A stretch of DNA of 38,855 bases from Chloroflexota bacterium (GTDB lineage Bacteria; Chloroflexota; Anaerolineae; J102), in contig JAADGC010000156.1 of assembly GCA_013152585.1 (NCBI GenBank), positions 1 to 38,855 of the forward strand, written 5' to 3'. Below the pieces are notes generated by a model, which did no database searches, was not told where the DNA came from, and saw only the letters and a program-made list of their open reading frames with translations. Below, one piece after another: positions 1 through 38,855 of the stretch (within the stretch, counting starts at the first letter, position 1; every line of letters begins with the position of its first letter). The position numbers were made by a program, and so were the translations under genes.

Positions 1-120
1 CTGCTCTGTGGGCGCCCGCAACAGATAAAAAGCCAAACGGGAGGCGCTCTTGGGCCCCACGCCTGGTAGACGCGTCAAAGCATCGATGAGGCGTTGAATC
101 GGCTCCGCAACGATTCGCAT
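1..120 (-). CDS. recR: Recombination mediator RecR, N-terminal fragment
   Basis: Only the first 40 residues lie in the window; the rest continues past the left edge. They start [20 protein letters not shown] and carry the helix-hairpin-helix segment [17 protein letters not shown], typical of the RecR N-terminus. RecR works with RecO/RecF to load RecA at single-strand gaps. The ATG lies 11 nt after the ybaB stop, in the common bacterial order dnaX-ybaB-recR, which supports the identification. The zinc finger and Toprim domains fall outside the window and cannot be checked. Confidence 0.93.
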
Positions 121-131
121 AAGCCTGCCGC

Positions 132-509
132 TTACAGAAGCCCGGGAGGCAGATCGAGCCCTGCCGTAAGCCCTCCCATCCGTTCACCGGCCAATGCCCG
201 TGCCTGTTCGAGGGCTTCATTCACAGCCGCCAGCACCAAATCCTGCAACATCTCCACATCGTCAGGATCAACCACATCTGGATCAATGACAATCGACTTG
301 ATCTCCTGCTGGCCCGTGGCAACCACGCTCACCATTCCCCCACCAGCACTGACCTCGACGGTTTCCTCCGCCAACGACTGTTGCGCCAACTCCATCTGCG
401 CCTGCATTTGTTGAAACTGCGCCAGCATATCGCCGCCGGCCGCGGGGCTACTACTGCTTCGGGTGCCGGGCGAACGATATTTACGTGGGGAACGTCTCTT
501 TTTAGCCAT
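132..509 (-). CDS. ybaB: YbaB/EbfC family nucleoid-associated protein
   Basis: A 125-residue protein of the YbaB/EbfC family, small dimeric DNA-binding proteins almost always encoded between dnaX and recR, as here. The core from about residue 28 has the family pattern: an amphipathic helix rich in Gln/Met ([20 protein letters not shown]), then a strand with [16 protein letters not shown], then [20 protein letters not shown] and a C-terminal helix. The basic, Ser/Arg-rich N-terminus (about residues 1-25) is longer than in the short E. coli form. I chose the ATG at 509 because GGAGG sits about 7 nt upstream; a TTG two codons further out is less likely. It lies 26 nt after dnaX. Confidence 0.93.
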
Positions 510-535
510 AAACAACCTCCAGTTCGGAAAACAGA

Positions 536-2194
536 TTACGCCTGTTTGGGATCGGTAGATTTAACCTGAGCCCCCAAATCTTCGACAGCCATACGCAACA
601 ACGGATCATCCGCCGGGGTGGGAACCGGCTCCGCTGAAGCTGTGGGGGGAGCGGAAGGCGGGGGAGAAGGCAGGGCTTCGGGCGGGAGCGACGCAACATA
701 TTGCGCCGTCGTTTTTTCATCCATCGGCCGCACCACCAATGGGCGGCCAAACACCTCCGCCACCACCTTAGACACAGTTTCAATTTCAGATTGGGTCGTC
801 TCCAGGTGAAAGCTGTACTGAAAGCTAATCACCAACTCATCCTTCACCAGGGCCACCGGCCGCCCGCCCCGCAAAACAGCCTGCGTCTTGGGGCTGTATT
901 TCCCCGCCCGCGCCACCACTTCGTCCCACAGCTTTTGCAGATGCGCATCGCCCGCGGGCGCTGGCGAGGAGGTTGCAGGCGGCGCTTGTGGTCGCTGGGG
1001 CCCGGCTTTTACAGGGGATTGAGTGTGCGCGCGGGGCTGGGGCTGCGCTTTCGCTGCCACAGGTGTGGCGGCGGGTACCGTGACGGGTGCTGCCGGAAGC
1101 ACTGGCTGTTCCCGCACACCCACCGCATCCAGCAAGGCCAACTCCACAGGCAAATAACCGGCGAATGGCGTCTTTAGCGCCAGCGCAGCATCATTCAGAG
1201 TGCGAATGGTGTGTAAAAGTTGGGCGGGCTGAAACGCGCTGGCCTGGGTCGTCATCTTCGTCACCATAGAGGCCGGCAAATCCACCAAACGCGCATCTCG
1301 CCCCACATTCAGCAACAACAGCAGTCGCAGATGCTCGATGAGCTGCACGACAAGCTGAGTCATCTCTACGCCCTGCTCGATGAGAGCATGCAACTGCATC
1401 AACACGGTGGCCGGATCGCCACCGGCAAGGGCATCGGCCAATTGGCTCACGGCCTCGCCCGAGACCATGCCCAACACATCTCGTACCAGATCGACATCGA
1501 TCTCCACATGGCCATAAGATGTGATTTGATCCAGCAAGCTCAGGGCGTCCCGCATCGACCCGGTAGCGCTGCGAGCAATGGTGGCTACGGCCTCCGGCGT
1601 GATCTGCACCCCTTCGCGACGGGCTATCTCCTGCAGATGGGCTATGATGTCCTGCGAGCTAATGCGATGAAAATCGAAACGCTGGCAGCGCGAAAGAACC
1701 GTGGCCGGAATTTTGTGGGGTTCGGTCGTGGCCAGGATAAAGATGACGTGCTCTGGCGGTTCTTCCAACGTCTTGAGCAAGGCATTAAAGGCCGAGGTCG
1801 ACAGCATGTGCACTTCGTCGATCACGTAGACCTTATATCGCGCCTCGTTCGGCACAAATGCTACGCGATCGCGTAGCTCGCGCACGTCATCCACGCTGGT
1901 ATTCGAGGCGGCATCGATCTCGATCAGATCGAGCAAGCGGCTTTCGTTGATTGCCTGACAGATGGAGCAGCTATTGTCGGGACGATCGTCCACATCGGCT
2001 GCCAGGCAATTCACCGCCTTGGCCAGGATGCGTGCGGTGCTGGTTTTGCCGGTGCCGCGCGGCCCTGTAAATAAATAGGCATGACCTATCCGCTGCTGCC
2101 GCAAAGCATTACGCAGCGTATCGGCAACATGGCTCTGCCCCACAATGTCGGCAAAGGATTGGGGGCGGTAACGACGATAAAGTGCTTGGGTCAT
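536..2194 (-). CDS. dnaX: DNA polymerase III subunit gamma/tau
   Basis: The clamp-loader ATPase of the replicative polymerase, 552 residues. The AAA+ module shows Walker A GPRGTGKT at residues 44-51, Walker B VIDEVH, the LLKTLEEPP helix, sensor-1 ILATTE and the LSRCQRF (SRC) arginine-finger motif. A Pro/Ala-rich linker (about residues 375-430) separates the AAA+/collar region from a tau-like C-terminal domain. The zinc module has NC...CSIC, so three cysteines instead of the usual four; an Asp occupies the position expected for the missing one. The ATG at 2194 starts MTQALYRRYRPQSF, the family N-terminus; an upstream in-frame TTG would add nine residues without support. First gene of dnaX-ybaB-recR. 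Confidence 0.97.
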   Translation of the reverse strand: MTQALYRRYRPQSFADIVGQSHVADTLRNALRQQRIGHAYLFTGPRGTGKTSTARILAKAVNCLAADVDDRPDNSCSICQAINESRLLDLIEIDAASNTSVDDVRELRDRVAFVPNEARYKVYVIDEVHMLSTSAFNALLKTLEEPPEHVIFILATTEPHKIPATVLSRCQRFDFHRISSQDIIAHLQEIARREGVQITPEAVATIARSATGSMRDALSLLDQITSYGHVEIDVDLVRDVLGMVSGEAVSQLADALAGGDPATVLMQLHALIEQGVEMTQLVVQLIEHLRLLLLLNVGRDARLVDLPASMVTKMTTQASAFQPAQLLHTIRTLNDAALALKTPFAGYLPVELALLDAVGVREQPVLPAAPVTVPAATPVAAKAQPQPRAHTQSPVKAGPQRPQAPPATSSPAPAGDAHLQKLWDEVVARAGKYSPKTQAVLRGGRPVALVKDELVISFQYSFHLETTQSEIETVSKVVAEVFGRPLVVRPMDEKTTAQYVASLPPEALPSPPPSAPPTASAEPVPTPADDPLLRMAVEDLGAQVKSTDPKQA

Positions 2195-2311
2195 AACTGG
2201 TATCCTGCTGACGAGGATCAATCGTATGCAGCGATGGTATCATCTGCTCGCTGTGGCGTCAAGCGGCCCACCATCTCCTGCTGGCACTGGCACCGCGATT
2301 TCTCCTGCCGA

Positions 2312-2325
2312 TTGACTTTGGTCAA
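2312..2325. promoter_or_regulatory. CRP/FNR-like palindrome TTGAC-N4-GTCAA
   Basis: A perfect inverted repeat TTGAC TTTG GTCAA lies over and just downstream of the -35 box. The half-site sequence and 4-bp spacing resemble CRP/FNR-superfamily operators (FNR: TTGAT-N4-ATCAA). A site overlapping -35 would usually repress. No such regulator is encoded in the window, so the binding protein is unknown. Confidence 0.4.
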
Positions 2326-2341
2326 TCATTGAGAGTATGAT
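2312..2341 (+). promoter_or_regulatory. Sigma-70-type promoter of the ECF sigma gene
   Basis: A -35 box TTGACT (2312-2317) and a -10 box TATGAT (2336-2341) are separated by 18 bp, each matching five of six consensus positions. It lies 51 bp upstream of the sigma-factor ATG in the divergent dnaX/sigma intergenic region. Found by eye; no start-site mapping. Confidence 0.6.
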
Positions 2342-2392
2342 GAAGGCGTCTGACTACTCCCTTGTAACGATGGCCACCCCCAAAGCATCCAA

Positions 2393-3016
2393 ATGTCAAA
2401 CTTGCATATCGATTTTGATCTCTATCCCGACGAAGCATCCCTTATTCAGGGCTTAAAAAAAGGAGACCGTCACGCCTGCGCCTGCATGCTCAAGAAGTAT
2501 GCCCCCCGCGTGTATGCTATTGCTATACGCATGATGAGGGATCAGGATGAAGCCGAGGAAGTCCTCCAGGAAACTTTTATCAGCGCCTGTCAACACATTC
2601 AAAAATTCGAAGGCCGCAGCGCCTTGGGCACATGGTTGCATCGCATTGCCACCAATGCCGCCCTCATGCGTCTGCGTAAACAAAAGAACAAAAAAGAGGT
2701 GTCGCTTGACGCCCCCCTGGAAACGTTCGATGGTGATGACATTCCCCGCCAGATTGAAGATTGGACTTATTTCCCGGCTGATCTCAGCCTCAACAGCGAG
2801 CTACGCGACGTGCTAGAACAAGCTATCCGCCAATTACCCGATTCGTTACGCACTGTTTTTACACTGCGCGAAATCGAAGGCTACAATACCGCCGAAACGG
2901 CAGCCATGCTAAACATCAGCGTATCGGCTGCCAAAGTGCGCCTGCACAGAGCTCGTCTGCAATTGCGCGAAACCCTCACCCCCTATTTTAGTGAACGCAC
3001 CGGGGGGCAATCATGA
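2393..3016 (+). CDS. ECF-type RNA polymerase sigma factor
   Basis: A 207-residue sigma-70 family protein with only regions 2 and 4, the ECF layout. Region 2 (about residues 25-95) contains RDQDEAEEVLQETFISACQH and the -10-recognition stretch RSALGTWLHRIATNAALMRL. Region 4 (about 140-195) has LPDSLRTVFTLREIEGYNT then the helix-turn-helix AETAAMLNISVSAAKVRLHR. The acidic linker is longer than usual (LETFDGDDIPRQIEDWTYFP). There is no obvious Shine-Dalgarno before the ATG. The stop overlaps the start of the zinc-binding protein downstream (ATGA), the usual sigma/anti-sigma coupling. The stress or signal it answers to cannot be read from the sequence. Confidence 0.93.
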   Translation: MSNLHIDFDLYPDEASLIQGLKKGDRHACACMLKKYAPRVYAIAIRMMRDQDEAEEVLQETFISACQHIQKFEGRSALGTWLHRIATNAALMRLRKQKNKKEVSLDAPLETFDGDDIPRQIEDWTYFPADLSLNSELRDVLEQAIRQLPDSLRTVFTLREIEGYNTAETAAMLNISVSAAKVRLHRARLQLRETLTPYFSERTGGQS

Positions 3017-3297
3017 CCACCCTACACACACACACCGCCTCATCCGACTGCCAACATCTTCTCTCCCAGTTGAATGACTATGCCGACGGTGAACTCTCGG
3101 CCCAGCTCTGCCAGGAACTCGAAGCGCATCTCGCCCATTGTGAGAATTGCAGCATCGTGCTCGACACCCTCCACAAAACCATCTACCTGGTGCGCCACCT
3201 GAATAGTACCCCACCACCCCACATACCCCTCAGCGTCGAGAACCGGCTCTTCGCCATCCTCGATCTGCAAGACTTTCTGGACCAGGGGAGCGATTAA
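3013..3297 (+). CDS. Zinc-finger (ZAS) anti-sigma factor
   Basis: A 94-residue protein translationally coupled to the ECF sigma gene by a 4-nt overlap. It has the anti-sigma zinc-binding pattern: an early Cys (SSDCQHLL), the LNDYADGELS stretch, then H-x3-C-x2-C in HLAHCENC. ZAS proteins hold their cognate sigma inactive, often releasing it after thiol oxidation. No transmembrane segment is visible, so this one should be cytoplasmic and could sense redox or metal state directly. The C-terminal part (about residues 60-94) is short and of unknown role. The match to the family is good despite the small size. Confidence 0.87.
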   Translation: MTTLHTHTASSDCQHLLSQLNDYADGELSAQLCQELEAHLAHCENCSIVLDTLHKTIYLVRHLNSTPPPHIPLSVENRLFAILDLQDFLDQGSD

Positions 3298-3683
3298 ACC
3301 CACCGCCTCCGCACGCCCCTCCCCCTGCCGCCAGCGGTGGAAAGCAGAATAGACTCGACAGACTTGCGAATATTCTCTTCTCAGCACGTAAATGCACCTA
3401 TTTGCGTGCTTTTTTATTGCTTCCTGCGTCATCAACATATACAAGGGTGCGCTACGAAGTCCTTGTCATGGCATTCATCTCTATCAAGCCAGCTAAATTG
3501 TGGAGCAGACCTGGTCGGTCACCTGATACTATGGGCGTCGCGATTGCTTAGGTACTCCATTCTTTATCACCTTCTGCCCCGGCTATTTATCCACTTCTTT
3601 TCTTAATCAACGGGCTTTAGCGGCTACAACAAGGCACAAATTGGCTGTCTTTGACGCTACAGCACGTATTGCGTTCCAAAATC
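3298..3683. other. Intergenic region between anti-sigma and histidine kinase
   Basis: Roughly 390 bp holding the terminator at 3384-3418. The remainder is AT-richer than the flanking genes and has no reading frame with family features. No tRNA-like fold or clear repeat was seen. The kinase promoter presumably lies in the right half, but I could not identify a convincing pair of boxes. Confidence 0.4.
3384..3418 (+). terminator. Rho-independent terminator after sigma/anti-sigma operon
   Basis: A 10-bp stem, GCACGTAAAT pairing with ATTTGCGTGC (one G-T wobble), encloses a 6-nt loop and is followed directly by TTTTTTATT. It lies about 87 bp past the anti-sigma stop and before the kinase gene, so the sigma operon likely ends here. 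Confidence 0.8.
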
Positions 3684-5411
3684 ATGTCATTACCGGTGCC
3701 CCAACACCCTTCGTCTGATCAGACGTCCGCGTTGGCCGGCCAGATGCTGGCTCTGATCTCACAGACAACTGAAAATTTGCGTCAGGCCCAAACCGTCAAA
3801 CAGGTATGCGAACTGGTACTCGATGCCCTTGATCAGATCCAGGATTCCAGCCATGTGGGTATTGCCATACTCGATCCTGCCCGCAAAAAACTGATGGTTC
3901 AGGCCCTCCGGCCCTCCTCTTCGAACGGGACAGGACTGACTCTTCCTATCGATGAAGCGACTATCGCCTATCTGTGCCACGGAGACGGCTCTGCTACCCA
4001 CCACTTCACGCCAGAGCAAATCCAACAGATCGCACGATCCTTTCCCTCGCCCGAGAACACCCAACTCTTCCCCCTCCTTGCCCAGAGACGATTACAGGGT
4101 ATTCTTTGGGTGACTGCGGCTGACGATGCCCCCCTGCCTGCCAGCTCTCTCACACTCATTCGCGTCTTATGTGATATGACGGCAGCCACACTGGTGGGCA
4201 CCAGGGCACAACAACGCCTACGGGACGAACAGAAGAAGCACCAACTGCAACTTTTGCGGGGCCAGCAGGTGTCTGAAGGTTTCCGCTACATTCTCACCAT
4301 TCTCAATTCGAATCGCCCGCTCACCGAGGTTTTGCAATACATCATTTCGCAAGCATGCTGGCTGCTGGATACCACCATGGGCGTCGCCTTTCGCTGGCAC
4401 AAAAACACCAACAGCCTGAAAATGATCGTGCAACACGGGCTTCCCTCGCAACGACACCATATGCTCGACACCCAGGCTGTTTACAACGCCATCACCCTCA
4501 AACAAGTCGCTGTCAGCACCCTGAATGCGCCCGGCGCCGAACAGACAAACACGGCAGGCCCCCCACCCGAATATACAACCAGCCTCGTGGTGCCCATCCT
4601 CCTGGAGAACGAACCCTATGGTTGTATTGCCCTGTATTTTACCGAAGCCCGCACCTTCACCGACGAAGAGATCAATCTCGCCCTCAACTTTTGCGAACAG
4701 GCCGCCCTGGCCATCGAAAACGACCGGCTGCGGGTCGAAGCCGAAAAACAAGCCGTTGACACAGAGCGTAATCGTCTGGCCAGAGAACTGCACGACGCCA
4801 TCACTCAAAACCTCTTCTCATCCAGCCTCATTGCCGAGGTAATGCCCCAGCTTTTGGTGCAAAATCCAGACCTGGCCACAACCAAACTGGCCGAATTGCG
4901 TCAACTTAATCAAAGTGCCCTGGCCGAAATGCGCACCCTGTTACTCGAACTCAGACCGCAAACGTTTGTCGAAATCGAGCTAGGAACCCTCTTGAAACAA
5001 CTACAGACCGCCTTTTCGAGCCGTTTGCAAATCCCCATCACCCTCAAACTTCAGCATACCCCCGTCGTCCCCCCCGAAGTCAAGGTCCACATCTATCGCA
5101 TTGCCCAGGAAGCGCTCAACAACACCGCCAAACATGCCCGGGCCACATCCATCCAACTGTCGCTATCAGCCTCCACACTCCCCTCTGGGGCTGGCTTTGC
5201 CTTACAAATCCAGGATGATGGCATTGGATTCGATCCCCGACAAACCCCGCCCCAATGTTTGGGCATATCCATTATGAAAGAACGCGCCCAGGCCATCCAC
5301 GCCCAACTCGATATTGACAGCACTCCCGGCCAAGGCACCCGGGTACGCTGCCAATGGACACCCTCCTCTTCCGCTGCCACGCTCCTCAATAGCACGAAGC
5401 AAGCTTTATGA
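3684..5411 (+). CDS. GAF-domain sensor histidine kinase, NarL/LiaS type
   Basis: A 575-residue cytoplasmic kinase with no membrane segment. Two GAF-like sensor regions are visible (about residues 20-170 and 205-345; the second ends with the typical FTDEEINLALNFCEQAALAIEN). A short coiled coil leads to the HisKA_3 dimerisation helix with phospho-acceptor His370 in RNRLARELHDAITQNLF. The HATPase_c domain has its N-box at EALNNTAKHA (about residue 480) and G-box DDGIGFDP (about 510). It partners with the LuxR-type response regulator that starts inside its last codons. I chose the ATG at 3684 over a TTG 33 nt upstream; neither has a clear ribosome binding site. The ligand is unknown. Confidence 0.92.
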   Translation: MSLPVPQHPSSDQTSALAGQMLALISQTTENLRQAQTVKQVCELVLDALDQIQDSSHVGIAILDPARKKLMVQALRPSSSNGTGLTLPIDEATIAYLCHGDGSATHHFTPEQIQQIARSFPSPENTQLFPLLAQRRLQGILWVTAADDAPLPASSLTLIRVLCDMTAATLVGTRAQQRLRDEQKKHQLQLLRGQQVSEGFRYILTILNSNRPLTEVLQYIISQACWLLDTTMGVAFRWHKNTNSLKMIVQHGLPSQRHHMLDTQAVYNAITLKQVAVSTLNAPGAEQTNTAGPPPEYTTSLVVPILLENEPYGCIALYFTEARTFTDEEINLALNFCEQAALAIENDRLRVEAEKQAVDTERNRLARELHDAITQNLFSSSLIAEVMPQLLVQNPDLATTKLAELRQLNQSALAEMRTLLLELRPQTFVEIELGTLLKQLQTAFSSRLQIPITLKLQHTPVVPPEVKVHIYRIAQEALNNTAKHARATSIQLSLSASTLPSGAGFALQIQDDGIGFDPRQTPPQCLGISIMKERAQAIHAQLDIDSTPGQGTRVRCQWTPSSSAATLLNSTKQAL

Positions 5412-6040
5412 CTTCCTCTCCGATCATCCGTATCCTCCTTGTTGACGATCATGCTGCTGTGCGCTCGGGCCTTGAGACCTTTTTTGCCGTTCAGCCCACT
5501 ATGGAGCTTGTGGGACAGGCCAGCACGACCCAGCAAGGACTGCAACTCTGCGCCAAATTGCGCCCCGATATCGTCTTACTCGACTACTGGCTTCCCGACA
5601 TGAAAGGGGCCCAGGCTATTGCATCCCTGCGCCAACAGTCCCCACACAGCAAGATCGTCGCCATCTCCAGTTCCTTCACCGCCGACCAGATGCAAAAAAT
5701 CATGGCGGCGGGAGCCACGGCCACCTACGCCAAGACATCCCCCATCGCCGAACTGCTGAACCTCATTCCCCAGATATTCCAACAGCAACACCATCCCCCA
5801 CAACCTGCTCCCCCGGCACCCATCCAGCTCAGTCAACGTGAACGCCAGGTGCTCAACGCCCTGGCCCAGGGACTCGATGAAGCCACCATCACCGAGCAAC
5901 TTGGCCTCCCTGCCATCACCCTCAAATTCTACAAAAAACGACTTCTTCTCAAGCTAAACGCCCGTAGCATCAACGACATCGTCACCTACGCTCACCAGCA
6001 GCAATTGATTCCCGAGTTGGGAGGCTTAGCGAATGGCTGA
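5408..6040 (+). CDS. NarL/FixJ-family response regulator
   Basis: A 210-residue two-domain regulator. The receiver domain has the acidic pair in LLVDDH (residues 13-14), phospho-acceptor Asp59 in VLLDYWLPD and the conserved Lys near 109 (TYAKTSP). The C-terminal LuxR-type helix-turn-helix begins QLSQRERQVLNALAQGLDEA and ends KLNARSINDIVTYAHQQ. It overlaps the kinase gene by 4 nt (ATGA), so the two should be made together, the kinase phosphorylating this protein. The recognition helix region (PAITLKFYKKRLLLKLNA) departs from the common TVKNHVSNI pattern, so target sites may differ. The coupled esterase gene could be part of its regulon; that is inference. Confidence 0.94.
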   Translation: MTSSPIIRILLVDDHAAVRSGLETFFAVQPTMELVGQASTTQQGLQLCAKLRPDIVLLDYWLPDMKGAQAIASLRQQSPHSKIVAISSSFTADQMQKIMAAGATATYAKTSPIAELLNLIPQIFQQQHHPPQPAPPAPIQLSQRERQVLNALAQGLDEATITEQLGLPAITLKFYKKRLLLKLNARSINDIVTYAHQQQLIPELGGLANG

Positions 6041-6812
6041 GCGCATCCCCCTGCAACCAGACCCCTACTTCCTGCCCGGCGGCCGCGTCGGCGCCCTGCT
6101 GATCCACGGTTTTACCGGTTCCCCCCCGGAAATGCGGCTGATTGGCGACTATCTCCATCAACAGGGACTGACCGTTTCGGCCCCACTCCTCCCCGGTCAT
6201 GGGCTGACTCCTGCCGACATGCAACGAAGTAAATGGGAAGACTGGGCCCGCCACGTGCAAACCAGCCTGGATGAGCTCAAAAAACACTGCGATCAAGTCT
6301 TCGTGGGCGGGCTCTCCCTCGGATCCATCCTCACACTCAACCTGGCCCTGCACAACCCCGACATCCGAGGCATCATCCTTTACTCACCGGCTATGTGGGT
6401 GCGCGATAAAAGCCTCTATCTGACCCCCCTGCTCAAATACATCATCAAAACTCACCCCAAATCCACCGACTCCGACCTCACCGATCCCGAGGCCGTTCAT
6501 CGCCTGTGGAGCTACGACGAAAAACCCGTGGCCTCAGCCCACGAATTGCTGAAACTAAGCCGCTTCGTCAAGCGCCACCTGTCTCAGATCCACACCCCCA
6601 CACTCATCATCCACAGTACCGGAGATGCGGTCATCCATCCCCAGAGCGCAGAACGCACACTGCAAAAACTTGGCGCCACAGACAAAGAACTCATCACCCT
6701 TCACAACTCCGGGCATTGCATCACCGTTGACAGTGAATGGCGTGTGGTAGCCGAAAAAACAGCCACTTTTATCCGGCAACATCTGGCGGGAGAAAGTGAG
6801 GCAGGGGGATAG
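6033..6812 (+). CDS. Alpha/beta-hydrolase carboxylesterase (Est30-like)
   Basis: A 259-residue serine hydrolase close in plan to Geobacillus Est30 and monoacylglycerol lipases. The oxyanion segment LLIHGFTGSPPEM is near residue 25, the nucleophile elbow GGLSLGS places Ser95, Asp198 lies in STGDAVIHP and His228 in NSGHCITVD, giving a complete triad with family-typical spacing. No signal peptide, so it should act in the cytoplasm on short or medium acyl esters. It starts inside the response-regulator gene (8-nt overlap), with GGGAGG about 9 nt upstream of the ATG, so it belongs to the kinase-regulator operon. The substrate cannot be deduced. Confidence 0.92.
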   Translation: MAERIPLQPDPYFLPGGRVGALLIHGFTGSPPEMRLIGDYLHQQGLTVSAPLLPGHGLTPADMQRSKWEDWARHVQTSLDELKKHCDQVFVGGLSLGSILTLNLALHNPDIRGIILYSPAMWVRDKSLYLTPLLKYIIKTHPKSTDSDLTDPEAVHRLWSYDEKPVASAHELLKLSRFVKRHLSQIHTPTLIIHSTGDAVIHPQSAERTLQKLGATDKELITLHNSGHCITVDSEWRVVAEKTATFIRQHLAGESEAGG

Positions 6813-7120
6813 CTGATATTTGGTTTTATCAAGCAACACAAAAAGGCCTCGACGCCTTTACGCTAAAAACTCTCCGCAACCCGGCGTTGAATTCATTTGA
6901 TGAAGCAAGTTTATGGTAATCTTGAGAAAAAGTACGCCAAAGTGCCGTTTTGAGGGGGGTCGAAGGCCCTATTGCGTCGCTTAACATAGTTGTGTACAAT
7001 GTAAACACATGAACTCTGGGCGCCCCCATACAACCGCTGCAAATCACCCCACTTCCCCCAAAAAATGCACTGTCGTTGGGGCGCATCGATTTTACCCTCT
7101 TTGCACAAGGAGCAGGCCCC
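6813..7120. other. Intergenic region and leader before spoVS
   Basis: About 308 bp after the esterase stop. It holds the spoVS promoter (6972-7000) and a roughly 115-nt leader. GGGGC near 7077 can pair with GCCCC near 7115, enclosing the ribosome binding site AAGGAG, so the leader might modulate translation. A short hairpin AAAGGC/GCCTTT just after the esterase lacks a T-run and is not a clear terminator. Confidence 0.35.
6972..7000 (+). promoter_or_regulatory. Sigma-70-type promoter of spoVS
   Basis: TTGCGT (6972-6977) and TACAAT (6995-7000) are 17 bp apart. The -10 box matches five of six consensus positions and the spacing is optimal. The same TTGCGY-N17-TACAAT arrangement precedes the histidine kinase gene at 14984. 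Confidence 0.55.
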
Positions 7121-7447
7121 ATGGAGATCATCAAAGTTTCAGCCAGGTCACGTTCCACCGCCGTAGCTGGGGCTATTGCGGGTGTCATTCGCGAGCAACA
7201 ATATGCCGAAGTCCAGGCCATCGGCGCCAGTGCTGTCAACCAATCCATCAAGGCAGTCGCCATCGCCCGTGGCTATCTCGACGAAGACGGCATAGTGATT
7301 AACTGCATCCCCTTCTTCACCGAAGTAGACATCCAGGGCCTGGAACGCACAGCGGTCAAACTCGCGGTATGGACTGTCCCTCCCGACAGTTTACCGGAGA
7401 AAGTGCAGGCGCTACGCGCCGCCGCTGCAAAGCCGCCTGGCGATTAA
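7121..7447 (+). CDS. spoVS: Stage V sporulation protein S homologue
   Basis: A 108-residue member of the SpoVS family (Alba-like fold, probable nucleic-acid binding). The hallmark sequence is nearly continuous: MEIIKVSARSRSTAVAGAIA, then the conserved AIGASAVNQSIKAVAIARGY and a FTEVDIQGLERTAVKLAV strand. The C-terminal 20 residues are an extension. I start at the ATG at 7121, which gives the canonical N-terminus and has AAGGAG about 10 nt upstream; a longer frame upstream has no family match. In Bacillus it affects septation and late sporulation, but it is widespread in non-sporulating Chloroflexota and Deinococcota, where its role is unclear. Its stop shares TTAA with the convergent gene's stop. 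Confidence 0.92.
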   Translation: MEIIKVSARSRSTAVAGAIAGVIREQQYAEVQAIGASAVNQSIKAVAIARGYLDEDGIVINCIPFFTEVDIQGLERTAVKLAVWTVPPDSLPEKVQALRAAAAKPPGD

Positions 7448-8472
7448 TCTTTCACGACCGCCCGAAATCCTTTCAGGGCTCGAGCCCAGGCATCATCTCG
7501 TTCACCAGCGACAAAGGGAAGATACAATGTGATTCGGTCCAGCAAGCCCTGATAACGTTCATAAACCCGAGCGCCAATTTCATCCCAGGTGCCACTGACA
7601 GCAAAGACAGCCACCATCTCCGGACTGATGAGCGCCGGCATTTCGGACCAACGCTGGCGCACCGCCAGACGACCCAAAACCGGGCCCACATCGCCCCAGC
7701 CATGCTCCTGCAACACCGGCTGATAGGAGGGTGTTGCCGCATAAAAACTGATCTGCTGTCGTACGGCCTCCCACTGTGCCTGCCTTTCGGCCTCCGTGTC
7801 GCCGACGATAGCAAAAACGGTGGTGCTCAGCGCCACTTTCTCGGGGCTACGCCCCGCCCGAGCGGCTCCGGCCGCAATCCAGGGGCGGATATGGTGGCGC
7901 AGATAATCGGGGGTATGGAAGGGGTGCACATGGAAGCCATCGGCCAACTCGCCGGCCAGTTCGCACAAATGCCGGTTGACGCCGGCCAGATAAAGGGGAA
8001 TGTGTGGGTGAGGAAGGGGGCCGGGATTAAAGAACGGGGGCATCAACGTAAACTTATAAAACGCACCCCGAAAATTCAACTTGGTCCCCTGCTGCCATGC
8101 CTGCCAGATGTGACGTAATGCCTGCACATATTCACGCAAACGAGCTGTAGGCTGGCCCCAGGGCATAGCAAAGCGCCGCTCGATATGAGGCTTGATCTGC
8201 GTACCCAACCCTAAAATAAAGCGGCCTTCACTGTAGCCTGCCAGATCCCAGGAGATGTAGGCTGTTTGCATGGGGCTGCGGGCAAAAGCCACGGCAATGG
8301 CAGTACCCACCTGTAGGGTCGAAGTCGCGTCGGCCGCCAGTGCCAGTTGCACAAAGGGATCATGCACCGTTTCCGGTGCCCACAAAGCATCGAAGCCCAA
8401 CGCTTCCGCTGTCCGGGCACTTTGTTTGATCTCAAAAAGGGTATTGGCATTCAATACAGCATCAAATTGCAT
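7444..8472 (-). CDS. LLM-class F420-dependent oxidoreductase
   Basis: A 342-residue luciferase-like TIM-barrel protein. Family signs are the opening MQFDAVLNANTLFEI, the SARTAEALGFDALWAPET strand-helix, GTAIAVAFARSPM, and EGRFILGLGTQIKPHIERRF, with the late segment LGRLAVRQRWSEMPALI. The overall pattern, including HIERRFAMPWGQP, resembles the TIGR03617 subgroup of probable F420-dependent enzymes. These use reduced F420 (some use FMN) for hydride transfer to diverse substrates; which substrate is not readable here. It is followed on the same strand by nothing, since it converges on spoVS with the two stop codons sharing four bases. The Nif3-like gene lies 91 bp upstream and may be co-transcribed. 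Confidence 0.88.
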   Translation of the reverse strand: MQFDAVLNANTLFEIKQSARTAEALGFDALWAPETVHDPFVQLALAADATSTLQVGTAIAVAFARSPMQTAYISWDLAGYSEGRFILGLGTQIKPHIERRFAMPWGQPTARLREYVQALRHIWQAWQQGTKLNFRGAFYKFTLMPPFFNPGPLPHPHIPLYLAGVNRHLCELAGELADGFHVHPFHTPDYLRHHIRPWIAAGAARAGRSPEKVALSTTVFAIVGDTEAERQAQWEAVRQQISFYAATPSYQPVLQEHGWGDVGPVLGRLAVRQRWSEMPALISPEMVAVFAVSGTWDEIGARVYERYQGLLDRITLYLPFVAGERDDAWARALKGFRAVVKD

Positions 8473-8563
8473 CGATTTATCCGGGGAAAGCCTTGGGGAA
8501 AAGCTGTGGAAAAAGGGGGGAAACCAGGGGAGCTAATAGGGGATAAGCTGGGGAAAACAAGCC

Positions 8564-9316
8564 TTATTGATCTACAGGAACATCGATAAAAACCCATGGC
8601 AGGTCAAATTGCACCGCCAGATGCCGGGCCAAAGCCTTCACGCCCAACGTTTCTGTAGCGTAATGACCGCCATACAGCACATTCATGCCCATCTCGCGGC
8701 CGGCATGTGCCATCGTATAATCGCGCTCCCCTGTCACCAGGGTATCGCAGCCCAAGGCCTGCGCCTCCACCAAACTACGGGCGGCATCGCCCGAACAAAC
8801 CGCCAGGCGGCGCACCCGCGGCGGGCCATATGCGTCCACCTGTATCGGAGCAGCCACCGCCGTATGAAAGCGTTGTGCAAGTTCCACAAACGTCAGTTCT
8901 GTGGTGGGCGCCGCAATCACCCCCACATCTACTCCCTGAAAAGCGTGATACCCGGCCTGAATCTCGAGGCCCAGCAGCCGGCACAGTTCGGCATTATTAC
9001 CCCATTGGGGATGCGCATCCAGCGCCAGATGCGCGGCATATAAATTAAGATCGGTGGTAATCAGGCGCCGCAACTTGCGCCCGTAGGCCCCCACCAGCCG
9101 TTGCGCCTCGCCCCAAAGCACACCATGATGTACGAGCAACATGTCGGCGCCCGCTGTCAGGGCGCCATCGATGGTGGCCAGGGCGGCATCGACCCCCACG
9201 GCCAGGAGCCCGACCTGCGTTCGACCGGCGACCTGTAGCCCCTGGGGGCCATAGTCATGGATGGTGTGGATATGCAGGACTTCATCCAGATATGCAACTA
9301 AATCATCTCGTAGCAC
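8564..9316 (-). CDS. Nif3-like dinuclear metal-centre protein
   Basis: A 250-residue protein of the NIF3/YbgI/YqfO family, toroidal hexamers with a two-metal site; some members have been assigned GTP cyclohydrolase-like activity, but the general role is unsettled. Likely metal ligands are visible in LLVHHGVLWGE, in the LALDAHPQWGNN segment and in the C-terminal GGHYATETLG. I start at GTG (9314-9316), because GGAGG lies 5 nt before it and it yields MLRDDLVAYLDEVLHIHTIH, the family N-terminus and usual length. A longer frame starting upstream would add 48 residues without family character. No PII-like insertion is present. Confidence 0.9.
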   Translation of the reverse strand: MLRDDLVAYLDEVLHIHTIHDYGPQGLQVAGRTQVGLLAVGVDAALATIDGALTAGADMLLVHHGVLWGEAQRLVGAYGRKLRRLITTDLNLYAAHLALDAHPQWGNNAELCRLLGLEIQAGYHAFQGVDVGVIAAPTTELTFVELAQRFHTAVAAPIQVDAYGPPRVRRLAVCSGDAARSLVEAQALGCDTLVTGERDYTMAHAGREMGMNVLYGGHYATETLGVKALARHLAVQFDLPWVFIDVPVDQ

Positions 9317-9538
9317 GGGTGCCTCCAAACATTCTTCGATCTTGTGGCGATGACATGGCAAGCTCCGACAGGCAGAAGGATGCAGGTGATCATACACTGA
9401 AGGCTCATGGTTGCCAAGTGTGTCGGCGTTAAGGGGTGCGTCGCCACTCCTGCCCTGCAATCAGTTGGCGAACGCCACAAGTAATGATAAACTAAATTCA
9501 ACTATCGTACTCTGATTCCCTTCGATTCTTTGCCCACC

Positions 9539-10216
9539 ATGAAAGACAAGCCTCGGCGCTGGGTCACGTTATCCGCTGCTGCCAAACTGCTAGGCGTCCA
9601 CCCCGCCACCCTCCGGCACTGGGCCGATACCGGCCAGGTGCCCTCTTATCGTACCCCCGGCGGCCATCGGCGCTTTGATGCAGATGACCTGCATACCTTC
9701 TTGCTCAACGCCAGCACCGGCACCGCTTTGCAAGCCCTGCCCAGCGACGAGTCGATGATAGAAAGTGCTTTGGTGCAGACACGGGCCGAGTTACGCCGTA
9801 GCCCCCCCTCACAAGATGCCTGGTTCAGCGCCTTTGATGACGCTGGGCGGGAACGACAGCGAACATTGGGCCGAAATCTATTCGAATACACCGTGCAATA
9901 CGTCACCCGCCCCCAGCGTCGGCCCGAACTGTTCCAAAAGGGATGGCAACTGGGCACCGCCTATGCCGAAGGCTCCCTGCGCTACAACATCTCTCTGCTC
10001 GATACCGTACGCGCCTTTCAATACTTTCGCCATAATCTGGTGCAGGCCCTCACGGCTGGGGATGAAGATAAGACCAACTTCGATAGCGAAGACATGCGCC
10101 TGCGTCAGGACATCGACGACTATCTCAATGAGGTGCTCTTCGGCCTCATCGACGCTTACGAACAAAAAATCCTGGGCACTGCGCTTATGGCGCGCCATGA
10201 GGAATCGGAATCATAG
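9539..10216 (+). CDS. MerR/excisionase-type HTH protein with RsbRD-like sensor domain
   Basis: A 225-residue putative transcription regulator. Residues about 8-55 form a MerR/excisionase-type winged helix (TLSAAAKLLGVHPATLRHWA, then RTPGGHRRFDADDL). The remaining roughly 150 residues are helical with a globin-like pattern (RTLGRNLFEYTVQYVTRP, LGTAYAEGSLRYNISLLDTV, FRHNLVQALT, YLNEVLFGLIDAYEQKIL). That pattern resembles the RsbRD N-terminal sensor domain, a judgement by eye. A DNA-binding head joined to such a domain suggests a one-component sensor. The ATG at 9539 gives a natural N-terminus; a TTG nine bases upstream is less likely. Flanking genes stand on both strands and show no obvious target. 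Confidence 0.75.
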   Translation: MKDKPRRWVTLSAAAKLLGVHPATLRHWADTGQVPSYRTPGGHRRFDADDLHTFLLNASTGTALQALPSDESMIESALVQTRAELRRSPPSQDAWFSAFDDAGRERQRTLGRNLFEYTVQYVTRPQRRPELFQKGWQLGTAYAEGSLRYNISLLDTVRAFQYFRHNLVQALTAGDEDKTNFDSEDMRLRQDIDDYLNEVLFGLIDAYEQKILGTALMARHEESES

Positions 10217-10448
10217 ATCAGGTGTCTGGCGCTCTATGCTGGCGGGGAGAGGATCGCTGCCTGCAAAACAGAACGGCCCTGCGGGTGAGGATCACGCCAA
10301 AGCACGAGCCTGCACATTGCCTGAGCATGCTTGTGTGTTTTGAGGACGCCCCCTGTCTGCATTTGGGCGTCAGGCAGGTAATAATCGCCCCTCCCACAGC
10401 CTCTAACCCCAAACCCCACCAAACAACTCACCCCACATTCCACAACCC

Positions 10449-10985
10449 ATGACAACAAAACGTCGTTTTTCTCTCATTCTGATCCTGACATTCCTCCTTG
10501 GCGGCTGGTGGATATGGCAACACCGCCTCCCCACCGACATCACTGCCAGTGCTCGTCCCGCCATCCCCCGCGCCGGCAACCCCGCCCCCGACTTCACCTT
10601 GCTCAACCCCGCTGGCAACGAAGTACACCTTTCGGGATTGAAAGGACAGGCTGTGGTGCTGAACTTCTGGGCCAGTTGGTGCGGCCCCTGCCGGGCCGAG
10701 ATGCCCGAATTACAGCAGGCATATCAGCAATTCGGGAAGAACGGGTTGGTTGTTTTGGGGGTCAACCAGGGAGAGCCGGTCTCCATCGTGAACGACTTCC
10801 TGGCCCAGCTCCAGCTCACATTCCCGGTCGTGCTCGATCAACAACTCCAGGTTTCGCAGCTCTATCACATCAACTCGCTACCCACCACCTTCTTCATCGA
10901 CCGCGACGGCATTATCCGGGAAGTCGTGATCGGCCAAATGAACGCTGCTCTGCTGAAAGAACGTCTGCGCTCCATCTATCCCTGA
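10449..10985 (+). CDS. TlpA/ResA-family thiol-disulfide oxidoreductase
   Basis: A 178-residue membrane-anchored thioredoxin. Residues about 6-25 are a single hydrophobic N-terminal segment (FSLILILTFLLGGWWIW) that should anchor it with the catalytic domain outside the membrane. The fold starts at GNPAPDFTLLNPAGNEV; the active site is WCGPC with Cys78 and Cys81, and SLPTTFFID supplies the cis-proline. Proteins of this type reduce apo-cytochrome c or other exported cysteines. The next gene starts 8 nt after its stop, so the pair is likely an operon. No ccd or ccs genes are nearby, so the partner protein is unknown. Confidence 0.93.
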   Translation: MTTKRRFSLILILTFLLGGWWIWQHRLPTDITASARPAIPRAGNPAPDFTLLNPAGNEVHLSGLKGQAVVLNFWASWCGPCRAEMPELQQAYQQFGKNGLVVLGVNQGEPVSIVNDFLAQLQLTFPVVLDQQLQVSQLYHINSLPTTFFIDRDGIIREVVIGQMNAALLKERLRSIYP

Positions 10986-10993
10986 AGGCAATC

Positions 10994-11770
10994 ATGATTT
11001 CCACACTTCATCTGGGCCCAGTCGCCCTCCCCACCTACCCCTTGTTGGCCCTGCTGGGATTTTACCTGGGCCTATGGCTGGCGGCGCAAATCGCTGCCCG
11101 CCGCGGCATCAATCCCGATCATCTATACAATCTCGGCTTTTATGCCGCGATCGCGGCGGCGGTTGTGGGTCGCATCGGCCACATACTTCTTTTCTTCCCC
11201 GCTTATCGTTCCGATCCCATCAGCATCCTCTCTCCCAATCTGGCGGCATTTCAGCCCGTGTTTGCCGTGGCTGCGGTCGCCATCGTCATCCTCTTTTACC
11301 AACGGCGATACCATCTGCCCGTCGCCGAATTAGGGGATGCCCTGGCTTATGGAGCATTGCTCACGCTGGCGACGCTGGCTTTGGCCGATGGCCTCAACGG
11401 CAGACATTTTGGTATCGCCAGCACACAGCCTTGGGCTATCGAACAATGGAGCATGGCCCGACATCCGGTGCAGTACTACGAAATGCTGGGAACGTTATTG
11501 CTCATTGCCCTCTTATGGTGGCGCCAGCAGACCCTGCGTCCTGGCCAATTGGGTTTGTGGGCCGCGGCCGGCTATGCTGCCGTGCGGCTCTTTGTCGATG
11601 CCTATCGCGATCAACCGGCGCTGATCGGCGACGGCTACCGGCAGAGTCAGGTCATTGCTTTCATAGCCCTGATGATCCTACTCCTGGTCTTGTACCAGTC
11701 GCTGGCCGAACCCGATACCCCCAACGGGATCACATTTGAGTGGCAGCAGGAGGAAGACGGGAGTCGCTAA
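10994..11770 (+). CDS. Lgt-like (prolipoprotein diacylglyceryl transferase family) membrane protein
   Basis: A 258-residue polytopic membrane protein with about seven hydrophobic segments. The opening HLGPVALPTYPLLALLGFYL, the VVGRIGHILLFF helix, RHPVQYYEML and the late FVDAYRDQPALIGDGYRQSQ follow the Lgt layout. The central Lgt signature (a G-R-x-G-N-F-x-N-G type motif) is reduced here to ALADGLNGRHFG, with an Asp where the essential Arg is expected, so activity in lipoprotein maturation is doubtful. AAGG precedes the ATG by about 5 nt. Tight linkage to the TlpA-like gene suggests an exported-protein function. The stop overlaps the convergent gene's stop by 4 nt. Confidence 0.72.
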   Translation: MISTLHLGPVALPTYPLLALLGFYLGLWLAAQIAARRGINPDHLYNLGFYAAIAAAVVGRIGHILLFFPAYRSDPISILSPNLAAFQPVFAVAAVAIVILFYQRRYHLPVAELGDALAYGALLTLATLALADGLNGRHFGIASTQPWAIEQWSMARHPVQYYEMLGTLLLIALLWWRQQTLRPGQLGLWAAAGYAAVRLFVDAYRDQPALIGDGYRQSQVIAFIALMILLLVLYQSLAEPDTPNGITFEWQQEEDGSR

Positions 11771-12504
11771 CGGCGCTTCACCTTCAGCTTATCGCTGACC
11801 AACGAAGCCATGAAGCGGCGCTCGCCGGCTGTGACAAAACAAATGGTGATCGTGGGGTCGTTGGCATCTTTCTGCACATCCGTCACCACGCCGGCACCGA
11901 AGCGCTCATGTTCCACTGTCTGCCCCACGCGATAGCGCACCCGCCGCCGCGGGGACGCGGGTTTCGGCCGGGGCGCCTGTACCTGTGCGATCTGACGTAG
12001 CTCGCGATCGCGCCACGATTCGGCAAACGCTGCCAGATCATCCAATTGCTTTAACTGTTTACGCAGGGGCGCCATGCGCTTGCGCGCCGCGGCTAACTGC
12101 TCCATCAGCGCTGCCTTGCCCCGAAAACGGCCTCGGTGGGCAATACTGCGCGAAGCCGCGGCCAGCGCCTTTTCAATTGTTTTGAGTTGTTCAGCCGGAA
12201 ATGGATCAAATGGCTGTAACAAAATCAGTTGCACGCCGTTCAGGCGGCACATTTCCCGCCGTACTTCGTCGCGCGAAGCTTCTTCCAACTCTTCCCGGTC
12301 GCTTTTGCGCCGCTGGCCTTTGCCCTGCAGGCCCACAAACCGCACAGCGATGCCCACTTCGTGATACAGAGTATCCAGTTTGAGTTTTCGTCGGGTAGCG
12401 GGATTGATCAGCCAGGGGGGGGAAGCATGTCGTTGGGATGCAAAACCATCGAAAATTCGGGCCAATATTTCGTTCCAGCCCATCAAATACAAACTACTGC
12501 TCAT
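11767..12504 (-). CDS. Unknown protein with PcrA/UvrD-type C-terminal Tudor-like domain
   Basis: A 245-residue protein I cannot name. The C-terminal roughly 60 residues (YRVGQTVEHERFGAGVVTDV through FMASLVSDKLKVKRR) match the Tudor-like module at the end of PcrA/UvrD helicases, which contacts RNA polymerase. The middle (about 100-175) is a charged, probably coiled-coil region. The N-terminal part has LDTLYHEVGIAVRFVGLQG followed by DEVRREMCRLNGVQLILLQP, which recalls the strand-turn-strand and helix of small PD-(D/E)XK or VSR-type nucleases, although a clear catalytic Glu-x-Lys is missing. No helicase motifs exist, so it is not a truncated UvrD. A transcription-repair accessory is a guess. 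Confidence 0.6.
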   Translation of the reverse strand: MSSSLYLMGWNEILARIFDGFASQRHASPPWLINPATRRKLKLDTLYHEVGIAVRFVGLQGKGQRRKSDREELEEASRDEVRREMCRLNGVQLILLQPFDPFPAEQLKTIEKALAAASRSIAHRGRFRGKAALMEQLAAARKRMAPLRKQLKQLDDLAAFAESWRDRELRQIAQVQAPRPKPASPRRRVRYRVGQTVEHERFGAGVVTDVQKDANDPTITICFVTAGERRFMASLVSDKLKVKRR

Positions 12505-12589
12505 GGGGGATTAGTTTCGGACTCCGGTGGAAATAACGCCTCAGGCGTACAGGATATGATAGCACGTACGTTCGTTTTATCCAAACTGG

Positions 12590-12723
12590 CCAGGGACTTG
12601 GGGTAAGGTCGGCGGTGGCGCTGCGGCGCATCACGGATGCGCCGAGCGCTTCCTTTTTTCGTGTGTTGGCCGCATCCATGATGCGACCAACACACGCCAC
12701 CAAACGCACCCAGGGACTTGGGG
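12590..12723. repeat. 120-bp two-hairpin element between 14-bp direct repeats
   Basis: CCAGGGACTTGGGG occurs exactly at 12590-12603 and 12710-12723, a 120-bp period. Between them are a 9-bp perfect hairpin (12624-12644: CGGCGCATC, loop ACG) and a long hairpin (12660-12696: 10 bp, one mismatch, then 6 bp, loop CAT). The second direct repeat can itself pair with CCCTGG just downstream. A diverged partial copy begins at 38820. It fills the gap between two same-strand genes and codes for nothing recognisable. Confidence 0.75.
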
Positions 12724-12740
12724 GGCGCCCCTGGCCCCGC

Positions 12741-13553
12741 TCAATTGCCCTCGGCAGGGGAACTCGCCGACTTGTAAAAACGCGCCAAAACCCAATCTAC
12801 AAACCACGGCGCCGCCAGCGCTCCCCACACCATCATGCGATCAAACCAAGTGGCATAGGCATCACGGGGTTCACGCTGCGCCGCCCGCACAATGGCCTGA
12901 CCCACTCGCTCCGCCGGTGTCCGTCGCATACGATTATGATGGTGTGGGGTAGCATCGCCCGTGAGCTCGTTCTTACTGAAATCCGTCGCCGTCACCCCCG
13001 GATAAAAACTCACCAGACGAATATGATCGGGCAGCAGCTCCAACCGCATCGCCTCGGAGAGGGCATTGAGGGCAAATTTAGACGCACAATAAATACTGGC
13101 TGCCGGCATCGCCCGGCGGCCAATAATGGATGACACATTGATGATCAGCCCATCTTGCTGCGCTCGCATCGTCGGTAACACCGCCTGAATACATTGCATC
13201 GCCCCCCAAAAATTCACCTCGAACAACTGACGGGCTGCGACCATGTCGATCTCTGCGATGGGACTACGCATGCCCACACCGGCATTATTGACAAGGATAT
13301 CGATGTGGCCGAAGGTCGCCACAGCCTGCGCCACTGCCGCCTGCACGGCCTGCACCTGGGTGACATCAGCCACCAGGGGCAGCACCTGTACGCCAGGACG
13401 AGCGCCCAATTCGGCAGCCAATTGCTGCAAACGGGCGTCATCGCGGGCCAACAAGGCCAGATTGATGGGAAAAGTAGCAAAGGCGCGGGCGGTGGCGGCG
13501 CCGATGCCGCGGGAAGCGCCGGTGATCAGAATAGTACGATGTTCGAGTTGCAT
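12741..13553 (-). CDS. Short-chain dehydrogenase/reductase
   Basis: A 270-residue classical SDR with a Rossmann fold. The cofactor motif is TGASRGIGAATARAF near residue 11, NNAGVG lies near 90, the catalytic Ser in INVSSIIG and the Tyr-x3-Lys in YCASKFAL. The Arg after TGAS favours NADP(H) over NAD(H). The C-terminal 50 residues contain a hydrophobic, Trp-rich stretch (MVWGALAAPWFVDWVLARFY), suggesting peripheral membrane contact, as in SDRs acting on lipid or retinol-like substrates. The substrate is not identifiable. It lies on the minus strand between the sortase gene and the repeat element, without close coupling to either. Confidence 0.9.
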   Translation of the reverse strand: MQLEHRTILITGASRGIGAATARAFATFPINLALLARDDARLQQLAAELGARPGVQVLPLVADVTQVQAVQAAVAQAVATFGHIDILVNNAGVGMRSPIAEIDMVAARQLFEVNFWGAMQCIQAVLPTMRAQQDGLIINVSSIIGRRAMPAASIYCASKFALNALSEAMRLELLPDHIRLVSFYPGVTATDFSKNELTGDATPHHHNRMRRTPAERVGQAIVRAAQREPRDAYATWFDRMMVWGALAAPWFVDWVLARFYKSASSPAEGN

Positions 13554-13676
13554 GATTGAGTTGCAGGAAAGAGAGAAGGGTTTAACGCAGAGAGGAAGAG
13601 GATGGGAAAAGAAAGAGGGGGAATCTGGTATCGGTGAGTAGGTGATAGGTCGGGAATCATTTCATGATCTACCGGT

Positions 13677-14549
13677 TTACTGCCCTTCGCCAGAATCCTC
13701 GACAGCCGTCAGTAAGCCCGTGACAATCACGCGGTGGGTGTTTGACCACGACGGCCAACACGTAACCAGGGTCAGGCGGGCATAGTCGGTGGGCTGCATA
13801 TAGGCGGCGTTGGCCTCCTGCCGGGCAATGGAAGCATTCCTCTCTTCCAGTCGCCACCAACCGTTCACAGCATAAGTAAAGCGCCGCCCCCATTGATCCG
13901 TGACGATCATGGCATCGCCGAGGCCGAAATCGACCCCCGGCTCCCCGATCACGCACACTGTTTTGAACACGCTGCCGCCGATATTATTGTGCCCCGACAT
14001 CACCACGTTGCCTGCTTCTCCCGGATAAGCTGAGTTAACGTGGTGCCCGGCAGCATTGTCAACTACATCCCACTCGCTATGCGAGCCCGCGGCATCCTGC
14101 ACCACCCGCCACCCCATGGGCTCGACCGGCACGTCGAGGCCCAATGCGGGGATGGTCAGGCGTATGGGAGGCGCCCCGGCGCCCACCGCCAGGGGCGCCA
14201 CCGTAGGCAAGGATACCGGCGCCATCCTATCGATGCGCCCATCTGTCATCTGCGCTCGGGGTGTGACCGCGAGCTGCAAAGGGACAAGTGTGGCCGTGGC
14301 TGTCGCCGTTGGATACGGAGAGGGGATGGGTGTGGGGGTGGAGAGAATGGGAGGACGAACAGTTGGTATCAGCGCTGCCAACCTGGGTGTCGGGGCCGCT
14401 GTGGTGCCTGGTGCGACGACGACAAGCGGCCGGGGCGTAGGCGTCCACGTGGGGGCCACCGTGGGGACGGGTGCAGGATCGGAGCCCAGGCAGCCAACCA
14501 GCCCCAGCAGCAGCAAAGCGATGCCCAGAGACAGGCTGCGTTGGCGCAT
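13677..14549 (-). CDS. Lipoprotein-anchored sortase-family protein
   Basis: A 290-residue exported protein. The N-terminal signal ends in the lipobox LVGC (Cys20), predicting a lipid anchor. Residues about 25-125 are a Thr-Pro-rich low-complexity linker (PTWTPTPRP and similar). The C-terminal domain is sortase-like: His187 in VVMSGHNNIGG, Cys264 in LTLVTCWP and Arg273 in NTHRVIVTG, a complete triad, with IPALGLDVPVEPM at the start of the barrel. Sortases normally carry a transmembrane anchor and attach LPXTG-like proteins; a lipid-anchored one is unusual. The ATG at 14549 is chosen because it opens directly into the signal peptide; the upstream ATG would add 24 unneeded residues. Confidence 0.85.
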   Translation of the reverse strand: MRQRSLSLGIALLLLGLVGCLGSDPAPVPTVAPTWTPTPRPLVVVAPGTTAAPTPRLAALIPTVRPPILSTPTPIPSPYPTATATATLVPLQLAVTPRAQMTDGRIDRMAPVSLPTVAPLAVGAGAPPIRLTIPALGLDVPVEPMGWRVVQDAAGSHSEWDVVDNAAGHHVNSAYPGEAGNVVMSGHNNIGGSVFKTVCVIGEPGVDFGLGDAMIVTDQWGRRFTYAVNGWWRLEERNASIARQEANAAYMQPTDYARLTLVTCWPSWSNTHRVIVTGLLTAVEDSGEGQ

Positions 14550-14674
14550 TGCTGGGGGAAACGGCCGCAAAAGGAAAAAGAAATCGTTCACAGTTGCCCA
14601 TTGTATGATTTTATGCCGCAAATGCCAAAGCCGCGGACGCGCCTCTTGGAGCCGGGCTTTTCGTGCGCCAAGAG

Positions 14675-14813
14675 CGGGCGAGCAATTTCGGCCAGATTGC
14701 GCTGTGGCAAAGATGCTTTTGCGATGTACCTGCTTTTTGACGCCACCTTGTCGCCAGGAAATTGTTCGCCCCTACAAATTGACCATGGTTGGTGCCGGGG
14801 AATTGCTCGCCCG
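14675..14813. repeat. 139-bp element with perfect 13-bp terminal inverted repeats
   Basis: CGGGCGAGCAATT (14675-14687) is mirrored exactly by AATTGCTCGCCCG (14801-14813). A third, near-identical arm, AATTGTTCGCCC, lies inside at 14760-14771 in the same orientation as the right arm. There is no coding capacity. The layout resembles a MITE or a REP-type cluster. Confidence 0.6.
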
Positions 14814-14921
14814 GCATGGCGAAGCAACGATGTTGGCCCCCATGCTGGCAAATACCTCCTCACTTGGTGGATGACGATTCCCTCGCCAAAATCCTGAGAC
14901 GCACCCTGACACACCCCCAGC

Positions 14922-14950
14922 TTGCGCGGGCTCAGGGCTCAGGCTACAAT
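14922..14950 (+). promoter_or_regulatory. Sigma-70-type promoter of the GAF-PAS histidine kinase gene
   Basis: TTGCGC (14922-14927) and TACAAT (14945-14950) are separated by 17 bp, 33 bp before the chosen ATG. The predicted leader is short and has no clear Shine-Dalgarno. Confidence 0.5.
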
Positions 14951-14983
14951 GAAGCCACAGGCCATTCCTGCCCGTTTACACCT

Positions 14984-16576
14984 ATGTCGCTTTCCCTGTA
15001 TTCCAATTATCGCCAAAGACAACTGGAAGCGCTGTTAGAAATCAGTCGTGCCCTGACATCGCGGCTGGATTTGCCTTCGTTGTTGCGCACGATCCTCGGT
15101 TATGCCGCCGAAATGGTGCGGGCCGAGGTGGGCTACGTGGCGCTGACCACATCACAGCAGACCCTGCGTCTTACCACCGGCTACGTTCTCCCCTCCGCCG
15201 TCTTCCATGTCCTGGCGCCCTACCTGGCCCAAAAGAGCCCGGCCCGCGAATTCTGGAGCGAGGCGGAATTGCGTCGCCAGCTCAAAATGGTGGCCGAAAC
15301 CGCGCATTTACCCCTGGAGCAAGTGATCGCCTTGCCGTTGGTGTTGGCAGATGACGAAGTCGTAGGTGCCATTTTCCTGTTCCGCTCCGGTTCGGTGGCC
15401 TTTACGACCGGCGATCGCTCGTTGCTACGCGATTTTGCGGATCAGGCCGCCATCGCCGTGCGCAATGCCCGACAAATGGAGCAATTGCGCGAAGAAAAGG
15501 CCCGCGTCGAAGCCATCATCGCAAACAGTCCCAACGGCGTCATGATCCTGGACCCCAGCCTGCGCGTGATTGTGATCAACCGCGCCCTCGCCCGCATCAC
15601 CGGCATATCCCCGGTCGAAGCCTACAGCAAACCCTGCCGCCAGGTGTTGGACCTCAGTAACGTCAGCGGTGATCATCTTTGTCTGAACGAACAGGCGCCG
15701 CCGCCCACCAGCATCTGGTATGGCGAAGGCGATATCGTGCGACCGGGGCACAAACGCCTGACCGTGGGCGTCACCTATTCGCCTCTTTTTGATCGGTACG
15801 GCAGCCTCATCAACATCATCGTCACGGTCACCGATATCACCCGCTATCGCGAAGCCGAAGAGCTCAAATCCACTTTCATCTCTGTGATATCACACGAGCT
15901 CAAAACGCCCGTGAGTCTGATCAAAGGCTACGCCAGCATGCTCACGCGTAAAGACGCTGAGTGGAATGCAGACATGGTGGCGGAAATCGGACAGGTCATC
16001 GAGGAAGAGAGCGACCGCCTCAACCACCTCATCAACAACCTGCTCGATGCCTCGCGCTTGCAAGCCGGCGCCCTCAAGCTGGAGCTGGACGATATCTCCC
16101 TGCGACATCTGGCGAGCACAGTGATTGAACGCTTTCAGACGCAGACCGACCAGCACACATTTCGGCTCGATATCCCCCCCGATTTACCCCCGGTACGCGC
16201 CGATGCCCGCCGCATCCGCCAGGTATTCGATAATCTTCTCAGCAACGCCATCAAATATGCGCCCGACGGCGGCGAGATTTTGGTCAGTGCCACTGTTGAA
16301 GCGGATCAGGTCATCGTCGCCGTGCACGATCAGGGCGTGGGGATTCCGGACGAAGAACAGGGCTCAGTGTTCGAACGCTTTTATCGTGTCGATTCCAGCT
16401 TACGCCGCAGCACACAAGGGGTCGGCCTGGGACTGTATCTGGTGCGGGCCATCATCAAGGCCCATGGCGGCGACGTGTGGCTGCAAAGCACCCCCGGCAC
16501 TGGCTCCACCTTCTACTTCTCCCTCCCCCTCTCTCAACCCCTGCAGCCAACTCATGCAACCGTGGAAAACCCTTAG
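14984..16576 (+). CDS. GAF-PAS sensor histidine kinase
   Basis: A 530-residue soluble kinase. After a short helix (RQRQLEALLEISRALTSRLD) comes a GAF domain (about residues 25-165, ending LRDFADQAAIAVRNARQMEQ), a coiled coil, and a PAS domain (about 180-290, starting EAIIANSPNGVMILDPSLRV). HisKA carries phospho-acceptor His304 in SVISHELKTPVSLIKGYASM; HATPase_c has the N-box FDNLLSNAIKYAPDGG and G-boxes VHDQGVGIP and GVGLGLYLVRAII. No response regulator is adjacent, so it is an orphan whose partner is elsewhere. The ATG at 14984 follows a good promoter and begins MSLSLYSNYRQRQ; a longer frame upstream would run through the promoter. It overlaps the Nudix gene by 23 nt. Confidence 0.93.
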   Translation: MSLSLYSNYRQRQLEALLEISRALTSRLDLPSLLRTILGYAAEMVRAEVGYVALTTSQQTLRLTTGYVLPSAVFHVLAPYLAQKSPAREFWSEAELRRQLKMVAETAHLPLEQVIALPLVLADDEVVGAIFLFRSGSVAFTTGDRSLLRDFADQAAIAVRNARQMEQLREEKARVEAIIANSPNGVMILDPSLRVIVINRALARITGISPVEAYSKPCRQVLDLSNVSGDHLCLNEQAPPPTSIWYGEGDIVRPGHKRLTVGVTYSPLFDRYGSLINIIVTVTDITRYREAEELKSTFISVISHELKTPVSLIKGYASMLTRKDAEWNADMVAEIGQVIEEESDRLNHLINNLLDASRLQAGALKLELDDISLRHLASTVIERFQTQTDQHTFRLDIPPDLPPVRADARRIRQVFDNLLSNAIKYAPDGGEILVSATVEADQVIVAVHDQGVGIPDEEQGSVFERFYRVDSSLRRSTQGVGLGLYLVRAIIKAHGGDVWLQSTPGTGSTFYFSLPLSQPLQPTHATVENP

Positions 16577-17102
16577 CCGTCGCACCATCCTCAACCACAG
16601 CCGCTTTCTGAGCGTGGAGAGCCATACGGTGCAATTGCCCGATGGCCAACAAATCTCCGATTGGCCCTGGATTATCACGCCCGACTACATCAATGTCGTT
16701 GCTGTCACCACTGAAGGATTGTTTCTGTGTTTCCGCCAGAGTAAATACGGGGTAGAGGGCGGGATCACCCTGGCGCCGGTAGGGGGCTATATCGAGCCCG
16801 GGGAAGATCCCCTGGCCGCAGCCCGGCGTGAGCTACGCGAAGAGACCGGCTATGAGGCGCCGGACTGGCAGCATCTGGGGAATTTTGCCGTCGATGGCAA
16901 CCGCGGTGTCGCCACGGCCCATCTGTTTTTGGCGCAGAACGCCCGCTACATCATACCTGCCGATGCCGATGATCTCGAAGAGCAGGAGCTGTTGCTGATG
17001 CGCCACGCCGAGGTAGAACAGGCTCTGATGGCGGGGGCTTTTAAGTGCGTTCCGTGGACAGCGGCCCTGGCGCTGGCGTTGCGGATCATCGACGATAGCT
17101 AA
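16554..17102 (+). CDS. Nudix hydrolase
   Basis: A 182-residue protein with a textbook Nudix box at residues 78-100: Gly78, Glu84, Arg92-Glu93, Glu96-Glu97 and Gly99 fit G-x5-E-x7-RE-U-x-EE-x-G-U. The N-terminal part (RRTILNHSRFLSVESHTVQLPDG-type opening, then YINVVAVT) resembles ADP-ribose/NDP-sugar pyrophosphatases, which act on nucleoside diphosphates linked to another group using Mg. The exact substrate cannot be assigned. It begins inside the histidine kinase reading frame with a 23-nt overlap, so the two are co-transcribed, although no functional connection is evident. The repeat cluster follows it. Confidence 0.92.
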   Translation: MQPWKTLSRRTILNHSRFLSVESHTVQLPDGQQISDWPWIITPDYINVVAVTTEGLFLCFRQSKYGVEGGITLAPVGGYIEPGEDPLAAARRELREETGYEAPDWQHLGNFAVDGNRGVATAHLFLAQNARYIIPADADDLEEQELLLMRHAEVEQALMAGAFKCVPWTAALALALRIIDDS

Positions 17103-17127
17103 ACAGGGGCGCCTGCTTCGAAAACAG

Positions 17128-17375
17128 ATCTCTCGCAAGGGCGCAAAGGACGCAAAGGGGAAAAGGCCGGGCGAAACTAAGCGGCCTTTACGAGAGATTT
17201 TCATCCTTATCGGCGTGCAGCCGCTCATGGTGTCTGCTTCGTCCATAAATCTCTCGCCAAGCCGCAAAGAGGCAAAAAACCTTGGCGATCCTTTGGCTGC
17301 GCTCAGGACATGCTTTGTGCGAGACTTTCGTCGTTATGTGGTATGCGAAAGCTCATGGAGAATACTTCGTCGATA
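17128..17375. repeat. Tandem pair of about 121-bp elements with CTCTCG/CGAGAG ends
   Basis: ATCTCTCG begins at 17128 and again at 17249, a 121-bp step. Each unit runs through a GCAAAG-rich arm to a closing CGAGA (17191 and 17320) and then shares a tail with TTAT, GCTCATGG and CTTCGTC. Unit 1 also holds an 8-bp hairpin AAAGGCCG/CGGCCTTT (17162-17189). A third copy, inverted, lies at 29494-29561. These units occupy most of the 327-bp gap between the Nudix gene and mreB; I see no gene in the gap. Confidence 0.7.
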
Positions 17376-17429
17376 GGGCTCAACCCGCCCCAGCCGTGAT
17401 CGGGCTGGGAGCGCCGCAGATAATCCCCA

Positions 17430-18434
17430 TCACACCGGCGGCAGAAAACGGCGCATGACTGCGATATTTTCCAGCGCCCGGCCGGCGCCAATCGCTACAC
17501 AGGCAACGGGATTCTCCGCCACATAGGAGGGAACTCCGGTCTCACGCGTGAGTAATTGATCGATACTGCGAAGCTGCGCCCCACCACCGGTCAGGGCCAT
17601 GCCGCGGTCGATGATATCCGACGCCAATTCCGGCGGTGTCTTTTCCAGGGTTTGCTTGGCCGCACCCACAATCGCGTTCAACGAATCCGAAATAGCTTCG
17701 GTGACCTCTTCTGATGTTACCGTAATCGTCTTGGGCAGGCCCGCCACCTGATCGATGCCGCGTACGTCCATCGTAAGTTCTTCCTCCAGGGGCAGGGCTG
17801 AGCCGATGTTGATCTTCAGTTCTTCGGCGGTTTGTTCGCCGATAATCAGATTATATTTGCGGCGGATATAAGTCATGATGGCGCGATCGATGCGATTGCC
17901 ACCCACGCGTACACTGCTCCACACCACAATATCGTTCATCGAAATCACCGCGGCCTCACTGGTGCCGCCGCCAATATCCACCACCATATTGCCGGTGGGG
18001 GTATGGATGGGAAGACCGGCGCCATATGCAGCCGCCAGGGGTTCGGGAATGAGAAAAGCTTCTTTGGCGCCAGCCTGTATAGCGGCGTCATACACGGCCC
18101 GACGTTCGACACTGGTCACACCTTTGGGGGTACTCATCATGATCTGGGGCCGAAACAGGGGATTGCGGCCGATCACTTTGCGGATGAAGTGCCGCAACAT
18201 GGCTTCTGTCACCACATAATCGGCGATCACGCCATCGCGCACAGGTCGGGAAACTTCGATGCTTTCGGGAACACGACCGAGCATTTCGGAGGCCTCACTG
18301 CCCACAGCCACGATACGATTATCCCGCACAGAAATCGCCACCACACTGGGTTCCTGTAAAACAACCCCTTTACCCCGGACATAAACCAGGATATTCACGG
18401 TGCCGAGATCGATACCAATTTGTTTTTCAAACAT
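17430..18434 (-). CDS. mreB: MreB-family rod-shape/actin-like protein
   Basis: A 334-residue bacterial actin. Nucleotide-binding signatures are all present: phosphate-1 [10 protein letters not shown] near residue 5, [14 protein letters not shown], phosphate-2 [15 protein letters not shown] and adenosine [15 protein letters not shown]. The internal [13 protein letters not shown] segment is typical of MreB/Mbl. It forms membrane-associated filaments that direct side-wall synthesis. mreC, mreD and rodA are not adjacent, so this may be one of several paralogues (MreB or Mbl cannot be told apart here). The ATG at 18434 gives the canonical N-terminus and has AAGGAA about 7 nt upstream; an upstream start adding seven residues is unlikely. 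It has its own promoter after the ATP synthase terminator. Confidence 0.95.
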
Positions 18435-18472
18435 GCTGGATTCCTTTTTTACCAAAGAGTAACAATGCCTGG

Positions 18473-18501
18473 ATTATAGTCTACAAACGTCATTATTTGA
18501 A
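18473..18501 (-). promoter_or_regulatory. Sigma-70-type promoter of mreB
   Basis: Reading the minus strand, TTCAAA (18496-18501) and a perfect TATAAT (18473-18478) are 17 bp apart, about 38 bp upstream of the mreB ATG and just downstream of the terminator that ends the atp operon. Confidence 0.65.
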
Positions 18502-18528
18502 AACCCGAGCCGGTCATAGACGCAAGAA

Positions 18529-18553
18529 ACCGGGCGCTTGCATAACGCCCGGT
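18529..18553. terminator. Terminator between atpC and mreB
   Basis: An 8-bp GC-rich stem, ACCGGGCG pairing with CGCCCGGT around a 9-nt loop. On the minus strand it is followed by TTTCTT, and it lies 36 bp after the atpC stop, so it should end the ATP synthase transcript. On the plus strand it is followed by CTTTTCT, but no plus-strand gene ends here. Confidence 0.7.
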
Positions 18554-18589
18554 CTTTTCTCTCCTGAGACAGGCCTCGACTCGGAGGGC

Positions 18590-19063
18590 TTATTCTTCTT
18601 CCTGCTGCTGAGTGGGCTGATAAGCAGGACGGCTGCTTGTGCGCTTGCCGTGCCGACGCTGGGCAATGGTGAGGCGCACGCGAGATCGGCGGATAGCAGC
18701 TTCCATGGCCACCCGCCGCGATTGATCGCGATCACGTTCGGGGCTGGCAAGATATGCTTCGGCCCGGCGCAAGGCGGCCTCGGCGCGGACGATATCGATC
18801 TCTGCGGCGGATTCACCCGATCTCGCTATCAGTACGACCTTATCGGGCCGTACTTCCACAAAACCGCCGCCCACGGCAAAATACAGCTCGTCCCCGCCCT
18901 CTTTGCGTACCATGACCTCTCCTGGCACGACGACTGCCATCAGCGGCGCATGTTTGGACAGCACCCCAAATACGCCATCGGCGCCGGGGATGACGACCAT
19001 TTTGACATCGCCATCGTAGACAACATGGTCCTGGGCTACAAATTCAAAACGAATCATGGACAT
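18590..19063 (-). CDS. atpC: ATP synthase epsilon subunit
   Basis: A 157-residue F1 central-stalk protein, last gene of the operon. The beta-sandwich domain has IPGADGVFGVLSKHAPLMAVV and FAVGGGFVEVRPDKVVLIA, the family core; the helical hairpin follows (IDIVRAEAALRRAEAYLAS). It has a longer, basic then Gln/Glu-rich C-terminus (RRHGKRTSSRPAYQPTQQQ) compared with the usual 130-140 residues. Epsilon couples rotation and inhibits ATP hydrolysis. The ATG at 19063 is used; a second ATG two codons later would also serve. It starts 20 nt after atpD. Confidence 0.96.
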   Translation of the reverse strand: MSMIRFEFVAQDHVVYDGDVKMVVIPGADGVFGVLSKHAPLMAVVVPGEVMVRKEGGDELYFAVGGGFVEVRPDKVVLIARSGESAAEIDIVRAEAALRRAEAYLASPERDRDQSRRVAMEAAIRRSRVRLTIAQRRHGKRTSSRPAYQPTQQQEEE

Positions 19064-19083
19064 GGTGTTTTAGACCTGAACGC

Positions 19084-20505
<1,422 letters not shown>

Positions 20506-20607
20506 TCAGTTCAACCTCCAAGGGTTTGCAGAAAACCAGGTATCGGAATCGTTGCCGGTGGCGCCGTAGCGATCCGTTCTACCCTGCGTTTCACGCACAA
20601 GGGTGAA

Positions 20608-21522
20608 TTATGCCTGCACTGCATTAGCAGCACCGGCGATATCCAGCAAGGCCATCGTAATTGCAGACTGACGGGCCTTATTGTAGGTAAGTGTTAAATC
20701 ATCGATCAATTCTTCAGCGGCCTCGGTGGCGTTGCGCATGGCCACCATCCGCGCCGAATGCTCGCTGGCGATTGCTTCGTACAGCGCCTGCAACATCTGA
20801 ATCTCGGTAAAACTATACAGGACCTGATTCAAAACCGTGGAGGCATCCGGTTCAAAGATATAATCAGGCGCCATCGCCATCGGCGGATCTTCCAGAGGCA
20901 CAATGGGCAGCAACTGTTCCACCACCGGTTCCTGAGAAATCGTATTGTGGAATTGGGTATACGCCAGATAGACTGCGTCCACGCGTCCGGAGCTGAAATC
21001 CTCGGTGACGACGCGGGCGATGGGGCCCACTAAAGCCGAATAGCTGGTCAATTGCTCGCCGCCTTTGCCAATATACGTGCTGCCGGGGCGATCACCAATG
21101 CCAATAAATTCAGCCCGAACCGGCGGACCATAGCGGCGCATCCAATCGCGCCCCTTGCGTCCCACCGTCACCAGTTCGACTTCCTTGCCTTCCTGTTCCC
21201 AGGTGCGGATCGACTTCACGGCATGCCGGATCAGGTTGCTGTTCAAGCCCCCGGCCAGACCGCGATCCGCCGAGATCATGAGCATGGTCACGCGCCGGAT
21301 CTCCCGCTGCTGCAACAAGGGTTGGTCCGTGGCCAAAGAGCTGCGCACGCGGGACAAAAAGGATAGCACTTCTTGCGCTTTGGCGGCATAAGGCCGCGTC
21401 GCCAGCACCTGAGCCTGCGCCCGCCGCATCTTCGATGCCGATACGGCCTCCATGGCACGTGTGACCTGGGCTATATTGGTGACGCTGCGTATACGCCGTT
21501 TAATCTCGCGATCGTTAGCCAA
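20608..21522 (-). CDS. atpG: ATP synthase gamma subunit
   Basis: The rotary shaft of F1, 304 residues. The N-terminal helix [20 protein letters not shown] and [14 protein letters not shown], the core [15 protein letters not shown], and the C-terminal [20 protein letters not shown] and [15 protein letters not shown] motifs are all diagnostic. The start is TTG, not ATG: it gives the family N-terminus exactly and has GAGGAG 6 nt upstream, so this is a firm non-ATG start, possibly lowering expression to the single copy per F1 that is needed. No regulatory insertion (as in chloroplast gamma) is seen. It lies 51 nt after atpA. Confidence 0.97.
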
Positions 21523-21573
21523 ATCAAACTCCTCGCAATGGTCGGTAGTAAATGCACAAGGCGTTCAGTACGC

Positions 21574-23079
21574 TTAGATGAACTGCTTGTTGAATTCCGT
21601 CAGGGCCAGTTTCAGGCTGTCTTCGGTCTGATCCGAAAGCTTCTTTTCCCGCTCGATGGTGGCTCCAACTTCGGGATAATAGGTCGTCATGAACTGGTAG
21701 AATTTCTGTTCCCAATCAGGAATACGATCGACCTCGACATCATCTAAATAGCCGTTGGTACCGGCATAAATGACCATCACCTGCTCGGCCATGGGCACCG
21801 GCTGATACTGCGGTTGTTTCAGCAATTGGGTGAGGCGCTGGAAGCGGTCGAGCTGGCGCTGAGTAGCCTTATCCAGGTCGGAGCCAAACTGGGCAAATGC
21901 AGCCAGCTCGCGTCCCTGCGCCAATTCGCCCTTCATGCGACCGGCCACTTTCTTCATGGCTTTGGTCTGCGCCGATGACCCCACGCGCGACACCGACAGA
22001 CCGACGTTGAGGGCCGGACGAATGCCGGCATAAAACAGATCGGATTCCAGATAAATCTGGCCGTCGGTAATCGAGATCACATTCGTGGGGATATACGCCG
22101 AAACATCGCCGGCCTGGGTTTCGATGATAGGCAGTGCTGTCAGCGAACCGCCGCCATGGGCATCGTCTAATTTGGCAGCACGTTCGAGCAAACGGCTATG
22201 CAGATAAAAGACGTCGCCGGGATAAGCCTCGCGGCCGGGGGGGCGGCGCAACAACAGCGATACCTGCCGATAAGCCCAGGCGTGCTTGCTCAAATCGTCG
22301 TAGACGATCAGCGCGTCTTTGCCCTGTTCCATGAATTCTTCGCCGATGGAGCAGCCGGCATACGGTGCCAGATACTGCAAAGCAGCCGGTTCCGAGGCCG
22401 TGGCGGCCACGACAATAGTATGATCCATGGCGCCATGTTTTTCCAATATCGCCACTACCTGGGCCACGCTGGCGCGCTTCTGGCCGATTGCCACATAGAT
22501 ACAGATCAGGTCCTGGCCTTTCTGGTTGATGATCGTGTCAATGGCCAAAGCCGTTTTACCCGTTTGCCGGTCACCGATGATCAGCTCGCGCTGACCGCGA
22601 CCGATGGGAATCATGGAATCGACCGCTTTGATGCCCGTTTGCATGGGGGTATCCACGCTCTTGCGCACCACTACGTTGGGAGCAATACGTTCCACGTTGC
22701 GCAATTTATCGGTCTCGATGGGGCCCTTACCATCGATGGGCTGGCCAACCGCGTTCACGACGCGGCCGATCAGGGCTTCGCCAACAGGCACCGATGCAAT
22801 GCGCCCGGTGCTCCGCACCAGATCGCCTTCCTGAATGCCACTGTATTCGCCCATGATGATCACGCCCACGCTGTCTTCATCCAGATTCAGGGCGATGCCT
22901 AACGTACCATCAGGAAATTCCACCAACTCGCTGGACATGACGTTTTGCAAGCCGCTGATGCGGGCAATACCATCGCCCACTTCGATGACGGCCCCCACAT
23001 CCACCATGCGCGTGGGTGCTTCGAAATGTTGAATTTGTTCTTTGATTTGCCGGGTGAACTCGTCAAGACCGACTGCCAT
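21574..23079 (-). CDS. atpA: ATP synthase alpha subunit
   Basis: The non-catalytic nucleotide-binding F1 subunit, 501 residues. The N-terminal segment binds the delta subunit; the beta-barrel starts [20 protein letters not shown]. Walker A GDRQTGKT is near residue 170, and [20 protein letters not shown]-type sequence (here [20 protein letters not shown]) carries the arginine finger in VSRVG. The C-terminus is the usual helical bundle. Strong ribosome site GAGGAG about 7 nt before the ATG. Length and sequence are unremarkable for bacteria. Confidence 0.98.
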
Positions 23080-23137
23080 AGGTGACTCCTCAACCTATCT
23101 GAGATTGCCTAAAAAGGCTTAAAGGGATTAGCAAATG

Positions 23138-23665
23138 CTAGGCTGTATGCACGCCCAAAGAGTTGCGCAAAGCAACGATGCGGCCGCGCACACTGTCATC
23201 AATCAATTTATCGCCAACCCGCACCACCAGGCCACCCAGAAGTTCCGGGTCCACCTGGAATGAAAATTCGAGATTGGCGCCGAACCGCTCGATGAGGTGG
23301 GTGCGAATGCGCACCTGATCAGTTTCACTGAGCACCACAGCGCTGGTGATAATTGCCCGTTGAGGCCCGCCAGCTTCTGAAGTCACTACGCGAGACAGGG
23401 AAACCAGAACATCGTCGACCAGCCCAAAATCATTTTGTGTCAACAGCACGTTCAGGAAGTTGTGCAATTCAGGTGGGGTGTTTTCGGGCAAGACGCGTGC
23501 CAACAAAGCCATTTTGGCCGCTGGTTCCACAGAGCCATCGTCCAGTTGGGCACTTAGCTTGGCGTCTGTTTGATACAGGCGGGCTACCTGCGCCAGACCA
23601 TCGATCCATGGCTCGAGTATGGCAGCCAAAATCGCTTTTGTGTACGCTTCGGGCGTCCTTTCCAT
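23138..23665 (-). CDS. atpH: ATP synthase delta subunit
   Basis: The stator cap linking subunit b to F1, 175 residues. The N-terminal helical domain (PEAYTKAILAAILEPWIDGL) and the C-terminal domain, with FSFQVDPELLGGLVVRVGDK and DDSVRGRIVALRNSL, have the OSCP/delta pattern including the conserved Gly-Gly in ELLGGLVVRVG. It begins 1 nt after the atpF stop, so translation is coupled. The middle section is poorly conserved as is usual for this subunit. Confidence 0.95.
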   Translation of the reverse strand: MERTPEAYTKAILAAILEPWIDGLAQVARLYQTDAKLSAQLDDGSVEPAAKMALLARVLPENTPPELHNFLNVLLTQNDFGLVDDVLVSLSRVVTSEAGGPQRAIITSAVVLSETDQVRIRTHLIERFGANLEFSFQVDPELLGGLVVRVGDKLIDDSVRGRIVALRNSLGVHTA

Positions 23666-23666
23666 A

Positions 23667-24158
23667 TCAATTCAAGCTCGTTTCAGTGAGAAAATCGTCA
23701 ATCAATTGCTTTTGTAACGACTCGTCCAGGCCATGACGTACGACGCGCTCGGTAGCCAGTAAAGCCAGCTCGGCGATCTGCTTCTGCGCTTCGCCCAGCA
23801 GGCGCTGTTTTTCGGCCTCGGCCTCGGCACGGGCACGCACGCGGATTTCTTCGGCCTCGCGACGTGCTTCTGTGAGAATGTCGATTTTGACGCGCTCGGC
23901 CTGCGAAGAGGCCCGGGCGATGCGACGTTGCGCTTCGGCCCGTTCTTCTTCCAGCTTCGCCATCAACCGCGAGCGTTCTTCTTCGGCCTCTTGTCGCGCC
24001 ACATCGGCGGCTGTCAGGCCCTCGACAATACGCTGTTTGCGCTCTTCCAGCATTTTACGCAAGGGGGGGAAGACAAAACGATTGAGCAATAAATACAGCA
24101 GAACAAAGTTAATTATCTGCGCCAGCAGAAATGGACCATTGATACCCAATTGGGCCAT
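23667..24158 (-). CDS. atpF: ATP synthase b subunit
   Basis: The peripheral-stalk protein, 163 residues. One N-terminal membrane helix (GPFLLAQIINFVLLYLLLNR) precedes a long, highly charged Glu/Arg/Ala coiled coil reaching almost to the C-terminus. A single copy of the gene is present in the operon, with no b' paralogue, so a homodimeric stalk is expected. A strong AGGAGG site lies about 7 nt before the ATG. The C-terminal end binds delta, the next gene. Confidence 0.96.
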   Translation of the reverse strand: MAQLGINGPFLLAQIINFVLLYLLLNRFVFPPLRKMLEERKQRIVEGLTAADVARQEAEEERSRLMAKLEEERAEAQRRIARASSQAERVKIDILTEARREAEEIRVRARAEAEAEKQRLLGEAQKQIAELALLATERVVRHGLDESLQKQLIDDFLTETSLN

Positions 24159-24212
24159 ATTGAACCTCCTTTTGCTGCTCTGTACAGCAAGTGGGAATGC
24201 CGGATGCCAGTC

Positions 24213-24500
<288 letters not shown>

Positions 24501-24565
24501 TCAGATACCGAAGATTGAAACCTGGCAGGCGCATGGCCTGCCATTCAATCCCGCATCATAATCGC

Positions 24566-25597
24566 TTAGTGGTGTTCATCTCCGGCATGGCTGTGGGTCG
24601 CCTGCTCGAAATAGATGAAGGTAAGGATGGCGAAAACGAACGCCTGCATAAACCCGACGAATAACTCCAGGCCCATAAACGGCAACGGCAGCAAGAACGC
24701 CACCAGGAAGGCCATGACAAAAAGCAAGACTTGTCCGGCAAAGATATTGCCAAAAAGACGAAAGGATAGGCTGATGATTTTGGCGAACTCCGAGATAAAC
24801 TCGAGTATGCCCACGAAGAAGTCAATCGGCTTCATGCCCGTGATCACCGGCATCAAAAAACGACGGAAGTATTTCAACCCCATCTTGCGCACGCCAATGG
24901 CATGGCTCATCAGCACAACAAAGAGGGCCAGGCCTATCGTCAGATTGAGATCGGTGGCAGCAGCGCGGAGAAGGGGCGTCAGCACATAGCCGCCGGAGGT
25001 TTCGTGGGGATGATATTCTTCGTCAGCAGCCTCCGCGGCGGCGAATTCAGTCTTGATCTCATGTTGCCGGGTTTTATCCAGAATCACCTGACGGTCGGTG
25101 AGAGTCACAATCCCGGCCACAGACTCAATCTCATAGCCACGGCTGACGCCATTCTGGGCATAGGCTACTTCTACCGGCTCGATGATGCCTACGCTATCAA
25201 AGCCGGGCACCAGCTCCCACCAGTTGGCAAACAGGAGGAAGAGCAGGATGGTCAAAAAGATGGGGAGCCAGGCCCGGGCCTTCTCTTTGCCACCTATATC
25301 GGTGAGCATGCTTTCGAAAATCTCGAATACCCATTCTGCCAGATTCTGCAGCCCCTTGGGCACAGCGCTCATCTTACGGACAGTCAACAGCCCGATAAGC
25401 AACACAGTCAGATCAGCCAGTAGTGTGGCGATCAGTGTGTTGGTAATATGAAAGCCGCCAATCTGCAGCCCAGGAATTTTCTCAGCCGGCAACAAAATGG
25501 TCGGTAAAGGGACCTTGACGAACAGGGCCGATACGACCACTGCGCCCAGGACACCGATTATGACGATGAGGTTCTTTCCCTGAAAGAGTTTACGCAC
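24566..25597 (-). CDS. atpB: ATP synthase a subunit
   Basis: The Fo channel protein, 343 residues, longer than the usual 240-290. The essential Arg is in LSFRLFGNIFAGQ; IDFFVGILEFISEFAKIISL and MGLELFVGFMQAFVFAIL complete the channel helices. A hydrophilic insertion of about 65 residues (from VEVAYAQNGVSRGYEI to HPHETSGGYVLT) sits between the second and third hydrophobic blocks, probably outside the membrane. The start is GTG: AAGGAG lies just upstream and GTG shares one base with the preceding gene's TAG stop, giving MRKLFQGKNLIVII. A longer frame through the upstream gene is not real. Confidence 0.95.
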   Translation of the reverse strand: MRKLFQGKNLIVIIGVLGAVVVSALFVKVPLPTILLPAEKIPGLQIGGFHITNTLIATLLADLTVLLIGLLTVRKMSAVPKGLQNLAEWVFEIFESMLTDIGGKEKARAWLPIFLTILLFLLFANWWELVPGFDSVGIIEPVEVAYAQNGVSRGYEIESVAGIVTLTDRQVILDKTRQHEIKTEFAAAEAADEEYHPHETSGGYVLTPLLRAAATDLNLTIGLALFVVLMSHAIGVRKMGLKYFRRFLMPVITGMKPIDFFVGILEFISEFAKIISLSFRLFGNIFAGQVLLFVMAFLVAFLLPLPFMGLELFVGFMQAFVFAILTFIYFEQATHSHAGDEHH

Positions 25598-25824
25598 TAA
25601 ACTTTCTCCTTCATTTCCTCGGGGGGTGGGGGGGCAAGCAAGAGGAAGCGCCCCTGAATGGTGCGAACAACGTAAATGACAGCGACGATGATGCCTGTTA
25701 ATACGCCGGCAAAAAAACCCCATGGCGCGGTGTCCATGATGCGATCCCAAAGGAGGCCTAGCACCGGAGAGATTATCAGCGTACCTCCCACCACAAACAG
25801 GAAGCGTATGATGAGGCGTAACAT
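25597..25824 (-). CDS. AtpI/AtpZ-like ATP synthase assembly protein
   Basis: A 75-residue protein with two hydrophobic helices (LIIRFLFVVGGTLIISPVLG and WGFFAGVLTGIIVAVIYVV) around the motif GLLWDRIMDTAPWG, the AtpZ/AtpI family signature, followed by a short Pro/Glu-rich tail. AtpI-type proteins assist c-ring assembly and some AtpZ members affect Mg uptake. It is the first gene of the ATP synthase operon, and its stop overlaps the atpB GTG by one base. I start at the ATG at 25824; an alternative TTG two codons upstream is less likely. The short size makes the family call moderate. Confidence 0.75.
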   Translation of the reverse strand: MLRLIIRFLFVVGGTLIISPVLGLLWDRIMDTAPWGFFAGVLTGIIVAVIYVVRTIQGRFLLLAPPPPEEMKEKV

Positions 25825-25924
25825 GCTCAAGGTACTCGTGCAAGCATTCTGATAATCAGTGCGGGCCTATGGGGTGCAATAAAACACCGTGGGCGACGAC
25901 GCAAATAATTGTCAAGGCCGTGGG

Positions 25925-25954
25925 AGTATAACCTAATAAGCAGGGGCTGAGCAA
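25925..25954 (-). promoter_or_regulatory. Candidate promoter of the ATP synthase operon
   Basis: On the minus strand TTGCTC (25949-25954) and TATACT (25925-25930) are 18 bp apart, about 100 bp before the first atp gene. The -10 box is good, the -35 weak. A TTGACA further downstream lacks a matching -10 box at proper spacing. Confidence 0.4.
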
Positions 25955-26035
25955 ATTTAAGTCTGTCTAAAAATGATGTGGGAACGCACATTTGGACTCT
26001 TGGGCAGGGCAATGCCGCAGCATCGAGCATGACGG

Positions 26036-26626
26036 TTACTCTTCATCATCCTCTTCGTCTTCGAATGCCGTTGGGTTGCGACCGTCGCCGTAACGCGGCT
26101 GATCCGGTAATTTGTACTCGCCGGGCTCACGGCCATCTGCCACGTCCAAAGCCTGCAACAGACGTTCGAACTGATGAATGGGATCTGTTTCCAGCAGGAT
26201 GGAGAGGATGCGATCCTCCTGCAGAACAAAGGCGACATGGGTGCGGAAGTTACGGCCATCCACACGCTTGATGGGGATGCCCACCTGGGCCGCAAAGTCG
26301 CCATCGGCATCGCTGAGCGCATAAACGACCTCGTCAGTGTATTCCATCCAACTGGCCAGCCGTCGCACGCCGAGCCCACTGATCACATAAAGCCTCACAT
26401 CGCGGTCGGCCAGCATTTGCAGGCGCTGGGCCAGATTGACGCCGGGTGGGGGCAGGGGAAACGGGTTGACGGCCGCGGGATTGTAGATGCACACGGCCAC
26501 GGCGCCTTCTTCGACCATATCGGATGGGGTGAGCATAGGTCCGACCACGCTAGGCAGACGCAGGCGCGGTAAGAATCCACCCACTGTAACACTCAGACCT
26601 GCAAGTCGGGCGAGATGATGATTCAC
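26036..26626 (-). CDS. Peroxiredoxin-fold protein lacking the catalytic cysteine site
   Basis: A 196-residue protein whose order of elements follows AhpC/TSA peroxiredoxins: VAVCIYNPAAVNPFPLPPPG, then VRLYVISGLGVRRLASWMEY, YALSDADGDFAAQVGIPI, and RTHVAFVLQEDRILSILLET. At the place of the T-x-x-C catalytic loop there is NPFPLPPP, without the peroxidatic Cys, so peroxidase activity is not expected. The C-terminal tail is very acidic (AFEDEEDDEE). The start is GTG at 26624-26626, one base after the enoyl-CoA hydratase stop, with AAGGAAAA upstream; a longer frame overlapping the previous gene is unlikely. It is probably co-translated with that gene. Function unknown. Confidence 0.7.
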   Translation of the reverse strand: MNHHLARLAGLSVTVGGFLPRLRLPSVVGPMLTPSDMVEEGAVAVCIYNPAAVNPFPLPPPGVNLAQRLQMLADRDVRLYVISGLGVRRLASWMEYTDEVVYALSDADGDFAAQVGIPIKRVDGRNFRTHVAFVLQEDRILSILLETDPIHQFERLLQALDVADGREPGEYKLPDQPRYGDGRNPTAFEDEEDDEE

Positions 26627-26627
26627 G

Positions 26628-27404
26628 TTATTTTCCTTTCCATTGAGCTGGACGTTTTTCGATAAAGGCGGCCATGCCTTCCTTTTGATCTTCTGTCGCA
26701 AAGAGCATCTGAAAGAGCTGACGCTCGCTTTGCAGGCCCTGGCGCAGGCTTAGCTCCAGGGCATTGTTCACAGCTTCTTTGGCCAGTCGAGCGGCCAGCG
26801 GCGCCTGCCCGGCGATCTTGGCGGCCAGTTTGAGGGCTGTCTCCAGATAAGTCTCGACCGGCGCCACGTGATTGACCAGCCCAAACCGCTGTGCTTCGTC
26901 GGCGCTGAGCATGCGTCCGCCCAGCACCATCTCCATGGCCAGGGCTTTGCCAATGGTGCGGGTAAGGCGCTGCGTGCCGCCAAAGCCGGGGATAATGCCC
27001 AGGTTGATCTCAGGCTGACCAAATTGGGCGGATTCGCTGGCGACGATCATGTCGCAGCTCATGGCCAGTTCGCAGCCGCCGCCCAAACAATAGCCGCTGA
27101 CAGCAGCAATGATGGGCGTCTTAATGCGATGGATCGTTTCCCACCTGGCGATCAGGTCCTGTTTAAGCATGTCGGCCATCGAAGCGGTGGCCATGGCCTT
27201 AATATCGGCACCGGCGGCAAAGGCGCGTTCGTTGCCGGTGATGACAATGCAGCCCACACCGGCATCGGCATCGAAGGCGAGCAATGCCTCTCCCAACTCG
27301 TCCATCAGATCGGGGCTGAGTGCATTCAGCGCCCGCGGCCGATTCAAGCGGATGAGTCCGATGCCGGTTGCCAGTTTTTCTGTGAGTATGTATTCGTAAG
27401 CCAT
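26628..27404 (-). CDS. Enoyl-CoA hydratase/isomerase family protein (crotonase)
   Basis: A 258-residue crotonase, the standard length. The oxyanion-hole segment AFAAGADIKAM, the Gly loop GYCLGGGCELAMSCD with catalytic Glu, and FGQPEINLGIIPGFGGTQRL with the second catalytic Glu match true enoyl-CoA hydratases, so water addition to trans-2-enoyl-CoA is likely rather than a specialised crotonase reaction. The ATG at 27404 has GGAGG 5 nt upstream and gives MAYEYILTEKLATGIGLIRL; the frame upstream is not protein-like. It sits in a minus-strand run with an SDR and an amidohydrolase, suggesting acyl-CoA degradation. Confidence 0.94.
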   Translation of the reverse strand: MAYEYILTEKLATGIGLIRLNRPRALNALSPDLMDELGEALLAFDADAGVGCIVITGNERAFAAGADIKAMATASMADMLKQDLIARWETIHRIKTPIIAAVSGYCLGGGCELAMSCDMIVASESAQFGQPEINLGIIPGFGGTQRLTRTIGKALAMEMVLGGRMLSADEAQRFGLVNHVAPVETYLETALKLAAKIAGQAPLAARLAKEAVNNALELSLRQGLQSERQLFQMLFATEDQKEGMAAFIEKRPAQWKGK

Positions 27405-27486
27405 GATAACCTCCGGGAAAGAGTATCGGCACAAAAGGGGATGATTCAGGTGCAACGCACCTGGGTAGTTACGAGAATGTCCCTTA

Positions 27487-28251
27487 TTATGCCATGTTTT
27501 TGCCGCCATCCACATGCCAGGCCACGCCCGTAACGTAGCTGGCGGCATCCGAAGCCAACCACAGGCACAAAGCAGCCACTTCGTCAGCCGTGCCCAGGCG
27601 GCGCAAAGGGATTTCGGCCTGCCAGCGCTGCATTTGGGCGGCATCATTCCGCAGGCGCTCGGTCATGGGGGTGATAATCACACCCGGACACACAGCATTG
27701 ACCCGAATGCCATACGCGGCCAGCTCGCGAGCGGCTTCTTTGGTAAAGCCCACCTGCCCGGCTTTGCTGGCAGCATAGGCCGAGCGCAGGTAGAGAGGCT
27801 GTGACTTGCCGGCGATGGAGGCGATATTGATGATCACGCCCTGCCCTTGCGCCTTCATCCGCAATGCCGCCTGCTGAGTGCACAAAAAGGTGCCGGTGAG
27901 ATTGGTATCGAGGGTGCGCTGCCAGTCGCACAGTGGATGGTCGAGAATAGAATGCACGGGCTCGATGCCGGCGTTGTTGATCAGAATATCCACCCGACCC
28001 CATTGCTGATCGATGGCCGCAAACAGCGCTCGCACATCCTGCTCGTTCCCCACGTCGCCCACATGCGCCATGGCCGGGATGCCGGCGGCTTGCAACGTGG
28101 CCAGGGCGCCATACGCCCGCTCGGCCACGATATCATTCACGCATACGCGGGCGTCGGCTTCGCCAAAGGCGCGGGCTATGGCCAGGCCAATGCCGTGGCC
28201 AGCCCCCGTAATGCAGACGACTTGTTGTGTAAACTGAGTTTCAGGATTCAT
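27487..28251 (-). CDS. SDR-family 3-oxoacyl-reductase/dehydrogenase
   Basis: A 254-residue classical SDR. Cofactor motif [23 protein letters not shown] near residue 90, catalytic Ser in [11 protein letters not shown], Tyr-x3-Lys in YAASKAG, and the C-terminal [14 protein letters not shown] that closes the active site in FabG-like enzymes. Asp in VNDI at the end of strand 2 favours NAD(H). The substrate could be a 3-hydroxyacyl-CoA, given the enoyl-CoA hydratase 82 bp downstream, but sugars or other alcohols are possible. Its ATG overlaps the amidohydrolase stop by 4 nt. Confidence 0.92.
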
Positions 28252-29462
28252 GTGTATCGTTTCCTTGCGCCGCTGAACGGCCAGCGGCTTTGGTTTCCTG
28301 CAGCCCAGCGCAGGGCGCTTTCGGCCAACAACGCCGCGCCCACAGGCAAGGCATCCTCCTGGATGTCGAATGTATCGGTGTGCAGGGGACGATCTGCTTC
28401 CCAGGCCGGGTCGCGCACGCCGATGCGCACAAAGGTTCCCGGCTTTTGGCGGCTATACCAGGAAAAATCTTCCCCGCCGGTGGTCATGGACGCCTTCTGC
28501 ACACACTCGGCGCCCAATAATTGCCCGCCGATACGCGAGACAAATCCGGTGAGGCGGCCATCGTTGATCACAGAGGGGTTGCCGCGCAGATAGCTGTAGC
28601 GATAGTCCCCCCCCATCTGGCGGGCGATAGCAGCCACTTCGCCCAACTCGCGTTCGAGTTGATCGCGGATTTCGGGTCTGAAGCTGCGCACGGTGCCGGA
28701 GAGAACGACCCGATCACAAAGGATGTTTTCGGCAACGCCCCCCTGAATCTTCCCGAATGTGATCACGCCGGCTTCCACCGCCGGAATGCGCCGCGAGATC
28801 AGCGTCTGGGCAGCGTTGATCACCTGGGCCGCCAGCACGATGGCATCGACGCCCAGATACGCATAAGCGCCATGCGCCACACGCCCCAATATCTCCATGC
28901 GGAAGTGATCGGCGGCGGCCATCATTGGCCCCGGGCGCAAGGCGATAGTGCCCACGGGCAGGTGGGGTTCGGTGTGCAGGCCCATGATGGCATCGATGTC
29001 GTCGAGCACCCCTTCCGCCACCATGAGCTTAGCGCCACTAAAGCCCTCGTCGTCGATGCGCTCTTCGCTGGGTTGGAATATCAACTTCACCCGCCCCGGT
29101 AAATCTGCTTCGTGCTGTTTGAGCAGGGCCGCTGCGCCCAGCAACATGGCGGTGTGGGCATCGTGACCACAGGCGTGCATCATGCCGGGCCGCTGCGAAG
29201 CATAGGGGACGTCGCTTCTTTCCTGGATGGGCAAGGCGTCCATATCGGCCCGCAGGGCAATCGTGGGGCCGTGGCTCTGGCCCAACCAGGCGATGACGCC
29301 GGTGCGGGCCACACCGGTTTCGTAGGCAATGCCCAGATCGCGCAGGGTTTGTGACACCAGGGCCGCGGTTTTGTGTTCATCGAAGGCAAGTTCGGGCCAG
29401 CGATGAATACGGCGACGGAGTCGAATCAGGTGGGGTTGTAGTTGTCGGGCTGCGTTGAGCAT
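28248..29462 (-). CDS. M20-family metallo-amidohydrolase
   Basis: A 404-residue zinc/manganese amidohydrolase of the M20D group (hippurate, N-acyl-amino-acid and IAA-conjugate hydrolases). The metal-binding stretches are [12 protein letters not shown] and [16 protein letters not shown], then QPSEER with the catalytic Glu region, [14 protein letters not shown] and the late TGGEDFSWY. The dimerisation lid lies between about residues 180 and 290 ([21 protein letters not shown]). No signal peptide, so cytoplasmic. It is likely to free an amino acid or amine from an acyl conjugate, feeding the SDR/crotonase genes downstream, with the SDR gene translationally coupled by ATGA. Substrate inferred only. 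Confidence 0.93.
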
Positions 29463-29493
29463 GGTAATGGCATCTTGTCGGTCATGAAAAGAA

Positions 29494-29561
29494 ATCTCTC
29501 ACAAAGCATGTCCTGAGCGCAGCCGAAGGATCGCCAAGCTTTTTTATTCTTTGCGAGAGAC
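29494..29561. repeat. Inverted third copy of the CTCTCG-ended element
   Basis: Read on the minus strand, this stretch matches 17250-17326 almost base for base through CTTGGCGATCCTT, GGCTGCGCTCAGGACATGC and TTTGTG, with the same CTCTCGC opening and GAGAGAT close. It sits between the amidohydrolase and KorB-like genes, which are on the same strand. Confidence 0.7.
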
Positions 29562-29614
29562 TGTTTTGGCTCAGGTTAAGCCAGGTTGGGGGTGAGAAGA
29601 AAGGAAAGAGAAGG

Positions 29615-30958
29615 CTACTCTTCAAGCAAGCCGGCGCTGGCGGCAACGACTTTCAGGTTTTCATCGGCAAAGCGAGCCTGGAAACGACGGATGGCTTGTT
29701 CGTAGGCGGCGATGGGGAAGAGCTTCAGCAAGCGCAAGGCGGCGGCGGTGACAATGAGGGAGCGATTGGTACGTGTGATGCGCACGTCCCCGGCGCCGGG
29801 GCGCAAAATCATCTTGCGGGCAGCGGTTTCTACATCGGCAAATTCGGGTGTGGTGATGAAGATGTCGTCGGGAGTCATGGTCGTCAGGCGATGCCGCACT
29901 TTTTTCAGGCCATCTTCCGAGAGCAACACCAGGGCATCGGGTTTGGCAATGCCGGTGTAGCGAATCTCTTCGGGGCTGAGAATGATCTCGCTAATGCTGT
30001 GGCCGGTTTTGACGGTGGTGGGATAGTCGTCACGCTGGGTGGCCCACAGGCCAGAGAGCACGCCGGCATAGCCGATGGCTTTGGCGGCCGAGCGCACTTT
30101 GGCCCCGGCCGAACCGGCGATGATGAGATGAAATTTGTGGTCGAGGGGGGAGTTGAATGCGGGCGTCAGGGCTTTGACGGGCATTGTGTCTTGGCCGGCG
30201 AAGCGTTCTGTCAAGGCGTGCAGGCGGCGACTATATTCGTTGGCCGGTAAATGCTGCAATACGCCCGTCTCCATGCCCAACGATTCGATGCGCTCCAGCA
30301 TTTCTTTGCGCCCAAAATGATTGTTGGGCACGAAGTATGCTGTGCACAATTCCCAAATATCCATGAGGGCAAAGCCATCGTAGGCAATGGCGGCGGCCAT
30401 TTGCTGCGGTAGATCTTTGTCGAAAGAGCTGCCGCGGTAGACATAACCGGCGCCGTTCACAGCCACCGAGGCGCACACATCGAGGGGATGTTCGAGATTG
30501 CCGGAGCGGGTGCTGGCCGTGATGGCATCGGAAAACGTGGTGACCGAGTGCTCACCACCGGTCATGCCAAAATTAAAATTATTGAACACCAGCACAGTGA
30601 TGCCGATATTGCGCCGGGCGGCATTGAGCACATGGGTGCCACCAATGCCCACACCGCCATCTCCCATGAGCACGATCACGTGTAGATCGGGGTTGGCCAG
30701 CTTGATGCCGGTGGCGTAGGCCACGCTGCGCCCATGCAAGCCATGAAAGGTGTTGGTGCTAAAGTATTGATCGCTGAGGCCCACACAGCCAATATCGCTG
30801 ACGATCACCACCTGCGTGGGATCGAGTTGCAATTGCCTGAGCGCGGCATCGAGCCGATCCAGAAGAATGCTATGGCCGCAACCGGGGCAAAAGGGAATGG
30901 GCCGTTCGTTGCGGTAGGTTTCGACAGGTTGAATTTGTACGGGAGAAGAGGTTGCCAT
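29615..30958 (-). CDS. 2-oxoacid:ferredoxin oxidoreductase, beta (TPP) subunit fused to gamma-like domain
   Basis: A 447-residue protein. The N-terminal roughly 290 residues are a KorB-type TPP subunit: Cys24 and Cys27 in PFCPGCGHS, Cys58 in SDIGC and Cys205 in WELCTAY for a 4Fe-4S cluster, and the TPP motif GDGGVGIGG followed by VFNNFNFGMTGG. The C-terminal about 150 residues (FHLIIAGSAGAKVRSAAKAI, TVKTGHSISEIILSPEEI) look like the gamma domain, but its usual G-x-G-G-Q start is degenerate. It works with the alpha gene upstream to convert a 2-oxoacid and CoA to acyl-CoA, CO2 and reduced ferredoxin. 2-Oxoglutarate or a branched-chain acid are possible substrates. Confidence 0.88.
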   Translation of the reverse strand: MATSSPVQIQPVETYRNERPIPFCPGCGHSILLDRLDAALRQLQLDPTQVVIVSDIGCVGLSDQYFSTNTFHGLHGRSVAYATGIKLANPDLHVIVLMGDGGVGIGGTHVLNAARRNIGITVLVFNNFNFGMTGGEHSVTTFSDAITASTRSGNLEHPLDVCASVAVNGAGYVYRGSSFDKDLPQQMAAAIAYDGFALMDIWELCTAYFVPNNHFGRKEMLERIESLGMETGVLQHLPANEYSRRLHALTERFAGQDTMPVKALTPAFNSPLDHKFHLIIAGSAGAKVRSAAKAIGYAGVLSGLWATQRDDYPTTVKTGHSISEIILSPEEIRYTGIAKPDALVLLSEDGLKKVRHRLTTMTPDDIFITTPEFADVETAARKMILRPGAGDVRITRTNRSLIVTAAALRLLKLFPIAAYEQAIRRFQARFADENLKVVAASAGLLEE

Positions 30959-31092
30959 AAGGCGCTCCGGGAACGTTAAAGGAAAGGATCAGCGACGGCT
31001 AAGTGTTTATCCAGAATAAACCTCCGGGAGGAGGTCCAAAACGAGAGCTCATTTTGCCCGATTCCTAAAGACAAAGGAGCATTCGGTTCACT

Positions 31093-32292
31093 TCAGGAAA
31101 TGGCTTGCAGGCACTGTTCGGGGGTAATGAGTCCGCCATCCACTCGATTCAGGCCCACGATTTCCGGCGGTACCAGGCCATTGCGGGCGCAATGCCGGTA
31201 GATGAGCCACTCGATCTCGTGCCGATACTGGCCGTGATTGAGCTCGGGCACCACCAGGCGTTGGTGGCCCTGCACAGCCTCGAGGATGAGTGTTTCGGGC
31301 AGCGGCCACAGGGTGTGCAGGGTGAGTCCGCTGGCAGGCTGGTCGCTCTGGTGGCCGATATCCACGGCCTCGCGCATGGCGCGGGCGGTGGTGCCATAGC
31401 TGATGAACAAGGTGCTGGCATCAGGATGCCGCACCAGCTCCCCCATCTCGATCTCGGCCCGCCGGCTTTCTATTTTCAGACGCAGATGATCGTTCAGGCG
31501 CCCCACCTTCTCCGGGTCTTTGCAGAGAAAGCCATGTTCGTCATGACTGGAAGTGGTGAAACGGGTGATCTGCGGGCCCCCGAAGGGGCTGGTGGGGGGG
31601 ATGCCGTCGATAGGATCGAAGTCGTAGGGCAGGTAGCTTTCTTCGGGACGCAGCCGTGCATCGGGCCGACCGGTGACAGCACTGACGCCCGACACGGCCG
31701 GCGCATTCACCAGCGGCCGCTGTCCCACCGGCACATCCACGTATTCGTCCACATCCACGGTGGCCATCGAGGAGATCAGCTCCTTGTCGGGCAGCAGGAA
31801 CACCGGCGTGCGTAGGCGCTCGGCAAGATCGAACGCCCGCTGGGTGAGGGTATAACATTCGGTCACCGAAGAAGGGGCCAGGGCGATGATGGGATAACCG
31901 CCACTGGTGCCCCAGCGGATAAACTGAACATCGCCTTGGGCGGTGGTGGTGGCCCCGCCCGTGGCCGGGCCCATGCGCATGACATCGACGATCACCAGTG
32001 GCACTTCGCCCATAATGGCCAGACCGATATTTTCGGAATATAGCGAAATGCCGGGGCCCGAAGTGGCAGTGAAGGGCCGGGCGCCGGTCATAGCCGCACC
32101 GATGCACATGCTGATGGCACTGATTTCATCTTCGGCCTGAATGCCGATGCCGCCTACTTTGGGTAGCTCGCGCAGCATGTGTAACAGAATCGGGGTGGCA
32201 GGTGTGATAGGATATCCTGCATAAAAATTACAACCGGCGCGTAGGGCGCCACGGGCGATGGCAGTTGCGCCATCAACATATTCGCGACTCAT
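31093..32292 (-). CDS. 2-oxoacid:ferredoxin oxidoreductase, alpha subunit
   Basis: A 399-residue KorA/PorA-type alpha subunit. The N-terminal domain has the YPITPATPILLHMLR motif, EDEISAISMCIGAAMTGAR, and TSGPGISLYSENIGLAIM; the middle has the VVDVMRMGPATGGATTTAQG segment typical of this family, and the C-terminal transketolase-type domain follows TLFISYGTTARAMREAV. No gamma domain is fused at its N-terminus, in keeping with the gamma-like part being on the beta chain. It precedes the beta gene by a 134-bp gap and both should be co-transcribed. It probably takes electrons to ferredoxin in an anaerobic or microaerobic lifestyle. Confidence 0.92.
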   Translation of the reverse strand: MSREYVDGATAIARGALRAGCNFYAGYPITPATPILLHMLRELPKVGGIGIQAEDEISAISMCIGAAMTGARPFTATSGPGISLYSENIGLAIMGEVPLVIVDVMRMGPATGGATTTAQGDVQFIRWGTSGGYPIIALAPSSVTECYTLTQRAFDLAERLRTPVFLLPDKELISSMATVDVDEYVDVPVGQRPLVNAPAVSGVSAVTGRPDARLRPEESYLPYDFDPIDGIPPTSPFGGPQITRFTTSSHDEHGFLCKDPEKVGRLNDHLRLKIESRRAEIEMGELVRHPDASTLFISYGTTARAMREAVDIGHQSDQPASGLTLHTLWPLPETLILEAVQGHQRLVVPELNHGQYRHEIEWLIYRHCARNGLVPPEIVGLNRVDGGLITPEQCLQAIS

Positions 32293-32612
32293 GTGTAAAT
32301 TTGCTCCAGTGCAAGACCTGGTAAGAAATGGTAGAATAGAGTGCTGCCGGGTCCAACATCACAAGCGCTGACATCTGGACCCGTTTTGCAGAGCATTTTG
32401 CCGAACTGTGATGTAGATCATACCGCAGAAAAGCAAATCATGGCTAAAATGAAGATCATCCTAATCCATTATGGTTCAACCGGAACTCAGGGGGTCTCGC
32501 TGTGACCTCTGGGAGGCGACCAGGAACTTTTTGCCCAAACAGAGTGTTTTTGGTGGTTCTGACCCCCGACACAAACTTCCCCCAACCATTCACTACCTCC
32601 CGAGGTACCACA
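32293..32612. other. Divergent intergenic region between alpha subunit and zinc-ribbon genes
   Basis: About 320 bp between divergent genes, so it should hold both promoters, but no convincing box pair was found. GGGTCCA (32349-32355) and TGGACCC (32376-32382) form a 7-bp inverted repeat with a 20-bp spacer, near the korA side. On the zinc-ribbon side GAGG lies 7 nt before the ATG. Nothing looks like an RNA gene. Confidence 0.4.
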
Positions 32613-32885
32613 ATGATCGAACGTGCCCCCAATCAATTTGAACTCTCGCCCGAAGAGCAGGAAATGATCGATCTGCTAAAAAAGGAAATGGGGCTTTCAT
32701 CGACCGAAGACGTCATGCAGGCGCTGATGCGTCAGGCCGTGCAGCGAGTATCCATCACCTGCCCCAATTGTGGCCATTATGCACACATCACAAAAGAAGA
32801 TAAGGCGGAGTGCTCGTCGTGTCTGTCCATCATCACATTGTCCGAAGATCTTTGGGACGCCAGCCGGCTGCCCAAGCTAAAATAG
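32613..32885 (+). CDS. Small zinc-ribbon protein of unknown function
   Basis: A 90-residue protein. The first 45 residues are helical and charged (SPEEQEMIDLLKKEMGLSST, then DVMQALMRQAVQ), like a ribbon-helix-helix or coiled-coil region. The rest is a zinc ribbon with Cys50, Cys53, Cys67 and Cys70 (CPNCGHY, CSSCL). Such proteins bind nucleic acid or protein partners; no function can be assigned. I take the ATG at 32613, with GAGG 7 nt upstream; a longer frame upstream has no protein-like features. It stands alone between a divergent and a convergent gene. Confidence 0.78.
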   Translation: MIERAPNQFELSPEEQEMIDLLKKEMGLSSTEDVMQALMRQAVQRVSITCPNCGHYAHITKEDKAECSSCLSIITLSEDLWDASRLPKLK

Positions 32886-32941
32886 CCGGTAGCCCCATAA
32901 ACCATCGTCATGGAAAAGATGACTACGGACTATTAGACTCA

Positions 32942-33979
32942 TTACAACACCAACTCCGCCATCACGCGCACGGCAGCCATGTCGTGTGCGGCCACGTTCA
33001 GGGTGGTAACGGGCGAATCGAGCCAGGGCTGCAGGCGCTCGGCGATGCGCTCTTTGGGGCCACACAGGGCCATCTCATCCACCAGGGTGTCGGGCACGGC
33101 GGCCATGGCCGCGCCCCGGTCTCCAGCCAAAAACGCATCCTGAATGCGGTCGGCGGCCTCCTGATAGCCATAGCGGCAGGTCAGATTGTAGTAAAAATTC
33201 TTGTTACGCGCCCCCATACCGCCCACATACAGGGCCACCAGAGGCTTGACTTGATTGCGGGCGACTTCGGCGCTGGCGTCCACCACTACGGGCACGGTGG
33301 CCGAAATATCGAAATCATGCCACGATTTACCCGCCTTTTGCAGACCGGCGGCCACGTGGGACCGGTAGGTTTGGGCAAAATGGCGGGGAGAGAGGAAGAA
33401 GGGGAGCCAGCCATCGGCGATCTCTGCGGTCAGGGCCACGTTTTTGGGGCCAATCGCCGCCAGATAGATGGGCAGATCGGCACGACCGTGCAGGATGCTT
33501 TTCAGCGGCTTGCCCAGTCCGGTGGCATCGGGTCCCTGATAGGGGATGGTGTACTGTCGGCCCTGATGCACCAGGCGCTCCTGGCGGGCGAAGATCTGCC
33601 GCAGGATACTCACATATTCTCGGGTGCGCCCCAGGGGCTTAGCATACGGCTGCCCATGCCAGCCCTCGACCACCTGGGGGCCTGACACGCCCAGTCCCAG
33701 CCGAAACCGCCCGCCCGACAGTTGATCGAGGGTTGTAGCCGTCATGGCGGTCATGGCCGGCGTGCGGGCGGGTATTTGCATGATGGCCGTGCCCAGATGG
33801 ATGCGATGAGTGAGCGCGCCCAGCCAGGCCAGGGGCGTGACGGCGTCCGAGCCATACGATTCTGCAGCCCACACAACATCATATCCCAAACGTTCGGCTT
33901 CCAGCACCCTGTCGATGGGCAATTGCACCGTGCGGCCGGAATATCCCAAATTGAGACCTAATTGCAGCCTGTTTGTCAT
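32942..33979 (-). CDS. LLM-class F420-dependent oxidoreductase (second copy type)
   Basis: A 345-residue luciferase-like TIM-barrel protein, not closely similar to the one at 7444. Landmarks are [11 protein letters not shown] at the start, [59 protein letters not shown] and the late [12 protein letters not shown]. The [11 protein letters not shown] motif is common to probable F420-dependent enzymes (TIGR03559-like). The gene overlaps the P-loop gene upstream by 4 nt (ATGA), so it is part of the ABC-importer operon. A redox step on the imported or phosphorylated compound is an inference from that order. It is followed by the convergent zinc-ribbon gene. Confidence 0.9.
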
Positions 33980-34737
33980 GATATCCTCGCTGATGCTGGT
34001 TCGCGGCAGGCAATGCGCCGCTGCCAGAGCAGGTGCAGTGCCTGTTCCAGGCGGACGCCCAACGCCGCGCCCCGTTCTGTGGTCACATCATCTGCATTCG
34101 CAAACACAGCGTAGGGCACAGGCACGCCCTGAATAAAAATAGTGTCGGGATTTGTCCCGCGAAAAGTGTTCCAATCGCTCTCTTTGTACAGCCTTTCCAG
34201 TTTTTTGTCGGGCAGGCCATGTTCCAGGATGCTACCGGGACGTCGAGGATTGAAGCGGCGGCGATTCTTGCGCAGGGATTCTTCCCAGGGAACATCGATG
34301 TAGAGGAGCACGCTACGACGTAGGATGTCGGGCGTGAAATGCTGGAAGGCAGCCCGAAAACCGCCGTGTTCGCTGCCGCGGGCAAATTCGATGATGGTTG
34401 TGTGGGTGCTGTGGTAGGTGGGATCGTCGCGTAACAGCTTGTGATAATCAAGCTCCAGCCTTTCGATCAGCACATGCCAGAGATATTCGTGTAAAAAATA
34501 GCCTTTATTGTCGGTGTGCAGGCGCTGTTTTCCCATCCGGGCGAGAATGGCATCTTCTTCAAACCAGGTCCAGATCATGGGGAAATCATCGAGCTCGTCG
34601 AATGGGCCGATGTGGAAACGGCGTTGGCGTTCGGTCACATCGGTGCGCTTGAGATAGTCGATGATCTCACTCTTGCCGGCGGCGGGCCGGGCGATGAGGA
34701 ACAAAACGTCGAAGGTGTTGGGGGTTGGAGATGACAT
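33976..34737 (-). CDS. P-loop kinase-like protein of unknown substrate
   Basis: A 253-residue protein with a Walker A near its start: ARPAAGKS at residues 16-23, where the first Gly of the consensus is Ala. It then has [40 protein letters not shown], and [20 protein letters not shown] with [20 protein letters not shown], an arrangement like small-molecule or nucleotide kinases with a lid (basic [12 protein letters not shown]). I do not recognise the family precisely. It sits 40 nt after the importer permease and overlaps the F420-type gene downstream, so phosphorylation of the imported compound is plausible but unproven. Confidence 0.65.
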
Positions 34738-34777
34738 GGTCGTTTTCCAGAGTGAATCGAGAGGAATGCAGCTTTAT

Positions 34778-35629
34778 TTATTTCAGCCCCGAGTGCACGA
34801 AGCTTTGAATAAATTGACGTTGGAAAATAAGGAAGGCGATAAACAAGGGGGCGATCACCAACAAGGTGGCGGCGGTGAGCAGAGACCATTGGGCGCCGAT
34901 CTCGCCCAATTGGGTGAAGCGCACCAGGCCGGCGGTGAGAGGACGGCTTTTGTCGCTGTTCGTCACCACCAGCGGCCACAAAAATTCATTCCAGTGCCAA
35001 CTTACAGACGACAGACCAAACGCAACCAATACGGGCACGGAAGGCGGCAGGTAGATATGGCGCAAGAGTTGCCACCAGGTGGCGCCATCCATAATCCCGG
35101 CATCAACTAAATCCCGCGGTACTTCCAAAAAAGCCTGACGGACCAGAAAAGTGCCGAAGGCGGAGCCAAAGTACGGGATGGCAATAGCCAGTCGGGTATC
35201 AAAGAGCCCGAGTTGGCGGATAGTGGAGAAGTTGGGGGCCAGCAAGGCAGTCGTTGGAATCATCAATTGTAACAAAATAAAGAACAATAGCAATTTTTTG
35301 CCTATGAATTGGTAGTGAGCAAAAGCAAATCCGGCCAGGGTGATGGTGATGAACTGTACCCCAAGGATCATCGATACGATGAGGATGGTGTTGATGTAGT
35401 AAAGTTTGAAGGGAGCCAAAGTGAGGGCGCGGGCGTAGCTCGCCATGGTCAAGGTGCTGCCAAACCAAACGTCGCCTCGTCCCAGCGGTTCGGATTCGGG
35501 GCGTGTGGAGGCAATTACAGCCCAGATGAGGGGAAGCGCCCACGATAGCGCCAGGAGGGCAGTGAAGATGATGGCCAACCAGCGCCGCAAGCGTGCCCAA
35601 AAACCATGACGGGTGATGGTATCAGGCAT
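34778..35629 (-). CDS. ABC transporter permease, MalG/UgpE type
   Basis: A 283-residue inner-membrane permease with about six helices. The EAA loop reads DAGIMDGATWWQLLRHIYLP, which docks to the ATPase; other family signs are PIPYFGSAFGTFLVRQAFLE-like sequence (here IPYFGSAFGTFLVRQAFLEV) and the WNEFLWPLVVTNSD segment. It pairs with the MalF/UgpA-type permease whose gene overlaps it by 8 nt and the lipoprotein encoded before them. There is no ATPase gene in the cluster, so it probably uses a shared MsiK/UgpC-type ATPase encoded elsewhere. The likely cargo is an oligosaccharide or glycerol-phosphate-type solute. Confidence 0.92.
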   Translation of the reverse strand: MPDTITRHGFWARLRRWLAIIFTALLALSWALPLIWAVIASTRPESEPLGRGDVWFGSTLTMASYARALTLAPFKLYYINTILIVSMILGVQFITITLAGFAFAHYQFIGKKLLLFFILLQLMIPTTALLAPNFSTIRQLGLFDTRLAIAIPYFGSAFGTFLVRQAFLEVPRDLVDAGIMDGATWWQLLRHIYLPPSVPVLVAFGLSSVSWHWNEFLWPLVVTNSDKSRPLTAGLVRFTQLGEIGAQWSLLTAATLLVIAPLFIAFLIFQRQFIQSFVHSGLK

Positions 35630-36536
35630 AAGATTCCTCCTTGCGCTCTGAGAGAAGGAAGTTGGTGGCTGTAAAAAGCAGCAGGAAAATGATCAGGATG
35701 AGGGTGAGGGCCGCAGCCCGACCAATATTCTGATTTTCAAAACGCACCTGCCATAAATAATAAAGCAACACGGTGCTGGCGCGGCTGGGGCCGCCGCCGG
35801 TGAGCACGAAGATGTGGTCCACCATCTGAAAGGCCCCAATAAAAGCGATGGTAGAGACGAAGAGAGTGGTGCGACGCAGCAAAGGAAAGGTGATCTGCCA
35901 CAACATCTGCCAACCGCTGGCCCCGTCCAACACGGCGGCCTCGTACACATCGGTGGGCAGGTTTTGCAGTCCGGCGAGATAGAAGATCATGTAGTAGCCA
36001 GCATTTTTCCAGATGGTGACGATCATGATAGCGATCAAGGCCAGGTGAGGATTGCCAGTCCAATTTTGGGGACCGGTATAGCCCAATGCCCGCAAGGCAT
36101 TATTCCACAAACCATAGTTGGGCGTGAAGAAGAACATCCAAATGGTGGCGGCACTGACCATGGGCAGGATAGTGGGCTGGAAAAAAGCCAGTCGGGCCAG
36201 ACCGATGCCCTTGACGGTGCGATTGACCAGCAGGGCAAATAAAAATCCCAGAATAATGCTGATGGGTGCGGTGATCAGAACGTAGACAAGTGTGTTCTTC
36301 ATCACCAACAGGAACCGTTCATCGCCCAAAAGCTGGGCGTAGTTACCCAGACCGATGAAAGTAGGCTGGCGAAATTTGGCGATGTTCATGCGCTGGCGAA
36401 AGAAGCTCTGGTAGAGAGCCAGGAGCGTAGGCCAGGCGGTGAACATGAGCACGAAGATGCCCGTAGGCAGGATCAGGAAATAGGGCAGGATGGGATTGCG
36501 CCGCTTGCGTGGAGCCGAGACGTTGATTGTGCGCAT
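35622..36536 (-). CDS. ABC transporter permease, MalF/UgpA type
   Basis: A 304-residue permease with a basic N-terminus (SAPRKRRNPILPYFLILPTG) and six helices. The EAA loop is EAAVLDGASGWQMLWQITFP; FNAGAYMI-like and MVDHIFVLTGGGPSRASTVL segments are typical of UgpA. The ATG at 36536 gives the natural start and has a G-rich site just upstream; the longer frame would add 18 residues from the intergenic hairpin region. It is separated from the substrate-binding gene by a hairpin (36557-36581) and overlaps the second permease by 8 nt. Confidence 0.93.
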   Translation of the reverse strand: MRTINVSAPRKRRNPILPYFLILPTGIFVLMFTAWPTLLALYQSFFRQRMNIAKFRQPTFIGLGNYAQLLGDERFLLVMKNTLVYVLITAPISIILGFLFALLVNRTVKGIGLARLAFFQPTILPMVSAATIWMFFFTPNYGLWNNALRALGYTGPQNWTGNPHLALIAIMIVTIWKNAGYYMIFYLAGLQNLPTDVYEAAVLDGASGWQMLWQITFPLLRRTTLFVSTIAFIGAFQMVDHIFVLTGGGPSRASTVLLYYLWQVRFENQNIGRAAALTLILIIFLLLFTATNFLLSERKEESYA

Positions 36537-36556
36537 ACAGGTCCCCCCAAAAAAGG

Positions 36557-36581
36557 ACGGCCATGGGGAGTCCATGGCCGT
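36557..36581 (-). terminator. Hairpin followed by T6 between substrate-binding and permease genes
   Basis: A perfect 10-bp stem, ACGGCCATGG paired with CCATGGCCGT, with a 5-nt loop. On the minus strand it is followed by CCTTTTTT, then the permease ribosome site. It looks like a partial terminator or 3-prime stabiliser that keeps the binding protein more abundant than the permeases. Confidence 0.65.
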
Positions 36582-36597
36582 CGCGTGCAAATACAGT

Positions 36598-37974
36598 TTA
36601 CTTGAATGGAGCCAGGGCTTCGTCCGCAGCTTTTTGGGCCGCGGCCATGGCCTCAGCCGGGCTCATCTCGCCATTGTACGCCTTTTGCAGATAATCATGG
36701 AAGATGCTGCGTACTTCGCCGAGATCTTGCAGCGAAAGCTCTTTGCCGGCGTATTGCAGGGTGTCGCGGGTGGCGGCAGCCTGAGGTGTCTGGGCGATGT
36801 AGTCTTTCATGGCAGAGGTGTCGTAGGCGCTTTGGCGGCTGGCGATGTAGCCGGTGTGAATGCTGAAATCAGCAGCGTTCTCCGGCTGGGTGAGAAATTC
36901 ACTAAACTTCCAGGCGGCATCCTGCTGGTCTTGTGGCGCTCCCTTGAAGATGTAGAGATTGCCGCCACCGGGGACCGTGGCATAGGTGCCTTTCTCTTTA
37001 CCGGGCACAGCCATGACGCCCAGCTCAAAATCAACTTGTTTCAGCAGTCCACTGAGACTACCAGAAGAGTGCACGATCATGGCCGTCTGTCCACTGGCGA
37101 GATCACTGGGAGCCTGCCCCCAAACAGCTTGTACGCCCTCGGCCATGGCCTGATACTTATGGGAGAGGTCGATGTAATACTGAACAGCCTCAATGACCTG
37201 GGGATGATCGAAGAAGACCTCGGTGTCGGAATCGCCGACGATGTTTTGACCGGCGCCAATGGCCAGGGGCTGGAAGAGCCAATAGGGCCAGCCCGAAGGC
37301 CATTCAAGACCCCAACGCGTCACGTTATCCCCATCGCGTACGGTCAGCGCCTGGGCGGCATTGGCGAGGGCATCCCAGCTATCAGGTGGTTCCAGGCCGT
37401 TCTCTTTGAAAAGATCGGCATTATAGTACATCACCACGGCGCTGCGCTGGAAGGGTATGCTCCACAGCTTGCCGTCGTAGCGGGAATTATCCAGGAACGC
37501 CGGGAAGAAATCATTGCGGTAGGCGTCCCCATTATCCATTGCGTCGATGTATTTATCCAGGGGCACGATGTAGTCGGCGTTGATCAGATCGTAGAGGTCG
37601 GTGCCCAACATCACCGCCAGGGCGGGCGGCTGTCCGCCACCGTCAATGGTGGTCTGGATGGCGGTGCGCACGTCGCCGTATCCGCCAGAGAACACGGGCT
37701 CGACGGTGATATTGGGGTTTTCTTTCTCGAATGCGCTGATGTAGCCATTGAGGATATCGGCGATGGGGGCGTCGACAGCGACGGGATAGAATACCTGAAT
37801 GGTAACGGGTTCCGCTGTCGGGGGCTCAGTAGGGGCGGGGGCAGCGGTGGGCTGCTCGACTGGCGCCTGCGTGGGCTCAGCGGGCGCGGCAGTTGGCGGC
37901 GCAGCACAGCCTGCGAGAACAAATAGCGCCAGGGACATGATGACAAACAGAATGAGGATGTTGTTGCGTTTCAT
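36598..37974 (-). CDS. ABC transporter substrate-binding lipoprotein, UgpB-like
   Basis: A 458-residue secreted lipoprotein. Lipobox VLAGC places the lipid on Cys23; a Pro/Ala/Thr linker (about residues 24-65) leads to the mature domain. Family signs are YYNADLFKENGLEPPDSWDA, the GLEWPSGWPYWLF and YATVPGGGNLYIF segments, and the C-terminal FKGAPQDQQDAAWKFSEFL. The GGGNLYIF stretch recalls UgpB-type glycerol-3-phosphate or sugar binders; Trp residues near GLEWPSGWPYWLF suggest carbohydrate stacking. The ATG at 37974 opens the signal peptide and has AGGAG upstream. It is the first gene of the importer operon. Confidence 0.93.
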   Translation of the reverse strand: MKRNNILILFVIMSLALFVLAGCAAPPTAAPAEPTQAPVEQPTAAPAPTEPPTAEPVTIQVFYPVAVDAPIADILNGYISAFEKENPNITVEPVFSGGYGDVRTAIQTTIDGGGQPPALAVMLGTDLYDLINADYIVPLDKYIDAMDNGDAYRNDFFPAFLDNSRYDGKLWSIPFQRSAVVMYYNADLFKENGLEPPDSWDALANAAQALTVRDGDNVTRWGLEWPSGWPYWLFQPLAIGAGQNIVGDSDTEVFFDHPQVIEAVQYYIDLSHKYQAMAEGVQAVWGQAPSDLASGQTAMIVHSSGSLSGLLKQVDFELGVMAVPGKEKGTYATVPGGGNLYIFKGAPQDQQDAAWKFSEFLTQPENAADFSIHTGYIASRQSAYDTSAMKDYIAQTPQAAATRDTLQYAGKELSLQDLGEVRSIFHDYLQKAYNGEMSPAEAMAAAQKAADEALAPFK

Positions 37975-38167
37975 TTTCTCTCCTGTGGGAGCGTGATGGA
38001 ACAATAGAACATAAGATAAGTGACCAGTCGAAACAAGTGTATATCGAATTGGCGTCAACTCAAAACTGCTTTGGCGCTGGGGATGCATCCCGCGGTTTTT
38101 TGCAAGATAGCGTCATATCTAGCACTACTCCGTCTGGAACCCTGCCCCGGCTACAATTCCCTTCGCC

Positions 38168-38725
38168 CTACCTTTTCTCGTCCGCTGCATCTCTGCTGAT
38201 ATCGGCTTCGATAAACAGCTCGCCGGCTTCGTGATACCGCTTCACAGGATAAGGCGAGTCCTGCAGCAAGCGCATTACAGGCCGGTTTTGCGCCTGCACG
38301 ATCGCTATCAGCTTCGTGATACCGGCAGTGCGGGCTTGTTGGGCCAGCAACAGCAATAAACTGGCGCCAATCCCCTGTTTTTGCAGATCATCGCGAATAC
38401 TTATTGCCACCTCAGCCGTATCGGCTGTCACTTTGACGTAACGCGCTCCCCCGGCCGGCACATCCGCTTGCCCAGGAAGATCGGTGAAAGCAAGGAGCCC
38501 AAACCCGTGATCCAAAGTAGTTTCCAGTACCTCCTCCGCCCATTTCTGCGTCTGGTCGGCTGACATACCATCGAGTGGCTCATGAAAACGCATATAGCGG
38601 CTGTCGGAGCCAAGATGGTCGAAAATGTCAACCAATACCGGCTCATCGCCCTCGGCCATTGGCCGGATGCGTAAGCGAAGGCCGGTATGCGTTTCGATAG
38701 AGGTGGTCAGGGGTTGGTCGATCAT
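38168..38725 (-). CDS. GNAT-family N-acetyltransferase
   Basis: A 185-residue acetyltransferase. The acetyl-CoA signature is in AEVAISIRDDLQKQGIGASL, preceded by RIRPMAEGDEPVLVDIFDHL and followed by ITKLIAIVQAQNRPVMRLLQ, where the Asn is typical of the family. The N-terminal half has RYMRFHEPLDGMSADQTQKW. It resembles GNAT domains attached to acyl-CoA synthetases in Pat-type protein acetylases, but here stands alone. Start is uncertain: the ATG at 38725 is preceded by GAGA only; ATG at 38755 or a longer frame are possible. The substrate is unknown, and the operon context is none. Confidence 0.85.
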   Translation of the reverse strand: MIDQPLTTSIETHTGLRLRIRPMAEGDEPVLVDIFDHLGSDSRYMRFHEPLDGMSADQTQKWAEEVLETTLDHGFGLLAFTDLPGQADVPAGGARYVKVTADTAEVAISIRDDLQKQGIGASLLLLLAQQARTAGITKLIAIVQAQNRPVMRLLQDSPYPVKRYHEAGELFIEADISRDAADEKR

Positions 38726-38819
38726 AGTTGTCTCACAGATAACGCAATGCGTCATCGACGATAAGATCGTACCATGTTTGGCGGCGGTTGGCAATCTGCG
38801 TTCAGACAGCGGGTGCGTC

Positions 38820-38855
38820 CCAGGAATTTGGGCGTAAGGTTGGAGGTGGCGCTGC
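38820..38855 (+). repeat. Partial copy of the element found at 12590
   Basis: CCAGGAATTTGGGCGTAAGG and the following GGAGGTGGCGCTGC align with 12590-12624 (CCAGGGACTTGGGG, then TAAGGTCGGCGGTGGCGCTG) with about six differences, including one inserted base. The copy is cut by the window edge, so it cannot be seen whether the two hairpins follow. Confidence 0.55.

Follow-up and report, generated by a model that had tools for sequence, protein, structure and literature searches.

The two-hairpin element at position 12590 of the window, the 38,855-nucleotide stretch of Chloroflexota DNA analysed here, appears from its sequence to be a transposon relic, a worn copy of a 141-bp mini-transposon. We are highly confident that the locus is an eroded, non-autonomous MITE of the ISKra4 type (prokaryotic Mutator-like, p-MULT4) that carries REP-like cargo. 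The window element is a composite MITE of this type that is new as a combination. The window itself is one whole contig (G000:C214) of a draft genome of 3.80 Mb in 251 contigs, and the features relevant to the locus are as follows.

11767 to 12504, minus strand: gene downstream of the TGGATA-16-TATCAT promoter-like site, encoding a protein with a C-terminal PcrA/UvrD tudor domain.
12556 to 12583, minus strand: promoter-like TGGATA-16-TATCAT (consensus match), whose -35 begins at a distance of 17 bp from the element's left end.
12592 to 12600, no strand: putative left 9-bp target-site duplication, AGGGACTTG (read from the sequence; 9 bp is the duplication length of the family).
12601 to 12711, plus strand: eroded MITE copy of 111 bp (alignment with 27 full-length copies).
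12618 to 12649, plus strand: hairpin 1 including its GCGCT/AGCGC extension, a REP-like unit in reverse orientation (folding and comparison with dispersed hairpins).
12650 to 12659, plus strand: T-rich tract TTCCTTTTTT 3' of hairpin 1, terminator-like by eye only.
12660 to 12696, plus strand: hairpin 2 (37 nt), a REP-like unit in forward orientation (folding and comparison with dispersed hairpins).
12712 to 12720, no strand: putative right 9-bp target-site duplication, AGGGACTTG (read from the sequence and the duplication length of the family).
38766 to 38794, minus strand: promoter-like TTGCCA-17-TACGAT (consensus match), whose -35 begins at a distance of 16 bp from the second copy's left end.
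38811 to 38855, plus strand: start of the second copy, near-consensus with an intact left terminal repeat, ended by the contig end (sequence search).

Within the window, the 14-bp sequence CCAGGGACTTGGGG occurs at 12590-12603 and again at 12710-12723, a start-to-start distance of 120 bp, exactly as the preliminary description had it. Its two hairpins were likewise confirmed: the first (12624-12644) has a perfect 9-bp stem, CGGCGCATC-ACG-GATGCGCCG, which GCGCT/AGCGC lengthens past a bulged G, and the second (12660-12696) spans 37 nt with 10 bp, one C/A mismatch, 6 bp and a 3-nt loop. The predicted fold of the window unit reaches -82.1 kcal/mol, as compared with -50.4 +/- 3.9 for shuffled sequences (z of -8.1). 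Alignment with 27 full-length copies reveals that the ends of the window copy are worn, with GGG joined to TAAGG on the left and ACCAAA joined to CGCACCC on the right, and that most of both terminal repeats is gone. A diverged copy had also been placed at 38820. That copy is real, but it starts at 38811 and is close to consensus, and the diverged copy is instead the one at 12590; the sequence of the second copy halts at 38855 because the contig ends inside the repeat. Two further repeats were observed in the window: a 54-nt inverted pair that is 93% complementary (17274-17327 and 29492-29545), which is probably another dispersed repeat of the genome, and 41-nt direct copies that are 76% identical and lie 121 bp apart (17108-17148 and 17229-17269).

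The preliminary description had named a single full copy in the genome as an observation that would refute it. A genome search instead returned at least 40 copies of the 141-bp unit, a lower bound taken from the best 40 of 169 candidates scored. Among the retrieved loci are 62 distinct stretches of at least 60 bp and 27 full-length copies with 89-99% identity to the consensus. Several contigs, including that of the window, terminate inside a copy, which suggests that assembly breaks probably hide more copies. When copies are placed side by side, terminal inverted repeats that are worn in the window copy (GGGTGCGTCCCA...TGGGACGCACCC) bound the unit, which is laid out as GGGTGCGTCCCAGGAATTTGGGCGTAAGGTTGGAGGTGGCGCTG, hairpin 1, TTCCTTTTTT, hairpin 2 and GCCACCAAAAACATGGGACGCACCC. 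Identity between the left and right flanks of 26 full-length copies peaks only at approximately 9 bp, where it reaches 0.56 as compared with 0.28 +/- 0.034 by chance. The family has most of the features by which a MITE is defined: it is short (141 bp) and multicopy, contains no transposase gene, and has terminal inverted repeats and target duplications of fixed length (9 bp). The suggestion of an undescribed family of non-autonomous repeats was right, and the family can be assigned to MITEs of the ISKra4 type. Two copies (L028 and L051) have hairpin 2 inverted relative to the remaining element, as expected from recombination between hairpin arms.

The 14-bp direct repeat in the window is best read as a 9-bp target duplication, AGGGACTTG, with neighbouring bases that would match by chance. 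At 12592-12600 the 9-mer abuts the GGG... of the element, and at 12712-12720 it abuts ...CGCACCC; the CC and GGG beside the 9-mer match accidentally because GGG and CCC are the first and last bases of the element. The 111 bp of the element and the 9-bp duplication then add up to the 120-bp period, which leaves the earlier option of a tandem array unsupported at this locus. Residual doubt on the duplication reading comes from BLAST, which finds the left 14 bp (12590-12603) also similar to internal terminal-repeat sequence at positions 10-24. Such a pairing would suit a collapsed tandem array, in which the left CCAGGGACTTGGGG would derive by mutation from the left terminal repeat of the element and the second CCAGGGACTTGGGG would open a second unit in tandem, and a real partial tandem exists at L005 (G000:C132, at a contig end), where a copy is followed by its target duplication and then by the start of a second copy, which represents an incipient tandem. 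We nevertheless judge this explanation unlikely for the window, where exactly 9 bp, the duplication length of the family, abut the predicted termini GGG and CCC, and where an 8-bp inverted repeat in the flank, GGCCAGGG...CCCTGGCC, reappears once the element and a single 9-mer are taken out. As an explanation for the whole family, tandem arrays were rejected, with a partial second unit found at L005 only.

Assignment to ISKra4 comes from insertion sequences of relatives that carry the same termini as the MITE. In a scan for the end sequence GGGTGCGTCCC across 20 genomes of the order, relative G008 was found to carry a 1463-bp element with GGGTGCGTCCC at both ends. The transposase of this element, encoded in two frames, reaches 256 bits against the ISKra4 family model NF033572 (cut-off of 205); no matching 9-bp duplication was detected at the flanks of this insertion sequence. 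A class-wide search identified more ISKra4 elements with 8-9-bp duplications. The ISKra4 element of G321, which has a 57% identical transposase, features a 9-bp duplication and a right end, GGGTGCGTCCCAGGAATTAGG, that matches 20/21 first bases of the MITE left end. Unlike in G008 and G321, no ISKra4 transposase was found in the draft genome that contains the window, and the MITE ends lack an autonomous partner there, which indicates that the family is orphaned or that its helper is unassembled. A Thermogemmatispora match to the terminal-repeat pattern (L118) was judged to be chance, as its second end was not found. In the window's genome, other elements that start with GGGTGCGTCCC (L041, L044, L066 and L074, on contigs G000:C65, C89, C204 and C244) have different interiors, with a single GCATCACGGATGC hairpin in one and arrays of different hairpins in the others; these interiors suggest that the same GGGTGCGTCCC ends may have captured cargo repeatedly. 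G012, a relative from the same taxonomic family (loci L110-L120 and L318-L337), contains 115 GGGTGCGTCCC sites and several MITEs of 120-380 bp with GGGTGCGTCCC ends and 9-bp duplications. One type of these MITEs holds an array of hairpins, and the unit of that array, CTCTTCAGGCCTGCGGCC, is also found 71 times in the genome of the window.

The family is inserted in a fixed orientation about 16 bases upstream of promoters, as are ISKra4-type elements. Members of the ISKra4 group, like TnGBS and ISLre2, are reported to insert 13-17 bp upstream of sigma-A promoters, in an orientation that is set by the asymmetry of their two ends (PMC3942029). Our test of promoter spacing was run after the family had been assigned to ISKra4, and it scored as promoter-like any site with at least 9 of 12 consensus matches, such that sites are consensus matches and not mapped starts. 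Promoter-like sites reading away from the left end start 13-17 bp off in 33 of 50 distinct left junctions. Other 5-bp windows on the left side contain 0-2 such sites, and the right end has them at 2 of 35 junctions. With both sides pooled, 40 matches were observed as compared with a mean of 2.6 (maximum of 8) for randomly rotated flanks. For MITEs with the same ends and other interiors (G012 and its relatives), the count of promoter matches at 14-17 bp is 15/17, and in the G321 insertion sequence the end that corresponds to the MITE left end likewise has a promoter-like site at 16 bp. The flanking genes had been thought to offer no explanation for the window element, yet the minus-strand gene at 11767-12504 has a promoter-like site with the element approximately 17 bp upstream of it, an arrangement that is shared by the element's relatives. 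A GNAT acetyltransferase gene lies downstream of the TTGCCA-17-TACGAT promoter-like site next to the second copy.

Because insertion specificity can account for the proximity to promoters, a selected role is not needed. One such role would be that of an intrinsic transcription terminator module spread by selection, and TTCCTTTTTT does directly follow hairpin 1 on the plus strand. However, hairpin 1 and its T-tract were not called in a terminator scan, the tract faces away from the neighbouring promoter and has no counterpart in sister species G003, and no orientation bias relative to genes was observed in tandem contexts (7 vs 8, with rough ORF calling). We therefore consider a terminator module very unlikely.

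By sequence comparison, the two hairpins of the MITE are REP-like palindromes arranged as an inverted pair, and the same palindrome is also scattered outside the MITE. The sequence GCATCNNNGATGC is present 202 times in the window's genome; the sister species has 50 occurrences and other members of the taxonomic family have 3-31, as compared with approximately one for a reversed control. GCATCACGGATGC alone occurs 138 times in the window's genome, with many occurrences outside the MITE. These dispersed hairpins have a GCG[TC][TC] foot and stems that differ yet remain complementary, and they often form close inverted pairs; the foot reads CGTC in only some of the copies, the loop has 3 nt, and the base of the stem is other than A/T. 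Among 53 distinct hairpins, free-standing ones included, stem changes are compensatory, with a covariation of 0.144 as compared with 0.048 +/- 0.010 in shuffles and at most 0.056 in slid versions; the invariant hairpin tip is due in part to how the hairpins were found. Compensating stem changes had been proposed as a check for a structured family, and they are present, but they are equally expected of DNA palindromes and are no proof of an RNA.

A structured regulatory RNA family, with its function in the two RNA hairpins, would fit the very stable predicted fold, the compensatory changes among related hairpins and the inverted pair kept in the sister species. The earlier suggestion of such an RNA is nonetheless unsupported, as the window contains no Rfam match and DNA palindromes give the same covariation. 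Furthermore, the copies have transposon ends and target duplications, and their position fixed upstream of promoters places the hairpins outside the transcript that those promoters make. Mobile-element anatomy explains the data, and we rejected the RNA explanation as extremely improbable.

In sister species G003, the inverted pair persists in diverged relatives whose stems differ, and ISKra4-like ends are retained by at least one of them (L124), which suggests that the composite is probably older than the split between the two species. The promoter spacing of the composite was not seen for the free hairpins, which indicates that their history is separate from that of the composite. The lack of this spacing in the free hairpins also counts against a rival reading, in which a RAYT tyrosine transposase would move the whole unit as a REP dimer (BIME) and the terminal repeats would be incidental. 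The hairpins do make REP-like inverted pairs, and the genome does contain a RAYT-like gene (L221; G000:C79:422-1099), but this tyrosine transposase gene falls below the model cut-off and has no matching REP hairpin adjacent, and target duplications and terminal inverted repeats belong to DDE transposition, not to movement by a RAYT. Neither Y1 transposase gene in the genome has a GCATCACGGATGC-type hairpin alongside. Movement of the unit by a RAYT is scarcely credible on this evidence.

We favour a mechanism for the ISKra4-type MITE in which a trans-acting ISKra4 transposase would recognise the terminal repeats (GGGTGCGTCCCA...) and insert the element so that its left end lies 15-17 bp upstream of the -35 box in a promoter of the sigma-70 type, with duplication of 9 bp at the target. 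The cargo is an inverted pair of REP-like palindromes of the kind also dispersed alone in the genome. We infer that an ISKra4 transposase mobilised the element in the source strain and that the palindromes were captured by the element and not released from it. We regard the element as a selfish passenger whose presence could affect local supercoiling or the sequence upstream of the promoter, and any effect on neighbouring promoters would be of this conjectural kind.

With the ISKra4 group (p-MULT4; PMC3942029) the family has in common its terminal repeats, target duplications of 9 bp and an oriented insertion at 13-17 bp upstream of sigma-A promoters, whereas its unit is 141 bp, encodes no transposase, has hairpins in place of the gene and has no helper found in the genome. 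Like IS-derived bacterial MITEs, it is short, multicopy and non-coding, with terminal inverted repeats and target duplications as in the autonomous element; here the parent family is ISKra4, and the interior is an independently existing palindrome pair instead of an internal deletion of an IS. The palindromes resemble CGTC-tagged and untagged REPs and their dimers (PMC3733652), as they are short and extragenic, with a semi-conserved unpaired foot (GCGYY), variable but complementary stems, inverted pairs and no linked transposase. They differ from CGTC REPs (PMC3733652) in a foot that fits CGTC only partly, in a loop of 3 nt instead of 4-5 and in a stem base other than A/T. For Anabaena variabilis and Halothiobacillus neapolitanus, REP dimers have been noted within longer palindromes of unknown origin (PMC3733652); in our family, by contrast, the repeats around the pair can be recognised as ISKra4-type ends flanked by target duplications. 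The searchable literature, outside of which lie most subscription journals, yielded no account of MITEs derived from ISKra4 or of REP dimers within them. The parts are of known kinds, and the combination is new as far as our searches reach.

A broader and rather doubtful proposal is that ISKra4-type ends could act as carriers that pick up REP-like palindromes without a transposase time after time and bring them to dozens of promoters, always upstream at a set distance and in one orientation, which would spread orphan REPs and give many genes a common structural (supercoiling or insulating) module. The composite would provide a DDE-transposase route for palindromic repeats that lack their own RAYT, a point that had stayed unsettled for CGTC REPs (PMC3733652). 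The composite also shows that a very small non-autonomous derivative retains the promoter-upstream targeting of TnGBS and of ISKra4 insertion sequences. Furthermore, the same hairpin pair lies at the same spacing at dozens of promoters in one genome, which makes an effect on expression directly testable by comparing occupied and empty alleles.
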